From Acidobacteriaceae bacterium (GTDB taxonomy: Bacteria; Acidobacteriota; Terriglobia; Terriglobales; Acidobacteriaceae): a stretch of 64,000 nucleotides of DNA. The translations under genes were made by a program, and so were the position numbers. The notes beneath the pieces were generated by a model. It saw only the letters and a program-made list of their open reading frames with translations, ran no database searches and had not been told where the DNA came from. How positions within the stretch are numbered: the first letter of the stretch is position 1; the number at the start of each line of letters is the position of its first letter. Location of the stretch: the NCBI GenBank assembly GCA_003151335.1, contig PLXE01000091.1, forward strand, positions 62,001-126,000, given 5' to 3'. Positions 1 to 64,000 of this stretch are shown piece by piece.

Positions 1-97
1 TTCTTAGTCCTGGGATATGCGGAGAAACTGCCGCGCAGCCAGCGGCACTACGAAGGCGTGGCCGCGGCGGGAGTGTGAGAACCAGGTTGCGGCTTGT

Positions 98-853
98 CTA
101 GGGTTGGCTCAGCCCGGAACTTGCCGGCGGAGTATTCGCGCCTGGCAACGGAGCCGGAGTAAGCCCCATGAAGGTTGTCCCCAAGAACTTCCCCTGAGCA
201 TCAAAATTCCAGGTGAACAGCGCCGTTCCGGCATGGGCGCAGGCGTGGCAGCCATTGATCAGCGGATACCCCAGAATGAATTGCAATCCGTTGTTGGGGC
301 CCTGTTGCGTGTTGGGCCAAGTGGTGCCGTCGCGGTCGCCGGGCCAGACGCCGACTTTAGGGAACTGGTTCTGCACGTCCTGGAATTGAAAGCTCTGTTC
401 CATTCCCTTCTGGTCGAGCAGCTTCAGATCTTCGGCATTCACGATGGTGGGCGAGCCGTTCACCAGGAGCAGACCGTTGTTGGTGTTCGCGCGCAAGGGA
501 TAGACGATCCAGGCGACATCCACCGGACCGACGGGGTTAAACCCGCTCATGATGCCTACGTCGCCCCCGTTCTGCCGGTAGAGCATCTCGGTAAAGGCCA
601 CTGCGGCGGCAGGCGCTCCCGCCTTCGACATTTGGGCGATAAAGCACTCAGCAAAGCTGGGAGGTTGAGAAGCGTTGTCGCAGGCTTTGTGAGCATTGGC
701 GAGGAAGATGGACGGCATTTGCCAGACCGCCGAGGCGCCGATCTTGTTTTCCGCGGTCCCATCTTGTCCGGTGGGAGTTTTACTTGCCTGGTTCTGCGCA
801 ATCGCCGAACTCAGCAAAGCGGCAATTACGGCCAATTGCAGTGCTCTCCGCAT
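98..853 (-). CDS. Secreted protein of unknown function
   Basis: A 251-residue protein starts with a typical Sec signal peptide (MRRAL followed by a hydrophobic run ending near Ala-Gln), so it should be exported. The ATG at 853 is chosen over the in-frame TTG at 868 because a GGAGGG ribosome site sits 7 nt before it. The C-terminal third has a Cys-x2-Cys-x-His stretch (GCHACAHAG) in a small beta-rich region, which could hold a metal or form a disulfide; it is not a CxxCH haem site. I do not recognise the family. It is followed by 97 bases at the window edge in which I see no gene. Confidence 0.75.
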   Translation of the reverse strand: MRRALQLAVIAALLSSAIAQNQASKTPTGQDGTAENKIGASAVWQMPSIFLANAHKACDNASQPPSFAECFIAQMSKAGAPAAAVAFTEMLYRQNGGDVGIMSGFNPVGPVDVAWIVYPLRANTNNGLLLVNGSPTIVNAEDLKLLDQKGMEQSFQFQDVQNQFPKVGVWPGDRDGTTWPNTQQGPNNGLQFILGYPLINGCHACAHAGTALFTWNFDAQGKFLGTTFMGLTPAPLPGANTPPASSGLSQP

Positions 854-952
854 GGGGCGGCCCTCCAACAGCAGGTAGTAAGTCCAATGAGCAATGTACC
901 TGAGAGGAGAATTCGAGTCGAGACATCTTCTGCAGCGACAAGAGCGGACCGC

Positions 953-977
953 AAAAAAAGGCGGCCATTTGGCCGCC
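953..977 (-). terminator. Rho-independent terminator of the cold-shock gene
   Basis: Read on the minus strand, a GGCGGCCA/TGGCCGCC stem (960-977) is followed directly by seven T residues (953-959). It lies 27 bases past the cold-shock stop codon, so it should end that transcript. Confidence 0.9.
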
Positions 978-1003
978 CTCTTGTGGAGTCTCAGCTCGGG
1001 ACC

Positions 1004-1204
1004 TTAGAGAACCTGTACGTTCTCAGCCTGCCAACCCTTGGGCCCTTTGACTACGTTGAACGAGACAGCCTGGCCTTCCTGCAAGCTGCGGAAGCCTTCC
1101 GTCTGAATCGCAGAATAGTGAACGAATACGTCTTCCCCATTCTGACGGCTGATAAAGCCGTAGCCCTTCGCGTCATTGAACCACTTAACCGTTCCTTGTT
1201 CCAT
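1004..1204 (-). CDS. Cold-shock domain protein (CspA family)
   Basis: A 66-residue single cold-shock domain, the usual length of CspA-type RNA chaperones. Both nucleic-acid binding motifs are present: RNP1 (KGYGFI) and RNP2 (VFVHYSAI). The open frame extends further upstream, but the domain starts exactly at MEQGTVKWF and AAGGA lies about 12 nt before that ATG, so 1204 is the start. The protein binds single-stranded nucleic acid and melts RNA structure in the cytoplasm. It is a single-gene unit with its own strong terminator and is divergent from acpS. The roughly 250 bases between the two genes would hold the 5' leader; I see no clear promoter boxes there. Confidence 0.95.
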
Positions 1205-1459
1205 AGTGATACAAGTTCCTTCGATGTTGATATAGCGCAATTCGATCGGGATGTGAGGCGGCAGGGAGTGCGGTAAAGCAGGAACTGCTGCGTACAACGT
1301 CGATCAATCGAGCAACTTCATCATATCAGCCTATGCCGCAAAGCCAAAGCAATTCCTGCTCGCCGGCCTGTCCGGTCATCGAAGGAATGACAAAAACCAC
1401 TATTCTCAATATGTTACCTTGTTGGAATTGATCCGTTGGCGGACTGAGATAGTGGCTGA

Positions 1460-1855
1460 ATGATCGTAGGAACCGGCATCGACATTGCGGAGGTGGATCG
1501 CATCAAGGCCTCGATCGAGCGCTTTGGCCGGCGCTTTCTGGAGCGGGTATTTACCGCCGACGAGATTCATTACTGCGAGTCCAAAGCCAATAAGGCAGAG
1601 CGTTACGCCGGACGTTTTGCAGCCAAGGAAGCTGCCATGAAGGCCATCGGAACCGGTTGGAGCCGGGGCGTCACCTGGCACGATGTGGAAGTCCGGCGCT
1701 TCCCAGGTGGACGGCCCACGATGGCCTTTCACGGCAAGGCGGCGGAATTCTTCCAGAAACTCGGGGCGGTGCGCGCCCATCTTTCGATCACGCATACCGA
1801 GCGCCAGGCCATGGCCCAAGTCATCCTCGAATCTGACGAAGCGGTGAAAGCCTGA
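1460..1855 (+). CDS. acpS: Holo-[acyl-carrier-protein] synthase
   Basis: A 131-residue AcpS-type phosphopantetheinyl transferase that moves 4'-phosphopantetheine from CoA to the serine of apo-ACP, activating it for fatty acid synthesis. The Mg-binding residues are visible: D8 in GTGIDIAEV and E58 in RFAAKEAAMKA. Length matches the family (about 120-130). The start ATG gives the invariant MIVGTGIDI N-terminus; its ribosome site is weak. It lies 100 bases before aroC on the same strand. Confidence 0.95.
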   Translation: MIVGTGIDIAEVDRIKASIERFGRRFLERVFTADEIHYCESKANKAERYAGRFAAKEAAMKAIGTGWSRGVTWHDVEVRRFPGGRPTMAFHGKAAEFFQKLGAVRAHLSITHTERQAMAQVILESDEAVKA

Positions 1856-1955
1856 CAGTTCTGGATAAGTTATCCGCCGGTGCTTCACCGACCCACGCGA
1901 ACGGCCCACTGCTAAATCCCAACGCCATCAGCTACAATCAGCCTTTCCTATTGCT

Positions 1956-3134
1956 ATGTTGCGCTTTTCGACAGCCGGTGAGTCGCATGGGGAAGCTCTG
2001 GTCGCGCTGCTCTCGGGCATGCCCGCCGGAGTGGCGATCAATGTGGAGTTCGTGGATCGCGAACTGTGGAGGCGGCAGCAGGGGTATGGTCGCGGCGGAC
2101 GCATGCGCATCGAACGCGACCAGGCACACATCCTCAGCGGAGTGCGTCACGGCAAGACGATTGGCTCGCCGATTGCCATGCTGCTGGCCAATAAAGACTG
2201 GCAGAACTGGACGGAGGCGCTCCCGATCGAGGAGGGCGATCCGGCCAAGCACAAGCGCGTGGCTTCGCCTCGGCCGGGGCACGCCGATCTCGCCGGGGCC
2301 GTGAAGTACAACTTTTCCGAAGCGCGCTATGTGCTGGAGCGGGCCTCGGCCCGCGAGTCGGCGGCACGAGTCGCTGCCGGGGCTATCGCTAAACTGCTGC
2401 TACGCGCGCTTGGCATCGAGGTACTGAGTCATGTCATCGCCGTCGGTGGTGCCCGGCTGGAAGCGCCCGTCGATTGGGAAGCAATCCGCGCTCTGGCAGC
2501 GAAAAAAGAGATACTGCTCAGTTGTGCGGACCCTGCGATCGAAACCCTCATGAAAGAGCAAGTGGACGTTGCGCTGCGCACCGGAGATTCTGTCGGCGGG
2601 ATCTTTGAAGTGGTGGCTCACAATGTGCCGCCCGGACTTGGAACTTATGCGAATTGGGACGAGCGCTTGGACGCGCAGCTCGCCGCCGCCGTGATGTCGC
2701 TGCAGGCCGTAAAGGCGGTGGAGATTGGCGATGCGGTCCGCGGCGCAGCTTCCCTGGGTTCGACGGTGCATGATGAAATAGGTTACGAGCGCGAGCAGAA
2801 GGGCCCGTTCACCGGCTTCACGCGCCGGTCGAATCATGCAGGAGGCCTGGAGGGCGGGGTTTCCAACGGCGAAGAGATTCGCGTGCGGGGCTACCTGAAG
2901 CCGATTTCGACCTTGCGGCGTCCCTTGGGCTCGGTGGACTTTGCGACCCGCGAACCGGTGAAGGCCGCCTACGAACGGTCGGACGTTTGTGTCGTTCCCG
3001 CCGCCGGAGTCGGGGGGGAAGCGATGGTTGCGCTGACCCTGGCCCGGTGCGCGCTGGAGAAGTTCGGCGGCGATTCGCTGCTGGAAGTGCAACGGAATTT
3101 CCAAGGCTACTGCCAACAGTTGCGAAACTTTTAA
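1956..3134 (+). CDS. aroC: Chorismate synthase
   Basis: A 392-residue chorismate synthase, which converts 5-enolpyruvylshikimate-3-phosphate to chorismate with reduced FMN in the last shikimate step. The N-terminal signature (RFSTAGESHG), the GYGRGGRM block, the RPGHADL segment and the SNHAGGLEGG motif are all present and full length. Its stop codon is immediately followed by the ATG of def, so the two are translated from one message. Confidence 0.97.
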   Translation: MLRFSTAGESHGEALVALLSGMPAGVAINVEFVDRELWRRQQGYGRGGRMRIERDQAHILSGVRHGKTIGSPIAMLLANKDWQNWTEALPIEEGDPAKHKRVASPRPGHADLAGAVKYNFSEARYVLERASARESAARVAAGAIAKLLLRALGIEVLSHVIAVGGARLEAPVDWEAIRALAAKKEILLSCADPAIETLMKEQVDVALRTGDSVGGIFEVVAHNVPPGLGTYANWDERLDAQLAAAVMSLQAVKAVEIGDAVRGAASLGSTVHDEIGYEREQKGPFTGFTRRSNHAGGLEGGVSNGEEIRVRGYLKPISTLRRPLGSVDFATREPVKAAYERSDVCVVPAAGVGGEAMVALTLARCALEKFGGDSLLEVQRNFQGYCQQLRNF

Positions 3135-3644
3135 ATGCTCTACACAATCGTGAAATTCGGGGACCCGGTGTTGGAGAAACCGGCAGCCCCCATCACCGTA
3201 TTCGACGACGAGTTGCGCAAGCTTGTCGAAGACATGTTTGAGAGCATGTACGCGGCCCACGGCGTCGGTCTGGCGGCGCCGCAGATCGGCATCAGCAAGC
3301 GCGTGGCGGTGATTGATGTCAGCTTCAAGGAAGATCCTGACGCCAAGATCGTGCTCATCAATCCCGAGATCATCCACACCGAAGGGCGTCTCACTTCCAA
3401 CGAAGGCTGCCTGAGCTTGCCCGAATTTCGCGAGAAGGTGACGCGGCCGCGCTCGGTTACCGCGCGCGCGCAAAATGTGGAAGGTGAAACCATCGAGGTG
3501 AGCGGAGAAGAATTGCTGGCGCGCGCGCTGGTGCACGAAACCGACCATCTCAACGGCAAGCTTTATATCAGCCACATCAGCGCCCTGAAACGAGACATGA
3601 TGAAGCGCAAGATCCGCAAACTGGTCAAGCAGGGTGAATGGTAA
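3135..3644 (+). CDS. def: Peptide deformylase
   Basis: A 169-residue class I deformylase that removes the formyl group from nascent N-terminal methionine. Three family motifs are intact: GVGLAAPQI (43-51), EGCLSLP with metal ligand C92, and HETDHLNG, where H134, H138 and E135 form the metal and catalytic site. It starts at the base after the aroC stop and is followed by fmt, the enzyme that adds the same formyl group: the classic def-fmt pairing. Confidence 0.97.
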   Translation: MLYTIVKFGDPVLEKPAAPITVFDDELRKLVEDMFESMYAAHGVGLAAPQIGISKRVAVIDVSFKEDPDAKIVLINPEIIHTEGRLTSNEGCLSLPEFREKVTRPRSVTARAQNVEGETIEVSGEELLARALVHETDHLNGKLYISHISALKRDMMKRKIRKLVKQGEW

Positions 3645-3651
3645 CGCGCCC

Positions 3652-4608
3652 ATGATGGACCTGGTGTTCTGCGGGACGCCGCAATTCGCGGTGCCCACAC
3701 TGGAGAAGCTGGTGGCCGCCGGCTTCCGCGTGAAGCTGGTCGCAACCCAACCCGATCGTCCCAGCGGCCGCGGCATGACACTGGCGGAGTCGCCGGTGAA
3801 ACGAACTGCGCTCGCGCTCGGCCTCGCGGTCGCCCAACCCGAGAAAATCAAGAACAACGACGAATTTCGCGCGCAGTTGGAAAGCCTTGCGCCGGAAGCG
3901 ATCATCGTGGTCGGCTACGGCCGCATCATCCCGCAGTGGATGATCGATCTGCCGAAGCTCGGCAACATTAATCTTCATGCGTCGCTGCTGCCCAAGTACC
4001 GTGGGGCCGCGCCGATCCAATGGGCGATTGCGGCGGGGGAAAGTGTCACCGGCGTGACCACCATGCGCATCGATGCCGGCCTCGACACTGGGGACATTCT
4101 GCTGCAGTCCGAAGACCGGATCTCGCCTGAAGATACTGCGCTCACGCTGGCTTCGCGGCTGGCACACACGGGTGCCGGGCTCATGATCGCAACCCTGGCG
4201 GGCCTGGAGAACGGAACCATAGCGCCGTATCCGCAGGACAATGCCAAGGCCACGCTCGCTCCCATCCTCAAGCGGGAAGATGGGCTTGTTGATTTCTCGT
4301 GCAGCGCGCTGGATGCCTGGAACCGCTTGCGCGGATTTCAACCATGGCCGGGAGCGTTTACCAGCTTTCGGGGCAAAATGTTGCACGTCCACTCGGCAAT
4401 ACCGGTTTCCACAGTTGATATTGCACCGGCGGGTCACTTCGCAATCGATAGCGGTCGTCTGTTGATGGGCTTCGCGCAAGGTACGGCCCTCGAGGTCCGG
4501 GAACTGCAGGTGGAAGGCAAGAAGCGGATGACCGCCCACGATTTCATCAATGGCTATCGGCCGCGGAGCGATGAAGTTCTAGGCACCGCGCTGCGCTTTC
4601 CGCAGTAA
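3652..4608 (+). CDS. fmt: Methionyl-tRNA formyltransferase
   Basis: About 318 residues, close to the 315 of E. coli Fmt. It transfers formyl from 10-formyl-THF to Met-tRNA(fMet). The catalytic signature NLHASLLPKYRGAAPIQW and the DTGDIL segment are present, and a C-terminal tRNA-binding domain follows. Start choice is uncertain: an in-frame GTG at 3634 would overlap def by 11 nt, while ATG at 3652 or 3655 gives the expected N-terminus just before LVFCGTPQFA. It is the last gene of the aroC-def-fmt run. Confidence 0.95.
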   Translation: MMDLVFCGTPQFAVPTLEKLVAAGFRVKLVATQPDRPSGRGMTLAESPVKRTALALGLAVAQPEKIKNNDEFRAQLESLAPEAIIVVGYGRIIPQWMIDLPKLGNINLHASLLPKYRGAAPIQWAIAAGESVTGVTTMRIDAGLDTGDILLQSEDRISPEDTALTLASRLAHTGAGLMIATLAGLENGTIAPYPQDNAKATLAPILKREDGLVDFSCSALDAWNRLRGFQPWPGAFTSFRGKMLHVHSAIPVSTVDIAPAGHFAIDSGRLLMGFAQGTALEVRELQVEGKKRMTAHDFINGYRPRSDEVLGTALRFPQ

Positions 4609-4694
4609 ATCGACAACGCCAAAGTCGCGGTGCTTGGGAGTCCAGTCGCCCTGGCATCTGTACAGGCTGCACGTCAACAGGAAAGAGGTTCGCA

Positions 4695-5576
4695 ATGAAA
4701 ATCGCATTTCTCGGATTGGGCAATATGGGAAGCCACATGGCCCGTCATCTGCATCACGCCGGGCATGACGTCACGGTGTGGAACCGGACTCTATCGAAAG
4801 CGGACGGACTACGCGCCCAAGGCGCCAAGGTAGGCAAATCGGCCGGCGAGACCGTGAAAGACGCGGAGGCCGTCATTACCATGCTGGCCGATGATCACGC
4901 GGTTGAATCGGCTGTATTGCATTCAGGAGGAGTACTGGACCATCTGCCCAGCGGTGCGGTGCACATCTCGATGAGCACCATTAGCGTCGCATTGTCTCAG
5001 AAGCTGGCCGAAGAGCATGGCAAGCGCGGGCAGCAATACATTGCCGCCCCGGTATTTGGACGACCCGAAGCCGCGGAAGCAGGAAAGTTGTTTGTGGTGG
5101 CGGCGGGAGACAAGTCGGCCGTGGAACGCTGCAAGCCGCTACTGGAGGTGTTGGGGCAACGTGTGTTCGTCATCGGCGACAAACCGGAAATGGCGAACGT
5201 GGTAAAGCTGAGCGGCAACTTCCTGATTGCTTCGGTGATCGAGTCGTTGGGAGAAGCGATTGCCCTCACGCGCAAGTACGGCATCGATCCGCACGCCTAT
5301 GTGGAGTTTCTCACCAATTCTCTGTTCGCCGCCCCGGTATATAAGACCTATGGCAGCATCATCGCTGAAGAAAAATATCAGCCTGCGGGCTTCAAACTGC
5401 GGCTGGGGCTGAAAGATGTCCGGCTTGCCCTGGCCGCGGCTGAAGCTGTTGATGCGCCTCTGCCCTTCGCCAGTGTAGTGCGCGATCACATGCTGACCGC
5501 CATTGGCCATGGCATGGAGGACATGGACTGGAGTTCGACGGCAAGACTGGCGGCAGAAAATGCCGGGCTGAAGTGA
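4695..5576 (+). CDS. NAD(P)-dependent beta-hydroxyacid dehydrogenase family protein
   Basis: A 293-residue member of the 3-hydroxyisobutyrate/GLYR1-type dehydrogenases. The N-terminal Rossmann motif GLGNMG (residues 7-12) binds NAD(P), and the helix VVKLSGNFLI carries the conserved catalytic lysine and asparagine. The C-terminal all-alpha domain is complete. The substrate cannot be told from sequence: 3-hydroxyisobutyrate, tartronate semialdehyde or succinic semialdehyde are possible. A strong AGGAAAGAGG site precedes the ATG. It sits between fmt and a MarR regulator on the same strand, without close coupling. Confidence 0.88.
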   Translation: MKIAFLGLGNMGSHMARHLHHAGHDVTVWNRTLSKADGLRAQGAKVGKSAGETVKDAEAVITMLADDHAVESAVLHSGGVLDHLPSGAVHISMSTISVALSQKLAEEHGKRGQQYIAAPVFGRPEAAEAGKLFVVAAGDKSAVERCKPLLEVLGQRVFVIGDKPEMANVVKLSGNFLIASVIESLGEAIALTRKYGIDPHAYVEFLTNSLFAAPVYKTYGSIIAEEKYQPAGFKLRLGLKDVRLALAAAEAVDAPLPFASVVRDHMLTAIGHGMEDMDWSSTARLAAENAGLK

Positions 5577-5612
5577 CTGCCGGAACGGATTGGGATGAGC
5601 ATATTGCTTTAA

Positions 5613-5630
5613 TGTTGTACTATCTCAACA
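5613..5630. promoter_or_regulatory. Candidate MarR operator
   Basis: An 18-bp imperfect palindrome with TGTTG and CAACA arms separated by 8 nt lies 9 nt before the MarR start codon, where an autorepressor would block transcription. The adjoining TTTAATGTT (5608-5616) recurs upstream of the pirin gene. Confidence 0.4.
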
Positions 5631-5639
5631 GAGGCAATC

Positions 5640-6098
5640 GTGACCCGAACTCAGTCCAATCAAGCGCAGCAACGTATGGTGTTGGGTACTTATGTCAAGT
5701 TGATGCGCGCCGCCAACTCGGCCCGCAACTATGCTAGCCGGAGCCTCAGTAGCGCCCACTTGACCCCGACCCAATTCGCTGTCCTGGAAGCTCTATATCA
5801 CTTGGGACCGATGTCGCTGTCGGACATCGCCCGGAAAGTTCTGACCACGGGAGGAAATTTGACGATGGTGGTCGGCAATCTGGAGAAGCTAGGTCTGGCG
5901 CGCCGGCAGAGCTGTCCGGAAGACAGACGCGTGTTGATCGTGGCGCTCACCGCCAAGGGCAAGACCCTGCTGCGGGACATCTTTCCCAGGCACGCCGCCG
6001 CCATTGTTGGATTCCTCGGTGTGCTTAGCACAGAAGAGCAGGAGCGTCTTGGGGACCTCTGCCGGAAGCTGGGGAAACAGGCGAGATTCTCCGTCTGA
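5640..6098 (+). CDS. MarR-family transcriptional regulator
   Basis: A 152-residue winged-helix regulator. The HTH region (LTPTQFAVLEAL...LSDIARKVLTTGGNLTMVVGNLEKLGLARR) and the wing signature with CPEDRRVLIVALT are typical of MarR proteins, which act as dimers and usually repress their own and a neighbouring gene. The start is GTG, supported by AGAGG 5 nt upstream. The next gene downstream encodes a pirin, a common partner of MarR regulators. The ligand is unknown. Confidence 0.9.
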   Translation: MTRTQSNQAQQRMVLGTYVKLMRAANSARNYASRSLSSAHLTPTQFAVLEALYHLGPMSLSDIARKVLTTGGNLTMVVGNLEKLGLARRQSCPEDRRVLIVALTAKGKTLLRDIFPRHAAAIVGFLGVLSTEEQERLGDLCRKLGKQARFSV

Positions 6099-6143
6099 CC
6101 CGCATTACCGCGGAAAAGAAGTGCGGGCATATGCCCGTGGGCA

Positions 6144-6281
6144 CTGTGCCGTCCCTGAAGGGACTCGGATCGTTCTCCCCCTTACCCAGCACTCCGCCTG
6201 CGGCTCCGTGCTGGGCTAAGCTGTACCGCGCCTGCCTCCACCCCAGATCGCGCAAAAGCGGCGCGACCTGGGGACCCCGGC
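6144..6281 (+). repeat. Dispersed intergenic palindromic repeat, copy A
   Basis: It begins with GTGCCGTCCCTGAAGGGAC, then a stem built on TTACCCAGC/GCTGGGCTAAG, and ends with a GCGCAAAA...GGCGC hairpin followed by GGGGACCCCGG. Its 6182-6222 segment (41 bases) is identical to 48169-48209 in copy D. A separate perfect 14-bp palindrome CGGGCATATGCCCG lies just before it at 6124-6137. No gene is seen between 6099 and 6453 apart from this repeat and the pirin leader. Confidence 0.8.
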
Positions 6282-6402
6282 TACGGCGCTAGATTTTCTG
6301 CTAGCAAATCTCACTGCGAATACCACGTTTTGTTCTCCCGCACGCTATAAAGGCTCGCACTACAACCGTTCTGGAATTGCTCTAGTTACTTTGTCCTTGA
6401 AT

Positions 6403-6420
6403 CTTTATTTAATGTTAAAG
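6403..6420. promoter_or_regulatory. Candidate MarR-type operator upstream of pirin
   Basis: CTTTA and TAAAG arms with an 8-nt spacer form an 18-bp site with the same geometry as the palindrome before the MarR gene. It contains the shared 9-mer TTTAATGTT (6408-6416), which is AT-rich against a GC-rich background. Assignment to the MarR protein is an inference. Confidence 0.35.
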
Positions 6421-6453
6421 CATCTTATGGATAACGGATTCAGGAGGAACATC

Positions 6454-7158
6454 ATGATCACCATCAGGCCGTCCGAAGAGCGCGGACACAACAACCACGG
6501 CTGGTTGGATACCCATTTCACCTTCTCATTCGCCGATTACTTCGATCCCAAGCACATGGGTTTTCGCGACTTGCGGGTCATTAACGAGGACTGGATCAGC
6601 GCCGGCAAGGGTTTCGGAATGCATCCGCACCGCGACATGGAAATCATCACCTACATCATCGAAGGCGAGCTGAGCCATCGCGACAGCACCGGACGCGGAG
6701 CTGCCATCAAGCAGAACGACGTGCAGCGCATGTCGGCGGGCACCGGCGTCATGCATAGCGAGGTCAATCAGTCCGAGAAGCCAGCCCACCTGTTGCAGAT
6801 ATGGATTTTGCCGGAGGCGGAAGGGTTGAAGCCCAGCTACGAAGACCGCACCTTCCCGGTTGAAGAGAAACGGAACCAGCTGCGGCTGATCGCGTCGCAC
6901 GACGGGCGCGAGGGCTCGACCACCATCAACCAGGACACCAGCGTGTATGCTTCCCTGCTCGAAGGCGGCAAGAAAATTGAGCTCGAACTACAGCCCGGCC
7001 GTCATGCCTGGGTGCAGTTGGTCAAAGGGGATCTCGACGTAAACGGCAGCAGGCTGACCAAAGGCGATGGCGCGGCGATCAGCGGCGAAACCGAACTGCA
7101 ACTGACGAGTGCTGTGCCCAACGGCGAGGCGGAATTTTTACTGTTCGATTTGGCGTAA
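6454..7158 (+). CDS. Pirin family protein (bicupin)
   Basis: A 234-residue pirin-like protein; bacterial pirins are about 230 residues. The N-terminal cupin carries the metal ligands in HPHRDMEIITYIIEGELSHRDS (His-x-His and a later His) and a downstream glutamate in the GTGVMHSEVN block. Some bacterial pirins have quercetin dioxygenase activity and others act as redox-responsive regulators, so the reaction here is open. The ATG at 6454 has an ideal AGGAGG site 6 nt upstream; the longer frame from 6391 is non-coding leader. The adjacent MarR gene suggests stress- or aromatic-responsive control. Confidence 0.92.
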   Translation: MITIRPSEERGHNNHGWLDTHFTFSFADYFDPKHMGFRDLRVINEDWISAGKGFGMHPHRDMEIITYIIEGELSHRDSTGRGAAIKQNDVQRMSAGTGVMHSEVNQSEKPAHLLQIWILPEAEGLKPSYEDRTFPVEEKRNQLRLIASHDGREGSTTINQDTSVYASLLEGGKKIELELQPGRHAWVQLVKGDLDVNGSRLTKGDGAAISGETELQLTSAVPNGEAEFLLFDLA

Positions 7159-7182
7159 TTCCGTTGCCGTCCCGGTGGTCGC

Positions 7183-8382
7183 TTAATCGGCTCCGTGGGC
7201 TGCAAGCGCGACCAGTAACGGCTCTTCCTTCTTCTCCGGCCAGGGCGGCAGGAGTTTCACCAAAACCCCCAGGATGACCAACGGCAGGACCGTCAGCACG
7301 ATTGCCGTCAACAATCCTTCGCGGGCCACGATGCCCATCTTGTAGGTGGTGTAGCCGAGAAAGCTCTTGGAGAATAGCTGGCCGCCAATGACGACATTCC
7401 AGCGCATGGCGAAAATGCCAATCATGGTCAAACATCCGGCAGTCACGTAAATCCGTTTGCGCAGCTTTTCCGCCAGCTTCACCACCTGGGTCAGGCCAAT
7501 CAGCAAAATCGGAAGGACCGTACCTAACAGGATTTGAATCACCACCTGCGACAGGAACAAACGCGTGTGCACCATGAAATCGAGGCTGCGGAACGATTCG
7601 TCGGCTTCGTAAATCCGGTGGATCAGGTCCAGCATTTCCAGGCTGAAGTCGATGATGAAGGTGTAGAACAGGTATTTCGCCACCGTGTCCACGCAGTCCA
7701 TATCAATCGGTTCCCGGCGGACCAGGCACATGAGCATATAAAGCAACATCACGGTGGCAATGCCTGAGACCATGGCGGAGAAAAGGAACACAACGGGCAT
7801 CAGCGGCGAAGACCACCACGGGTTCGCCTTGATCGAACCAAAAATAAAGCCGACATAGCCGTGCAGCAAGAACGCCGACGGAATGCCGATCACCGTGACC
7901 AGCCAACCCACTCGCTCGTCAATATGCAGCGCACGCTCGCTGATGTTGGTGGAACCCAGGGTCAGCACCCGGTACACCAATCGCTTCCAGCCGGTTGTGC
8001 ATTGCGACATCACCACGATGTCGCGCCGATAGTCGAGCCAGATCTCCACCACCAGCACAGCCAGCAGATACCACAGGTACACGAAGCCAAACATCGCCAT
8101 CGCAGAAGATCGGTGGGGCGTCAGGTACATTTCGAACGAACGCTCCGGATGCCCCAGATGCAGCTGCAAAGGCAGGGGAGCGACGATCAGGAAAGCCAGC
8201 GCCGTCAGCAGGGCCAGCCGATACGTGGGCTTGACCGCCTTAACCATGAACACACGTTCCAGCGATGCCAGAATGAACGCGCCGGCCACCAGTCCCGTGA
8301 GGAACGGGTAAAGCACGATGAGAACGCTCCATTGGAGTTCCACTTCGTTCGGATACATGAAGCCTTCAACCGGAATCTGCAA
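7183..8382 (-). CDS. NrfD/PsrC-like quinone-interacting membrane subunit
   Basis: A hydrophobic protein of about 399 residues with eight or more membrane segments, matching the NrfD family that exchanges electrons with (mena)quinone for a partner ferredoxin subunit. The start is debatable: TTG at 8382 is preceded by AAGGAG with 6-nt spacing; ATG at 8409 would overlap the upstream ferredoxin gene by 17 nt, and ATG at 8358 would be shorter. It is the third gene of a cytochrome c, iron-sulfur protein and NrfD operon. No molybdopterin or nitrite-reductase catalytic subunit lies nearby, so the terminal reaction is unknown. Confidence 0.85.
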   Translation of the reverse strand: MQIPVEGFMYPNEVELQWSVLIVLYPFLTGLVAGAFILASLERVFMVKAVKPTYRLALLTALAFLIVAPLPLQLHLGHPERSFEMYLTPHRSSAMAMFGFVYLWYLLAVLVVEIWLDYRRDIVVMSQCTTGWKRLVYRVLTLGSTNISERALHIDERVGWLVTVIGIPSAFLLHGYVGFIFGSIKANPWWSSPLMPVVFLFSAMVSGIATVMLLYMLMCLVRREPIDMDCVDTVAKYLFYTFIIDFSLEMLDLIHRIYEADESFRSLDFMVHTRLFLSQVVIQILLGTVLPILLIGLTQVVKLAEKLRKRIYVTAGCLTMIGIFAMRWNVVIGGQLFSKSFLGYTTYKMGIVAREGLLTAIVLTVLPLVILGVLVKLLPPWPEKKEEPLLVALAAHGAD

Positions 8383-8392
8383 CAGGAGCTCC

Positions 8393-9124
8393 TTATCGCA
8401 CCGAGCCATCCAAGCCGTTGTAAAACAGCTTCGGGCGGGTGGCCATGTAAGGTTTTAGAACTTGCACGGAATGAGTTTTCAAAAACTCATGAATCGGATC
8501 GTTGGGATTCTTCAAGTCAGCAAGCTGGCGAGCGCCCGTCGGACAGTTTTCACAGCAGGCGGTCGTGAGTCCTTTCGTGATCCGGTGATAGCAGAGCGTG
8601 CATTTCTGCGCGGTTTCCTTCTTCGGATCGACGAAACGACAGCCGTACGGACACGCTTGCACGCAGTAGCGGCAGCCCAGGCAGTATTTTTGGTCCACCA
8701 GCACCACGCCATCAGGACTGACAAAGGTTGCGCCCACCGGGCACACCTGAGTGCAGGGCGAGTCAACGCAGTGATTGCACATCTTGGGAACGAAGAAGTT
8801 CTTCCCGTCGCTTACCGCAGCCGGCGGAAACCCGTTCTTGCCGCCATCGGGCGAATCCACCTTGGGACTTTCAATGTCATAGTCGGAGACGTGATAGCGT
8901 TCGACCCAGGTACGGAAATAGCCATCGGTGACCTGGTTCTCCAGCTGGCAAGCCCGGACGCAACTGCCGCAGCCAATGCACTTGGTGATGTCCACCAACA
9001 TGCCCCACCAGTGCTCCGTCATGTTGTAGTTGGGTGACGCCTCGGGTGTTCCCGCCAGGATGCTTTTCCAGGCAACCGCGGCAGCAGGCAACAGAATCAG
9101 CAGTTGACGGCGCGTCATGTTCAT
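8393..9124 (-). CDS. Four-cluster ferredoxin subunit (NrfC/DmsB-like) with Tat-like signal
   Basis: A 243-residue iron-sulfur protein. The N-terminus (NMTRRQLLILLPAAAVAW) looks like a twin-arginine export signal. Four cysteine clusters follow: CIGCGSCVRAC, CNHCVDSPCTQVC, CLGCRYCVQAC and CTLC with a later CCENC, as expected for four [4Fe-4S] centres. It would pass electrons between the NrfD quinone subunit and the cytochrome at the outer face of the membrane. Its ATG overlaps the cytochrome stop codon (ATGA), showing tight coupling. The longer open frame upstream is a shadow of the cytochrome gene. Confidence 0.93.
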   Translation of the reverse strand: MNMTRRQLLILLPAAAVAWKSILAGTPEASPNYNMTEHWWGMLVDITKCIGCGSCVRACQLENQVTDGYFRTWVERYHVSDYDIESPKVDSPDGGKNGFPPAAVSDGKNFFVPKMCNHCVDSPCTQVCPVGATFVSPDGVVLVDQKYCLGCRYCVQACPYGCRFVDPKKETAQKCTLCYHRITKGLTTACCENCPTGARQLADLKNPNDPIHEFLKTHSVQVLKPYMATRPKLFYNGLDGSVR

Positions 9125-9600
9125 TGGCTGGCTCCAGCAACCGCAACGATGGCCGGACTGTGCGGCTGATGGCAGGTTTCGCAAGGCGCCCCGCCCGAGT
9201 GCTCGGCGGAGACGACCTGGGGAAAGCTCTTCGGCTTGGCCAGGTTTGCCTCGTGACAACGGACGCACAGCACCGCGGTGTCCAGCTTTGCCGGCTGGAT
9301 CGAGGCAGGATCGTCGGCGTGCTTCGCAAGCGGCCCATGGCACGCCTCGCAGGAAACTCCCTTATGCACGCCCTTGCTCTTCACTTCCAGGATGTCAGCG
9401 TGACAGCCCTCGCAGACTTGATGGCCGGCATAGGAAATTGGCAGGGCTGCGGTCTCCTTGATTGCACTGCCCCGATAATGTCCGTACTGCCCAAAACTGC
9501 GCGGGACAAGAAAGCCGCGCAACGCCAGGAACAAAATGCCGCCCACCAGAAAGACGGACGCCAAACGGAAGAGGTGACCTGCATCCCTGAACGCTTTCAT
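9121..9600 (-). CDS. Membrane-anchored tetrahaem cytochrome c
   Basis: About 159 residues with one N-terminal hydrophobic segment (LASVFLVGGILFLALRGF) and four CxxCH haem sites: CEGCH, CEACH, CVRCH and CETCH. It should be a periplasmic multihaem electron carrier held in the membrane. It is the first gene of the operon with the NrfC- and NrfD-like subunits, so it is the likely exit or entry point for electrons. ATG 9600 lacks a strong ribosome site; a start slightly upstream at TTG or GTG is possible because the frame stays open. Confidence 0.88.
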   Translation of the reverse strand: MKAFRDAGHLFRLASVFLVGGILFLALRGFLVPRSFGQYGHYRGSAIKETAALPISYAGHQVCEGCHADILEVKSKGVHKGVSCEACHGPLAKHADDPASIQPAKLDTAVLCVRCHEANLAKPKSFPQVVSAEHSGGAPCETCHQPHSPAIVAVAGASQ

Positions 9601-9759
9601 GGCCGGATTCGCAACCACCCATTCCGGCAATCGCGGCCGATTGTGTTGCCAACTCGATGCATTTCTGCCTTCTCCATAGGTGTCCCTGGGCTGGGGGGTT
9701 TTCGTGAACTGCTTAGTAGATATATGAGATGAGAAGGGTCCCAGGCCGCCGTGTTCCAG

Positions 9760-9785
9760 GTCACACAGGGTTGTGACGTTGTCAC
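9760..9785. promoter_or_regulatory. Overlapping GTCAC/GTGAC palindromes upstream of the cytochrome/NrfCD operon
   Basis: GTCACA-N6-TGTGAC (9760-9777) overlaps GTGAC-N3-GTCAC (9773-9785), both perfect inverted repeats. They lie about 160-185 bases before the cytochrome start in the 275-base space that otherwise holds only the tricorn terminator. The half-sites match CRP/FNR-type GTGA/TCAC arms, although the spacing differs from the canonical one. Confidence 0.4.
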
Positions 9786-9804
9786 TCCGGGCAACTCGGA
9801 CAGT

Positions 9805-9840
9805 AAAAAGGGGAGTCAAGCAAGCAGACTTGTCCCCCTT
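9805..9840 (-). terminator. Terminator of the tricorn protease gene
   Basis: On the minus strand AAGGGGGACAAG pairs with CTTGACTCCCCTT (one mismatch or bulge), and the stem runs into TTTTT (9805-9809). It lies 36 bases past the tricorn stop codon. Confidence 0.75.
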
Positions 9841-9875
9841 GCCGTGAGACGACCTCAGATGGTTCCGAAACTGCT

Positions 9876-12800
9876 CTACAAGCCCGGCCCCGTGGGATAG
9901 GCGGGCAGGTCCGGTGGCCGCGGCGGCAACTTCATCGGGTGCGCATTCATCTCCTGCATCACCACATCGATCGCCTTTTCCAACTGGGGATCATGTCCTG
10001 CCATGACTAGGTCGGGCCGATTGTCAATCACAATGTCCGGTTCCACGCCGCGGTTCTCGATCAACCATTTGCTATCGAGTCCATACAGCGAAAACTCCGG
10101 ACGGGTGATATATCCCCCGTCGATCAGGTCAATCTCCCCGCGAATTCCGCGCACCCCGCCCCAGGTTCGCTCGCCGATAAGTGGACCCAGCTTGTAAGCC
10201 TTGAAATAGTAGCTGAAGAAATCGCCATCGGACGCCGCATAGTGGTTGGTGATGCAAGCCATGTGCCCATAAAAGACGTTCGGCGGAATGGTGTCGGCTT
10301 GCCAGTTGCGCGCTGAATCCATGCCGGAGAGTACGCGCCGCAGGCGCTCGAAGATAATCTGATCGACGAAGCCGCCACCGTTGTAACGCACGTCGAAGAT
10401 CATTCCCTCTTTGCGAATCTGCGGGAAATATTGCTTGACGAAGGCGTTCAGCCCGGCCGCGCTCATGTCGGGCAGGTAGACATATCCAATGCGGCCGCCG
10501 CTGGCTTGCTCCACCTTGCGCCGGTTGGTCTCAATCCAGTTCAGTTCGTGCAGACCGATCTCGTTGGGGATCGGCCTCACTACCACATTGTGGGAGCCCT
10601 CCACAGTGGGTTTGCTGTTGACCGTCAGAGTTACCGCCTGATTGACGGTGTTGATGAACAACTGGTCAGGGTTCTGCGGGACCCGCAGTTGACGGCCGTT
10701 GACGGCCAGCAGGTAGTCGCCTTCCTTGACCAATACCCCAGGCTCGGTCAGTGGCGAACGCAGGTTTCCATTCCAGTTCTCGCCCGGATAGATCTTGGCG
10801 ATGCGGTACACTCCACTACCGGTGTCGGGGGCAAAGTCGGCGCCCAACAATCCCACATTGACGCCGTCGATTTCGGGATAGTCGCCTCCGCCGACGTAAG
10901 TATGGGAGTTGGAAAGCTCTCCAATCATTTCGCCAAGGACGTAGGTCAGGCTCAGACGATCAGCCACATAGGGCAGGAGTTGCGCATATTTGTCGCGCTG
11001 CTGCTCCCAGTTGACGCCGTTCATCGAGGCCTCGAAGAAATAGTCGCGTTGCTGGCGCCACACTTCGTTAAATATCTGCTTCCATTCGGCGGGCGGATCC
11101 ACCTCCATGCTCAGGTTGTCGAGTTTAAGGGCGCCATCGCCAACCTTCCCCAGCGACTTCGCGTCGGCGCCGGCGTGATCGTCCCCTCCAACTGAAGGTA
11201 CCTTGGCATCGATGATGCCGTACATGTGCGGACCGCCGCCTCCTTCTTCCGACGGCGCTTCTTGCGGCCCCGACTTGGGAGCGGAATAGAGAATTTTCTT
11301 TCCGTCAAAGGACAACACGTACTGATCGGCCCCCTCCAGCAACACATGATCTTTGCGCTCCTTCAAGTCGAAGGCGTGCAGGGCAGGTTGTTCTCCCGGC
11401 AGCGGGCCCGAAAGCCCCTGGATGGGAGACACGACGTAGAAGACGAGGCCCTTAGCCGCCGTAAGGTTCTGCGTATTCCCCGGCGGAATCGGCAGCGCCA
11501 CGATGCGATTCTGAATGCCCTCCAGGTCCACTCGGAAGTTCTTCAGCGGCGCGCGTGTTCCAGGCTTTTGCTCGGCCGCGGCAGTTTCGGCTTTTGTCTT
11601 CTCTTCGCTGGGCCCAGTCTGCGGCTGCGGAGCCGCCGAAGGCTTCGTCTTGGGCTTGGGCGTTTGCGGCGGTTGTCCCGGTGGCTTCTGGTTGCCGGGG
11701 GTCGGCGTCAACAGCACATCAGGCGCTTGCGCGCTGGTAACCTCGTCGCTCAACACCGGAAGTGGTGAAGGCTCATCCGCGCGCAAGGTGACGATATAAA
11801 CCCGTCCCGCTTTGGGGTTGGCAAACTCCATATCATAGACGCCCAGCACTTCGTTGAAGTCGCGGTTCGATAAGAAGTAGAGATACTTGCCCTCGGGATC
11901 GAAGTAAGGCGCCGAGCTGTCGCTGGCGCTGGTCGTAACCGGCGTACTCTTGCGGGCATCCGCGCTGTAGAGATAAATCACATGATTGCGGTTCTCCGAT
12001 GTCTTGGCGTACGTGACCCAATGGCTGTCGGGAGACCATCCGTAATCGTTGATGTCGTCGTAAAGCCCCTTGTCAATGAGTACTGGCTTTTTCTCCTGAA
12101 CGTCAACATAGAAGAGACGCGCCTCTTTGTCGGCAAACACGAGCTTCCGGCTGTCAGGGGCCCAGACCGGCGGCAGGCGAAACATCTTGCCGTCAGATGT
12201 GATCCTGACTTCCTGCCCAAGACCGTCCTGGGGCGTCATGTACAACTCGTCTTCGCCAGTGCGGTCGGAGATGTATGCCACCCAACGTCCGTCCGGTGAC
12301 CAGACCGCATACTTCTCGCGAATCCCCGGCGTCCGCGTCAGGCTACGGATGCTGCCTTCCTTGGCCGGAACCGTGAAGACGTCGCCCCGCGCGGTGAACA
12401 CCGCTCGCTTGCCGTCAGGTGAGATATCGAAAGCGCTGATCAGCTTGCTGACATTCGCCCAATGTGGCCGGACCTGCTGGCGGTCTCCCGGCAGATAAAT
12501 CGTCAGCTTGCGGGCCTGTTGGGTATTGAGGTCGAAGAGGTACAGGAACCCGCCATTCTCGAACACGATCTCGTCGGGCCCGAGGCTGGGCCAGTTCACA
12601 TCGAATTCCGTGAAGTGCGTGAGCTGTTTGATCTCGCGGGTGTTCAGGTTATAGCTGTACAAGTTCAGGCGATGTTCGGGCCCACGATCGGAATCGAAGT
12701 AGATAATGTCGCCGTGCCACATGGGAAAGGTGTCAGTCCAATCCTCGTGCGGCACAACGTCGATGGCGCGGCTCTTGAGGTCATAGATTGTGATGTCCTG

Positions 12801-13400
12801 GGCCATGCCTCCCTGGTAACGCTTCCAGGTGCGGAAGTTCCGGAAGATGCGGTTGTAGGCGATGCGGTTACCGTCAGGCGCGTACGAAGTCAGGCCGCCT
12901 TTATCGAGCGGCAACGGCTCGGGAAGTCCGCCCTCGATGCTGACGCTATAGAGCCGGCCGAACCAGTCGTTGAAGGTGTCGCGACGAGTGAGAAAGACGA
13001 TGCGCTTGCTGTCCGGCGTCCAGGTAATGACCTGGTTATGAAAGCCCATGCGTTCGTTGAGATGACCGCCTCCGGGATTAAAGGTCAATTGCTTGGGCTC
13101 GCCGCCTTCCGAGGGCATGACATAGACGTTGTAGTTGCCGTCGTATTGAGCGGTAAAAGCGATCCACTTACCATCAGGCGAAAACTTGGCAAAAAGCTCC
13201 TGCCCGGGATGGCTGGTGACCCGGCGCGCAACTCCGCCGTCTTTGGCAACCAGCCATATATCGCCTCCATAGCTAAAGGCGATTTTGTCCTTGTAAACAT
13301 CCGGAAAACGCATCAGCCGGCCTTCCGGAATTGCTTGCGCGGCACTAAACGTGGTCAACGTGAGTAGAACAGCTATGATTGCGTTTCTCATCCAAGACAT
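9876..13400 (-). CDS. Tricorn-like protease (S41-related), exported
   Basis: A 1174-residue protein with a signal peptide (cleavage near SAAQA), so it acts in the periplasm. The N-terminal half holds two beta-propeller regions with WD40/TolB-like repeats of the SPDGKWIAF type. A proline-rich linker of about 50 residues follows, then a PDZ-like region and the catalytic core. The tricorn residues can be placed: S832-H833 in SNSHT, nucleophile S1057 in AASDGD and E1115 in IENRGVEPD. Tricorn trims peptides produced by larger proteases; exported bacterial versions are common in Acidobacteria and Bacteroidetes. ATG 13400 has GGAGG 7 nt upstream; the TTG/ATG further upstream is not supported. It is divergent from the permease gene. 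Confidence 0.93.
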   Translation of the reverse strand: MSWMRNAIIAVLLTLTTFSAAQAIPEGRLMRFPDVYKDKIAFSYGGDIWLVAKDGGVARRVTSHPGQELFAKFSPDGKWIAFTAQYDGNYNVYVMPSEGGEPKQLTFNPGGGHLNERMGFHNQVITWTPDSKRIVFLTRRDTFNDWFGRLYSVSIEGGLPEPLPLDKGGLTSYAPDGNRIAYNRIFRNFRTWKRYQGGMAQDITIYDLKSRAIDVVPHEDWTDTFPMWHGDIIYFDSDRGPEHRLNLYSYNLNTREIKQLTHFTEFDVNWPSLGPDEIVFENGGFLYLFDLNTQQARKLTIYLPGDRQQVRPHWANVSKLISAFDISPDGKRAVFTARGDVFTVPAKEGSIRSLTRTPGIREKYAVWSPDGRWVAYISDRTGEDELYMTPQDGLGQEVRITSDGKMFRLPPVWAPDSRKLVFADKEARLFYVDVQEKKPVLIDKGLYDDINDYGWSPDSHWVTYAKTSENRNHVIYLYSADARKSTPVTTSASDSSAPYFDPEGKYLYFLSNRDFNEVLGVYDMEFANPKAGRVYIVTLRADEPSPLPVLSDEVTSAQAPDVLLTPTPGNQKPPGQPPQTPKPKTKPSAAPQPQTGPSEEKTKAETAAAEQKPGTRAPLKNFRVDLEGIQNRIVALPIPPGNTQNLTAAKGLVFYVVSPIQGLSGPLPGEQPALHAFDLKERKDHVLLEGADQYVLSFDGKKILYSAPKSGPQEAPSEEGGGGPHMYGIIDAKVPSVGGDDHAGADAKSLGKVGDGALKLDNLSMEVDPPAEWKQIFNEVWRQQRDYFFEASMNGVNWEQQRDKYAQLLPYVADRLSLTYVLGEMIGELSNSHTYVGGGDYPEIDGVNVGLLGADFAPDTGSGVYRIAKIYPGENWNGNLRSPLTEPGVLVKEGDYLLAVNGRQLRVPQNPDQLFINTVNQAVTLTVNSKPTVEGSHNVVVRPIPNEIGLHELNWIETNRRKVEQASGGRIGYVYLPDMSAAGLNAFVKQYFPQIRKEGMIFDVRYNGGGFVDQIIFERLRRVLSGMDSARNWQADTIPPNVFYGHMACITNHYAASDGDFFSYYFKAYKLGPLIGERTWGGVRGIRGEIDLIDGGYITRPEFSLYGLDSKWLIENRGVEPDIVIDNRPDLVMAGHDPQLEKAIDVVMQEMNAHPMKLPPRPPDLPAYPTGPGL

Positions 13401-13626
13401 CAGCTTTCCTCCAATGAGTGAGAACCGCAAATTCTATAGAAAGGCGCACCCCAATACCAATCCGGGTGGAAAAGAGGGCGCGAGTCCGCATCGCCCGATG
13501 GACGATATACCAATTCTGCTACGATTTGGACGCGCCACAAGATTGAAGTGGAACCGGCAATACCAAGAGGTGCATGAGCGGCGATTCTGCGTGATCACAA
13601 GGCCAGGCAGGCCGAGCTTGTAAACC

Positions 13627-16092
13627 ATGGGAACGCTGAAGCAGGATTTCCGTTACGGACTTCGCATGCTGCGCAAGAGCCGCGGCTTCACCGCTGTCGC
13701 GGTGATCACACTGGCCCTGGCGATTGGCGCCAATACGGCGATCTTTTCGGCCCTTTATCCGGCGTTGTTGCGCCCTTTGCCGTACTGGCAGCCCGACAGG
13801 TTGGTGACCCTGGGCGAGAACCGGCCGCAGCTACCCTGCTGCAGCTACACGTCGTCCTTCCCCGATTATCTGGACTGGAAGCGCACCGCGAAAAGCTTCG
13901 CGTCGCTGGCCGGATTTGCCGACGATAGTTTTGTCCTGACCGGAAATGGCGACCCCAAAACCATTTATAGCGCCATGGTAACGCCGGACTTTTTCTCGAC
14001 TCTGGGTGTCAAGCCGCTGCTGGGCCGCGATTTTGTTGCAGGGGAAGACATGCATGAAGGTTCTGGCCCGGCGGTTGCCATCCTGCGTTACGACTTCTGG
14101 CGAAGCGATTTTGCCGCCGACCCGCATGTCATCGGGCGCACCATCCGTCTGGACAACAAACCGGTTACGGTGGTCGGCGTTCTGCCGCGGGAGTTCGAAT
14201 TTGCGCCGGAGGGTTCGGCGCTAGTTTGGGTCCCGCTGTACACCACCCCATATACCGCCACGGCGCGAAGCCTGCGCTGGCTCAATGTGATCGGACGTCT
14301 TGCGCCGGGCGTCAGCCTGAAACAGGCGCGCGCCGAGATGCAAGGCATCGCTGCACAACTGGCGCAGGAATATTCCCGGGAAGATGCTTCCGTCTTCGTT
14401 ACCGTGGGAAGCTTGCGCGACGAGATCGTGGGCAACATTCGGCCCTTGCTGTTGATCTTGTTCGGAGCGGTGACCTTTGTGCTGCTGATCGCCTGCGCCA
14501 ACGTTGCCAATCTATTGATGACTCGCGCCATTGACCGGCGCAGGGAATTTGCGGTGCGTATGGCCCTGGGCGCCAGCCGCCTGCATTTGCTGACCCAACT
14601 GCTCACGGAAAGTCTGCTGCTTTCGGCGCTGGGCGCAATCCTCGGCGTGCTGGGAGCGGTTGTGGGTGTGCGGTTGCTGGTCGGCGCAATCCCCGAGACG
14701 CAGCTTCAATCGATGCCATTCCTGGCTGACGCCGGCATTAATTTTCCCGTGCTGGCTTTCGTCTGCGGCATGACCGTTCTTACGGCCATTCTGTTCGGAG
14801 TGGGTCCGGGTCTTGCCGTTTCGCAAACTCCGCTGAGCGAGGTGCTAAAGGACGAATCGCGAGGTGGAACCAGCGGCGCTCATGCGCGACTGCGCAATCT
14901 GGTGGTGATTGGCGAAATCGCTATTTCCATGGTGCTGCTGATTGGCGGCGGCTTGATGCTGCAAAGTCTCCGCAAACTGTTAAAGCAAGACCCCGGGTTC
15001 AGCGCACAACATATATTGACATTCGGCGTCAACCTCCCAGGCGCGTCCTACCCGAGGGCAAAGGTGTGGCCGTTTGCCAATCCCAATGGCCTCCGCTTTG
15101 AGCATGAGTTTGTCGAACGGCTGCGCAATGAGCCGGGGGTGCAAGGGGTGTCAGCGGTAAGTGGGCTGCCTGCAACTGGGAACCGCAGCAGGAACCGGTT
15201 CGTGATCGGAGGCCGGCCTACCCGGGAAGGTCAAGAAGAGGCTTGCATGACCCGGCGGGTGGGAACGGACTATTTCGCGGTAATGAAGATCCCCCTCATC
15301 GCCGGCCGGGTATTCACCGCGTCGGACGGGATAGACGCGCCCCCAGTTGTCATCGTCAACCAGGCTTGGGTGAAGCGTTACGCCGGCGGGCAGGATCCGA
15401 TTGGGCAGCGCCTGCGGCTCACCTTTTCGCCCAACGAACCGTTCCGTCAGATCGTCGGAGTCATTGGTGATGTGGCGGAAGATAGCGTGGCTATTGCGCC
15501 GTCGCCCGCCATGTACCTCCCGCTGGACCAGGATTCCGGATTCACAATCTTCCTCGGCTATGTGGTTCGCAGCCGGCAGGACCCCGCGGCCCTGGTCAGT
15601 TCGGCGCGGGCCATACTGCGCGGACTGGACCCGCAACTCGCCATCGTGGAACCGCGGTCGATGGAGCAGATCGTCAATCAGTCCCCCGCCGTGTTCCTGC
15701 GACGCTACCCGTTTTATCTGATCGGCAGTTTCGCCACACTGGCCGTGGTTCTCGCCATGATCGGCTTGTACGGCTTGATTTCGTACTCGGTGGTGGGACG
15801 CACGCGCGAGATCGGTATTCGCCTGGCGCTGGGGGCGCAACGTAAAGACATTCTGCGGCTCATTCTTCGTCAAGGAGTGATCACCACCGGGATTGGGATG
15901 GGCGCCGGCCTGGTCGCGGGGCTGGCATCGACGCGCGTGATGGCGAGCCTGCTCTACGGCATGAACTATGGTGATTGGATCGTCTTCGCCGGCGTCGCCG
16001 CCTTCCTGGCGGCAATCGCCGTTACTGCTTCGTATGTTCCTGCTAGGAGAGCAACCCAGGTGGATCCCATGGTTACCCTGCGCAACGAGTAG
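13627..16092 (+). CDS. Orphan MacB/FtsX-like ABC permease (ADOP type)
   Basis: An 821-residue permease made of two repeats, each a periplasmic MacB-core domain followed by an FtsX-type membrane domain. The first half opens with [28 protein letters not shown]-like sequence, the standard start of the acidobacterial duplicated orphan permeases. The FtsX halves show [16 protein letters not shown] and [14 protein letters not shown]. No ATPase gene lies beside it, which is usual for this group. The likely role is transport of, or mechanical force on, envelope substrates; the substrate is unknown. The 226 bases before it contain no recognisable site. Confidence 0.93.
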
Positions 16093-16230
16093 TCGCGTAG
16101 GGCTGGTGTATCCGGCTGGTGCGGGCAGAGCAGGCTTGCGGAGACGGTGTCGCCGCCGTACACCGGCCGGTTCGGAGTTGCCCGGCGCGACAATCTCTCT
16201 TCCCGTCGGCTACACTGAGTCCTGACCTGA

Positions 16231-16605
16231 ATGGTTGATCTATCCATTGCGAATGGCAATCTCGAATTGCACGTTCGGGGAGCCGACCAGCTCTGGGCGC
16301 TGAAGAGTTCTCTGGAAATCCCGCTGCGACACATTGCCGGGATTCGGGCCGACCCGTCGGTTGCCCACGGTTGGTGGCACGGCATCAGACTGCCGGGAAC
16401 CAACATCCCCGGAGTGCTGACCGCGGGCACGTTTTATCAACACGGCAAGCGGGTCTTCTGGGATGTGCACAATCCCGAGAACACGGTCGTCATTGAGTTG
16501 CGGGACGAACGCTACGATGAGCTGATCGTCGAGGTCGCCGACCCTCAATTGACTGTTGAACAAGTCAGGGCGGCGCTGCCGGACAGCGACCAAGCGAAAT
16601 CATAG
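16231..16605 (+). CDS. Small conserved protein of unknown function
   Basis: A 124-residue soluble protein with beta-strand-rich sequence, including IPLRHIAGIRADPSVAHGWWHGIRLPGTNIPGVLTAGTF and a C-terminal helix. The pattern suggests a PH-like barrel, but that is only a fold impression. Its stop is 16 bases before accD, so the two genes probably share a message. I do not assign a function. Confidence 0.7.
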   Translation: MVDLSIANGNLELHVRGADQLWALKSSLEIPLRHIAGIRADPSVAHGWWHGIRLPGTNIPGVLTAGTFYQHGKRVFWDVHNPENTVVIELRDERYDELIVEVADPQLTVEQVRAALPDSDQAKS

Positions 16606-16621
16606 AATACAAAGATTACCT

Positions 16622-17479
16622 ATGGCATGGTTTAAGCGAGAACACGGCGAACTCGACACTTCGGGCGAGAAGCGCGTAAAAACCGAGGGCCTCTGGGTCA
16701 AGTGCGACCAGTGCCGCCAGATCATCTGGAAGAAGGACCTCGACCAGAATCTCCATGTCTGCCCGAAATGCCAGCGCCATTTCCGCATTGATGCGCGCAC
16801 CCGGCTCGCCTACCTGCTCGACGACGGCAAATACGAGACGACAGACGGCAACATCGTCTCCACCGATCCGCTGAAATTCACCGACCTCAAGCCCTACGCC
16901 GATCGCCTGCAACGCTCACGACGCGATACCGGGCTCAACGATGCCGTCATCAACGCGCGCGGCACGCTCAACGGCAAGCCGGTCATCGTAAGTGCCATGG
17001 AATATACCTTTATCGGCGGCTCCATGGGGGCGGTCGTGGGAGAGATGATTACTCGCGCCATCGAGAAAGCCACCGCGGAGAAGGTGCCGCTGATTGTGGT
17101 TTCCGCCTCCGGCGGCGCGCGCATGATGGAGGGCGTCGTGAGTCTCATGCAGATGGCCAAAATCTCCGCCGCGCTGGCCCGCATGGACGACGCCAAGGTG
17201 CCTTACATTTCCGTGATGACCGACCCCACCACCGGCGGCGTGACCGCTTCCTTTGCCATGCTGGGCGACCTGAACATCGCCGAACCCGGCGCCCTGATCG
17301 GTTTTGCCGGGCCGCGCGTCATTGAGCAGACCATCCGCCAGAAGCTGCCTGAAGGCTTCCAGCGCAGCGAATTCCTGCTGCAACACGGCATGCTCGACGC
17401 CGTGGTGCACCGCCGCGATATGAAGACCTACATCGCGCGCGCGCTGGGGTTTATGCAGGTGCCCTCTCTATTGGCCTGA
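16622..17479 (+). CDS. accD: Acetyl-CoA carboxylase carboxyltransferase subunit beta
   Basis: A 285-residue AccD. It starts with a four-cysteine zinc ribbon (CDQC...CPKC, near residues 25-45), then the crotonase-type carboxyltransferase fold with SASGGARMMEG and DPTTGGVTASFA. With AccA it transfers the carboxyl group from biotin to acetyl-CoA, giving malonyl-CoA. The start at MAWFKRE matches the family; the frame further upstream overlaps the preceding gene. Confidence 0.97.
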   Translation: MAWFKREHGELDTSGEKRVKTEGLWVKCDQCRQIIWKKDLDQNLHVCPKCQRHFRIDARTRLAYLLDDGKYETTDGNIVSTDPLKFTDLKPYADRLQRSRRDTGLNDAVINARGTLNGKPVIVSAMEYTFIGGSMGAVVGEMITRAIEKATAEKVPLIVVSASGGARMMEGVVSLMQMAKISAALARMDDAKVPYISVMTDPTTGGVTASFAMLGDLNIAEPGALIGFAGPRVIEQTIRQKLPEGFQRSEFLLQHGMLDAVVHRRDMKTYIARALGFMQVPSLLA

Positions 17480-17595
17480 GTATCGCTAGAGCAGATTTTG
17501 AGTTGGTGTCTCCGACTTGTACGGGTTGAGCGGGCCTTCAGAGCGTTTGCGAGAACTCGTTTTGAGTTGGCACGGTGGAACGATTACGCAAAGTC

Positions 17596-17688
17596 CAGCC
17601 CCGCAGGGGCGAAATTGCCGTTAGCCCAGGGCGCAAGCCCTGGGTAAAGTGGGGAAAAATTAACGAGTCCCTTCAGGGACGGCACAGC
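17596..17688 (-). repeat. Dispersed intergenic palindromic repeat, copy C (inverted)
   Basis: Read on the minus strand it has the same order as copies A and D: GTGCCGTCCCTGAAGGGACTCG, then ACCCAGGGC/GCCCTGGGCT, then CGCCCCTGCGGGGCT. It lies in the 275 bases after accD, where no gene is seen. The segment at 17491-17515 (TAGAGCAGATTTTGAGTTGG) loosely resembles 19172-19191 (TAGAGCAAATTCGGAGTTGG). Confidence 0.75.
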
Positions 17689-17754
17689 TCACTCACGTTC
17701 CCACTATAGCTCCGAGGTAACTCAAATTCCCGCCTGCATCGTAGAATCAAACCT

Positions 17755-18735
17755 ATGAAAGCCGTCGTCGTCACTCGTTCCGGTGGTCCCGAAGTCCTCG
17801 AAGTACGCGACATGCCCGGTCCGCAACCCAAAGCGGGCGAGGTGATCGTGCGCGTGGAAGCTGTGGGCATCAACTTTGCCGACACGCTTTCGACCCGCGG
17901 GACCTACAGTGGCACTCCACCGCCGCCGTTCATTTCCGGCCGCGAGTTCGCCGGAGTGGTCGAAGACACCGGCGATCGCGTAATGGGCTACACCCAATAT
18001 GGTGCGGCGGCCGAGAAGATCGCCATCAAGCCTAAATTCCTTTGGCCCCAGCCCAAGGGCTGGAGTTCGGAGCAGTCGGCCGCCTTCCCGGTGAACTTTC
18101 TGACGGCTTATCTGGCCTACTGGAAGGCCGGACTCACACCCGACGCCTTCGAACCGGTCCTTCGCCACGATCTGCAGCGGCGTCGCGTGCTCATCCATGC
18201 CGCCGCCGGGGGAGTGGGCACGGCCGCCATCCAGATCGGACAGTTGCTGAGTATCGAAACTTATGGAACGTCGTCGTCGCAAGAAAAACTGGACCGGGTG
18301 AAAAAACTCGGGCTGGACCACGGCATCAACTACCGCGAGACGGATTACGAGCAGCGCGTCCAGGAGCTAACCAACGGCGAGGGTGTGGACGCCGTCTTCG
18401 AGATGCTGGGCGGCGAGCATACGGCCAAAAGCCTGCGCTGCTGCCGGCCCTTTGGGCGGGTCATCATCTATGGCACCGCGACCGGACAGCGGCAGCAGTT
18501 CGATACCGGCGCCATGATGGCCAAAAGCCTGAGCGCTCATGGCCTGTGGCTCAGCGTACTGGCCAAGGACCACGACCTGATCGGCCGCAGTTTGCAAGCC
18601 ATGCAACCGTGGATTGAACAGGGCAAACTGCGTCCCGAGATCGGACACATCCTGCCAATGGAGCAAGCCGGTGAGGCCCACCGCCTCATGTTGCAGCGCG
18701 CCAATTACGGCAAGATCGTGCTCAAGATCGAGTAG
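17755..18735 (+). CDS. NADPH:quinone oxidoreductase-like MDR protein
   Basis: A 326-residue zinc-free medium-chain dehydrogenase/reductase of the quinone oxidoreductase type. The N-terminal GroES-like domain contains VGINFADTLSTRGTYSG and the ISGREFAGVVE block; the Rossmann motif is HAAAGGVGTAAIQIGQ. The structural-zinc cysteines of alcohol dehydrogenases are absent, as in QOR. It likely reduces quinones or enones with NADPH. It is a single gene with no clear operon partner. Confidence 0.9.
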   Translation: MKAVVVTRSGGPEVLEVRDMPGPQPKAGEVIVRVEAVGINFADTLSTRGTYSGTPPPPFISGREFAGVVEDTGDRVMGYTQYGAAAEKIAIKPKFLWPQPKGWSSEQSAAFPVNFLTAYLAYWKAGLTPDAFEPVLRHDLQRRRVLIHAAAGGVGTAAIQIGQLLSIETYGTSSSQEKLDRVKKLGLDHGINYRETDYEQRVQELTNGEGVDAVFEMLGGEHTAKSLRCCRPFGRVIIYGTATGQRQQFDTGAMMAKSLSAHGLWLSVLAKDHDLIGRSLQAMQPWIEQGKLRPEIGHILPMEQAGEAHRLMLQRANYGKIVLKIE

Positions 18736-18770
18736 CTCTCGCACACTCACACTTGGGGTGCCCCGTTCTT

Positions 18771-18848
18771 GTCATCCCGAGCGGAGCGAAGCGGAGTCGA
18801 GGGACCTGCTGTTTGGCTAGGGCGGGGCAGTTCCCGCCTCGACTCCGC
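18771..18848. repeat. GTCATCCCGAGCGGAGCG-type dispersed repeat with 12-bp inverted arms
   Basis: The unit begins with GTCATCCCGAGCGGAGCGAA. A GCGGAGTCGAGG arm (18791-18802) is matched perfectly by CCTCGACTCCGC (18837-18848). A related sequence, GTCATTACGAGCGAAGCG, lies at 43205-43236 after era. GGGGTGCCCC precedes it at 18755-18764. Confidence 0.65.
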
Positions 18849-18885
18849 ATCCTCCAGCGTCGCGTCGCCGATGGTACGCTGGGAC

Positions 18886-19149
18886 ATGTTCCACGTCTCG
18901 CTAACCGGCTTTGCCGCGGGCACGCTGTGCACGCTGGCGTATCTTCCTCAGGCCGTGCACTCCTTCCGCAGCAAGTCCGTCCGCGACCTCTCGCTGCTCA
19001 TGCTGATCAGCCTCAACGCAGGCCTCTTGCTGTGGGTGAGCTATGGCTTCATGATCCACTCGTTGCCCATCATCCTGCCGAACGCGGTGACTTTCTTCCT
19101 CAGCGCACCCTTGCTGGTGATGAAGCTGCGATACCGAGAGAGCCCTTAA
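18886..19149 (+). CDS. SemiSWEET-type sugar transporter (PQ-loop)
   Basis: An 87-residue protein with three membrane helices and the PQ motif in CTLAYLPQAVHSFRSKS, as in bacterial SemiSWEETs, which dimerise to move sugars across the inner membrane. The usual length is 85-95 residues. ATG 18886 gives MFHVSLTGF; ATG 18871 would add five residues and cannot be excluded because neither has a strong ribosome site. The gene starts 37 bases after a dispersed inverted repeat. Confidence 0.85.
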   Translation: MFHVSLTGFAAGTLCTLAYLPQAVHSFRSKSVRDLSLLMLISLNAGLLLWVSYGFMIHSLPIILPNAVTFFLSAPLLVMKLRYRESP

Positions 19150-19297
19150 AGGGGCCAAGACCGGCCGGCTTTAGAGCAAATTCGGAGTTGGCATACCCGG
19201 ATGGAGCACCGCTGAACCTGGATTACTCATGAGGGCAAATAGTCAGGTGCTATGCTGTCCGCTGGACATGAGCTTGGGTCAGAGTTGAAGGGCTCGC

Positions 19298-21760
19298 ATG
19301 AAAAAATTGCTACTTTGCTCCCTTCGCCGTCGCCGCGGTTTCTGCTGCCGGATTGCACTGGTCATTCCTTGTTACGCGCTTCTTTACGGGATGGGGTTTG
19401 CCGTGGCGGCGCGCGGCGACGAGCGGCTGGCGGTGGGGAAAGGCGCGGCCGTCTATGGCCAATTGAAGGCGTTTGCCCTGGGATTTCGGAGTGTGCGGGT
19501 GGAGAACCTGGTGCTGAAGAAAGACCGGGTAACCCTCACCTTCCGCGACGGCATGTTGTACTTTCCCGCGCCTGTAGAAGGAAAAGTGCGGGGCGCGGTT
19601 TTTCTGGGGACAGGCACCTTTCAGGCGGCGGTGCCTCCGAATGAGTTCGAGCTAAACAACGTGCGGCGGCTGTTGAAGGCGGACGAAGTCACCTCGGACT
19701 TCAAGACGGCCGTGTTGCGGTTCACCGACGATACCTATTCCGTTCTGGGGGAGGGTTCGCAGCAAGGCCCGGCGCCGCCTCCGGCGGCAGCCAAGCTGGC
19801 TGCGGAGTTGGATGCGCGGGTGCTGGAGGAGACGGGAGCGAATCTTCCGGCGCGGCAGATGGTGTCGATCTTGAATCATGAGTCTCCGGGCTTTTTCTTT
19901 GCAGAGGTCTCCGGAGGACATAGGGGCCGCTTTGCGTTTCTGCTGGATGCTCAGTCGCGGATTCCGGTGGCTAATTTTGGAATCAATGCCGGCGAGCGCG
20001 GCCTGATCTATGCCTTCGACAAGGGCCTGTTGGCTGCCGACGTTTGGATGGCTTTCCACGGGGAGGAAGAGTACCACCAGGGCGTGGCCCAGTACGCGGA
20101 CGCCAACGACCTGATCTTGGTGCCTCGATACCAGATGGAGGTGGACCTCACCGAGCCAAAAAAAATGCTGAAACTGACGGCGCACATGGAGTGCGTGTCG
20201 CGCAGCGACCACCTGACTGCCATCCCTCTGGTTGCGGGTGAGGACCTCGACTACTTTGAAGGGCAGCGCAGGAAGAAGCAACTGCATGTGGTTTCGGCGC
20301 ACGCTGCGGATGGGACCGCCATCGAGTTTGTGCAGGAGCCATGGGAAGGGGGCTTTACCCTGGTTCTGCCCACAGCGGTGGAGAAAGGGCAGAAGTTTAC
20401 GCTGCAAATTTCGGTCGCCGGCGAGTTCATGTTTGAGTCGTCGAATATGACGGGGACTTATTTTCCGCTGCGCAGCACGACGTGGTATCCGCGCCACGGA
20501 TATTTGCGGCGCTCGGTTTACGATGTGCAATTCCGCCACCACAACAAAGATGTGGTGGCGAGTATTGGTATCGTGGGTCGCGACGAAGCCGTGCCCAATG
20601 CCAAGGACCTGCGGCTGACGGAGTTTCGTCTGGATGAGCCGGTGGCGCTGACTTCGTTCAGCGTGGGGCCGTACGAAATCCACAAGGACGTGGCGAAGAT
20701 GAGCGACGGCCGCAGCCTGCCCATCGAGTTCTATTCGATGCCGGGCTACCGGGCGGCGATCAAGGAAGATTTTATTCTGGCGGAGCTCGGCAACTGTGTC
20801 CGCTACTTCAGCAGCCTGTTTGGGGAGTATCCCTATCCGGTTTTCCGCGGCGTTTTCCATCCCTTTGGTTACGGCCAGGGCTTCGCCACGACATTGATGA
20901 TTCCGGGCACGGATCGCGCGGACAACAACACTTACCGGTTCATTGCGCATGAAACGTCGCACCAGTGGTGGGGAGACAGTGTGCTATGGCGGTCGTACCG
21001 CGATCAGTGGCTGAGTGAAGGATTCGCCGAGTACTCGGGGCTGCTGTACACCCAGAAGCGGGACAAGACTAAATCGGAAAAGGAGTTGATCGAACGAGAG
21101 CGAGCGGCGCTGAGGAATCCGCCGAGGAACCTCACAGGGGTTGGCAAGGGACGCTTGGCGGATGTGGGACCGCTGACCATGGGGCACCGCCTGAGCACCC
21201 GCGAAACCGGCGGGGCGTATCAGGCGTTAATCTACAGCAAAGGCGCGCTGGTGCTGCGGATGCTGCATTTTCTGTTTACCGATCCGAAAACTGGAGACGG
21301 CCAAGCGTTTTTCGACATGATGGCGGACTTTGTGCGGCAGCACGCCAACGGCGCGGCGTCGACCGACAACTTCTTCGCGGTGGTGAATGCGCATGTGGGG
21401 CAAACGGCTCTCGCCCGCAAATTCGGCTACAAAGACCTGAACTGGTTCTATCGCCAGTGGGTACTGCAAACCTATCTGCCTACCTACCGGCTTACGTATG
21501 AACTGCAAGACCAGGCGGATGGAAGCGTGCTGCTGCAGGGAACGCTGGCGCAAGAGGGTATCCCGGACACCGAGCGCTGGTTCATGCCGATGCCGCTATC
21601 GATTACTATGTCGAAGGGAAAGGTGGGCGTTGCGGCGATTGCGGTGGTGGGTAAAGACTCGCCAGTGCGGGTCAAGCTGCCGGGGCGGCCGCAAAAAGTG
21701 GAGCTCGATCCCGAATTGTGGGTGCTTTCGGAGAAAACCTCGACTAGCGGCAAGCATTGA
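19298..21760 (+). CDS. M1 family (gluzincin) metallopeptidase, exported
   Basis: An 820-residue M1-type aminopeptidase homologue. A hydrophobic N-terminal segment after an Arg-rich stretch suggests export or membrane anchoring. The zinc site is complete: HETSH with H551, E552 and H555, and E574 in WLSEGFAEYSG 18 residues later. The usual GAMEN substrate motif is replaced by sequence around GYGQGFATTLMIPG, so the specificity may differ from classic aminopeptidase N. The N-terminal 250 residues are family-specific. AAGGG precedes the ATG. It converges with the TauE gene. Confidence 0.9.
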   Translation: MKKLLLCSLRRRRGFCCRIALVIPCYALLYGMGFAVAARGDERLAVGKGAAVYGQLKAFALGFRSVRVENLVLKKDRVTLTFRDGMLYFPAPVEGKVRGAVFLGTGTFQAAVPPNEFELNNVRRLLKADEVTSDFKTAVLRFTDDTYSVLGEGSQQGPAPPPAAAKLAAELDARVLEETGANLPARQMVSILNHESPGFFFAEVSGGHRGRFAFLLDAQSRIPVANFGINAGERGLIYAFDKGLLAADVWMAFHGEEEYHQGVAQYADANDLILVPRYQMEVDLTEPKKMLKLTAHMECVSRSDHLTAIPLVAGEDLDYFEGQRRKKQLHVVSAHAADGTAIEFVQEPWEGGFTLVLPTAVEKGQKFTLQISVAGEFMFESSNMTGTYFPLRSTTWYPRHGYLRRSVYDVQFRHHNKDVVASIGIVGRDEAVPNAKDLRLTEFRLDEPVALTSFSVGPYEIHKDVAKMSDGRSLPIEFYSMPGYRAAIKEDFILAELGNCVRYFSSLFGEYPYPVFRGVFHPFGYGQGFATTLMIPGTDRADNNTYRFIAHETSHQWWGDSVLWRSYRDQWLSEGFAEYSGLLYTQKRDKTKSEKELIERERAALRNPPRNLTGVGKGRLADVGPLTMGHRLSTRETGGAYQALIYSKGALVLRMLHFLFTDPKTGDGQAFFDMMADFVRQHANGAASTDNFFAVVNAHVGQTALARKFGYKDLNWFYRQWVLQTYLPTYRLTYELQDQADGSVLLQGTLAQEGIPDTERWFMPMPLSITMSKGKVGVAAIAVVGKDSPVRVKLPGRPQKVELDPELWVLSEKTSTSGKH

Positions 21761-21812
21761 TGGGACCAAAGAAAAAGAGCACGGGCCGGAACCTCTTAAC
21801 AATCAGCGTTTA

Positions 21813-21825
21813 GGGTGGGGCACCC
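21813..21825. repeat. GGGTGGGGCACCC repeat core
   Basis: The 13-base core GGGTGGGGCACCC lies between the converging M1 peptidase and TauE genes. The same core occurs inside era (42380-42392), and related hairpins occur at 18755 and 43275. Confidence 0.6.
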
Positions 21826-21854
21826 AGCTGAAGGCTGAATGCTAGTTGCTTGCC

Positions 21855-22634
21855 CTATCCCCAGATCTGCTTGGCGAAGAAGTAGATGGTCAAGCTGAAG
21901 CCGATCACAATGACGATGGTGCGCACGTACTCCGGTTTGGTCTTGCGCGCGAAGAAGGCGCCAAAGTAGCCGCCGGTTATGGCGCCAATAATCATGAGTA
22001 TCGCTTGCGGCCAATACACGACGTGCGGCGTCACCACGAACAGGACCGTGGCCACGCCGTTGGACACCGTGGTCAGCCAGGCCTTGAGCGCATTCATGGT
22101 GTGAATGTGGTCCATGCCCAGCAGCGCCAGCATGGCGAGGATGAGAATGCCCGCGCCGGCGCCGAAGTAGCCCAGGTAAAACGCGATGAATAGCTGCAGG
22201 AAAATTCCGCGGCCGGTGGCGAACTCGTGATGTTCCCCGTGCTCGGCCCGCTGTCGCACCCAGCGCGTAATCCGTCCGCTCATCATGAAAATCAGGGTGG
22301 CGATCAAAAGCAGCCACGGCACCAGCCTCATGAAGGTTGCCGGCGGGGTGATGAGCAGAACATAGGCGCCAAGAAAGCCTCCGAGAATGCCGGTCACCGT
22401 GAGGGGTACCAGGACACGCCGCGGCAGGCTGCGAAACTCGGTGCGATAGGCCCACACGCTGGCCGGTTGTCCCGGCCAAAGCGCAACCGTGTTGGTGGCG
22501 TTGGCGTTTATGGGCGGGATGCCGACGAATAACAGCGTGGGAAAGGAAACGAAGCTGCCGCCGCCGGCCACCGAATTGATGGCGCCCGCGAGGAGGGCCG
22601 CGAAAAATAGAATGGTCCCGTGAGCGATGTGCAT
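21855..22634 (-). CDS. TauE/SafE-family sulfite/anion exporter
   Basis: A 259-residue membrane protein with about eight helices in two repeats. The first repeat has AGAINSVAGGGSFVSFPTLLFVGIPPINANATNTVALWPG, the signature of TauE/SafE proteins. These export sulfite, sulfoacetate or related anions; the substrate here is not known. ATG 22634 is chosen over the in-frame TTG two codons upstream. Confidence 0.92.
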   Translation of the reverse strand: MHIAHGTILFFAALLAGAINSVAGGGSFVSFPTLLFVGIPPINANATNTVALWPGQPASVWAYRTEFRSLPRRVLVPLTVTGILGGFLGAYVLLITPPATFMRLVPWLLLIATLIFMMSGRITRWVRQRAEHGEHHEFATGRGIFLQLFIAFYLGYFGAGAGILILAMLALLGMDHIHTMNALKAWLTTVSNGVATVLFVVTPHVVYWPQAILMIIGAITGGYFGAFFARKTKPEYVRTIVIVIGFSLTIYFFAKQIWG

Positions 22635-22683
22635 ACGCAAAGAAAACCGATAGTATCAGCCGCCGACATGAAACAGGAAGCTC

Positions 22684-23289
22684 TCACGGCATGATGATCC
22701 GGCTGCCGGGCTCGTCCGCGGCGGCGATGGAGGATTGCGCAGCGGGAAATTGTTGGTGCAGGAAATCCAGAAACCCTCGCGAGCGCGGCCGCCCGGAAGT
22801 ATGGATATGCGCCAGCCGCAACGTGAGCACCAGCACCTTCAACACCTCGGCATCCTTCAGCGTGCTGTGTCCGAGGTGCTCTCGCTCCACTTGGCGAAAT
22901 TCTTCCAGAAGTTGACGCACCGCTTCGATGAGCGCCTGTTGCGCCAGGCTTGGCGGTACTTGCTCATACACCAGGCCCGAGCCGCGGTCAGTCAAGCTGC
23001 GGTCGCTGCGTGAAAGCCTGCCAAGCGTCTGCAGAATCCCCGAAATCACGGGCTCGCGATCGCGGAGGAATTCGTCGGAGAGTTCGATCTTGGGGAACAC
23101 TTCCTGCGGCGGCGCGTCTTCCAGTTGTCGCGGCTTCTCATGCTGGCGCGCTTGCTGCAGGTAAGGGCACTCGGAGGGACAGTCGAGCGTGAGCTCACGC
23201 TGTTCGCCACAGCATTGCGGGCAGATGCGTCCATGAACGGCCAGGCAAAAGCGTTTTCCCTTGCGGTCACTGCAAATGGCACAGCTCAA
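22684..23289 (-). CDS. Conserved zinc-ribbon-like protein of unknown function
   Basis: A 201-residue protein with a Cys-rich N-terminus (C-A-I-C at 3-6, then RICPQCCGEQR and CPSECPYL), probably binding one or two zinc ions. A mostly helical C-terminal region follows. The start is TTG at 23289: GGAG lies 8 nt upstream and it gives the Cys knuckle at the N-terminus; the ATG nearby is in another frame and stops at once. I recognise the type as a widespread uncharacterised family but cannot name a function. Confidence 0.75.
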   Translation of the reverse strand: MSCAICSDRKGKRFCLAVHGRICPQCCGEQRELTLDCPSECPYLQQARQHEKPRQLEDAPPQEVFPKIELSDEFLRDREPVISGILQTLGRLSRSDRSLTDRGSGLVYEQVPPSLAQQALIEAVRQLLEEFRQVEREHLGHSTLKDAEVLKVLVLTLRLAHIHTSGRPRSRGFLDFLHQQFPAAQSSIAAADEPGSRIIMP

Positions 23290-23470
23290 AGGTGGTACTC
23301 CACGGGCCAGCTCATCGGCCCCAATCTGCCATTATGACACCTTCACCCAACGAGGGGTCCGCCGGACCCGCATGGGCAGTGGCTTCGCGAGCACGACCTG
23401 TGGAAAAACCGCATTAAATATGGCGAAAATGTTTCCCACGCCAATGAGGTTGGTGTAAGATACGCTCAAC

Positions 23471-23491
23471 TTGAGCATTTTTACTGCTCAA
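23471..23491 (+). promoter_or_regulatory. Perfect 7-bp inverted repeat in the HU leader
   Basis: TTGAGCA and TGCTCAA arms around a 7-nt loop end just 6 bases before the AAGGAGG ribosome site of the HU gene. It could be an operator or an RNA hairpin controlling translation. A TAAGAT element at 23456-23461 might be a -10 box. Confidence 0.45.
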
Positions 23492-23511
23492 ATTTTCAAG
23501 GAGGATTACTA

Positions 23512-23805
23512 ATGGCAACAGGCATGACCAAGACCCAACTGGTCCGTCACATGGCCGAAAAGCACGAGATGAACAACAAACAGGCTGCCGCATTTCTCGA
23601 GTCGCTCGCGGAAGTGGCAATCAAAGAGACCAAGAAGAACGGCGTATTCGTGGTACCGGGTCTGGGCCGTTTAGTGAAGTCGAATCGCAAGGCGCGCATG
23701 GGCCGCAATCCGCAAACCGGCGAAGCGATCAAGATTCCTGCCAAAGTCGTGGTGAAGTTCCGCGTGGCCAAGGCCGCGAAGGACGCAATCGCCCCCAAGA
23801 AGTAG
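23512..23805 (+). CDS. hup: HU-family DNA-binding protein
   Basis: A 97-residue HU/IHF-type protein that bends and compacts DNA. The helical N-terminal dimer region and the beta-arm segment with GRNPQTGEAIKIPAKVVVKFRV are intact. An AAGGAGG site lies 7 nt before the ATG, consistent with high expression. The alternative name is HU-beta; nothing in the sequence points to IHF. Confidence 0.95.
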   Translation: MATGMTKTQLVRHMAEKHEMNNKQAAAFLESLAEVAIKETKKNGVFVVPGLGRLVKSNRKARMGRNPQTGEAIKIPAKVVVKFRVAKAAKDAIAPKK

Positions 23806-23822
23806 CTTCCAGTTTTCCGCAG

Positions 23823-23850
23823 CGAAGGCCGGCCGCGTGCCGGCCTTTCG
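23823..23850 (+). terminator. Probable terminator after HU
   Basis: A stem of CGAAGGCCGGC and GCCGGCCTTTCG (one bulged base) with loop CGCGT starts 18 bases after the HU stop. Only a short T-run follows. Confidence 0.6.
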
Positions 23851-24060
23851 CATTGCAGTTGTCGGTTCTCGTTGCCGACCGCCAGAGAATCGTCTCTTTT
23901 TTTGCAAGCGGATTAACCTGCGAGGAGGACCGGAATGTGGCGTGGACCGCGCCGCCCAATTTCCGTCCGTCACATGCCCGTGTGCGCCGCGTCACTGATT
24001 CCCGGTGATAAGGCGGCTTACAAATATCTTGTCGGATCCGTTCCTGGCTGCAGGTGAGTG

Positions 24061-24633
24061 ATGTTGACTTTCGCTTTATTTTTCATCGTTCTGTTCTTTA
24101 TTGGCGCAGTTCTTGTCACTGGTCTGCCGGTGGCGCTAAGTCTTCAAAGTTACTACCAGAACCGCGGCCGGCAGTCGGCCCTTTGCCCGGACTCGGGGCA
24201 GCCAGTCGACATTGAAGTCGACCATGAATACGCGTTCTGGACCGCTCTGCGCGGCAAGGAGCATTCCCGGCTGAAGTCGTGCTCGCGCTGGCCGGAGAAG
24301 GGCGATTGCGGACAGGAATGCCTGGCGCAGGTCAATCCTTCTCCCGAGAATGTGGACCGACTTCTGCGCAAATGGTATGAAGGCAAGAGTTGCGCAATTT
24401 GCGAGCGCAGCCTTTCTCCGTCGGATTGGAGACGGAGCCGGCTGGCGCTGCTCAATGAGCAGCACAAACTGTTCGAGTTGCGCCACATGCATCTCGACGA
24501 ACTACAGTCAACATTGCAGCACATGCGGCCGCTGTGCTGGAACTGCCATCAGGAAGAACGCGCCCGGCAAGCCGCTCCGGCCCGGCTGTTCAAAGGCGAT
24601 CGTCACAGTTTGAGCCTCGCAGTCGGGGAATAA
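24061..24633 (+). CDS. Membrane-anchored Cys-rich protein of unknown function
   Basis: A 190-residue protein. The first 25 residues form one membrane helix (LTFALFFIVLFFIGAVLVTGLPVAL). The soluble part has Cys pairs in LCPDSGQP, CGQEC, CAICERSL and PLCWNCHQEE, which could form a zinc treble-clef. ATG 24061 follows an in-frame GTG at 24058; AGGTGA lies just before. I do not recognise a family. A clear terminator follows it. Confidence 0.7.
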   Translation: MLTFALFFIVLFFIGAVLVTGLPVALSLQSYYQNRGRQSALCPDSGQPVDIEVDHEYAFWTALRGKEHSRLKSCSRWPEKGDCGQECLAQVNPSPENVDRLLRKWYEGKSCAICERSLSPSDWRRSRLALLNEQHKLFELRHMHLDELQSTLQHMRPLCWNCHQEERARQAAPARLFKGDRHSLSLAVGE

Positions 24634-24698
24634 GGGGCTGAGATTTGGTTGTAGATGCGGCGGGGTTGGTTCCTGCCGCGACGCCACTCGTCAGTGGA

Positions 24699-24726
24699 GG
24701 GGAACGTGCTCCCCGTTCCCCTTTTT
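24699..24726 (+). terminator. Rho-independent terminator
   Basis: GGGGAAC (24699-24705) pairs with GTTCCCC (24715-24721), followed by five T residues (24722-24726). It ends the transcript of the Cys-rich membrane protein gene. Confidence 0.85.
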
Positions 24727-24868
24727 CAATACCAGTTACCGCTGCTGCTGCGACGCCAATTGCTCGCCTGCCCAATTGCCAGCATGGCTATAACGTCAAT
24801 GCCGGTTGGCCGTTCACAGCGCCATCGCTGGATGTGAGGTGAGAGTACAATCCGTAGCGGGAATATCG

Positions 24869-25366
24869 ATGAAGCGTCTGGCGATTGCAATCATGATAGT
24901 GCTTGCGCTCAGTAGTGCCGGCTGGGCGCAGACCTCGTCGCGACCGACGAAACCGAACCAGCCCGTTAAGAAGTCACCGCTGGCGGGTTACGCTGGCACC
25001 TGGATTGGAACTCTTGAGGAGCGTCCCTGGCTGACAGTGCAGTTGGCGCTGCAGGACCAACAGCTCTCCGGGTCGTTGCGCCGCGCACATGACCTCAAAT
25101 TCAACGACGCGGGCGAAATCAAGAGCGTGGGCGACACTGAGGTCACCGAGGTCATCCAAGAGGCGGCCCTCAACAACGACGGCTTGTTGTTAACGGCGAA
25201 GAACCCGGAAACCAACGAGACCGATCGCTTCACCATGCGGCTGACCAGCGAAACCACAGCCGAACTCAAGATGAGCGCCATGTCCATGCCTCCCGGAATG
25301 CCAAAACTGAAACCGTGGAAGCTGACGAGGGTTGCGGCGGCACCAAGCCCACCAGCGGCGCGCTAG
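24869..25366 (+). CDS. Secreted protein of unknown function
   Basis: A 165-residue protein with a signal peptide (MKRLAIAIMIVLALSSAGWAQ). The mature part is a beta-rich domain beginning YAGTWIGTLEERPWLTVQLAL, an arrangement like a small lipocalin or beta-barrel. It ends with a Pro/Ala tail. ATG 24869 matches the signal peptide; the longer upstream frame is not supported. Confidence 0.7.
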   Translation: MKRLAIAIMIVLALSSAGWAQTSSRPTKPNQPVKKSPLAGYAGTWIGTLEERPWLTVQLALQDQQLSGSLRRAHDLKFNDAGEIKSVGDTEVTEVIQEAALNNDGLLLTAKNPETNETDRFTMRLTSETTAELKMSAMSMPPGMPKLKPWKLTRVAAAPSPPAAR

Positions 25367-25457
25367 GCATCAGCCGACCATCTGCCGGACCTGGAGTTCT
25401 GCTCCCGAGCTGGGTTCGGCTGGCTGCAGTCGAACTGTTACACTGCTATCGATTACG

Positions 25458-25760
25458 ATGACACCTTTAATATTACGCATTCTTGGCGCAGTCGCCGAAC
25501 TGGGCAGCGCGGTATTGTGTTGGTTCTTGGGCAGTACTTTGGCATCCCCATTGCGCCAAGACAGGCTGTTTTCGCAGAACAAGGCGCAATACGCTTTACT
25601 GGCATTCCTGTTCGTGCCCGCGCTGGTTCTGGCGGTGGTGGCCCTTTTCTGGGTCCCGCCTCGCGTTTCTGGCGGTGGCCCATTGCCCGAAGGCAGACGC
25701 TGGCGGCTCGTCCTGGTGCTGGTCCTTCTGGCCGCTTTTCTGATCGGCCTGGCGCGTTGA
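25458..25760 (+). CDS. Small membrane protein of unknown function
   Basis: A 100-residue protein with three predicted membrane segments (around residues 5-28, 46-66 and 82-98) and an Arg-rich loop before the last. No ribosome site is obvious, so the start is tentative. It lies 91 bases after the secreted protein gene and could share its transcript. Confidence 0.55.
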   Translation: MTPLILRILGAVAELGSAVLCWFLGSTLASPLRQDRLFSQNKAQYALLAFLFVPALVLAVVALFWVPPRVSGGGPLPEGRRWRLVLVLVLLAAFLIGLAR

Positions 25761-25878
25761 GTTTTGCCGTGGACAAACGAGGGATGTGGTCCTGCCTGAC
25801 CCCGTTCTGCTTCGACCGGGGATCTCGGTGTTGAGGCGAACTGGGAATTCCCCCAGGGGCTGAAGAGCTATGGGAGAA

Positions 25879-25979
25879 CTGTGCCGTCCCTGAACCACCC
25901 CAACAAGCGCAAAAACGGCGCTTGTCGGGGACCCCGGTCACGCCCTGGGCTAAAACCAATTCCGCCCCTCCGGGGCTCG
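25879..25979 (+). repeat. Dispersed intergenic repeat, copy B (interrupted)
   Basis: It opens with GTGCCGTCCCTGAA like copies A and C. A second module (about 25896-25937), an AAGCGC/GGCGCTT hairpin flanked by CCACCCC and GGGGACCCCGG, follows in place of the GGGACTCG half. It resumes with CCCTGGGCTAA and CGCCCCTCCGGGGCT. The second module also ends copy A. The 238 bases between 25761 and 25998 contain no gene. Confidence 0.65.
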
Positions 25980-25998
25980 ACTTTGCGCAATCAGCCGT

Positions 25999-27453
25999 TC
26001 AGTACGAGTACCCGTCGGGCTGGGCTACCGCGCCCACTTCAATTTCCGTGTCCACGTAATCGCGTCCCGCTTTCATGGCTTGGCGGTTGAGTTCAAGCAG
26101 CCTGGGATTCTTCACCACCGTCTCCAGCACTGAAATGGCTGACTCGGCGGGCAAACACTCGGTCTCCTCCAGCAGCGCCGCGAGCATGACCACATTGGCC
26201 ACCTTGGCCGAACCCAAACGGTCGGCAATCTCCGACGCCGGCACGCACACGATTCGCGCCTGCGGCGCGCTGAAACCTTCCGGCAGCTTGGTGTGGTTGT
26301 AGAGGATCAGTCCCCCAGAAACCACGCTGGCCGCGAACTTATGCAGCGAGAGTTCGTTCATCGCAATCAGCACTTCGGGTTGCGTGATAAGCGGCGAGCC
26401 AATGCGCTCGTGCGACAGCGAAACATGACAGTGCGCGCTGCCGCTGCGCATTTCCGGACCGTACGACGGCAGCCAGCTTACTTCCATGTGCTCGCGCAGG
26501 GCCATTTCCGCCAGCAACTGTCCCATCAGCAGGATGCCCTGACCGCCGAAGCCGGCAATTTTCAGCGTCAGGTCGCGGGTGTGATGGCGGCGTGGGGATG
26601 CGATTTCCGGAGCGCTCTCCTCCACTTCCAGCGCTTCGGCGACAGTCTTCACCGGGATTTTCGGGCCGGGCGGCAACTCCGGCTTGCGGTCGCGGAACAC
26701 TCCAAGGGGGAAGGCTTTCACCAGGGTTTCGCCGACCCATTTGCGCGCCACCACGGGATCCATCTTCATGATGGTCGGGCAGGGCGAGAGGATCTCCACC
26801 AGCGAGAAGCCGCCGCCGTCCTTCTGGATCTGCAGGGCCTTCTTCACCGCGCGCTTGGCCTTCATGATGTTCTTCATGTCGTTCAGCGCGACCCGCTCGA
26901 TGTACGTCGGCGTCTCCAGCGCAGCCAGCAGTTCGCACACATGCAGGGGCAAGCCTTCGTTGCTGGCACGGCGTCCCCAGGGCGAAGTCGTGGTTATCTC
27001 GCCGATCAGCGATGTCGGCGCCATCTGCCCGCCGGTCATGCCATACACCGAATTGTTGACAAAGAATACGGAAATGTTCTCGCCACGATTGGCGGCGTGC
27101 ACAATTTCTGCGGTGCCGATGGCCGCCAGGTCGCCGTCGCCCTGGTAGGAAATCACGATGGACTCGGGACACGAACGCTTCAGCGCGGTGGCCGCCGCGG
27201 GCGCGCGCCCGTGGGCCACCTGCACATTGCCCACGTCAAAGTAGTAGTAGGCGAAGACCGAGCAGCCCACCGGACTTACCAGGATGGTGCGGTCCTGGAG
27301 GCCAAGGTCGGTAAGCGCTTCGGCGATCAGCTTATGGACGATGCCGTGCCCGCAGCCGGGACAATAATGTGTCTGCTGCTGAAGTTCCGCTTTGCGTTCG
27401 AAGCGATCGTAAAACGCCGGCGATTTCTCATGGATAACTTCGTAGCCGTTCAC
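25999..27453 (-). CDS. 2-oxoacid:ferredoxin oxidoreductase, fused beta (TPP) and gamma subunits
   Basis: A 484-residue fusion. Residues 1-280 are the thiamine-pyrophosphate beta subunit, with CPGCGHG near the N-terminus and the TPP/Mg motif GDGDLAAIG...NNSVYGMTGGQ. Residues from about 298 (DLTLKIAGFGGQGILLMGQLL) form the gamma domain with SYGPEMRSGSAHCHV. The GTG start has GAGGAGG 4 nt upstream. With the two genes before it the enzyme cleaves a 2-oxoacid with CoA to acyl-CoA, CO2 and reduced ferredoxin. The family includes 2-oxoglutarate (KOR) and branched-chain (VOR) enzymes; the substrate is not certain. Beta and gamma are usually separate genes. Confidence 0.9.
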   Translation of the reverse strand: MNGYEVIHEKSPAFYDRFERKAELQQQTHYCPGCGHGIVHKLIAEALTDLGLQDRTILVSPVGCSVFAYYYFDVGNVQVAHGRAPAAATALKRSCPESIVISYQGDGDLAAIGTAEIVHAANRGENISVFFVNNSVYGMTGGQMAPTSLIGEITTTSPWGRRASNEGLPLHVCELLAALETPTYIERVALNDMKNIMKAKRAVKKALQIQKDGGGFSLVEILSPCPTIMKMDPVVARKWVGETLVKAFPLGVFRDRKPELPPGPKIPVKTVAEALEVEESAPEIASPRRHHTRDLTLKIAGFGGQGILLMGQLLAEMALREHMEVSWLPSYGPEMRSGSAHCHVSLSHERIGSPLITQPEVLIAMNELSLHKFAASVVSGGLILYNHTKLPEGFSAPQARIVCVPASEIADRLGSAKVANVVMLAALLEETECLPAESAISVLETVVKNPRLLELNRQAMKAGRDYVDTEIEVGAVAQPDGYSY

Positions 27454-27507
27454 AATTCCTCCTCATCAAGCTAGCTGTCCGCCGCGACGGACAAGCGTGG
27501 GCACACC

Positions 27508-28560
27508 CTAAACCAGGGCCGACGTGCGGGCAAACACCTGCGCGGTAATTTCTTCCGCCGCGGGAACGTTTCCGCCCGTGCGTCCGTAGAACTCCACCGG
27601 CACCGTACCGTTGAGCGCCAGCTTCACGTCTTGCACCATCATTCCGGTGTTCAGCTCCACCACCATCACCGACTTCACGTGCTGTGCCGTTTTACAGAGC
27701 TCGCGTGACGGGAAGGGCCACAGCGTTATGGGACGGAACAGGCCGGCTTTCAGTCCCTGGGCCCGCAACTGGTCCACGGTGGAGCGCAGCACGCGGGAAA
27801 CGATGCCGAAACCGACCAGCAACACGTCGGCATCTTCCGTCAGATATTCGTCGCAGCGGGTCTCCAGCTCCTGCGCCAGTTGGTATTTGGCTTCCAGCTT
27901 GTTAACATGCGCCTCGAGCACATCCGTTTCGAGGAAGATGGAGGTGATCAGGTTCTTCCTCGTCTCGGCGGTGCCCTTGACCGCCCAATCTTTTGCGGGC
28001 TGCTCGATCTCGCGCAATTGGATGTCCAGCGGCTCCATCATCTGGCCTACGAATCCGTCGGTCATGATGACGACTGGATTGCGGTAGCGGTCGGCGAGAT
28101 CGAAGGCCAGCACGGTGAGGTCGAACATCTCCTGCACCGACGCCGGCGCCAGCACCAGGTTGCGATAGCAACCGTGGCCGCCTCCCTTCACCATGCTGAA
28201 GTAGTCGCTCTGTTCGGGCGCGATGTTACCCAGTCCCGGTCCGCCGCGCACCACGTCAACCAGGACGCATGGCAACTCAGATCCGGCGATGTAGGAAATG
28301 CCTTCCTGCATCAGGCTCAGTCCGGGGCCTGACGAGGCGCTCATCACCCGCATGCCGGCGGACGATGCGCCATACACCATGTTGATGGCCGAGACTTCAC
28401 TCTCCGCCTGCAAGAAGGTGCCGCCGACTTCCGGTATGAGGAGGGCGGCGTATTCCGCGATTTCGCTGGCGGGAGTGATGGGATAGCCATAAAAAGCCCG
28501 GCAGCCCGCCAGCACCGCGCCTTTGACGATGGCCACATTGCCCTTACAGAGTTGCCTCAC
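27508..28560 (-). CDS. 2-oxoacid:ferredoxin oxidoreductase alpha subunit (VorB/KorA-like)
   Basis: A 350-residue alpha subunit. It has [14 protein letters not shown] at the N-terminus, the [38 protein letters not shown] block and DIAPEQ-like [10 protein letters not shown]. The pattern is closest to VorB-type subunits that use branched-chain 2-oxoacids, though KorA remains possible. The start is GTG at 28560 with a strong AGGAGG site, overlapping the ferredoxin gene by 17 nt. It pairs with the ferredoxin upstream and the beta-gamma fusion downstream. Confidence 0.92.
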
Positions 28561-28831
28561 GGGTCACCTCCTGGTTTTTCGGGACGGTCGCGGTGGCGGC
28601 TTTGACCGGAATCAACCGCTCCACCGTGATGGCTCCCGGCTCAGGGCAGCAGTAGAAACAAGCTCCGCAGCCCGTGCAATCTTCGCCGGTATATTGCGCC
28701 GGGTGCACGCCGTACTTGTTTAGTTCCGGCGCCAGCACCATGCAGTCGGGCGGGCACGAGTCCACGCACAGGCCACACCCTTTGCATTCTTCCGGATCGA
28801 TGATTACATAGCCGCGCGGTTGCGATGACAT
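28544..28831 (-). CDS. Ferredoxin (delta) subunit of the 2-oxoacid oxidoreductase
   Basis: A 95-residue two-cluster ferredoxin: [11 protein letters not shown] and [11 protein letters not shown], with a conserved CP after each. It receives electrons from the TPP site. AAGGAG lies 7 nt before ATG 28831. It starts 11 bases after the CoA-transferase stop and overlaps the alpha gene, so all four enzyme genes form one operon. Confidence 0.93.
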
Positions 28832-28842
28832 ATTTGCGCTCC

Positions 28843-30171
28843 TTACCCTCTCACTTCCGCTGCGTACGCGTTGCGCTGGAACCAGCGCTGGCGCTCGCAA
28901 TAGTCGTAAAGCTCGTCATGAAACTTGGGATGTGCGATCTGGATCAGCGACTCAGCCCGCTGGCGGATGGTCCGTCCATGCAGATAGGCAATCCCATATT
29001 CCGTGACCACGTAGTGCACGTCGGCGCGCGTAGTCAGAACGCCGGCGCCGTTGGCCAACCGCGGAACGATCCGCGATACGGTGTCATTCTTGGCCGTGGC
29101 CGGCAGCGCGATGATCGGCTTGCCGTATTTCGAGCGCGCCGCTCCACGGATGAAATCAAGTTGCCCGCCAAAGCCGCTGTAGAATTGCGGCCCGATCGAC
29201 TCGGCGCACACCTGCCCCGTCAAATCCACCTCGATGGCCGAGTTGATGGCCACCATGCGGTCATTCTGCGCGATGCGGAAGGGATCGTTGGTGTAGGCCG
29301 AGGGGTGAAACTCGAAGATGGGATTTTCATCGATAAAGTCGAACAGCTTTTTGGTGCCCAGCACGAAGCCGACAATGACCTTGCGCGGCTTCACGTTCTT
29401 GCGCTGCCCATTGACCACATCCGCCTCGATCAGGGGAATAATATTGTCGCAAAACAGCTCGGTGTGGACGCCGAGGTCCTTGCGGTCCATCAGGTTGGGC
29501 AGCACGGCGTCGGGGATGCCGCCAATCCCACATTGTAGGACAGCACCATCTTCGATCAAGGACGCCACCCGCTCGCCAATGGTCCGGAACAGCTCCGAAC
29601 TGGGTTGCACCTTCATTTCGCACAGCGGGCGCGAGAGCTCCACGATGGCGTCAATCTTGCTGACGTGGATGAAGCTGTCGCCGTAGGTACGAGGCATTTG
29701 CGCGTTCACCTGGGCAACCACACGGTGGGCGAATTTCGCGGCGGTCAGGGTGCAATCCACGCCCACGCCAAAGCTGCAGTAGCCGTGGGAGTCGGGCAGC
29801 GACACCTGAATGAAGGCGACATCAATCGGCATCTCGCCGCTTTCAAACAAGGCTTCCACTTCGCCCAGGAAGATGGGCGTGTAGTCGGCGCGGCCGTCAT
29901 TCACCGCCTCGCGCACATTGCCTCCAACGAACAGTGCGTTGTGGCGAAAGTGGGCCGCCATTTCGGGCACGCAGTAGGGTGACGCACCCATGGTGAGCAG
30001 GTGCATGACCTCTACGTCGTTTACGAAGGCGGCGCGTCCGATCAGGGCTTCCACCAGCGCTTCCGGTTCGGCGCAGCCGGGGTGGATGTACACTCGCATT
30101 CCCGACTCCACGCACGATACCGCCTCCTGCGCCGTAACCAGCTTGCTGCGGTATTGATCAATCCAGGACAT
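28843..30171 (-). CDS. Acetyl-CoA hydrolase/CoA-transferase family protein (Cat1/AbfT-like)
   Basis: A 442-residue class I CoA-transferase of the acetyl-CoA hydrolase/4-hydroxybutyrate CoA-transferase family. The catalytic glutamate that forms the CoA thioester is E238 in VHTELFCDN; GIGGIPDAV and the C-terminal YGIAYLHGRTIRQRAESLI block are also typical. Next to the oxidoreductase genes it would move CoA from the acyl-CoA product to acetate or another acid, or run the reverse. The exact acid is not predictable. Confidence 0.9.
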   Translation of the reverse strand: MSWIDQYRSKLVTAQEAVSCVESGMRVYIHPGCAEPEALVEALIGRAAFVNDVEVMHLLTMGASPYCVPEMAAHFRHNALFVGGNVREAVNDGRADYTPIFLGEVEALFESGEMPIDVAFIQVSLPDSHGYCSFGVGVDCTLTAAKFAHRVVAQVNAQMPRTYGDSFIHVSKIDAIVELSRPLCEMKVQPSSELFRTIGERVASLIEDGAVLQCGIGGIPDAVLPNLMDRKDLGVHTELFCDNIIPLIEADVVNGQRKNVKPRKVIVGFVLGTKKLFDFIDENPIFEFHPSAYTNDPFRIAQNDRMVAINSAIEVDLTGQVCAESIGPQFYSGFGGQLDFIRGAARSKYGKPIIALPATAKNDTVSRIVPRLANGAGVLTTRADVHYVVTEYGIAYLHGRTIRQRAESLIQIAHPKFHDELYDYCERQRWFQRNAYAAEVRG

Positions 30172-30187
30172 AGACCCGAATCCTTTT

Positions 30188-30655
30188 CTAAGCCGAAGCG
30201 GTTTCCGATTTCACGGAGTAGCCGGCGGTGGCACGCTCGTGCCCCAGCGCGGCGTAGTAAATGGCAAGATGAAAGAATTTGTCCAGCATCTCCAGCAGTT
30301 CCATCTCGCCGAAGATTTCTGCCGGATGCTCCAGTTCAGCGTGTTTTTGCAGGTAGTCCCAAAGGTTCTCGCGGACCAGGCAAATCATCCAGACCACTTG
30401 GCTAATGGGCACGCCCTGTGCCGCGCGCTGCGCGCCGACTTCCAGGTAACGGCTTTCTATATCGGCTTCCGTCTTGCCCAGCAGCCATTCGCCGAGATGG
30501 CGATACACGTCATACACTTTTTCGGTCAGCTCACTGTCGGGCACATTGGCGTAGGCCGAGCACTTCCTGCACCGGCGATAACGCTCCTGCAGGCTGCGGG
30601 CCAAGCCATCGGAATGGCTCTCGATCAGCTTTACTAGGCGGTATGCAAGCAACAT
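30188..30655 (-). CDS. RsbRD N-terminal-like sensor domain protein
   Basis: A 155-residue helical protein resembling the N-terminal sensor domain of RsbR/RsbRD and of some histidine kinases (RLVKLIESHSDGLARSLQERY..., then WLLGKTEADIESRYLEVGAQRAAQGVPISQVVWMICLVRENLWDYL). The usual C-terminal STAS or kinase domain is absent. ATG 30655 has AGAGG about 6 nt upstream; the longer upstream frame crosses the palindrome-rich intergenic region and is not coding. It starts the operon, with 16 bases between it and the CoA-transferase, so a sensor heads an anaerobic-type catabolic operon. The assignment is from pattern only. Confidence 0.65.
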   Translation of the reverse strand: MLLAYRLVKLIESHSDGLARSLQERYRRCRKCSAYANVPDSELTEKVYDVYRHLGEWLLGKTEADIESRYLEVGAQRAAQGVPISQVVWMICLVRENLWDYLQKHAELEHPAEIFGEMELLEMLDKFFHLAIYYAALGHERATAGYSVKSETASA

Positions 30656-30727
30656 GGCAGACCTCTGTCCCCCTCGGCCGACGGTCGCATAAGGCAGGGT
30701 ACGACGTCTCGGCTCCGGCCCCTCACT

Positions 30728-30739
30728 CTTACATGTAAG
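30728..30739. promoter_or_regulatory. 12-bp palindrome CTTACATGTAAG
   Basis: A perfect palindrome 73 bases before the RsbRD-N-like start codon, in the divergent intergenic space. Confidence 0.4.
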
Positions 30740-30765
30740 TGTCGCCTCTGGGGTGTCGGGCGGGC

Positions 30766-30781
30766 CGTGATTGCTATCACG
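30766..30781. promoter_or_regulatory. CRP/FNR-like site 1
   Basis: CGTGATTGCTATCACG is a perfect palindrome of form GTGAT-N4-ATCAC, the arm and spacing pattern of CRP-family sites (GTGA-N6-TCAC). Confidence 0.6.
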
Positions 30782-30787
30782 TGCAAA

Positions 30788-30803
30788 TGTGACAAAGGTC
30801 ACC
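30788..30803. promoter_or_regulatory. CRP/FNR-like site 2
   Basis: TGTGACAAAGGTCACC fits TGTGA-N6-TCAC with a perfect GTGAC/GTCAC core. It lies 22 bp from site 1 centre to centre, two helical turns. Confidence 0.65.
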
Positions 30804-30844
30804 CGGGAAGCCATTCCGGCACGGACTTCGCAATCAGGGTAAGC

Positions 30845-30857
30845 GTGCGAATCGCAC
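30845..30857. promoter_or_regulatory. 13-bp palindrome GTGCGAATCGCAC
   Basis: A perfect palindrome around a central A, between CRP-like sites 2 and 3. It does not match the CRP pattern, so a second factor is possible. Confidence 0.4.
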
Positions 30858-30864
30858 TCATTCC

Positions 30865-30878
30865 ATGACATTTGTCAC
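30865..30878. promoter_or_regulatory. CRP/FNR-like site 3
   Basis: ATGACATTTGTCAC fits the GTGAC-N4-GTCAC form with one arm mismatch and contains the perfect core TGACATTTGTCA. It is the site closest to the exporter gene starting at 30972. Confidence 0.5.
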
Positions 30879-30971
30879 CCTTCGCCGCTGACAATCCACA
30901 CTACCGCCTGAGCGTGGCATACCTGATGATCGCAAACGTGGCGTGATGAAACGGCGCCACGGGAGCGAACC

Positions 30972-31928
30972 ATGTCAACCGCTTTAGCCGAAATGCCACG
31001 CAGCATCCCAGCCTTCCGTTTGGCTTGCGTGGCCAAGTGCCGCAATCTAAAGAAAACCTACGGAAAGGTTGTTGCGCTGCGCGACCTAGATCTCCAGATT
31101 CACGCCGGCGAACTGCTGGCTCTGCTCGGTCCCAACGGCGCAGGCAAGACCACGCTGGTGCGCATGCTGCTGGGTTTGGCGCGCCCCGACTCGGGCAGCG
31201 TTTCGGTGCTGGGATCCGATCCTCATCTGGGGCATGTGCAAACTCGCGTCGGCGCCATGCTTCAGGTTGGGCGGGTGCCCGAAACGCTCAAAGTACGCGA
31301 ACACATTGACTTGTTTTCGTCCTACTATCCAGCGCCTCTGCCCATCGCAGAGACGCTGAAGATTGCGGGGCTCGAAGACATCAAGGAGCGTCCCTACGGA
31401 GAGCTTTCCGGCGGCCAGAAGCAGCGCGTACTGTTTGGCATCGCTCTGTGCGGCAATCCCGACCTGCTTTTCTTGGACGAGCCCACGGTTGGCCTGGATG
31501 TGGAAGCACGCCGCCTGATGTGGGCGCAAATTCGCACCCTCATCGGGCGTGGCAAGACAGTGCTGCTCACCACTCATTACCTAAATGAAGCCGATGCCCT
31601 GGCCGATCGCATTCTTGTGCTTGACAAAGGATCGATTGTGGCCGAAGGCACGTCTGCCGAAATCAAGGCGCGCGCCATGGGCAAACAGGTCCGCTGCACC
31701 AGCCGGCTATCGCTGGAAGAGGTCCGCCAGATTCCCGGCGTGCTCGGCGTCAAGGCCGACCGCAACGCGTTTGAGCTGCAAGTGAACGCCGCCGAGCCAG
31801 TGGTGCGCGAGCTATTGCAGCGGGATTCGTGGCTGGGCGATCTGGAAGTCACCAACGCGGGTCTGGAAGAGGCGTTCCTGGCACTGACGCAAAACCATAA
31901 CACCGATGCCTCGAAAGGAAAAAACTAA
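30972..31928 (+). CDS. ABC transporter ATP-binding protein (ABC-2 exporter type)
   Basis: A 318-residue ATPase. Walker A GPNGAGKT is at 53-60; the signature is LSGGQ and Walker B is LLFLDEPTVGLD, followed by an H-loop in TTHYLNEAD. The extra C-terminal region of about 80 residues is typical of drug or lipid export ATPases of the DrrA/CcmA class. A GGGAG site lies 6 nt before the ATG. The permease follows with the ATG one base past the stop. Downstream kinase and regulator genes suggest control by a sensed membrane or drug signal. Confidence 0.93.
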   Translation: MSTALAEMPRSIPAFRLACVAKCRNLKKTYGKVVALRDLDLQIHAGELLALLGPNGAGKTTLVRMLLGLARPDSGSVSVLGSDPHLGHVQTRVGAMLQVGRVPETLKVREHIDLFSSYYPAPLPIAETLKIAGLEDIKERPYGELSGGQKQRVLFGIALCGNPDLLFLDEPTVGLDVEARRLMWAQIRTLIGRGKTVLLTTHYLNEADALADRILVLDKGSIVAEGTSAEIKARAMGKQVRCTSRLSLEEVRQIPGVLGVKADRNAFELQVNAAEPVVRELLQRDSWLGDLEVTNAGLEEAFLALTQNHNTDASKGKN

Positions 31929-31929
31929 C

Positions 31930-32748
31930 ATGGCTTCCACCACATTTCCCGCCACGCTCGCCGTGACCCGCCGCTCGCCGGCGAGAACCATCGCACTCTT
32001 CTACAAGGAAGCAAAGTACGAGTTGCTGAAGAATGTGCGCATCCCCGTGTACGCAGTTTCGACGGTCGCATTTCCGCTCATGTTTTACGTACTCTTCGGC
32101 ATCGTGCTGGGATCGGGCAATCCGGCAAACCGGAATGAAGGCGCGGTGTACATGCTGGCCACCATGGGATGCTTCGGCGTGATGGCGGTCTCGCTGTTCG
32201 GTTTCGGCGTGGGCCTCGCGATCGAGCGCGGCCAGGGCTGGCTGCAAGTGAAGCGCGCCTCGCCCATGCCGATTGCCGCCTATTTTTTCGCCAAGCTTTT
32301 CTCGGCAGTCGTATTCAGCACGGTGATCATGCTTCTGCTGCTCGCCGTCGGCACCGCATTCGGTGGCGTGCGCCTGCCGCTGGCCACGGCCGCTCGCCTG
32401 GTCGGCATTCTGGTTGCCGGTTCGATTCCCTTCAGCTCCATGGGACTGGCGATCGGATACTTCGCGAAACCGAATTCGGCGCCTGCGGTAGTCAATCTGG
32501 TTTATTTGCCGATGGCGTTCTGCTCTGGACTGTGGATCCCGCTCTTCATGCTGCCGCACGGATTGCGAGTATTCGCCAACGTGCTGCCTCCTTTCCACAT
32601 GAGCCAGCTCGCGCTGAATGTGGTCGGCATGGGCATGGCGCCGGCCTCCACTTGGCGACACGTCGAGGGGCTGCTGTCATTCACCTTGGTTTGTCTGGGA
32701 CTGGCGGCTTGGGGCTACTGGCGGGATGAAGGCAAATTGTATGGGTGA
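31930..32748 (+). CDS. ABC-2 type transporter permease
   Basis: A 272-residue permease with six membrane segments, beginning with a cytosolic arm (ALFYKEAKYELLKNVRIPVYAVSTVAFPLMFYVLFG). It contains the NLVYLPMAFCSGLWIPLFMLP stretch typical of ABC-2 exporters. ATG 31930 follows AAAGGA and starts one base after the ATPase stop; the ORF start further upstream overlaps that gene. It forms the membrane part of the exporter; its substrate is unknown. Confidence 0.92.
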   Translation: MASTTFPATLAVTRRSPARTIALFYKEAKYELLKNVRIPVYAVSTVAFPLMFYVLFGIVLGSGNPANRNEGAVYMLATMGCFGVMAVSLFGFGVGLAIERGQGWLQVKRASPMPIAAYFFAKLFSAVVFSTVIMLLLLAVGTAFGGVRLPLATAARLVGILVAGSIPFSSMGLAIGYFAKPNSAPAVVNLVYLPMAFCSGLWIPLFMLPHGLRVFANVLPPFHMSQLALNVVGMGMAPASTWRHVEGLLSFTLVCLGLAAWGYWRDEGKLYG

Positions 32749-32752
32749 TGCA

Positions 32753-32784
32753 GTTGTCAGTAGTCAGTTGCCAGTTGTCAGTTG
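32753..32784. repeat. Degenerate CAGTTGTCAGT tandem repeat
   Basis: Short imperfect iterations of CAGTTGTCAGT and GTCAGTTG follow the permease stop codon. This kind of low-complexity tract is seen in intergenic spaces of many bacteria. No gene lies between 32749 and 32841. Confidence 0.6.
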
Positions 32785-32841
32785 ATGTAAGCGGTTATCG
32801 AATTTAACAGGCGATCGCTAGAGCCGAACCGGAAGGTGATC

Positions 32842-33003
32842 ATGAAAAACAAAACTGCGCAATGGATTCTCTGGGCCGTAGCCATGGTTATCTTCACCGT
32901 GATTACTCTTAGCGGTCACGGGAATTGGCTGGGTTTGGCAATCACCGCGGTGGCCGTGATTTGGTACGCGGTTGTGCCTAAGGCCAGTTCCAGACAACAA
33001 TAG
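32842..33003 (+). CDS. 53-residue membrane protein
   Basis: A short gene with ATG at 32842, an AAGGTGAT ribosome site just upstream and a TAG stop at 33001. The protein has two hydrophobic segments (WILWAVAMVIFTVITLSG and WLGLAITAVAVIWYAVV) joined by HGN, and a polar tail. It sits between the ABC permease and the kinase, 10 bases before the latter, so it is probably co-transcribed and may modulate the exporter or the sensor. No family is recognised. Confidence 0.7.
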   Translation: MKNKTAQWILWAVAMVIFTVITLSGHGNWLGLAITAVAVIWYAVVPKASSRQQ

Positions 33004-33013
33004 GGAGCAGACG

Positions 33014-34126
33014 ATGATGACCCTTCGCGCATTCTGGTGGAAGATTTATCCCAACGAGGACCGCCATTGGTGGATGCCGCTCATATGGCTTCCCTTCATG
33101 GTCTGGTTCTTCGTGGACCCGATATGGAAACATGCCGGGCCGCTGCTGTGGATTGGGAACACTCTGTGCGGCCTCTTTTTCATTTGGTTGTACCTGTATT
33201 CGTTCTCTCGACCCGAGCCCCGCAAGCTTTTTGCAATCGCCGCGATGATCTTGATGGCGGCAATCGCCATTCCCTTCAACAGTGGCGGCGCCGGCCTGCT
33301 GGTCTATGCGATCGCCGCCGGAGGCTTCAGCACCAGTCTTCGACGTGTGCTTCGCCTTATCGCGCTCGAGGTCGCCATCCTTGGTTTTTACGCCTACCGC
33401 GAGCACTTGCCCATCGGTTTTTGGTTGTCCATGCTGCTGTTGATCATGCTGGTGGGATTGGGAAACCACTTCAGCGCGGTCTCGCATTGCACGTCGGCAA
33501 AACTGCAACTCGCCCAGGACGAGATCGAACATCTCGCCAAGGTCGCCGAGCGCGAACGCATCGCGCGCGACCTGCACGACCTGCTGGGACACACGCTGTC
33601 GCTCATTACCCTGAAGGCCGAGTTGGCGCGCAAGTTGGTGGACCGCGATCCGCAACGGGCCAAGCAGGAAATGCAGGATGTAGAGCACACTTCGCGCGCC
33701 GCGTTGGCTGACGTGCGCGAGGCCATCAGCGGATATCGCGGTCAGGGGCTCGCCGCCGAACTCCTCCGCGCCCGCCAGACGCTCGAAACCGCGGGCATCA
33801 CCGTGGACTGCGAAGCCTCGGAGGTCCCCCTGAGCCCGGCGCAGGAAACCGTGCTTGCCCTGGCGCTTCGTGAAGCCGTGACCAACGTGGTGCGCCACGC
33901 TCAGGCGCAAACCTGCAGCGTCCGCCTGGGGCGCGACGACCAGCTTTGCACTCTGGAGATCGCCGATAATGGATGCGGCGCCGATGGTCCGGAGGGCAAC
34001 GGTCTGCGCGGCATGCGCGAACGGCTGGAGGCGATCGGCGGCTCGCTGCAGCGCCAGACCGCCGCCGGCACCCGCCTGGTGATTCATTTGCCTCTCGCGC
34101 CCATGGCCTCGGTTCTGCGAAACTGA
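33014..34126 (+). CDS. Sensor histidine kinase (DesK/NarL class)
   Basis: A 370-residue kinase. Residues 20-155 hold four or five membrane helices with almost no periplasmic domain, as in DesK-type intramembrane sensors. The HisKA_3 box is ERERIARDLHDLLGHTLSLI with phosphorylated H188. The ATPase region has ALREAVTNVVRHAQAQ (N box) and DNGCGADG...GNGLRGMRERLEAIGG (G boxes). GGGAG precedes ATG 33014. It works with the regulator gene starting six bases after its stop codon. By analogy with Bacillus DesKR and YvfRSTU-like loci it may control the adjacent exporter. Confidence 0.93.
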   Translation: MMTLRAFWWKIYPNEDRHWWMPLIWLPFMVWFFVDPIWKHAGPLLWIGNTLCGLFFIWLYLYSFSRPEPRKLFAIAAMILMAAIAIPFNSGGAGLLVYAIAAGGFSTSLRRVLRLIALEVAILGFYAYREHLPIGFWLSMLLLIMLVGLGNHFSAVSHCTSAKLQLAQDEIEHLAKVAERERIARDLHDLLGHTLSLITLKAELARKLVDRDPQRAKQEMQDVEHTSRAALADVREAISGYRGQGLAAELLRARQTLETAGITVDCEASEVPLSPAQETVLALALREAVTNVVRHAQAQTCSVRLGRDDQLCTLEIADNGCGADGPEGNGLRGMRERLEAIGGSLQRQTAAGTRLVIHLPLAPMASVLRN

Positions 34127-34131
34127 GAGCC

Positions 34132-34758
34132 ATGCCCGCCGTCAAGCGCGACAAGATCAGGGTAGTCCTTGCCGAAGACCAGGCCATGGTCCTGGGCGCG
34201 CTTGCCGCGTTACTCGAAATGGAAGACGATATCGAGGTCATCGCCCGCGCACAGTCCGGCGACGAAGCCCTGCGCGCCGTGCAGCAAACCCGCCCCGACG
34301 TATTCATCACCGATATCGAAATGCCCACGCTGACGGGGTTGGAGGTCGCCGCCGAACTGAAGCGCCGTGGGGTACCGGTGCGCGTCATCATTCTCACCAC
34401 GTTCGCGCGCGCCGGATACCTGCGCCGCGCTCTCGACGCCGGAGCATCGGGCTATCTCCTGAAAGACATGCCCGCGGAACAACTCGCCGATGCGGTGCGG
34501 CGGGTGCATCGCGGACTGCGCGTCATTGATCCGCAACTTGCCGCCGAGGCTTGGACCGACGACGTCGATCCGCTCACCGAGCGCGAGCGTCAGGTGCTGC
34601 GCCTCGCCGGAGAAGGCAAAGCCAGCTCCGAAATCGCCACGGAATTGAATTTGTCGGAGGGCACAGTGCGTAATTATTTGTCGGAAGCCATCAGCAAACT
34701 CGGCGCCGCCAACCGCGTTGAGGCAGCGCGCATCGCCCGCGCCAAGGGCTGGTTGTAG
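34132..34758 (+). CDS. NarL/DesR-type response regulator
   Basis: A 208-residue regulator. The receiver domain has the acidic pocket AEDQ, phosphorylated D61 in ITDIEMP, and the TTFARAGYLRRALDAGASGYLLKD switch region. The C-terminal LuxR helix-turn-helix (LTERERQVLRLAGEGKASSEIATELNLSEGTVRNYLSEAISKLGAANRVEAAR) binds DNA. It is the partner of the upstream kinase. The probable target is the exporter operon; I could not find a convincing site. Confidence 0.94.
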   Translation: MPAVKRDKIRVVLAEDQAMVLGALAALLEMEDDIEVIARAQSGDEALRAVQQTRPDVFITDIEMPTLTGLEVAAELKRRGVPVRVIILTTFARAGYLRRALDAGASGYLLKDMPAEQLADAVRRVHRGLRVIDPQLAAEAWTDDVDPLTERERQVLRLAGEGKASSEIATELNLSEGTVRNYLSEAISKLGAANRVEAARIARAKGWL

Positions 34759-34801
34759 AAGCCGGCCGGACAAACTTGCAGTCAACCCAAGCCGCACGAG
34801 A

Positions 34802-34835
34802 AACGCCCCGGAGCAGGAGGTGCCTCCGGGGCGTT
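34802..34835. terminator. Bidirectional terminator-like hairpin
   Basis: AACGCCCCGGAG (34802-34813) pairs perfectly with CTCCGGGGCGTT (34824-34835). It lies between the converging regulator gene and the GcvH-like gene. No long T-run is present, so its efficiency is uncertain. Confidence 0.7.
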
Positions 34836-34851
34836 GCTCCTCTGACTGCAG

Positions 34852-35526
34852 TTACGTCAGGAAGAACTCGCGGGTGATCTTGGTCCATTGCTCGTCGGGC
34901 ATGGTGCTGGCGAGATCGTCGATGGCCACTCCGCCGTCCTGGGCCAAGGCGCCGAGCGCGCTGGGCACCACGCGCTGCAACCGCATCGAGGACTCTTCCG
35001 TCCACCACCGCGCCAGTGCGCCACCCAGCAGATTGCGGAAGTTGGTCTTGGCATCGGGAGACTGCACGGTCACCAGCCAGCCTTCGCCGTAGGGGTCTTT
35101 CGTCGCCAGCGCCGGATCGCTGACCACGGCTTCGTTGATATCGGCCACGCTGCCTTCGATCGGCGAAACCATGTCAACCTTGACGCCGTTGCGCACCAGG
35201 CTCCATACCTTTTGTCCCTGACGAATCCACTGGCCACGCTGCGGCAGCACGATGTGCTCGACCTTGCCGGTCAGCTTGGAGGCGAAGTCGTCGATGCCGA
35301 TTCGTACCAGATTTGGACTCTCGCTTAGCGCCCAGGTGTGTCCGGGGTGATAGCGAAGATTGTCGGGGACTAAGAAGCCGCCTACCAGGCTGGGCTTCAC
35401 GCGCGCTGCCGCGTCTGGTTTGTGCATCGTCGGGGCTACCTGCAGCACGGGGTGTTTCGCTTTCGAGTAGAAGAAATCAATGGTTAGGAAGATTGCGAAC
35501 ATCATGAGAACTAGAAGAACTGTCAT
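34852..35526 (-). CDS. Membrane-anchored GcvH-like lipoyl-domain protein
   Basis: A 224-residue protein. It has one N-terminal membrane helix (VLLVLMMFAIFLTIDFFYS), then a GcvH-like fold from about residue 60 (YHPGHTWALSES...RIGIDDFASKLTGKVEHIVLP), ending with NEAVVSDPALATKDPYGEGWLVTV. At the lipoyl-lysine position there is NGVKVDMVSPIEG, keeping a Lys but not the normal ESVKAASD motif. A long C-terminal extension (70 residues) is absent from true H proteins. No glycine-cleavage genes are nearby, so it is probably not part of that system. ATG 35526 has AGGAGG 5 nt upstream. Confidence 0.8.
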   Translation of the reverse strand: MTVLLVLMMFAIFLTIDFFYSKAKHPVLQVAPTMHKPDAAARVKPSLVGGFLVPDNLRYHPGHTWALSESPNLVRIGIDDFASKLTGKVEHIVLPQRGQWIRQGQKVWSLVRNGVKVDMVSPIEGSVADINEAVVSDPALATKDPYGEGWLVTVQSPDAKTNFRNLLGGALARWWTEESSMRLQRVVPSALGALAQDGGVAIDDLASTMPDEQWTKITREFFLT

Positions 35527-35575
35527 AACCGCCTCCTGCCTCGCATCCGAGGGCTTCTTGCTCTGCCAGCGCTTG

Positions 35576-35988
35576 GTTGCTTCGCGCTCGACACTTTTCT
35601 TAAGGCATTCGGCATACCAAATCAGCGAATGAGGAAAATTGTTGCGATGAGGGCGTGCAAGTGGCGAGAATTGTTTGTCTTGCGCAGCCCCGTTGCGAAT
35701 CTCCTCGATACCCGAGTTGCATTCTTCAACGACGTAATTCGTTGCGTTCTGCAACTGCAAATTCGTAGAATGCCGCCTTTAGTGCTAGCTCCCATTCTGT
35801 ATCACCAGTGGAACCAGTGAGTTAGCTTGCATTCGAGAGGGTCGAGAGGCGGTGTTGCAATTTTCATCGCGCTGATGCACTCCGCAACACCACCGAGGAG
35901 AAAAACAGCAATGCGAACAATGAATTTTGGGCTGAAAACGAAAAAAATCTGAAACGATAGGCACACGGCGGGACCGGAAGACGCGTTG
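35576..35988. promoter_or_regulatory. Array of GTTGC/GCAAC half-sites upstream of the GcvH-like gene
   Basis: The 549-base space 35527-36075 has no gene. By hand count it has GTTGC at 35576, 35641, 35692, 35716, 35741, 35854 and 35984, and GCAAC at 35751 and 35884. Two form 15-bp palindromic repeats 25 bp apart: GTTGCATTCTTCAAC (35716-35730) and GTTGCGTTCTGCAAC (35741-35755). GGTGTTGC (35851-35858) pairs with GCAACACC (35884-35891). The regulator is unknown. Confidence 0.5.
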
Positions 35989-36075
35989 CGGTCGAATCAT
36001 GGGCGGTCTGCTCGGCTGGTGATCCTAAGACGAAGGCGCTCGGAGCGTGCGCAAAAGTGCCTCAAGGATTATTCG

Positions 36076-38151
36076 TTAGTTCTGAGGGCCGCTGCGCGCA
36101 GGCATGGACATACGAACAGCAGTTACGCTTTCGATGAAGACCCGGCTGGGCACGACGGAGATCCAATCGAGGCGGGTGATAAGCAATTTCAAGCCGACGA
36201 TTGCCGGACGGCTGGCGCGGCGCCACTCCGATTCATCCGCCGCAAAATAGCTTCCCATCCCCGCTTCGTCCCATGGGTAAAGCCAAACCTCGCAGGTGCG
36301 GTTTGGTTCCACCAGAAAGGGCAAGCGCTCCTGCGATCCATCGGCGAAGGCAATCTGCAAAGAGACTTGCGAAGGTTTCCGTATTTTCCACCAGGCTGAG
36401 TACGTGACCTGAAGGCGGAGCGTCAGGAAGTCTGCGCCCGCGGGTGGCCAACGGATCGGCCCCAAGTCAAGGGAGCTATTGCGATGGGTGATGGGTATTT
36501 CACCAGAGGTCTTGCCCAGATTCTGCTGGTTGAAGATCAGCCGCGAATCGCGAGTTTCGTCGCGCGCCAGTCCGAGCACGCCGTTCGCGGGACTGCCGGC
36601 GGAATGGTAATGACGCATTAGGTAGAACCACAGCTCCGGACTGCGGGTGAAATTGGGAATGCCATCTACGCCTTGGCTGATGACGCCGTCGGGAAGGTAA
36701 AGTCCGAATAGCGGATTCGACCGGCGCAGTCCGGCTAACTCGAGATTGGTAAGGTACTCTCCATTGACCAGATAACTTTGCAGCACCCCACCCGCAACCA
36801 CGCGGCGGGAAGTCAGGCCGAACGCGGTCTCGTAAGGAAACACGAGAATGGGACCGCCGCGGTCCGTGTGCTGATCGATATAGGCCGAAACTGACGACAA
36901 AAGTTCGCTGTCGGCGGTGCGGAAGCAAGCGTGATCGAATGCGCGAAACCCGTCGGGACAAACCAGGGTCGGATTTTGTATTTCTCTCCATTTCGCTTCC
37001 AGGTTGCTGGGAACGAAGGCCCCGTCAGGATGGGCCAGCAGCAAGGTCCCGACAACGGCGACGCCCACCAGGATGCCCGAGATCACAGGAGCTGAGGGTC
37101 GCCCGCCGATCAGGATTGCGCCGCCGAGGAAAATCATGGGGAAGACGGCGAGCAGCACGTGGCCGTAGTCGGAGCGTACCAATCCGCTTTGCAGCATAAG
37201 AAATGAGAAGCAGAATCCGGAGAGCAGGAAAGCTGGACGCAGCGTCCACCCGCGACTGTCCGGTTCACGCCACCTCCAAGCCAGACCGAAAACAAGGACA
37301 CTCATCGCCATGGTGGAGAGAACCAGGCGCTTGCCGGCTTTCGGCATCCCCGATGGCACGAACCAGCGATAGGAAGTGGCCAGCGTGAAGCTGGAATGCC
37401 AGAACTTGAAATTGAACGCAGAGGCCATGGCGGCATTGGTCGCCAACATCAGGACCGCAAAGCATGCACCTGCCAGGGCCAATAAAAGCATCAGCCTAAA
37501 GCCCGCTCCGGGGAGTCTCCTCTTCACCGCGTAGGTGGCGGCCACGGACAGCAACAGCGCCGCTACGCTATACAGCCCCGTGTCCGCGGAAAGCAAAAAG
37601 CAGATGATACAGACCGCTCCGGCTGCGAGTGCGGGCAGTACGCGGGCCCGGGTGTCTGATGCTACGACATCCGCAAGCCGCAAGAATCCCAGAAAGACCA
37701 CGATGGAAACGGAGGCGCGCACATCTGGCGGCGACCAGAAGACCACGGCCAACAGCACGAACAACCGCCGCTTCCATGAACTTGCCTCCCGGAAGAGCAG
37801 CCAGGCGCTGGAGAATGTGGCGAGAATGGTGACGAACCATGGCAGCGTGTACCAGGTGGCATAGACCGTCCCGGTCGAAATCCCCAGCCAGCGCGACGGT
37901 GCACTGGAGAGCCATTGGAAGAGCGGTCCGTAAGTAAATGTCACGTCACGACCAAACCAAATTCCGTTCGCTGCCTTGTAACTGGTATCGAGAAGCCAGG
38001 AACCATCGAGCAGGTCAAGTGGGGGAGCGATGAAAAGCGCTCGGTGGCGAAACAGGATCGCGGGAGTGCAAGCCGCCAGCAGAAGCAATAACAAGCACCA
38101 ATCCAGAAGAGGCGGCAGCGGTACAGAGCGGCGTAGGAAGAATTTCTTCAT
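36076..38151 (-). CDS. Large multi-pass membrane protein of unknown function
   Basis: A 691-residue protein with about ten membrane segments in the first 400 residues and a C-terminal soluble domain of about 290 residues facing the outside. The layout resembles membrane glycosyltransferases or YfhO-type proteins, but no clear catalytic motif is seen. FVPSNLEAKWREIQNP and ILVFPYETAFGL mark the junction of membrane and soluble parts. ATG 38151 is chosen over the TTG three codons earlier. A role in cell-envelope glycan assembly is only a guess. Confidence 0.7.
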   Translation of the reverse strand: MKKFFLRRSVPLPPLLDWCLLLLLLAACTPAILFRHRALFIAPPLDLLDGSWLLDTSYKAANGIWFGRDVTFTYGPLFQWLSSAPSRWLGISTGTVYATWYTLPWFVTILATFSSAWLLFREASSWKRRLFVLLAVVFWSPPDVRASVSIVVFLGFLRLADVVASDTRARVLPALAAGAVCIICFLLSADTGLYSVAALLLSVAATYAVKRRLPGAGFRLMLLLALAGACFAVLMLATNAAMASAFNFKFWHSSFTLATSYRWFVPSGMPKAGKRLVLSTMAMSVLVFGLAWRWREPDSRGWTLRPAFLLSGFCFSFLMLQSGLVRSDYGHVLLAVFPMIFLGGAILIGGRPSAPVISGILVGVAVVGTLLLAHPDGAFVPSNLEAKWREIQNPTLVCPDGFRAFDHACFRTADSELLSSVSAYIDQHTDRGGPILVFPYETAFGLTSRRVVAGGVLQSYLVNGEYLTNLELAGLRRSNPLFGLYLPDGVISQGVDGIPNFTRSPELWFYLMRHYHSAGSPANGVLGLARDETRDSRLIFNQQNLGKTSGEIPITHRNSSLDLGPIRWPPAGADFLTLRLQVTYSAWWKIRKPSQVSLQIAFADGSQERLPFLVEPNRTCEVWLYPWDEAGMGSYFAADESEWRRASRPAIVGLKLLITRLDWISVVPSRVFIESVTAVRMSMPARSGPQN

Positions 38152-38223
38152 GCCCGACAAGGTTCAGGTGGGTCCAGGGAGAGAACGCATAACAGTAGCA
38201 TTGCGGGAGCCTGCCAGGCGCAT

Positions 38224-38886
38224 TTATTGCGCGGCACTGCCTTGCACTACGATCCCCAGCTTCTCGGTCGGGCTTGCACCCGAGGATGGAACGGTTACGG
38301 TAAACACCACGACTCCCTTTGCGCCTCCTACGACGCTACCCGGCTCGCCTGCTGTATCCAGAGCAATCACGGCCGGATGGTTCGTACCCGTCGTTTTCGC
38401 GCTCAGCGCAACCAGCTTCTTGTAAAGGTAACCTTGTTCGGGATTGGGATCGCTGGCGACAGGAATGGCCAACAGGAAATCGGGATTAGGCGCCACACCC
38501 AGGTGGTTGCCGTCCTGCGGCAGCAGTTGATAACGCAAGCTGTACACGCCGGCAGGAATTGCCTCTCCGCGGAAATCGGTCATGCCCTTGGGCAGGTTGA
38601 CCACGCCAACAAACTCCCCGTTCGCCAACTCCGCATAGAGCGCGCCGGGAACATCCTTCGCCGCAGTCTTGAGTTGCTTTGCAAACCAGAACTCCGCGGT
38701 CCAACCCCCGTCGAGGGTTATGCGGTATCCCTTTGTTTCGACCGCTTGCTTCAGCGCGTCAGAAGCTACGGGCGCGCTCAAGGCGCCGATGCGCTCGACC
38801 TGGGCGACAGCAGCGAAAACAGTGGTCGCGACGCAGAACATCGCGCCCCAAATCAGTAAGCGGCATAGGAACCGTTGTCTAGCCAT
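38224..38886 (-). CDS. Secreted protein of unknown function
   Basis: A 220-residue protein with a signal peptide (LLIWGAMFCVATTVFAAVA). The mature part holds a beta-rich domain with GEFVGVVNLPKGMTDFRGEAIPAGVYSLRYQLLPQDGNHLG, a pattern I associate with small secreted Acidobacteria proteins of unknown role. ATG 38886 matches the signal peptide; the longer upstream frame is non-coding. The 362 bases between it and phoH hold only small hairpins such as CCCGCC-AC-GGCGGG (39193-39206). Confidence 0.7.
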   Translation of the reverse strand: MARQRFLCRLLIWGAMFCVATTVFAAVAQVERIGALSAPVASDALKQAVETKGYRITLDGGWTAEFWFAKQLKTAAKDVPGALYAELANGEFVGVVNLPKGMTDFRGEAIPAGVYSLRYQLLPQDGNHLGVAPNPDFLLAIPVASDPNPEQGYLYKKLVALSAKTTGTNHPAVIALDTAGEPGSVVGGAKGVVVFTVTVPSSGASPTEKLGIVVQGSAAQ

Positions 38887-39248
38887 TGACCGAACATAAT
38901 ACAAGTGCCCGGCACGGCGCTCCCTTTTCTTCCCGGCGCCATCTAAATAACTGGATACTGGCAGGGCTAAGAGGAGAGAATTCGGATCGTTATCCAGTTG
39001 CATTTTATTGATTTGACTCCTGTCCCCATTCAGGGATACGCTAGCGGCCAATGAGAGTTGTTTTTCGCTTGGGCAATCTTCCGGGCTCAATCCCTACCAC
39101 TGCACAGCATTGCCATGCATCCCAATGTCAGACCGAAGCGGCTGGTCTGTCACCGGTCCATCCCGCTTTCGGGACCCGGGGCTCCAATCCGCCCGCCACG
39201 GCGGGAGTTGCGGTCGCGATACAAACGGAGGCTGACTTCCGACTCTAA

Positions 39249-40358
39249 ATGAAGAAGAACATCGAAATAAGCCCGAACATCGAAACCCTATTTGGTACCC
39301 GAGACGAAAACCTGCGCCTGCTGGAAGATGGCTTGAATGTCGCCATCGCCATGCGGCCCGATTCCATCGAGATTGAGGGAGCGGCGGCCGACGTGGGCCG
39401 GGCACAGCAGGTATTTACCGACTACCAGCACCTGCTTCGCAATGGGTTTACTTTCGTGAACGGCGATCTGGGCGCCATGATTCGTGTCTTGACCTCGGAC
39501 CCGACAGCCACCTTGCGTGGACTCGCCGAAGCCGGCAAACAGCGCTCGTTTGGCAAGCGCAGCGTGCAGCCCAAGAGCATTAACCAACGGCGCTACCTCG
39601 AGGCCATCGAGAACAGCGACATGGTGTTCGGCGTCGGGCCCGCGGGAACCGGCAAGACTTACCTCGCGGTGGCGATGGGCATCGCGGCGCTGCTGTCGAA
39701 GCGCGTGAATCGCATCGTGCTGGCGCGTCCTGCTGTCGAAGCCGGCGAGCGCCTGGGCTTCCTGCCGGGGACCTTGCAGGAAAAAGTCGATCCCTACCTG
39801 CGTCCTTTGTATGACGCCCTGTACGACATGCTCGAACCCGACAAGGTGGATCGCTACCTGGAGAAGAACATCATTGAGATTGCTCCCATCGCGTTCATGC
39901 GCGGGCGAACGCTCAACGATGCGTTTGTCATTCTGGATGAAGCGCAGAACACCACGTCGGAGCAGATGAAGATGTTCGTCACCCGCCTCGGCTTCAATTC
40001 CAAGGCGGTCATCACCGGCGACATCACCCAGATCGATCTGCCGAACGCCAACCGCAGCGGCATGGTGGAGGCGATCGAGATCCTGCGCAACGTGGAAGGT
40101 ATCCGCTTCTGCTACTTCGACGAGGGAGACGTGGTGCGCCATCACCTGGTGCAGCGAATCATCCGGGCCTACGACGACTATAAAGGGCGCAACGAACAGT
40201 TGTCACTGTCGCTGGAAATCAAGAACGGCAATGGTTTCGCGACCGCGCGCAGCAGCGATGGGCGGGTGCCTGCGCCGAGCGTCGAGCGGGAGACATCGCT
40301 GGCGGAAGTGCCTTCGGCCGAGGCGTCCCCGCCCGCACAAAATCGCGTTTCCGAGTAA
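39249..40358 (+). CDS. PhoH-family ATPase
   Basis: A 369-residue PhoH-like protein. An N-terminal KH-like region precedes the ATPase, with Walker A GPAGTGKT at 130-137 and Walker [11 protein letters not shown]. It is a predicted RNA-associated P-loop ATPase; the precise job is not known. It opens the widely conserved phoH-ybeY-corC-era block. The ATG has no strong ribosome site. The C-terminal 50 residues are low-complexity. Confidence 0.93.
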
Positions 40359-40419
40359 ATCCTTGCTACCATGATATGGGAGGGCTGAACGTGCCCTCCC
40401 ATTTGTACTTGAGCGAAAA

Positions 40420-40920
40420 ATGCTTCTCCTGGTACACGCACTGCCCGATGTTCGCGAGCGCGCGCTGGCGCTGTTTGCAGGAAAAGCGCAACGCGCCGTC
40501 GGACTGCGCGGTGACGTCGTCATTTTCGTCACCTGCAGCGAGGAGATGCAGAAACTCAACCGCGAGTATCGGGGCAGGGATGAACCGACCGACGTACTGA
40601 CGTTCCCCTCTCTCAGCCCCAGAGTGCTCGGCGACATCGCCATTTCGGTAGAGATTGCCGCGGCCAATGCCGCCGAACTCGGCCACTCCACCGAAGCAGA
40701 AGTGAAGGTCCTCATCCTGCACGGATTATTGCATCTCGCCGGGTACGACCACGAAACCGATGATGGCGAGATGCAAACTCGCGAAACCGCCCTGCGCCGC
40801 AAGCTCGGCTTGCCCGTCGGACTGATCGAGCGCACCCACACCAGCCTTCCGAAGCGTGCGGTTGGCCGAAAGCCATCCGCCAAGTCTGCCGGCTCCAGCA
40901 GTCGCGGTGGCCGGAGATGA
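40420..40920 (+). CDS. ybeY: Endoribonuclease YbeY
   Basis: A 166-residue YbeY, a zinc-dependent RNase needed for 16S rRNA 3' maturation and ribosome quality control. The metal motif H-x3-H-x5-H is intact (H101, H105, H111 in HGLLHLAGYDH), as is the substrate arginine segment LNREYRGRDEPTDVLTFP. It has an Arg/Ser-rich C-terminal tail beyond the family norm. Its TGA overlaps the next gene's ATG (ATGA). Confidence 0.95.
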   Translation: MLLLVHALPDVRERALALFAGKAQRAVGLRGDVVIFVTCSEEMQKLNREYRGRDEPTDVLTFPSLSPRVLGDIAISVEIAAANAAELGHSTEAEVKVLILHGLLHLAGYDHETDDGEMQTRETALRRKLGLPVGLIERTHTSLPKRAVGRKPSAKSAGSSSRGGRR

Positions 40921-42188
40921 GCCTGCCGTTGTCCATCCTTTTGGTGGTTTTGATGGCGCTGCTGGCCCTGGTGTCCTACGTGGACCGGCTCTACGCGGAG
41001 ATGGGAAAGTTTTTGGGGCGGGAGTTCCAGGAGAACCTGGACGCCTACGAGCATCACGTCGAGCCCAAACTGCACGTGAGCCGCGACCGGGCTGCGCTCT
41101 CGATGGCCGTGCTGACCCAGATGTGCATGGCCAGCATTGGCGTGCTCATCGGCTACGTGCTGTTCATGGAAAAGCGCTGGGTCGTGCTCGATTTGGTGCA
41201 GGCGGCGGTGAGTCTCATCTTCATCATCGTCATCTTCAACCGTTTGCTGCCGTATCTATTTTTCGTGCGCACTAGAGGTGAGTGGCTGGCGCGATGGGTC
41301 CCGGTTTTACGGACGCTAATCTATCTTGCCGTACCCGTAACATTGATTCTAGGCTTCGCTCTGTCGGTCGCATCGCTCTCCAAGGAGCATCCGGGACCGC
41401 AGCCTGAGCACCCGTCGGAGGCGGTGGACGCTCTGATCGAAGCCGGTCAGGAAGAGGGCATTCTGGAGGAGGGCGACCGCGACCTTATCCAGTCGGTCGT
41501 GGAATTCGGCGACAAGACAGTGCGCGAGGTGATGACACCCCGACCCGAGATCGTCGCGGTCCCCATCGACACCACCATCGAGGAATTTACCGAGCTGATA
41601 AAGAAGCATCCCTATTCGCGCATACCGGTGTATGAAGGCGAGATCGACCATATGAAAGGTATCGTGTATGCGAAGGACCTCTTGCAGGTCCTCGATACGG
41701 ACGCGCGCACCAAAACCGTGCGCGACTTGATGAAGCCCGATGTGTACTTTGTCCCCGAAACCAAGCTGGGCAGCGAACTCATGCGCGAGATGCAGCGCGA
41801 CAACATTCGCATGGCCATCGTCATCGACGAGTACGGCGGAGTCGCGGGCCTGGTCACCATCGAGGACCTGGTGGAAGAGATCGTTGGCGAGATCCGCGAC
41901 GAGCACGAAAAGGCTGAGGTGATGAAGGAGAGCGGGTCCTCGTACATCTTCAACGGCAACACCGATGTGGACCTGCTGGAAAAATTGCTGGGCGTGCGGC
42001 CCGACGAAAAAGAGGCGACCACCATTGCCGGGCTGGTAAGCGAACTCGCCGGACATATCCCCAAGGCGGGCGAAGTCTTCGAGGAGAACGGATTGCGCTT
42101 CGAAGTGTTGGAATCCACCGAACGCCGCATCGATCGCGTGCGGGTTAGTCTGCAGACCAGTTCTGCCTCCACCCAGGTTGGAAGCTGA
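40917..42188 (+). CDS. CNNM/CorC-type transporter protein with CBS pair
   Basis: A 423-residue protein. The N-terminal third carries membrane segments of the CNNM type. Then come two CBS domains (VREVMTPRPEIVAVPIDTTIEEFTELIKKHPYSRIPVYE... and RDLMKPDVYFVPETKLGSELM) and the C-terminal CorC_HlyC domain. Such proteins function in Mg/Co efflux or resistance; the exact ion here is not known. It overlaps ybeY by four bases. Confidence 0.9.
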   Translation: MSLPLSILLVVLMALLALVSYVDRLYAEMGKFLGREFQENLDAYEHHVEPKLHVSRDRAALSMAVLTQMCMASIGVLIGYVLFMEKRWVVLDLVQAAVSLIFIIVIFNRLLPYLFFVRTRGEWLARWVPVLRTLIYLAVPVTLILGFALSVASLSKEHPGPQPEHPSEAVDALIEAGQEEGILEEGDRDLIQSVVEFGDKTVREVMTPRPEIVAVPIDTTIEEFTELIKKHPYSRIPVYEGEIDHMKGIVYAKDLLQVLDTDARTKTVRDLMKPDVYFVPETKLGSELMREMQRDNIRMAIVIDEYGGVAGLVTIEDLVEEIVGEIRDEHEKAEVMKESGSSYIFNGNTDVDLLEKLLGVRPDEKEATTIAGLVSELAGHIPKAGEVFEENGLRFEVLESTERRIDRVRVSLQTSSASTQVGS

Positions 42189-42189
42189 C

Positions 42190-43185
42190 ATGGCATTTCG
42201 ATCCGGCTTCGTCTCCATCATCGGACGCCCCAACGCGGGAAAGTCCACCCTGCTGAATGCGCTGGTCGGCGAAAAACTCGCCATCGTGACTCGCAAGCCG
42301 CAAACCACGCGCAATCGCATTCAGGGGATCATCAACGTCGAGCGCAAGGGCAAGAAACCCGCTCAAGCGAAAGAAGCTGGGGTGGGGCACCCACGCCCGG
42401 CGGGACAAATCGTTCTGGTTGATACTCCCGGAGTTCACAAGCCGATCAACTCGCTGAACCGGCGCATGATGAAGGAAGTGTATGACGCGCTGGAAGGCTG
42501 CGATCTGCTGCTGCTGATCGCGGACGCGACCGCCAGGTTCGGCGCCGGCGACAAATTCGTGCTCGACATTGTGAAAAAGAGCGGCCAGCCCTGCTTCCTG
42601 CTGCTGAACAAGATCGATGTGCTCGACAAACAACGGTTGCTGCCGCTCATCGCGGAGTATAAAGAGCGGCACGAATTCGCCGAGGTGATCCCGATTTCGG
42701 CGATGAAACGCGAAGGCCTCGACGCATTGCTGGCGTCGGTGATGAAGGCGCTTCCCGAGGGGCCGCGATATTTTCCCAAAGACCAGCTCACCGATCAGCC
42801 GGAGCGATTTCTGGTGGCGGAGTTGATTCGCGAGCAGGTGCTGTTGGCAACCGAGCAGGAAGTGCCCTATGCGACGACGGTGCTGATTGACCAGTACGAA
42901 GAGGGCGCTAGACTGACGCGTGTCGCCGCAACGATTTACTGCGAGCGTGAGGGGCAGAAGGCGATCCTGATTGGCAAACAGGGCTCGACGTTGAAGAAAA
43001 TCGGGACGGCGGCGCGGCTGCAAATCCAGGGACTGCTCAACACCAAAGTGTTTCTCGAACTCTTCGTGAAGGTGCGCGCCGGCTGGCGTGATTCGCGCGA
43101 CTTCGTGCAGGAAACCGACTGGCGGACCCAGCTTCAGAACATGTCCATGGCCAAGCAGAAGGAAGAGCCCGAGCCGGAAAGCTAG
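42190..43185 (+). CDS. era: GTPase Era with an 18-residue insertion
   Basis: A 331-residue Era, a GTPase that binds 16S rRNA in 30S assembly. Motifs are G1 GRPNAGKS (12-19), TTRNR (39-43), G3 DTPG (79-82), G4 NKID and the C-terminal KH domain with IGKQGSTLKKIG. Between ERKG and QIVLVDTPG there are 18 extra residues (55-72, KKPAQAKEAGVGHPRPAG) not expected in the family. Their DNA (42351-42404) contains GGGGTGGGGCACCCACG, the core of an intergenic repeat in this window. The insert is in frame and lies in the loop between the switch strands, so the protein may still work. The start at 42190 is preferred to TTG 42178. Confidence 0.95.
   Translation: MAFRSGFVSIIGRPNAGKSTLLNALVGEKLAIVTRKPQTTRNRIQGIINVERKGKKPAQAKEAGVGHPRPAGQIVLVDTPGVHKPINSLNRRMMKEVYDALEGCDLLLLIADATARFGAGDKFVLDIVKKSGQPCFLLLNKIDVLDKQRLLPLIAEYKERHEFAEVIPISAMKREGLDALLASVMKALPEGPRYFPKDQLTDQPERFLVAELIREQVLLATEQEVPYATTVLIDQYEEGARLTRVAATIYCEREGQKAILIGKQGSTLKKIGTAARLQIQGLLNTKVFLELFVKVRAGWRDSRDFVQETDWRTQLQNMSMAKQKEEPEPES
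42351..42404 (+). repeat. Repeat-like 54-nt insertion inside era
   Basis: The segment interrupts the expected GAGCGCAAGGG-ACAAATCGTT reading and is bounded by GGG on both sides. It holds an AGCG-AAAGA-AGCT-like hairpin followed by GGGGTGGGGCACCCACG, close to the second module of intergenic copies A and B. Confidence 0.7.
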
Positions 43186-43204
43186 ACAGCTCGCTTCTAA
43201 AATT

Positions 43205-43301
43205 GTCATTACGAGCGAAGCGAGGAATCTGCTGTTGTTTGCGCCTGAGACGACGAATGAAAAGGCGTGTGCCCCCACCCAACCTTCCTTTGGTTGGGTG
43301 G
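43205..43301. repeat. Dispersed repeats downstream of era
   Basis: GTCATTACGAGCGAAGCG (43205-43222) is related to the unit at 18771. It is followed by a perfect 10-bp stem, CCACCCAACC (43275-43284) and GGTTGGGTGG (43292-43301), within a TGCCCCCACCC...GGGTGGCCGGGG context. The stem might also stop transcription of the era block. Confidence 0.65.
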
Positions 43302-43338
43302 CCGGGGTCTGATATTATCCTCCAAAGATACGAAAGAC

Positions 43339-43998
43339 ATGCCCGCCGAGGCCAATCTACTCACGCTTATTGCCGTGACGTGCTGTGTGTTCTGCACAGC
43401 GTGCACGAATTGGGCTGCCCGCTCGACCCAAGAGAACGGGACCACCCAACAGAACGTATCTCATCCACAACGTTACGTTCCCGTCGGCAACAATCCTGAG
43501 ATTGCACTCGACACTGAAACTGGAGTGCTGTGCCGAACTATTGCAGACACGAATGACCCCCTAGATATTCTCGACCCCTCATGTGCAGTAGATCAGGAGC
43601 AAAAGAAGCTAGGGTTTATTCCGATCGCCTGTAAGAATGGCAAGACCTGGGTGCGAGGCGAGGGCGATAAGAGTCCCTCCCCATATACGAAGCTTCCGAC
43701 TTGCGGAGCCAACAGAACAGCCGCGCCGCAGCCCGCGAACACTCCCGCTGGGTCTGTCAGCGTCACAGCTCCCGATGGCGTGACCTACGTTTTCCCCAAC
43801 CAAAAAACGGCTGACGACTTCAAGGCCGCGGCCCACATTCAATCAGTTCCCAGTGATTTGCAGCAAAGTTCGCCCTCGGAGCAGCAGAAGGTAGCCCCAA
43901 CCCCGCAGACGCATGTTTTTAGCGTGTCAAAGTGGCAAGCGGCCAACCCGAAAGGCGATGCGAACGCCGCCAGAGCTGAAGCGAAACGCCGAGGATAG
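43339..43998 (+). CDS. Possible lipoprotein of unknown function
   Basis: A 219-residue protein with a hydrophobic N-terminus ending in two cysteines (LLTLIAVTCCVFCTACTNW), compatible with a weak lipobox. The mature part is polar with a short domain (VTAPDGVTYVFPNQKTADDFKAA) and Pro/Ser/Gln-rich flanks. Its base composition and codon use are visibly less GC-rich than the surrounding genes, as in the next gene. Function is not assigned. Confidence 0.6.
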   Translation: MPAEANLLTLIAVTCCVFCTACTNWAARSTQENGTTQQNVSHPQRYVPVGNNPEIALDTETGVLCRTIADTNDPLDILDPSCAVDQEQKKLGFIPIACKNGKTWVRGEGDKSPSPYTKLPTCGANRTAAPQPANTPAGSVSVTAPDGVTYVFPNQKTADDFKAAAHIQSVPSDLQQSSPSEQQKVAPTPQTHVFSVSKWQAANPKGDANAARAEAKRRG

Positions 43999-44095
43999 AC
44001 TATTGTTCCCTAATCAAGATAAACGCTAAGCAGCCTACTAGGCGAATAGATAGATATCAGATAGATATTTTTTGGGGCAGTTTGGGTGCGACCCG

Positions 44096-44773
44096 ATGGC
44101 GCGACAACCTTTCAATGAAGACGACAGTATCAAAGTGCTGCTCTGGTGCGGGCGGCATTGCTGCCTTTGCGAGAAGCTCGCAGGTGTGGGTATCGAGCTA
44201 GCCCATCTGCCCGGCAAAGAATCAAGCTCGGACATAGATGACGCGATACCACTGTGCTTTGACTGCCATGCCGCAATCGGACACTACAACAAGAGCCATC
44301 CCAAAGGGAAATGTTACGGCATCAAAGAACTGAAGGCTCGTCGTGACCAAGTTTACGACAAGTACACAAGCCACTTGGTTCCACCCATCCATTATGAGTT
44401 AGCACAGCGGGGCCGGAAGTTGCCAGATGTCGGTTTCCAGATTCACAACCTGGGCGATAGGTATGCAGTGCGAGCTCGCGTCAAGATTGATCTGGCATGG
44501 GGTACGTCTCGTCAGTTGGTGGCATCGGATCACTACAACGGGAAGCATCTGTGGAACTTGAACGCCCAGCAAGGGATCAGTGGCCACTTTGAAACACCGG
44601 CAGAGATTCTCGGGGGCAACGAACGACTGCGAGCTAGGGTCGATGTCACTGTTGTGGATATATATAAACGGGAACACCAACTCCTACCGATAGGTTACAT
44701 CCACACGTTGGGGCCAAACGATGAGTGGTACGCCGAGCCATCGATGGTGGAACTCGGAATTGAGCGGAGCTGA
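44096..44773 (+). CDS. HNH-nuclease-like protein
   Basis: A 225-residue protein. Its N-terminal 90 residues have an HNH/treble-clef layout: CGRHCCLC (C22-x2-C25), ELAH with H37, then DDAIPLCFDCHAAIGHYN (C54-x2-C57, H58) and a basic RRDQVYDKY helix. The middle HNH Asn is replaced by Asp, so nuclease activity is uncertain. The C-terminal 135 residues look like a beta-sandwich and are unassigned. ATG 44096 is preferred to TTG 44072. The low GC suggests recent acquisition. Confidence 0.65.
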   Translation: MARQPFNEDDSIKVLLWCGRHCCLCEKLAGVGIELAHLPGKESSSDIDDAIPLCFDCHAAIGHYNKSHPKGKCYGIKELKARRDQVYDKYTSHLVPPIHYELAQRGRKLPDVGFQIHNLGDRYAVRARVKIDLAWGTSRQLVASDHYNGKHLWNLNAQQGISGHFETPAEILGGNERLRARVDVTVVDIYKREHQLLPIGYIHTLGPNDEWYAEPSMVELGIERS

Positions 44774-44989
44774 TCGTTTCTTTAAGCTTGCAAGCGGCCG
44801 GCAAAGGGTCGCCCGGCGACTGCCTGGTGCTCCAGGTTCGCGTCCGTCTTTTGGACCCTAAGCCGGGCAGAAGAAGGTCCGGGCCAGCCTACCGAACATT
44901 TTCAACTCACAATCTCTGGCCGTCCACTCCGATTCGATCTCCACCAGACGACGTGAGATGAACAGAATCTACACCCTTGCGGCTGGCGA

Positions 44990-45040
44990 GCGCAGCGATC
45001 CCAGGTTAGCCCAACACAGGGGCGAACCTGGGGCCCCAGT
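44990..45040. repeat. Repeat fragment with CCCAGGTT/AACCTGGG stem
   Basis: The only recognisable structure in the 336 bases 44774-45109 is an 8-bp stem, CCCAGGTT and AACCTGGG, followed by GGCCCC, similar to the second module of copy A. No gene is seen there. Confidence 0.45.
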
Positions 45041-45109
45041 CGGAATCCCAGACTGCTAGGGAAGGCACCCGGCCGCTTGCTCTATCATTGGTTGGAAGGA
45101 GTAGCAGTC

Positions 45110-45517
45110 ATGTGGTCACATCGAATCCGATATGGGTCAGCTTGGGCCAGTCTAGGGTTGCTGAGTTTGTGCGCGGTGCTGCTGTTCGCGCAGGACAATC
45201 CGCAGCACAGTCAAACCAACCAGCAGAGAACGGTCACCACGCCTCTGCTGGTGAACGTGACCGGATGCCTGAAGAAGAGCGGCACGTCGGGAGGCTATTA
45301 CGTCGCCGACCAGGATGGCCGGACGTGGGAGCTCACCAGCAAGAAGGTGGACCTGGCAAAGCAAATGTTTCACACGGTGAGCGTCTCCGGGCATCCGTCA
45401 ACCGGGTCGAAGATGCAAGAAGGGAAGAGCGAGCAGGGCCAGAACCCAGCGGGTGAGCAAACCTTCACTCTGGACGTCACCGAGTTGGAGGTGGTGAGCC
45501 CCAGTTGCACGCGATAG
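45110..45517 (+). CDS. Small secreted protein of unknown function
   Basis: A 135-residue protein with a signal peptide (ASLGLLSLCAVLLFAQ). The mature part has a core (LLVNVTGCLKKSGTSGGYYVADQDGRTWELTSKKVDL) like small secreted Acidobacteria proteins with two cysteines. AAGGAG lies 8 nt before ATG 45110. The 403 bases after it up to 45920 contain no gene I can support. Confidence 0.75.
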   Translation: MWSHRIRYGSAWASLGLLSLCAVLLFAQDNPQHSQTNQQRTVTTPLLVNVTGCLKKSGTSGGYYVADQDGRTWELTSKKVDLAKQMFHTVSVSGHPSTGSKMQEGKSEQGQNPAGEQTFTLDVTELEVVSPSCTR

Positions 45518-45920
45518 CCCCGCAGGAAACCTTGAAGCACGGATTTTCGGCTGCCCATCAACCATGAAATCCGTATGCCAGGTCTTGCCGCACTTTTAGG
45601 ATGGCGTACGCTGCCGTCCCATTTTGGAACTCCGCCAAAGTTTTTTTGTGCGCCCGCTGGAGAGCGGACGGATAATTGAGACGATAGCAGCCGATCTACC
45701 CTCCCTACTATCAAGACCTACGCCGCTGGGAATACCGGCGACTGCCCTCAGAAGGCGAAGCACAAGCCTTTTGAACGGGTGGACATCGTCCGGCAGGGAG
45801 CGACCTGCCGAAGAAGCCTGCACAGCAGTTGTCTGACGTTCCCGGGTTCTAACCTCGAAGGCTGGCCCCTGCGCCGGCCATCTCGTGCTTCGCGCGAAAC
45901 AGCGAAATGAGGAGATGCAA

Positions 45921-47105
45921 ATGAAGAAACTGCTTTTGTTGTTGCTCGGCATAATGTTGATTTTTGCGGTGACGGCGCCCATGGTGGCTCAGCAGTCCGG
46001 AACGGGCACCCATATCTACACCACGCCAATCCGCTTCATGGAGCCGCGTAGCGATTCCAGCCACCCATCCGGCTACACGCCTTTTCAAATGAGAGCCGCG
46101 TACGGATACAATGCAATCCCGAACCGGGGCCACGGCATAACCATCGGCATCGTGGACGCCTGCGACTATCCGAACATCGAGGCTGACTTGGGCGTTTTTT
46201 CAACCCAGTTCAACCTGCCGGCTTGCACCACCGGGAACGGCTGCTTCACCAAGATCTCGCAGGCCAGCTTGTGCAGTGGTCACAGCGGGAATTGGGCCAT
46301 TGAGCAGGCGTTGGACGTGGAGTGGGCGCATGCGATGGCCCCGGACGCGAAAATCGTCCTGGTACAGTCTTCGCAGCCCGACGACAGCCTGTACACCGCG
46401 ATAGACCAAGCCGTGGCGGCCGGGTCTAACGTGGTCAGTATGAGCTGGGGTTCCGGCGGTGGATTTAGCGGTGAGACAGCCTACGATTTTCACTTTCAGG
46501 TTCCGGGAGTTACCTTCTTTTCTTCTACGGGTGATAGTGGATGTTTGACCAACTATCCCGCGGAGTCGCCTTATGTAGTCGCCGTGGGCGGGACCACTCT
46601 GGTTCTGCTGACGGCGGCTCCTCCGGCCAGTCCGCTCGCCAACATCTACGGCAATGAGATCGCCTGGAGCGGCAGCGGCGGCGGTATCAGCCTTTACGAG
46701 ACTGAGCCGGCCTGGCAGCAGGGCGTCCAGCAAACCGGCTTCCGCACCATTCCCGACGTTGCCCTCGATGCCGCCCCCGGTACCGGCGTCCCGGTGTACG
46801 ACAGCTACGACGGCTACCAGTGGGTGAAGGTCGGCGGGACCAGCCTGTCTTCACCGGTTTGGGCGGCCTTTATGGCGATTGAGAACTCTCTCCGCGTGGC
46901 TGGCGGTGGGAGTCCCATCCAGCAGTTCTTGCCCGATCTGTATCAGACGATCTACCCTTCCGGGAGTTACGCTACCGACTTCCACGACGTTACCACCGGC
47001 AGCAGCGGAGGAGTTTGCGTGGCGGGACATGGTTATGACTACGTGACCGGCGTCGGCTCCATGATTGGCAACCGCCTGGCCAACGACTTAATTCACTTGC
47101 CGTAA
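45921..47105 (+). CDS. Sedolisin-type (S53) serine protease, short form
   Basis: A 394-residue exported protease with a signal peptide. Sedolisin residues are E128 and D132 in NWAIEQALDVEWAHAMAP, oxyanion D205 in STGDSG and nucleophile S308 in GGTSLSSP. The C-terminal FHDVTTG...GYDYVTGVGS fits the calcium site. Sedolisins normally carry a pro-domain of about 180 residues; here fewer than 50 residues lie between the signal peptide and the catalytic domain, so activation must differ. ATG 45921 has GAGGAG 6 nt upstream and is preferred to 45915. It likely digests protein outside the cell. Confidence 0.9.
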   Translation: MKKLLLLLLGIMLIFAVTAPMVAQQSGTGTHIYTTPIRFMEPRSDSSHPSGYTPFQMRAAYGYNAIPNRGHGITIGIVDACDYPNIEADLGVFSTQFNLPACTTGNGCFTKISQASLCSGHSGNWAIEQALDVEWAHAMAPDAKIVLVQSSQPDDSLYTAIDQAVAAGSNVVSMSWGSGGGFSGETAYDFHFQVPGVTFFSSTGDSGCLTNYPAESPYVVAVGGTTLVLLTAAPPASPLANIYGNEIAWSGSGGGISLYETEPAWQQGVQQTGFRTIPDVALDAAPGTGVPVYDSYDGYQWVKVGGTSLSSPVWAAFMAIENSLRVAGGGSPIQQFLPDLYQTIYPSGSYATDFHDVTTGSSGGVCVAGHGYDYVTGVGSMIGNRLANDLIHLP

Positions 47106-47123
47106 GCGAATTCCATCGGTTGC

Positions 47124-47154
47124 GAGGCGCGCTCCAGGAGCGCGCCTCCCTTTT
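47124..47154 (+). terminator. Rho-independent terminator of the sedolisin gene
   Basis: GAGGCGCGCTCC pairs with GGAGCGCGCCTC around a tiny loop (47124-47148), followed by TTTT (47151-47154). Confidence 0.85.
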
Positions 47155-47181
47155 GGTGTGCCAAGCAATCTGAACGCGCGC

Positions 47182-48069
47182 TCAATGCGGAGCGTCGGTC
47201 GTCTTTTCGGCCTTGGCTTTCTTGGCGGCCAGGGCTTTATCAACCCACTCATCGGCAGCTTTCAGGTCAGCCTTGCGGGCGTCGGGTTGGTCGCACTCAT
47301 ATTCGGCGCGCTCGCGGTACAGCAGATTCATGTAGGCCATGGCATCGTCATCGTCGGGCTTAAGCTGAAGCGCCTTCTCCAGCAGTTGAATTCCGTCCTC
47401 GACGTAATGCTGACTCTGCGTCCGCAACGAAACACAGGCGGCCGGGTCACTGATCATCTCGCTGTCCGTCAAGTGCATGTCGTCGCGCATTTTGACGCGC
47501 GGCGGGTAGGCCAGGGTCCAGTCGATAATGCCCATGGAAAAATAATTGTGCGCGTCGTCGGGGTTGAGCTCGATGGCCTTCATGTAGTACTCGCGAGCGT
47601 CATCCCAGCGCTTCAGGTTGAGGCTCAAGGAAGCGATAGAGGCCGTGCTTCGGTAGCGCTGCTGATCGGTTGGGTCGTCCTTGAGAACAGTCTTGAACTC
47701 GCCGATCGCCTGGGTCGCCATCTCGGTATTGGCCGCCGATTCGTCGCCGGGAATGTACTGCTGGGCGTAGGAATTCGCCAGAAGCACCCGCGCCTGGGTG
47801 GAGGTGGGATCGAGCTTGAGCGCAGCCTGAAAGTGCTCCACGGCGCTCTGGTAGTTGGAGAATTGGTAGGCGAGGATGCCCGCCTGTATTTCCTGCGCAG
47901 CCGATGTGTCTTGTGCGAAAACCAGTGTGGAAGCGCCAATTGCGAAGGCGACGATGCAGGCGAGAGTGAGGCGCGCGCGTCCGCGCCAGGATTGCGGACT
48001 GGCCGGGATCCGGAGGGTCTTTCCAAAGGTCGTCAGCATTGGCAATGTCATATCGATAATGGAGTTCAT
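47182..48069 (-). CDS. TPR-repeat protein, exported
   Basis: A 295-residue protein with an N-terminal signal or membrane segment (ARLTLACIVAFAIGASTLVFA) followed by several TPR helices (GILAYQFSNYQSAVEHFQAALKLDPTSTQARVLLANSY and similar). TPRs usually mediate protein contacts, here on the periplasmic side. Partners are unknown. It lies apart from the neighbouring two-component genes. Confidence 0.85.
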   Translation of the reverse strand: MNSIIDMTLPMLTTFGKTLRIPASPQSWRGRARLTLACIVAFAIGASTLVFAQDTSAAQEIQAGILAYQFSNYQSAVEHFQAALKLDPTSTQARVLLANSYAQQYIPGDESAANTEMATQAIGEFKTVLKDDPTDQQRYRSTASIASLSLNLKRWDDAREYYMKAIELNPDDAHNYFSMGIIDWTLAYPPRVKMRDDMHLTDSEMISDPAACVSLRTQSQHYVEDGIQLLEKALQLKPDDDDAMAYMNLLYRERAEYECDQPDARKADLKAADEWVDKALAAKKAKAEKTTDAPH

Positions 48070-48111
48070 GGGTGAGGCTGTTCAGCAGTCCGCGCGATCT
48101 ACGATGAGGAC

Positions 48112-48231
48112 GAGAACTGTACCGTCGCTCCCTCTGCCGTCCCTACGGGACTCGTTGTTTTTCCCAAGTTACCCAGCACTCCGCCTGCGGCTCCGTGCTG
48201 GGCTAAGCTCTTTCGCCCTCCGGGCTGGTTC
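48112..48231 (+). repeat. Dispersed intergenic palindromic repeat, copy D
   Basis: It has TGCCGTCCCTACGGGACTCG, then a stem with TTACCCAGC/GCTGGGCTAAG (48169-48209, identical to 41 bases of copy A) and CGCCCTCCGGGCTGG. A C-rich tract of ACTAACCACTGATCCC type follows at 48316-48358. No gene lies in 48070-48357. Confidence 0.8.
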
Positions 48232-48357
48232 GTGTGCGCTTCCTCCACGGTGGCGAACCGACGTTACGAAATATCTGCTCACCCCCACTGGGTCTTCGCT
48301 AACGCCAAAACAAGTCTAGCCACTAACCACTGATCCCTAGCCCCTAACCCCTGACTC

Positions 48358-49684
<1,327 letters not shown>

Positions 49685-49710
<26 letters not shown>

Positions 49711-51961
49711 TTTGCTGGCCAGCCGCCGCGGCCATGTCCTGGGCCAAGGGCAACTCTACGATGAATCTGGTTCCGACCGGAGCATTCTCTTCCACGCGAA
49801 TCGACCCGCGATGATCTTCCACAATACGGCTGACAATGGCGAGACCGAGCCCCGTCCCGCGCCTCTTGGTAGAGAAATACGGTAGGAACAGTTTCTCCTT
49901 CACCTCGGAAGTGACCCCATGTCCGGTGTCGGCGACCGTGATTTCGACCGCGTCCCGCTCACCCACGAGCGCAGTGGAGATGTGGATTTCCTTGAGCAAT
50001 GAGTTTTGCATGGCTTCGGCGGCGTTGTCCACCAGGTTGGCGATGGCCCGCTTCATGGCGTCGGGATCGGCCTGGACCGGGGGCAAGTCGGGCGCGAGGA
50101 AGCTCTCCACGCGAATCCCATCCAGCCGGCCATCGAACATGGCCAGCGCCTGAGTGACGATGCTGTTGATGTGGGAGGATTGGGGCTTCGAGGCCGGAAA
50201 GCGGGCGAGAGCGGAGAACTCATCCACCAGAGTGCGGACGGTTTCCACCGAGGAGCCGATGGTTTCCGAGCATTGCCGGATCACGTTGAGCGAGGCCGCA
50301 TCCGGAGGCGTCCCGCGTTCGAGATGGCGGCGAATGCGCTCGGCCGACAAGGCAATCGGGGTAAGCGGGTTCTTGATTTCGTGCGCAATGCGGCGCGCCA
50401 CCTCACGCCAGGCCGTCTGCTTCTGCGCGCGTAACAGATCAGTCAGGTCCTCAAACACCATCACGTATCCCATGCGCTGGCGGTGGCCATCGGCCGCGGA
50501 CGACGACGGCGGATCCAGCGATGCCACCGTCACCGCAACGTTCAGGCTTACGCGCGAGGTGACGATCTCCATCTGGCTGGTGGTGGTTGCCATGCGGTCA
50601 GCTTTACGCAGCAGGTGCTCGAGATCGGACACCGCTTCTGCCGGAAACAGGTCGTGCAGGGTTTGCCCGGAATCGGGCGAGTCCTCGTCGAGCCGGAGCA
50701 AGCGCCGCGCCGCCCGGTTGGAATGCAGGATGTGGCGCGAGGCGTCCAGCGAAAACACCGCGGAAGGAACGCTCTCCAGGATGGTCTCGATATGGCGGGT
50801 GCGCTGCTCCAGTTGCACGTTCACGTCGGCCAAGTCGCGCCGTGAGGCCTCGATATTTCCCCGGCTGGCTTCCAGGTCGGCAGCCATGCGGTTGAACGAT
50901 TCCACTAACTGTCCGATTTCGTTGCCCGCCTGCACGTCCACGCGGTAGTCCAGACGCCCGCGGGAAATTTCGTGGGTAGCTTCGGCCAGCGCGACCAAGG
51001 GCCGGGTCACCATCTTCGACATATACAAAGCCAGCCAGGTCGAGGCGAAGAGTACGGCGACCGTAAGCAGCAACAGAAAACCCATGTAGGTACGGCGCAG
51101 GCGACGCCGCTGCACGCGTAGCTCACTGTATTGTTGCTGGCTGCGTTCCACGTCACGCAGCGTGGCCGAATAATTTTCCGGCAAGGGCATGGCCACCAGG
51201 ATCTGTCCATTCGGTCCCACCCGGGCACGGCCCAAGACATAAGTTTGGCCGAGGACGTCAAACGACTTTGCCTGGCCCGGCGAGGCCGTCTTCAGGGGCA
51301 GGTTGTGGCGCAGCAGGGGCCAGGCTTCAGGAGCATGGAAGCTGGCCTCGGCACGGTCGTCAACGATGGCAAAGGCGAAGCCGCCTTGCAGCGTGATTTC
51401 ACCGCGCCGAAATTCATCCATTACCAGGGTGAAATTTCCGGTCTGGAACGATTTCTGGGCGTCGGGACTGGTGGCAATGCGCTGCGCCTCAACCCCGGCA
51501 TTGGTGGCGGCGTATTCCGTCAGCAGAGAAATGATAACGTTGGTGCGGTATTGCACCTCCTCCACCGGCCGGGAGAACCATTTTTCAATGGAGCGATTGA
51601 TCAGGCCGTAGGAGAACAGGAACAGAAAGATCACCGGTCCCAGCGAAAGCAGTAACGCTCCCATGACCATTCGGCTGCGAAACTTGGAGCCGAGTACCCC
51701 GGTTTTGCGCTCGGCGTACAGCCGCAGCAGAGTGCGCAGCAAGACGAACGTGAGCGCCACGAATAACAGAAAAATCAGCGCCGAAACCGCGGCAAAGATG
51801 AGTGTCTCTTCGCTGGTATCCGGCTGCAGGAAGGTCAGCTTAAAAGTAGCCTGCGCGAAAATAACGGCAAAAAGAAAGAAGGTACAAATGGAGAGCGCGA
51901 TGAGGGCGGGCGTGCGGTTTCGTTTTTCTTGCGGACGAGTTGGAGGCGTAAACGGCAACAT
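49685..51961 (-). CDS. NtrY-like sensor histidine kinase
   Basis: A 758-residue kinase. Three or four N-terminal membrane helices flank a periplasmic region, followed by a HAMP domain (SKMVTRPLVALAEATHEISRG), a PAS-like region (ILESVPSAVFSLDASRHILHSNRAA), the HisKA box with H527 in VARRIAHEIKNPLTP, and a HATPase domain with DNAAEAM, DTGHGV and GTGLGLAIV. It phosphorylates the overlapping NtrX-like regulator. The length and layout are typical of NtrY. No other sensor clue is seen. Confidence 0.93.
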
Positions 51962-52074
51962 GAGCAGCCAACCATCTGCCGCTTCCGAATCAGGAATGCA
52001 AGATTATGCGAGCCGATTTCAGGTCCCGGCAGTGGCTTCATTATATCCGGGGGCCGCTTTGGGGCGGGTGGAGA

Positions 52075-52572
52075 TTAGGGCTGCCAGGCGGCAGGGGCTG
52101 GCATCGGCCTACGGTTGCGCCTTACCAGCCAGACCACCAGCGCCACGATCAAGATCAACGGCAGCAGCGGAACAAGGAATATTCCCAGCAAAACGAGTGC
52201 GCCCGACTGCACGCTGACATCGCCCTTCACCACCGCGTTGGGGTGCCGCGATAAATGGCCTCCGATCGTGACCAAGTCACCGGAGACCGCCGCGTTGTCG
52301 CCCAAAAGGGCGCCTCCGCCCAGTGCCACTACGTCCCCCTTCACCCTGCCATCCACCATGATGCTTCCACCCACCGCAACCACATCTCCGCAGGTGCCTT
52401 CCATTCGAATCGAGCAGCCGATGCAAACCAGGTCGCCTGCGTTTTCGTCCTCACTTACGGTTATGCTCTTACCAAAGTGGACCTGGTCGCCATCCCGAGC
52501 GTGAAGCGTTTGAGGCGTAACCATGAGAAGCAGCAAAGCGACTGCCAGCAGCCAATGCGCGCGATGAAGCAT
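52075..52572 (-). CDS. Exported bactofilin-like beta-helix protein
   Basis: A 165-residue protein with a signal peptide, a parallel beta-helix of the bactofilin type made of repeats such as GDVVAVGGSIMVDGRVKGDVVALGGGALLGDN, and a C-terminal membrane helix (ALVLLGIFLVPLLPLILIVALVVWLVRR) with a basic tail. Classic bactofilins are cytoplasmic scaffold proteins; this one has a signal and C-terminal anchor, so it is probably displayed outside the membrane. GAGGAG lies 8 nt before ATG 52572. Function is unknown. Confidence 0.8.
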   Translation of the reverse strand: MLHRAHWLLAVALLLLMVTPQTLHARDGDQVHFGKSITVSEDENAGDLVCIGCSIRMEGTCGDVVAVGGSIMVDGRVKGDVVALGGGALLGDNAAVSGDLVTIGGHLSRHPNAVVKGDVSVQSGALVLLGIFLVPLLPLILIVALVVWLVRRNRRPMPAPAAWQP

Positions 52573-52729
52573 GAGTTCAACTCCTCGGCCGGGCGATGTG
52601 GATAGAGTAGTCCGCAGGAAATCAGAACACAAACCCATGTTGTATGTTACGAGCCAATGGTCGTGACGGTTCCCGGATTCCTATCATGCATGTCGCATAG
52701 GCGTACGGCCCACCCATAGGAATCAAAAT

Positions 52730-52803
52730 TAACCACAGAGATCACGGAGGTCACGGAGAAAACTCGATAGAAACCAAGACTCCGTGTCCTCCGTGTCTCC
52801 GTT
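52730..52803. repeat. CACGGAGGTCACGGAG inverted-repeat element
   Basis: Arms CACGGAGGTCACGGAG (52743-52758) and CTCCGTGTCCTCCGTG (52780-52795) match at 15 of 16 positions in inverted orientation, flanked by ACCACAGAG. This element type is common in intergenic spaces. The space 52573-52836 contains no gene. Confidence 0.6.
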
Positions 52804-52836
52804 AGAAGATATTGGGCGCCAGCAACCTCGCTGCTG

Positions 52837-53607
52837 TTACCAGAATTTGCTGAAGTCAGGCTGCCGCTTTTCCGCAAACGCGTTGAGCGCTTCGCGGCTC
52901 TCCGGCGAATCCAGGCACCCCGAGATGACGGCCACTTCTTCCCGGATAGCGCGATCGACCTCCGCTTTGTAAGTGCGCCTCAGCAGTTCCTTGCAGGCGC
53001 GGAGCGCCGCCGGAGGCTTTTGCGCCAGCTTTTGCGCCGCATTCGCCGCGGTTGTGAGCAGCTCCCCAAAAGGGACGACGGCATTCACCAAGCCTAATTC
53101 ATAAGCTCGTTGCGCCGTGAACGGGACTGCCAGCATCAGCAATTCGGCAGCCCGCTGGTGGCCAACGAGCAGAGGCAAGAGCACGGTGGAACCCGCTTCG
53201 GGGACGATGCCGAGGTTGACGAAGGGCATCAGGAACTTGGTGTTGTCGGCGGCATAGACCAGGTCGCAGTGCAGCAGGATGGTGGTGCCGATTCCCACCG
53301 TCGCCCCGTGTACGGCGGCTACAACCGGTTTTTTTGCGTTCACCACGGCGCGGATAAAGCGGACCGCGGGCGGCAGGTCTTGTCCCTTCCACGGCCTTTG
53401 CAGAAAGTCGACCAGGTCGTTGCCTGCGGTGAACGATTCGCCGGCGCCGTGCAAAAGCATGACGCGGACCTCGGGAGCAGCCTCCGTTCTTTCCAACTCG
53501 TCGGCCAGGGCCTCGTACATCTCGGCGGTCAGCGCATTCATCTTTTCCGGGCGGTTAATGGTGATGCGCCGCACGGCGCCGTCGCTTTGGCTTTGAATGT
53601 GGCTCAT
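52837..53607 (-). CDS. Enoyl-CoA hydratase/isomerase family protein
   Basis: A 256-residue crotonase. The oxyanion segments are HGAGESFTAGNDL (first Gly/Ala) and PVVAAVHGATVGIGTTILLHCDLV; NLGIVPEAGSTVLLP contains the catalytic glutamate position. The family hydrates or isomerises enoyl-CoA in beta-oxidation or related routes. GGAG lies about 9 nt before the ATG. It stands alone without other fatty acid genes. Confidence 0.92.
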   Translation of the reverse strand: MSHIQSQSDGAVRRITINRPEKMNALTAEMYEALADELERTEAAPEVRVMLLHGAGESFTAGNDLVDFLQRPWKGQDLPPAVRFIRAVVNAKKPVVAAVHGATVGIGTTILLHCDLVYAADNTKFLMPFVNLGIVPEAGSTVLLPLLVGHQRAAELLMLAVPFTAQRAYELGLVNAVVPFGELLTTAANAAQKLAQKPPAALRACKELLRRTYKAEVDRAIREEVAVISGCLDSPESREALNAFAEKRQPDFSKFW

Positions 53608-53719
53608 GCTATGGCTCCTATCGGGGTGAGGCCGAAAAAGCTACTGTGCGCACCTGTGGTCTCGCTGGGACAACAAGGCATTGTACGGGAAGCCGCACCG
53701 GTAGCGGCAAGGTCGAGCG

Positions 53720-54520
53720 CTAGCGCGGCATCCAAACCGCGCTGTCAGCCATGGCCCGACGGGGAGCGTGGCTATGGCTGGGGTGTTCCCCCACCCGGTT
53801 TGGGAGCCGGTTTCTCGCATCCACCGTCGGGGTCTGCAAATCCACCTCTCGCGAAGTGAGGACGTGCGTCCCCATCAGGCGAACGTCAGCCACGGCTAGG
53901 GTGGCCAGTTGCGTCCAGACGCCCTGCACCGCGCCGTAGTTGATGGTGACGTGAAGATTATGGATCCACCAGGACGGGCTCCTGGCGGGGGCGCCGTCAA
54001 TGCGACGAATGTGGAAGCTGGTCGTGTCCACCCATGCCTTGCCGTTCACCAAGTCGGATTCGTTGCGCTTCGGGGTTAGTTGCAGCACGTAACAATCGTG
54101 TCCATCGACGGGCTCCCGTCCGAGAAGCGCGAACTGGTAGTTGCGGGCGGTGATTTCGTGCAATTCAGCGTGGGTGGCCATCTTGGACTCATGCTCAAGC
54201 ACCCTGCGCACAATATCTGTGCCGCGATCGCTGCCTTCGATCTTGCGGACCGTGTAGTCCTTTTGCGACGGGGGAACGAAGTTGATCTGCGCCAGCACTT
54301 CGGAACTGGCCTTGGAGGCTTTGTCGCTGGACAGCTGATACTCGCGGGACACCGTGTAGGGAACAGAGCGGTCCCGGGCCTCGGCATGCGCCTGCCCCAT
54401 TTTGCTTACGATTTCGTCCACGGAAGGATTGCGTGACTGGCACCAAGAGGTCGCTGTCAGCGCGGTACAAAATGCTGCAAGAACAACGAGAAGAGCCCGA
54501 GTTGTGAGTAACGGCGGCAT
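53720..54520 (-). CDS. Exported LolA/LppX-like protein
   Basis: A 266-residue protein with a signal peptide (TTRALLVVLAAFCTALTATSWC). The mature part has the LolA-like fold pattern seen in outer-membrane lipoprotein sorting proteins (VDEIVSKMGQAHAEARDRSVPYTVSREYQLSSD...GREPVDGHDCYVLQLTPKRNESDLVNGKAWVDTTSFHIRRIDG). It ends with a basic, His/Arg-rich tail. It may carry lipid or lipoprotein in the periplasm, but this is inference. Confidence 0.7.
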   Translation of the reverse strand: MPPLLTTRALLVVLAAFCTALTATSWCQSRNPSVDEIVSKMGQAHAEARDRSVPYTVSREYQLSSDKASKASSEVLAQINFVPPSQKDYTVRKIEGSDRGTDIVRRVLEHESKMATHAELHEITARNYQFALLGREPVDGHDCYVLQLTPKRNESDLVNGKAWVDTTSFHIRRIDGAPARSPSWWIHNLHVTINYGAVQGVWTQLATLAVADVRLMGTHVLTSREVDLQTPTVDARNRLPNRVGEHPSHSHAPRRAMADSAVWMPR

Positions 54521-54813
54521 CGCCAGGTGGGCCCACCCAATCCAGTAACTTCCCGGTCACCTGGTTAGAAGCAACTCGACTTCCACCTGATGCCCGCCGG
54601 ATCCAGAAATGTGCGTCCTCGCAGTCTCAACGACTTGCGCATCCGGTAATCCTTCCAGGCAAGGGACTCAGCCTTCAAAAGGAACCAGCAGCGAGCAATA
54701 TTTTTGCTCGAGGTCTCCGGCGCGGAGTGGCACTTATGTACTCATGTGGGGCGTCGAAGTACTCATAAACAATATCGGCTGGAAAAACGTTTCAATGACG
54801 CGTGAACGAGCGC

Positions 54814-55950
54814 CTAGGCGGGTTGTGCTACTTCGCTATACACCTGCAGCATGCGGCGCACACTGGCTTCCCAGGAAAACTTTTCGCATTGCTGCATGCC
54901 GCGCGCCTTCAGCTTGTCGCGGACGCTCTGGTCAAGCAGCACGCGGTGCAGCGCTTTCATGATTTCGAACACGTTCTCCGGATTCACCATGACGGCGGCG
55001 TTGCCCACAACTTCCGGAATGGAGGAGGTGTTGCTGGTGACCACCGGGGTGCCGTGCGCCATGGCTTCCAGGGGCGGCAGCCCGAATCCCTCATACAGCG
55101 ACGGAAACACGAAAATCTCTGCCTGATCGTAGAAGATGCGCAGCACGTCGATGGGCACAAAGCCGAGGAAGCGCACATCGTTCTGCACCCGCCCCTTCAC
55201 CACTGCGCGGCGCAGGTCGGGATGCTTGGAGACTTCATCGCCAATGATGATCAGCTTCAGGTCCTCGAACTGTTTCTCCTTGGCCAACTCGGTTTTGAGC
55301 GCGGAAAAGGCCTCGATGATGCGCACCACGTTCTTGTGCGGACTGATGCGGCCGGCGTAGAGCAGGAAAGGATAGTTCACCTGGTAGCGCTCGGCGATGA
55401 ACTCGCGCTCAGCCGCGCTGGCGTGTCCCAGGCGGAAACGCTCGTCGATGGCGTTGTAGATGACCTCAATCTTCTCCGGGGGGATCCGAAACAGGCGCTC
55501 GGTGTCTTTCTTGGAGAAATTGGAGACGGCGAAGATGCGCGCCGCGCGCTGCAGCACCCGCTTGGTGAACCTGAAATGCAGATCTCGTTTCAGCATGGAA
55601 TGGCTGTTCACGCGGTAGAGGTGATCCAACAGATCATGCACCGTGACCACGTAGGGACACGGAATGCCCTGCGGCTTCCAGAACAGGTGCGGCACATGCA
55701 ACAGATTGCAGTGGAAGCGCTTCAGCAGCCGATGCAGCTCGAAGTAGCTGGAGAGTGAGAACTCGTTCGGTTGCGCCGGCAAGGTCTTGAAATTCGCCGG
55801 CAATCCCTCCGTGCCGGGTAGCTTTCCGGGAATGCCGATGAGGAAATATTCGTTCTCCTGGTCCAGACGGGCGAGCGTACGGATGGCGTTGCGGGTGTAG
55901 GTCCCCACACCGAATTCGTTAATGCGGCGGATGTCGATGGCGATTCGCAC
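54814..55950 (-). CDS. Glycosyltransferase family 4 (GT-B)
   Basis: A 378-residue GT-B glycosyltransferase. The N-terminal segment IAIDIRRINEFGVGTYTRN starts the domain, with the family 4 signature FPSLYEGFGLPPLEAMAHGTPVVTSNTSSIPEV (E-x7-E) in the C-terminal half and LLYAGRISPHKNVVRIIEAF. It transfers a sugar, often mannose, from a nucleotide donor. The start is GTG 55950 (VRIAIDIRR); the longer frame is non-coding. The 293 bases 54521-54813 show nothing I can name. Confidence 0.9.
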   Translation of the reverse strand: MRIAIDIRRINEFGVGTYTRNAIRTLARLDQENEYFLIGIPGKLPGTEGLPANFKTLPAQPNEFSLSSYFELHRLLKRFHCNLLHVPHLFWKPQGIPCPYVVTVHDLLDHLYRVNSHSMLKRDLHFRFTKRVLQRAARIFAVSNFSKKDTERLFRIPPEKIEVIYNAIDERFRLGHASAAEREFIAERYQVNYPFLLYAGRISPHKNVVRIIEAFSALKTELAKEKQFEDLKLIIIGDEVSKHPDLRRAVVKGRVQNDVRFLGFVPIDVLRIFYDQAEIFVFPSLYEGFGLPPLEAMAHGTPVVTSNTSSIPEVVGNAAVMVNPENVFEIMKALHRVLLDQSVRDKLKARGMQQCEKFSWEASVRRMLQVYSEVAQPA

Positions 55951-56064
55951 TAACTCAAGTGTAAACCGCGGCGCGGAGGTGCATTTGCATTTCCCCGGTC
56001 CCCGAGCGCTCTGCGTTACAACCCGCGGTCTCTCCCACTCCTGAGTGGGATTATGTAATGCCAT

Positions 56065-56093
56065 TTGCCATATGGGTCAACCCATTTTAAGAT
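56065..56093 (+). promoter_or_regulatory. Sigma70-type promoter of vapBC, predicted leaderless
   Basis: TTGCCA (-35, 56065-56070) and TAAGAT (-10, 56088-56093) are separated by 17 bases. The expected start point about 7 bases further is at or near the A of the vapB ATG at 56100, so the transcript would have no leader and no ribosome site. Confidence 0.65.
56072..56085. promoter_or_regulatory. VapBC autoregulatory operator candidate
   Basis: ATGGGT-CA-ACCCAT, a perfect 6-bp inverted repeat, fills the spacer between the -35 and -10 boxes of the vapBC promoter. Binding by the VapBC complex would block polymerase. Confidence 0.6.
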
Positions 56094-56099
56094 ACCAAT

Positions 56100-56375
56100 A
56101 TGAGTATTACCGTGACACTCGACAAGGCTGGGCGCGTCGTAATTCCGAAAACCTTGCGCGACGAGCTGCACCTGGAGCCCGGCGACACGCTTGAGTTGGA
56201 ATCCCAAGGCGAAAAAATGCTGCTGCACCCGATGCGAACCACATCCCCGCTGAGAAAGGAACGCGGTGTATGGGTGTTTCGCTCCGGGAAAAAGCTGTCG
56301 GCCGCCGACACTGATAAAGCGCTCCGCGACATTCGCCAGCAACGCGACCGCCGCAATCGCGGAGATGGTCTGTGA
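56100..56375 (+). CDS. vapB: AbrB/MazE-fold antitoxin (VapB type)
   Basis: A 91-residue swapped-hairpin antitoxin (VTLDKAGRVVIPKTLRDELHLEPGDTLELES). The N-terminal AbrB-like fold binds DNA and the C-terminal tail, which is rich in charged residues, would wrap the toxin. Its TGA overlaps the GTG start of the toxin. Antitoxin and toxin together repress their own promoter, consistent with the palindrome upstream. Confidence 0.9.
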   Translation: MSITVTLDKAGRVVIPKTLRDELHLEPGDTLELESQGEKMLLHPMRTTSPLRKERGVWVFRSGKKLSAADTDKALRDIRQQRDRRNRGDGL

Positions 56376-56797
56376 GGGCTTTCCTGGATACCTCGGTCCT
56401 GGTCTCCACCTTCTACGGAGACCACCAGTATCACGAGCCCAGCAAAAATCTATTCTTGCGCTTTGACAAGACAGAAGTTTGTTGCGCGGCCCACAGTTTG
56501 GCGGAAGTCTATTCCACGCTCACAGGGATGCCCGGCACACATCGCGTAAGCGGTGACGAGGCGCTCTTGTTCCTCGGCAACATACGCGAGCGGTTGACCC
56601 TTATCGCGCTGAATAGCAATGAATACTTCAAGGCCGTTGAAGTCTCTTCGGCGTGTGGGATTACAGGCGGCGGAATCTATGACGCCATCCTCGGATTTTG
56701 CGCGCTTAAGGCGGAAGCCGAAAGTCTCTACACGTGGAACTTGAAAGACTTCAGGCGGCTCGGCCCGGAGATTGCCCAACGGGTCAAAACTCCCTAG
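56372..56797 (+). CDS. vapC: PIN-domain ribonuclease toxin (VapC type)
   Basis: A 141-residue PIN domain. Metal-binding acidic residues are D6 in FLDTSVL, E45 in SLAEVYSTL, D104 in IYDAILG and D126 in WNLKDF. VapC toxins cut tRNA or rRNA and are neutralised by the antitoxin. The GTG start overlaps the vapB stop by four bases, the standard coupled arrangement. Confidence 0.93.
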   Translation: MRAFLDTSVLVSTFYGDHQYHEPSKNLFLRFDKTEVCCAAHSLAEVYSTLTGMPGTHRVSGDEALLFLGNIRERLTLIALNSNEYFKAVEVSSACGITGGGIYDAILGFCALKAEAESLYTWNLKDFRRLGPEIAQRVKTP

Positions 56798-56861
56798 AAC
56801 GGCGGTGCGATTGCTTCGCTCGAAGGGCGCCGCCTTGGCGAATGCGATCCTGGGCGCCGCC

Positions 56862-58151
<1,290 letters not shown>

Positions 58152-58215
58152 GATTGCGTCCTTCCCTCTCCAAATACTCTGTCCTGCTGAGCGAGCGCGG
58201 CGGTGGTCGGCTGCA

Positions 58216-58680
58216 TCACGCCTTCGCCGCCCGTCCCTCGTCTTCGCGCTCGATGGCCGCGATCTTTTGCACGCGCCGCTCGTGCCGCCCGCCCGCAAAA
58301 GGCGTGGCCAGCCATTTGTCCACGATCTTGAAAGCCGCGTCTTCGTCGATGATGGAGGCGCCCAGCGTCAGCACGTTGGCGTCGTTGTGTTCGCGCGAGC
58401 GCTCGGCTTCAAACTCAGTGTCAACTTTGGCGGCGCGGATACCGGGAACCTTATTGGCGGCGATCGACATGCCAATCCCGGTGCTACACACCAGGATGCC
58501 GAGATCGGCCTCGCGCGCGGCAACCTCTTCCGCGACCGCGCGCGCGAAGTCGGGATAGTCGCACGAGGCGGTCGAGTCGGTGCCGCGATCGTCAACCGCG
58601 ACGCCCTGCGCGGCGAGCTTATGCTTGATTCTCTCTTTCAGCTCGAATCCGGCGTGGTCCGATCCCAGCGCAATCTTCAT
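58216..58680 (-). CDS. rpiB: Ribose-5-phosphate isomerase B
   Basis: A 154-residue RpiB. The signature [19 protein letters not shown] starts the protein, with the active-site Cys in [20 protein letters not shown] and the H in [13 protein letters not shown]. It interconverts ribose-5-phosphate and ribulose-5-phosphate in the pentose phosphate route. ATG 58680 is preferred over one three codons earlier, but both are possible. It sits 64 bases before glyA and is probably co-transcribed. Confidence 0.95.
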
Positions 58681-58786
58681 CGCCAACATTGTAGCGCGAT
58701 AATTTTTTCTCCGGCGTGTCGATCTTTTTGCCAGTTCAATCATCGATACAATGGCACCACCCGCGGCGCGGGTAGAAAGGATGAGG

Positions 58787-59965
58787 ATGAGTAGAGTCAG
58801 AGTCTTGGTTGGCACACGCAAGGGCGCATTCATTCTGGAGTCGGACGGCAAGCGCGAACGCTGGGACGTCAGCGGTCCACATTTCGCGGGCTGGGAGCTG
58901 TACCACATCAAGGGGTCGCCGGTTGACCCGAACCGGCTGTATGCCTCGCAGACCAGCGGCTGGTTCGGGCAGGTCATTCAGCGCTCCAACGACGGCGGCA
59001 AAACCTGGGAGGCGCCCGGAGGCGAAAAAACGCCCGAGCCTGGCGCAATGCCGCCGCCCGCAAGCAACAAATTCGTTTACGACAGTTCTGCGGAGACCGG
59101 CAAACCTCTCACCACGCACCAGTGGTACGACGGCACGCAGAAACCGTGGGAGTTCAAGCGGGTCTGGCATCTCGAACCGTCGCTGACCGATCGGGACACG
59201 GTTTACGCCGGAGTTGAGGACGCTGCCCTGTTCCGCTCCACAGACGGAGCAAAGAGCTGGCACGAACTTTCCGGACTGCGCGGCCACGGCACCGGACCGA
59301 AGTGGCAGCCCGGCGCCGGTGGAATGTGCCTGCACACCATCATTCTCGACCCCAGCGATCCCGGCCGGATTTACATTGCTATTTCGGCGGCGGGCGCCTT
59401 CCGCACCGACGACGGCGGCAAGACGTGGAAGCCCATCAACCAGGGACTGCGTTCGCAATACATCCCCGATCCCACGGCTGAGATCGGGCACTGCGTTCAC
59501 CATGTCGCGATGCACCCGTCGCGTCCGGGCGTGCTGTTCATGCAGAAGCACTGGGACGTGATGCGTAGCGACAACGCCGGCGACTCGTGGCACGAGGTCA
59601 GCGGCAACCTGCCCACCGACTTCGGCTTCGTGATCGACGTTCACGCGCACGAGCCGGAGACCATCTACGTGGTCCCCATCAAGAGCGACGGAGAGCACTT
59701 TCCGCCCGAGGGCAAGCTGCGCGTGTATCGCAGCCGCACCGGCGGAAACGAGTGGGAGGCGCTTACCAAAGGCCTGCCGCAAAGCAACTGTTACGTGAAC
59801 GTGTTGCGCGACGCCATGGCCGTGGATTCGCTCGATTCCTGCGGCGTGTATTTCGGCACCACCGGCGGCCAGGTGTACGCGTCGCCGGACGCCGGGGACA
59901 ACTGGGCCCCCATTGTGCGCGATCTTCCGGCGGTGCTTTCGGTCGAGGTGCAGACGCTGCCATGA
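58787..59965 (+). CDS. BNR/Asp-box repeat protein (sialidase-like propeller)
   Basis: A 392-residue cytoplasmic beta-propeller with five Asp-box motifs: [39 protein letters not shown] and [10 protein letters not shown]. No signal peptide is seen and sialidase catalytic residues are not evident, so glycosidase activity is doubtful. AAAGG lies 6 nt before ATG 58787. The stop overlaps the ATG of a MoaD/ThiS-like carrier (ATGA), so the two proteins are made together and probably work together; the role is unknown. Confidence 0.85.
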
Positions 59966-60258
59966 TCCGCGTCGTACTACCGGCACATCTGCGGACGCTG
60001 GCACACGTCGGCAGCGAGGTGGAACTCGAGGTCGAGGGTCGAGTCACGCAGCGCTCGGTCCTCGACGCGCTCGAAGCCCGCTACCCGATGCTGCGCGGCA
60101 CCATCCGCGATCACGTCACCCAACAGCGGCGGCCGTTCCTGCGCTTCTTCGCCTGCGAGGAGGACCTGTCGCATGAGCCGCCGGACGCGCCGCTGCCCGA
60201 CTCGGTCGCATCGGGCAAGGAGCCCTTTCTGATCATAGGAGCCATCGCCGGCGGATAA
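59962..60258 (+). CDS. MoaD/ThiS-like sulfur carrier protein
   Basis: A 98-residue ubiquitin-like beta-grasp protein. It begins with [41 protein letters not shown], has IIGAIAGG at the end, and the required C-terminal Gly-Gly for adenylation and thiocarboxylation. No E1-like ThiF/MoeB gene lies nearby. The ATG overlaps the stop of the propeller gene, so the two form a coupled pair. It could supply sulfur to a molybdopterin-like or other pathway; the target is unknown. Confidence 0.88.
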
Positions 60259-60358
60259 GGGCGTGCTCACGAAGAAAAGTCCCACCGAAGCAGAACACGC
60301 TTCAGTGGGGCAATCGACAGATTCTCAAATGTCGAGCGGTGGGCGGATCCAGCCGCGG

Positions 60359-60670
60359 CTACTGATGGTCGTGCTCGTGGTCGCGATGGGCGTTCGGGTT
60401 CTGCCACTGTTCGCCGCGCTCGCCGTGAGTGTAACCGGCACTATAGGCCTCGCGGTCTGCGTCATTCCTCCAATGATAGTTCTTATGCTTGTGATGTGAG
60501 CCCTCATTCCAACCCTTCTTGTAGTACGGATTGTTATAGTAAGCGCTCTCGTTGCGACGCTCGGCATTCTGCTGCTCGCGTTCCTGGTGGTTATCCTGCG
60601 CTATCACCGGTACTGCAGTGGAGCAACCAATCGCCAGAATCACGCCCAGCGCTCCTGCATATCCCTTCAT
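60359..60670 (-). CDS. Small secreted His/Arg-rich protein
   Basis: A 103-residue protein with a signal peptide (AGALGVILAIGCSTAVPVIAQ). The mature chain is rich in His, Tyr, Asn and Arg (NNPYYKKGWNEGSHHKHKNYHWRND and YTHGERGEQ), so it could bind metal or nucleic acid. AAGGAGG lies 6 nt before ATG 60670. I do not recognise a family. Confidence 0.75.
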   Translation of the reverse strand: MKGYAGALGVILAIGCSTAVPVIAQDNHQEREQQNAERRNESAYYNNPYYKKGWNEGSHHKHKNYHWRNDADREAYSAGYTHGERGEQWQNPNAHRDHEHDHQ

Positions 60671-60878
60671 GTATTCCTCCTTAATGAAGTGACAGCGCAT
60701 CTCGAAGTTGTTCGGGATCGCCGACCCTAGTGGGAGTCTGCAACCAGACCTTTGGTTGCCTGAAGATTCAAACAACCCAGAGCTCTTCGGACAAGTGCGG
60801 GAGGAAGGGTTGCCATTACCGTGGCAGTCACAAACCAGCATGTTTCAAGGTGGGTGTTCTCACCATCAACCCGCGTTT

Positions 60879-62060
60879 CTACTCCCCCAGCCAGGCGCCG
60901 TAGGGACGCAGGTGCTCGATGTGGTCGCAGATGATCTTGACGGCGCCCATGAGCGGAACAGCCAGGATCAGTCCCATCGCGCCCCACAGCCATCCCCAGA
61001 ACAGCAGCGAGATGGTGACCGCCAGCGGGTTCAGTTGCAGGCGCTTGCCCAGGATCTTGGGATAGAGCGCGTTCATGGCGATCAAATGCAGTCCCAGGAC
61101 CACGGCGACCACGATGAGGAACGTGGCCGTGGTCAGGTGCCCCAGGTCGGAGATGAGCGGCGGGATGATGGCGAAAACAACACCGAGGTAAGGAATCAGG
61201 CTCAGAAATCCGCTGATGACCCCGAGGAAGTAGAAATAAGGTAAGCCCAGCATTCCGAACACAACAATGCTGCACACACTCAGGAAGATGCCAATGATGA
61301 AGTTGCCCACGATGAACGACCGGATCATGCGCGCAATCAGACCCAGCATGACGTAAGCGGTATTCCGGTTCTCCATGCTGAACAGCATCACCGAAGCGGA
61401 GCGCACGTGGTCCTGCCAGCTCAGCATGAAGAAAACCAGGAAGGGTACAAAGGTGACGGTCAGCACCATCTCCGATACCGAGCTGGCATTGCGGCTGACC
61501 AAGTCGGTCCAGTCGCTCGACTGGCGGACGGTTATAGTCTTCTTGTCCGCTTCCGAGGAAGGCAACACCGTCTCGGTGGTCTGCTGAATCTGCTCGGCTT
61601 CGGCGCGCATCCGCCCCGTCATCTGCTGGATCCTGGCCTTGTATTGCGGCAACGCCTGCATGAAATCCATGGCGCGGCTATAAGAGAGATAGGTGGCTGC
61701 ACCCCCGGCGATCACCAGCAGCAGCACGGCTATTAGCGACGCCAGGGCATTCGGTATGTCAAACCTGGTGAGCAGGTCAACCAGCGGCGCCAGCACAAAT
61801 GCGATCAAGATCGAGATCAGAACGACAACCAGGATTACCTTGGCAACATAGAGCAGGGTAAGGACGGCGGCGATCGCCAGGATAAGCAACGCCGATGCCT
61901 GGAGGCGCAGAATGCGGCGGCGCTCCAGCTCGGCGACCGTCGAGCGGTCAATCGACACCTGCGGAATAGAGGCGGGATCGCCTGCCGCATTGCCATCCAC
62001 ATCGGGACCGGGGTCCTGCGCCCGCTGTGGCTCCGCATTGTCCAGCAGCTTGTCTGACAT
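60879..62060 (-). CDS. AI-2E family transporter
   Basis: A 393-residue membrane protein with seven or eight helices, including GLPYFYFLGVISGFLSLIPYLGVVFAIIPPLI and GHLIAMNALYPKILGKRLQLNPL-like sequence of the AI-2E (PerM) family. These transport small solutes or sodium; some are linked to autoinducer-2 or pH/sodium tolerance. The N-terminal 60 residues are polar. ATG 62060 is chosen; the frame upstream of it overlaps the divergent promoter region of ruvX. Confidence 0.9.
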   Translation of the reverse strand: MSDKLLDNAEPQRAQDPGPDVDGNAAGDPASIPQVSIDRSTVAELERRRILRLQASALLILAIAAVLTLLYVAKVILVVVLISILIAFVLAPLVDLLTRFDIPNALASLIAVLLLVIAGGAATYLSYSRAMDFMQALPQYKARIQQMTGRMRAEAEQIQQTTETVLPSSEADKKTITVRQSSDWTDLVSRNASSVSEMVLTVTFVPFLVFFMLSWQDHVRSASVMLFSMENRNTAYVMLGLIARMIRSFIVGNFIIGIFLSVCSIVVFGMLGLPYFYFLGVISGFLSLIPYLGVVFAIIPPLISDLGHLTTATFLIVVAVVLGLHLIAMNALYPKILGKRLQLNPLAVTISLLFWGWLWGAMGLILAVPLMGAVKIICDHIEHLRPYGAWLGE

Positions 62061-62135
62061 TTCGCCTATGGTACTCGCATAACCCTGCGATTCCGAACAT
62101 GATATTTTTGCTGGGTCAAAGATCAAAGATCAAAG

Positions 62136-62600
62136 ATGGGAAATACTATTACGACAGCGCAGCCAGTCGATCAACCTCGCCGCATCCTGGCGCTGGATTT
62201 CGGCGCGCGCAACATCGGACTGGCGGTGAGCGACGAACTGGGAGTCACGGCGCAGGGCCTGCCTACTTTACGCCGCAGCAACAAACGCAACGACCTGGAC
62301 CACTTGCGGCGGGTGATCAAGCAATTCCACATCGCTGAGCTGGTGATGGGACTGCCCCTGCGCATGAGCGGGAGCGAAGGCATTCAGTCGGAGAAAGTGC
62401 AGGTGTTCGCCGAAGAATTGCGCCGCAAGTTCAAGCTGCCCGTCCACCTGTTCGACGAACGGCTGACGTCGGTCGAGGCCAATCGCCTGTTGCGTGAAAC
62501 CGACATGAGCACGCACCGCCGCGCGGGGGTGGTGGACCAATTGGCGGCGGTGCTGATCCTGCAATCGTTCCTGGAATTCCGGAAGAACAGGGACGCGTAA
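62136..62600 (+). CDS. ruvX: Putative Holliday-junction resolvase / pre-16S rRNA nuclease YqgF
   Basis: A 154-residue RNase H-fold protein. Conserved acidic residues appear in ILALDFGARNIGLAVSD and LFDERLTSVEANRLL, and the C-terminal VVDQLAAVLILQSFL is typical. The family processes pre-16S rRNA and was earlier proposed as a Holliday-junction resolvase. It starts at ATG 62136 and precedes mltG, the usual order. Confidence 0.94.
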   Translation: MGNTITTAQPVDQPRRILALDFGARNIGLAVSDELGVTAQGLPTLRRSNKRNDLDHLRRVIKQFHIAELVMGLPLRMSGSEGIQSEKVQVFAEELRRKFKLPVHLFDERLTSVEANRLLRETDMSTHRRAGVVDQLAAVLILQSFLEFRKNRDA

Positions 62601-62722
62601 CCAGGGATCAGCGCGAAGGAACACGGATTCTTGTTTTGAGTCTGCGCGAGATTCTCGGATAGCGCTCCTTGTCTTGCGGTGTAGCGCACACATGCCGCTC
62701 ATCATCTAAACTGCTGTATTCC

Positions 62723-63712
62723 ATGCGAACCTTCTTCAAACTCGTCGTGGCGGTCGTACTGGCGTTTGCTCTGTGGTTTGGATGGGCGGTCCTGCTGCCG
62801 CTGAAACCTTCCGAGACCAAGTACGTGCTACTGCGTCCGGGCTGGAGCACGCGCCACATCGCGCGCGATCTGCAGCGCGAAGGCGTCATCCGCAGCTCGG
62901 CGGCATTTCTCATGCTGCAATACGCCGAAGGATTGAAGACCCTCAAGGCCGGCGAGTACAAGTTCGACCAACCCGCCAGCGCGATGCAGGTGTGGCGTCG
63001 CCTGGTGCGCGGCGATGTCTATGCGCGCACCGTCGTCATCCCCGAGGGCTATAACATGTTCGACATCGCGGCCACGGTCGAGCAGGCGGGCCTGGGTTCG
63101 GCGGCCGATTTTCTCATTGCGGCCAAGGGAGATGTAGTTCTCCTCCGCGAGATCGATCCCAACGCCCAGTCGCTGGAGGGATATCTCTTTCCCGATACCT
63201 ATCAGTTCACGCGCATCGATACCGCGCACGACCTGGCAGCGGCGATGGTGCATCGTTTTCGTCAGGAAGCGCAGAAAGTCGGACTGCTGGGTAACGCGGA
63301 CACGCACCGCATCGTGACCATGGCCTCCATCGTGGAGAAGGAAACCGCGGTGCCGGAAGAGCGGCCCATGGTCGCCAGCGTGTACTACAATCGGCTGGCC
63401 CGAAACATGGCGCTGGGGGCCGATCCCAGCGTGGTCTATGCGGCCCTGCTGGCCGGACGTTATCGCGGCGCCATTTATCAGTCCGATTTGCAATTCGACT
63501 CGCGCTATAACACCTACAAGTATCCCGGGATGCCTCCGGGCCCGATCGCCAATCCGGGCGTCGCCTCTTTGCAGGCCGCGCTGCATCCCACCCAAAGCGA
63601 TTTCCTCTACTTCGTCAGCGACAACAACGGCCACCACCGGTTCGCGCGCACCATGGAAGAACATGCGCGCAATGTGATTGCGTATCGCCGTGCGCTAACC
63701 GCCAAACAGTAG
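62723..63712 (+). CDS. mltG: Endolytic murein transglycosylase MltG
   Basis: A 329-residue MltG. An N-terminal membrane anchor (LVVAVVLAFALWFGWAVLL) is followed by a LysM-like subdomain and the catalytic domain with E in IVEKETAVPEERPMVASVYYNRL. It cuts nascent glycan strands and sets their length. The start at ATG 62723 gives a normal anchor; the longer frame is rejected. Confidence 0.95.
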   Translation: MRTFFKLVVAVVLAFALWFGWAVLLPLKPSETKYVLLRPGWSTRHIARDLQREGVIRSSAAFLMLQYAEGLKTLKAGEYKFDQPASAMQVWRRLVRGDVYARTVVIPEGYNMFDIAATVEQAGLGSAADFLIAAKGDVVLLREIDPNAQSLEGYLFPDTYQFTRIDTAHDLAAAMVHRFRQEAQKVGLLGNADTHRIVTMASIVEKETAVPEERPMVASVYYNRLARNMALGADPSVVYAALLAGRYRGAIYQSDLQFDSRYNTYKYPGMPPGPIANPGVASLQAALHPTQSDFLYFVSDNNGHHRFARTMEEHARNVIAYRRALTAKQ

Positions 63713-63812
63713 AGCAATGACAGCCCGAGGGCCCGCGAGCGTGTTCGGTATAAGCAGGTCTGTGGACGCCGATTTAACGGGCTTTTGGCCTCGTTAAGTG
63801 AGACAATAAGCT

Positions 63813-63995
63813 ATGACTTACTATCGCGTTGAATTTCCGGTCGGGACCCCCAAGCCCCATCACCCTAAACGGTTTCGCACCGAAGAAAAAGCGAAGCAGC
63901 ACGCCAGAAAAGTCCTTGGCCTAACCGAGGAAGGTATCTTGGCATCGAAGGTCACGATTCTCCCCGTCAGCAGAGATGAAGCGCCATTATCATGA
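63813..63995 (+). CDS. Short hypothetical protein near the window end
   Basis: A 60-residue frame starting at ATG with a basic, helical central part (KRFRTEEKAKQHARKVLGL) and no known motif. The ribosome site is weak. It ends 5 bases before the window edge, so context is missing. It may be real, but coding status is uncertain. Confidence 0.45.
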   Translation: MTYYRVEFPVGTPKPHHPKRFRTEEKAKQHARKVLGLTEEGILASKVTILPVSRDEAPLS

Positions 63996-64000
63996 TCTGC

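What the first reader, a model, noticed from the sequence alone, without database searches (positions are those of the whole stretch)
42351..42404. Repeat-derived in-frame 18-residue insertion in the essential GTPase Era
Era normally reads directly from the ERKG segment into QIVLVDTPG. Here 54 in-frame bases add KKPAQAKEAGVGHPRPAG between the switch strands. The DNA contains the GGGGTGGGGCACCCACG core that also occurs between genes (21813, with relatives at 18755 and 43275) and a hairpin resembling the second module of copies A and B. It is flanked by GGG on both sides. This parallels the palindromic elements known to enter Rickettsia genes, but in a core ribosome-assembly GTPase.
Basis: partly seen in the sequence, partly recalled or inferred. 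Interest (0 to 1): 0.78.

Follow-up and report, generated by a model that had tools for sequence, protein, structure and literature searches.

The report
Mobile hairpin repeat inside Era gene
A 39-base piece of a small mobile DNA hairpin has landed in the gene for the ribosome-assembly enzyme Era in an acidobacterium without breaking it, adding 13 amino acids to a loop, and the same kind of hairpin sits inside other core genes of this genus.

Summary
The insertion is real and repeat-derived, but it is 39 nt / 13 aa (KPAQAKEAGVGHP, window 42355-42393), not 54 nt / 18 aa. Era was found in 8 of 9 genomes of the genus: 3 carry the insert (G000, G101, G100) and 5 have an empty site, three of these at 91-92% DNA identity. 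The inserted DNA is a copy of a hairpin repeat, (G)AAAATCCCCACCCAAGC-loop-GCTTGGGTGGGGCACCC, with 17 copies at E<=1e-6 in this genome. In two relatives, inverted pairs of it flank Y1 transposase genes, one of them tested and confirmed as a REP-associated tyrosine transposase (RAYT). Era's GTPase motifs are intact, and the insert lies in a low-confidence loop between beta strands 2 and 3. Best reading: a RAYT-mobilised, REP-like hairpin landed in frame at a permissive loop and was tolerated. The same repeat or a sister family also sits in frame in pheT, argS, an Lhr-type helicase and others. Ten of ten distinct in-gene sites share one orientation; three (era, argS, lhr) look hit more than once. 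Intragenic REPs, including in tRNA synthetases, are already published, so the kind is known. The Era host, GGTG foot, polymorphism and recurrence are the new parts. No function of the peptide is shown.

The parts
42190..43185 (+). era, GTPase Era (331 aa with the insert)
   Evidence: NCBIfam NF000908 361 bits (cut-off 237) and TIGR00436 278 bits (cut-off 116), Pfam MMR_HSR1 + KH_2; GRPNAGKS at 12, TTRNR at 39, DTPG at 78, NKID at 140, SA at 170 present
42355..42393 (+). 39-nt REP-like hairpin insertion, translated as KPAQAKEAGVGHP (Era residues 56-68); equally readable as 42354-42392 (GAAACCC...GGGGCACCC between GGCAA and ACGCCC)
   Evidence: genus DNA alignment with 5 empty and 3 filled sites, junctions, own-genome repeat search, models R1 and R2
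42358..42386 (+). hairpin: 5' arm CCCGCTCAAGC, loop GAAAGAA, 3' arm GCTGGGGTGGG; GGCACCC follows (GGTG foot on the other strand in the consensus)
   Evidence: fold -16.3 kcal/mol as RNA on the coding strand; R1 alignment
43264..43308 (-). divergent copy of the same hairpin family just downstream of era
   Evidence: R1 30.8 bits E 7.6e-6, R2 32.4 bits
60278..60318 (+). weak relative of the hairpin
   Evidence: R1 22.5 bits E 9e-4
   Evidence: R1 11.0 bits E 0.69; pattern search: 2 window matches at up to 3 mismatches, and 6 of 100 shuffles reach 2

Best explanation
The insert is a recently acquired copy of a small mobile, REP-like DNA hairpin whose mobilising enzyme is a REP-associated tyrosine transposase (RAYT, an HUH/Y1 single-strand nuclease). 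The unit, about 39-41 nt, is AAAAT-[stem-loop]-CACCC (on the other strand GGTG-[stem-loop]-ATTTT). It inserted between ...CAA and ACGCCC of era with no visible target duplication. Because the copy is 39 nt long and has no stop codon in the Era frame, it is translated as 13 extra residues at the tip of the beta2-beta3 hairpin, a loop that already varies in length in the family; the GTPase stayed functional and the allele persisted. Shown: insertion, repeat identity, polymorphism, RAYT linkage in relatives, intact Era motifs, mostly synonymous differences between two carriers. Inferred: that the RAYT moved it, that Era works, that it is near-neutral, and that orientation is restricted because the reverse orientation would put a terminator-like hairpin plus T-run into the mRNA.
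For: Polymorphism: empty in G104 and G103 (92.1% DNA identity), G102 (90.7%), G063 and G106; filled in G000, G101 and G100. Repeat: own-genome hits; 93 matches at E<=1, some of them both strands of one hairpin, 17 at E<=1e-6; Era-free model 40.0 bits, G100 copy 49.4, G101 copy 37.9. RAYT link: the G101 RAYT L175 has inverted R1-type hairpins of 63.4 and 59.9 bits, one on each side, the right one overlapping its 3' end; L175, L052 and L053 all exceed the NCBIfam REP_Tyr_transpos cut-off of 80 (105, 98, 118 bits); 7 of 127 hairpins (the rows down to E 3.6e-6) lie within 500 nt of 4 of 47 Y1 hits, expected 0.19, P 1.4e-9 (a few of the 47 are fragments of one gene). Function kept: GTPase motifs present; G000-G101 differ at 44 synonymous versus 9 nonsynonymous codons, insert included. 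Location: residues 54-67 pLDDT <50 between strands 43-50 and 72-78. Orientation idea: 51 of 76 copies not called in-gene have >=5 A in the 10 nt before the stem versus 4.7% of window 10-mers; of 2 terminator-like calls around L175 (shuffles 0.6, sd 0.8) one is this hairpin on the predicted strand.
Against: G000 itself has no RAYT flanked by this exact subfamily; the two found carry sister families. G103 has no Y1 hit but 32 hairpins at E<=1e-4, so not all copies can be mobile now. The foot is GGTG, not the canonical GT[AG]G. The insert in G100 (79% identity) beside empty close relatives needs two insertions, a transfer or several precise losses; I cannot say which. In-gene copies have fewer A before the stem (5 of 14 with >=5 A, mean 4.0 versus 5.13, P 0.007), so the terminator argument is weaker for them. 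The Era model is mediocre (mean pLDDT 76, pTM 0.57; residues 27-42 also below 50), so 'loop' rests partly on alignment to solved Eras. All nine titles I saw are metagenome-assembled. No expression data.
Confidence: 0.87

Rival explanations
1. Ordinary loop-length variation: the beta2-beta3 loop of Era expands by slippage or drift, and the resemblance to a repeat is chance.
For: The loop varies in the family; L009 has an 11-aa insert there, and other genera have inserts at about residues 105-110 and 226-229 of the empty-site protein. The L009 insert is A-rich and does not look like this hairpin.
Against: 86% identity over 42 nt to another copy in the genome (E 3e-7); Era-free model 40.0 bits. 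In 48 Era loci from outside the genus (of 98 such genomes sampled) the only model hit inside era is in L131, at E 0.57.
Confidence: 0.02
2. Domesticated module: the hairpin or its peptide is kept because it does something, for example adds a basic loop near the switch regions or tunes era mRNA.
For: Recurrence at the same site in G000/G101 and G100, at the same site in argS (two hairpin families) and nearly the same site in lhr; one orientation at 10 of 10 sites and a dominant reading frame.
Against: Absent in 5 of 8 genus Eras; the third inserted codon already differs A/N/T between G000, G101 and G100; tolerance plus filtering can explain the frame and part of the recurrence.
Confidence: 0.08
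3. Assembly or binning artefact in a metagenome-assembled genome.
For: The genus relatives named are MAGs.
Against: Three separate assemblies carry it with different sequences but equivalent junctions; the frame is intact in all three; similar in-frame copies are in several other genes.
Confidence: 0.02

Closest known systems
REPs found inside genes and mobilised (by hypothesis) by RAYTs (PMC3733652; PMC6006769)
   Same: Short hairpin units of 20-40 nt, many copies, mostly intergenic, RAYT genes flanked by copies; some copies inside genes of DNA repair, RNA helicases and tRNA synthetases; in-frame REPs within tnpAREP genes themselves (passages).
   Different: Foot here is GGTG, not GTAG/GTGG; host is Acidobacteriota; 'GTPase' does not occur in the main text of PMC3733652 (its supplementary gene list was not read); same-site recurrence across genomes is mentioned in the passages I saw only for recB of two Xanthomonas species; a one-orientation pattern was not among those passages.
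TIRs of acidobacterial TIRYT tyrosine transposases (PMC3733652)
   Same: Acidobacterial tyrosine transposases flanked by terminal inverted repeats, one set of which is a repeat family in Koribacter versatilis.
   Different: I had no Koribacter TIR sequences to compare, so identity with those TIRs is untested.
Rickettsia palindromic elements (RPE-1, RPE-4, RPE-6)
   Same: Palindromic repeats inside genes that are read as protein.
   Different: In PMC3733652 the R. conorii repeats fall in the CGTC class, which has no associated transposase, and RPE-1 is longer; no sequence comparison was made here.

Membership tests
RAYT-associated REP / REPtron (broad sense) | short imperfect palindrome of about 20-40 nt in many copies | tested here: met
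   12-pair stem, 7-nt loop; 17 copies at E<=1e-6 in G000
RAYT-associated REP / REPtron (broad sense) | inverted copies flank a RAYT gene | tested here: met
   G101:C73, G063:C25 and G063:C130 each have one copy per side, in opposite orientation; not met for this subfamily in G000, where L052 is flanked by a sister family
RAYT-associated REP / REPtron (broad sense) | the neighbouring transposase is a RAYT | tested here: met
   NCBIfam NF047646 above cut-off for L175 (G101:C73), L052 and L053; only these 3 of 47 Y1 hits were tested, the two G063 genes were not
RAYT-associated REP / REPtron (broad sense) | mostly intergenic | tested here: inconclusive
   14 of 90 copies judged inside or overlapping genes; the other 76 were not each proven intergenic
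canonical GTAG-class REP | GTAG or GTGG tetranucleotide at the 5' foot of the hairpin | tested here: not met
   the foot is GGTG in the consensus (A1, A3: CACC after the 3' arm)
CGTC-class REP | CGTC tag and no dedicated transposase | tested here: not met
   no CGTC tag in the consensus; RAYT linked
RAYT-mobilised element | RAYT binds and cleaves this hairpin | not testable with these tools
   needs biochemistry
Rickettsia palindromic element | sequence relationship to RPE families | not tested
   no RPE sequences compared; only the literature description used
Rfam RNA family | match to a curated RNA family | tested here: not met
   no match at E<=1 in window 41500-43700

The most novel reading that the evidence does not exclude
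In this acidobacterial genus, RAYT hairpins repeatedly and independently enter the same few loops of core translation and repair proteins (Era, ArgRS, PheRS beta, Lhr-type helicase, a LigD-like enzyme), always in one strand orientation and mainly in one frame (P-T-x-A-K-x-x-W-V-G-H-P). Insertion into coding DNA would then be targeted or selectively retained rather than random and merely tolerated, and a selfish DNA hairpin would be seeding new protein loops.
Probability: 0.22. Interest if true: 0.78.

Novelty: new member of a known kind. Interest (0 to 1): 0.52.

Why it matters
It gives a clean case (empty and filled alleles at 91-93% DNA identity) of a transposase-linked DNA hairpin becoming protein sequence in a GTPase that ribosome assembly depends on. 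It also gives a genus in which the fate of such insertions can be followed gene by gene, which makes 'do REPs get exapted, or only tolerated?' directly testable.

Tried and rejected
The 54-nt/18-aa length was rejected. The exact 17-mer core was a poor probe: 6 own-genome matches at up to 2 mismatches against 2 for its backward control. Repeat finding inside the window alone missed the family (one search lists neither the era site nor 43275). R1 contains the Era copy, so its Era score is circular; R2 was built without it. Family-wide Era loops at about residues 105-110 and 226-229, and the 11-aa insert of L009 at the Era site, look non-REP; only the L009 insert DNA was folded. Of the 100 genomes, Era was looked at in 50: the own one, G063 and 48 others. 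A tree could not resolve the five close genomes, so gain versus loss stays open. The bases beyond the GGTG foot were looked at by eye and seemed variable, so no target consensus is claimed. In the census, copies near the ends of open frames that I judged to lie outside the gene were left out of the in-gene count, among them G104:C40 and G103:C100:79277 (opposite orientation) and G063:C60 and G101:C64 (same orientation); the orientation P value depends on that judgement. The small ORF in L204 has no family assignment: the reference I gave was wrong (60 aa of another frame). Literature: searches (39 papers, 20 listed; 51, 15 listed; 2; 13,352, 10 listed) on REP, RAYT, Acidobacteria and Era; others (2; 13) on Rickettsia-type elements. 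Only PMC3733652 and PMC6006769 were opened, as search passages, not whole.

Full report
WHAT IS THERE. The ORF at window 42190-43185 is GTPase Era: NCBIfam PRK00089.1 361 bits and TIGR00436 278 bits, both over their cut-offs; Pfam MMR_HSR1 and KH_2. The motifs expected of an active GTPase are present (motif names recalled). In G063, a genome of the same genus, the sequence runs ERKGK-RPAGQ; in the window genome (G000) 13 residues, KPAQAKEAGVGHP, lie between. The insert is therefore 39 nt, window 42355-42393, or equally 42354-42392, since one base is ambiguous.

POLYMORPHISM. The genus holds 9 genomes; 8 gave an Era at E<=1e-50, and G105 (71% complete) did not. Three carry the insert: G000, G101 (94.3% DNA identity to G000) and G100 (79.1%). 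Five do not: G104 and G103 (92.1%), G102 (90.7%), G106 (77.5%) and G063 (77.1%). Outside the genus, 48 Era loci (28, 20; half of the 98 other family genomes sampled) were scanned with the repeat model; the only hit inside era is in L131 at E 0.57. By matching coordinates and contig lengths, G101 is MAG palsa_254, G100 bog_257, G104 bog_382, G103 palsa_340, G102 palsa_354, G063 bog_169 and G106 MAG_BO43; G000 has no name here.

THE INSERT IS A REPEAT. A 73-nt query from era hits 6 other places in the own genome at E 3e-7 to 3.5e-3; 8 more matches have E 0.55 or worse. The six show one design: CCCACCCAAGC, a 7-nt loop, GCTTGGGTGGGGCACCC, often after AAAAT. Model R1 (8 copies, Era included) gives 93 matches at E<=1 in the genome, some of them both strands of one hairpin, and 17 at E<=1e-6. 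Because R1 contains Era, I built R2 from 10 copies without it: Era scores 40.0 bits (E 1.6e-7), the G100 copy 49.4 and the G101 copy 37.9. In the family, 28 of 100 sampled genomes, the own one included (25 of 79 genera), have R1 matches at E<=1e-6. Rfam has no match around the insert.

WHAT MOVES IT. Two Y1 transposases were found in G000. Both exceed the cut-off of NCBI's REP-associated tyrosine transposase model, as does L175 of G101. L052 is flanked on both sides by a sister hairpin with the same GGGGCACC end, and the same kind of end is seen around L053. In G101 the RAYT L175 has inverted hairpins of the Era subfamily itself on both sides, 63.4 and 59.9 bits; the second overlaps the 3' end of its frame. 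Two Y1 genes of G063 have the same arrangement; these were not tested against the RAYT model. The fourth, in G104, is a fragment with a hairpin on one side only at that threshold. I infer that RAYTs mobilise the hairpin; no activity was tested. Read from the other strand the unit is GGTG-hairpin-ATTTT. GGTG is not the GT[AG]G foot of canonical REPs (PMC6006769, passages seen), so I call it REP-like and RAYT-associated, not a GTAG REP.

EFFECT ON ERA. AlphaFold2 with an alignment of 40 Eras gives mean pLDDT 76; residues 54-67 are below 50, between strands 43-50 and 72-78. Alignment to solved Eras puts the gap at the same loop. The loop varies in length among relatives. G000 and G101 Eras differ at 44 synonymous and 9 nonsynonymous codons, insert included, which is consistent with purifying selection with the insert in place. 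Whether the insert helps, harms or is neutral is unknown.

OTHER GENES. A census of 90 copies in the genus (the rows with E<=1.2e-7, all at 45.2 bits or more) found 14 in or overlapping ORFs that I judged genes from codon-position GC and family names: era (G000, G101, G100); pheT (G000); an Lhr-type helicase (G103 and G104 internally, G000 at the C-terminus); a LigD-N protein tail (G103, G104); an ORF with a RibH domain and a VOC-like front ('VOC' is recalled; G106); an RND permease (G101); argS (G063); a small ORF tail (G101, no family known); and the 3' end of the L175 RAYT. Family names. pheT carries a net 54 nt only in G000; six relatives (G101-G104, G106, G063) read FGGGEP or similar, G105 has a different short insert, and the G100 contig ends there with a short unrelated stretch. 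In lhr the G103 site is empty in G000, G101, G102, G104 and G106 and has no hairpin peptide in G105, but G063 has a degenerate hairpin at nearly the same place; G100 was not covered. At the lhr C-terminus G000 has a hairpin, and G101, G103 and G063 have degenerate ones. In argS, G063 has the Era-type hairpin where G000 and G101-G104 have a sister hairpin (CCCACCCTTTCGCC...GGCGAAAGGATGGGGCACCC and variants), in the same orientation and frame; G106 has none, and G100 and G105 were not covered. All 14 copies have CCCACCC...GGGGCACCC on the coding strand; counted as distinct sites without the RAYT this is 10 of 10 (two-sided binomial P 0.002). Frames: P-T-Q-A-K-type in 10 copies, H-P-S-K-type in 4, the third frame in none. 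A possible reason for the orientation is that the reverse reading is a hairpin followed by ATTTT, terminator-like; this is inference, and in-gene copies have fewer A at that place than the others (5 of 14 versus 51 of 76 with at least 5 A of 10). The cores are also rich in six-frame openness: 12 of 17, versus 0.19 in shuffles and 0.21 in window 36-mers.

GAIN OR LOSS. G100's insert sits between the same bases as G000's (CAA | ACGCCC), two codons shorter upstream, although G100 lies outside the close five, and G063 and G106 are empty. Two insertions at one target, a transfer, or several precise losses would all fit; argS with two different hairpin families at one site favours repeated insertion there.

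KNOWN OR NEW. Intragenic REPs, including in tRNA synthetases, RNA helicases and repair genes, and in-frame REPs in RAYT genes, are published (PMC3733652 and PMC6006769, passages only). Acidobacterial tyrosine transposases with terminal inverted repeats are also published there. The kind is therefore known. I saw no report of an Era case in the listings of the searches named in Tried and rejected, but the supplementary gene lists were not read.

Noticed in passing
G000 C22:35486-35526 (L070, L182): In-frame hairpin (full copy plus a half copy, net 54 nt) inside pheT, seen only in the window genome among the genus genomes compared.
   Followed up: yes
L280, argS of G000 (C1:162111-163655): argS carries a sister hairpin family in frame at the site where G063 argS carries the Era-type hairpin.
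   Followed up: yes
L228-L236, L248, L273: Lhr-type helicase in the genus: Three different hairpin sites in one helicase gene across genomes, one internal site occupied in two distant genomes.
   Followed up: partly
[quoted passage not shown]
   Followed up: partly
window 6160-6229 and 48147-48216: A 70-nt direct repeat (81%) containing the palindrome CCCAGCACTCCGCCTGCGGCTCCGTGCTGGGC, probably another repeat family.
   Followed up: no
window 17582-17633 and 25941-25992: 52-nt inverted repeat pair, 87% complementary, probably another interspersed family.
   Followed up: no
window 18742-18840: A sister hairpin (GGGGTGCCCCGTTCT ... GGCTAGGGCGGGGCAGTT) that appears interrupted by another sequence; most of the stretch is missing in the G103 alignment.
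   Followed up: partly
G103 (genus): 32 hairpins at E<=1e-4 but no Y1 transposase found at E<=0.001, so its copies may be fossils.
   Followed up: no
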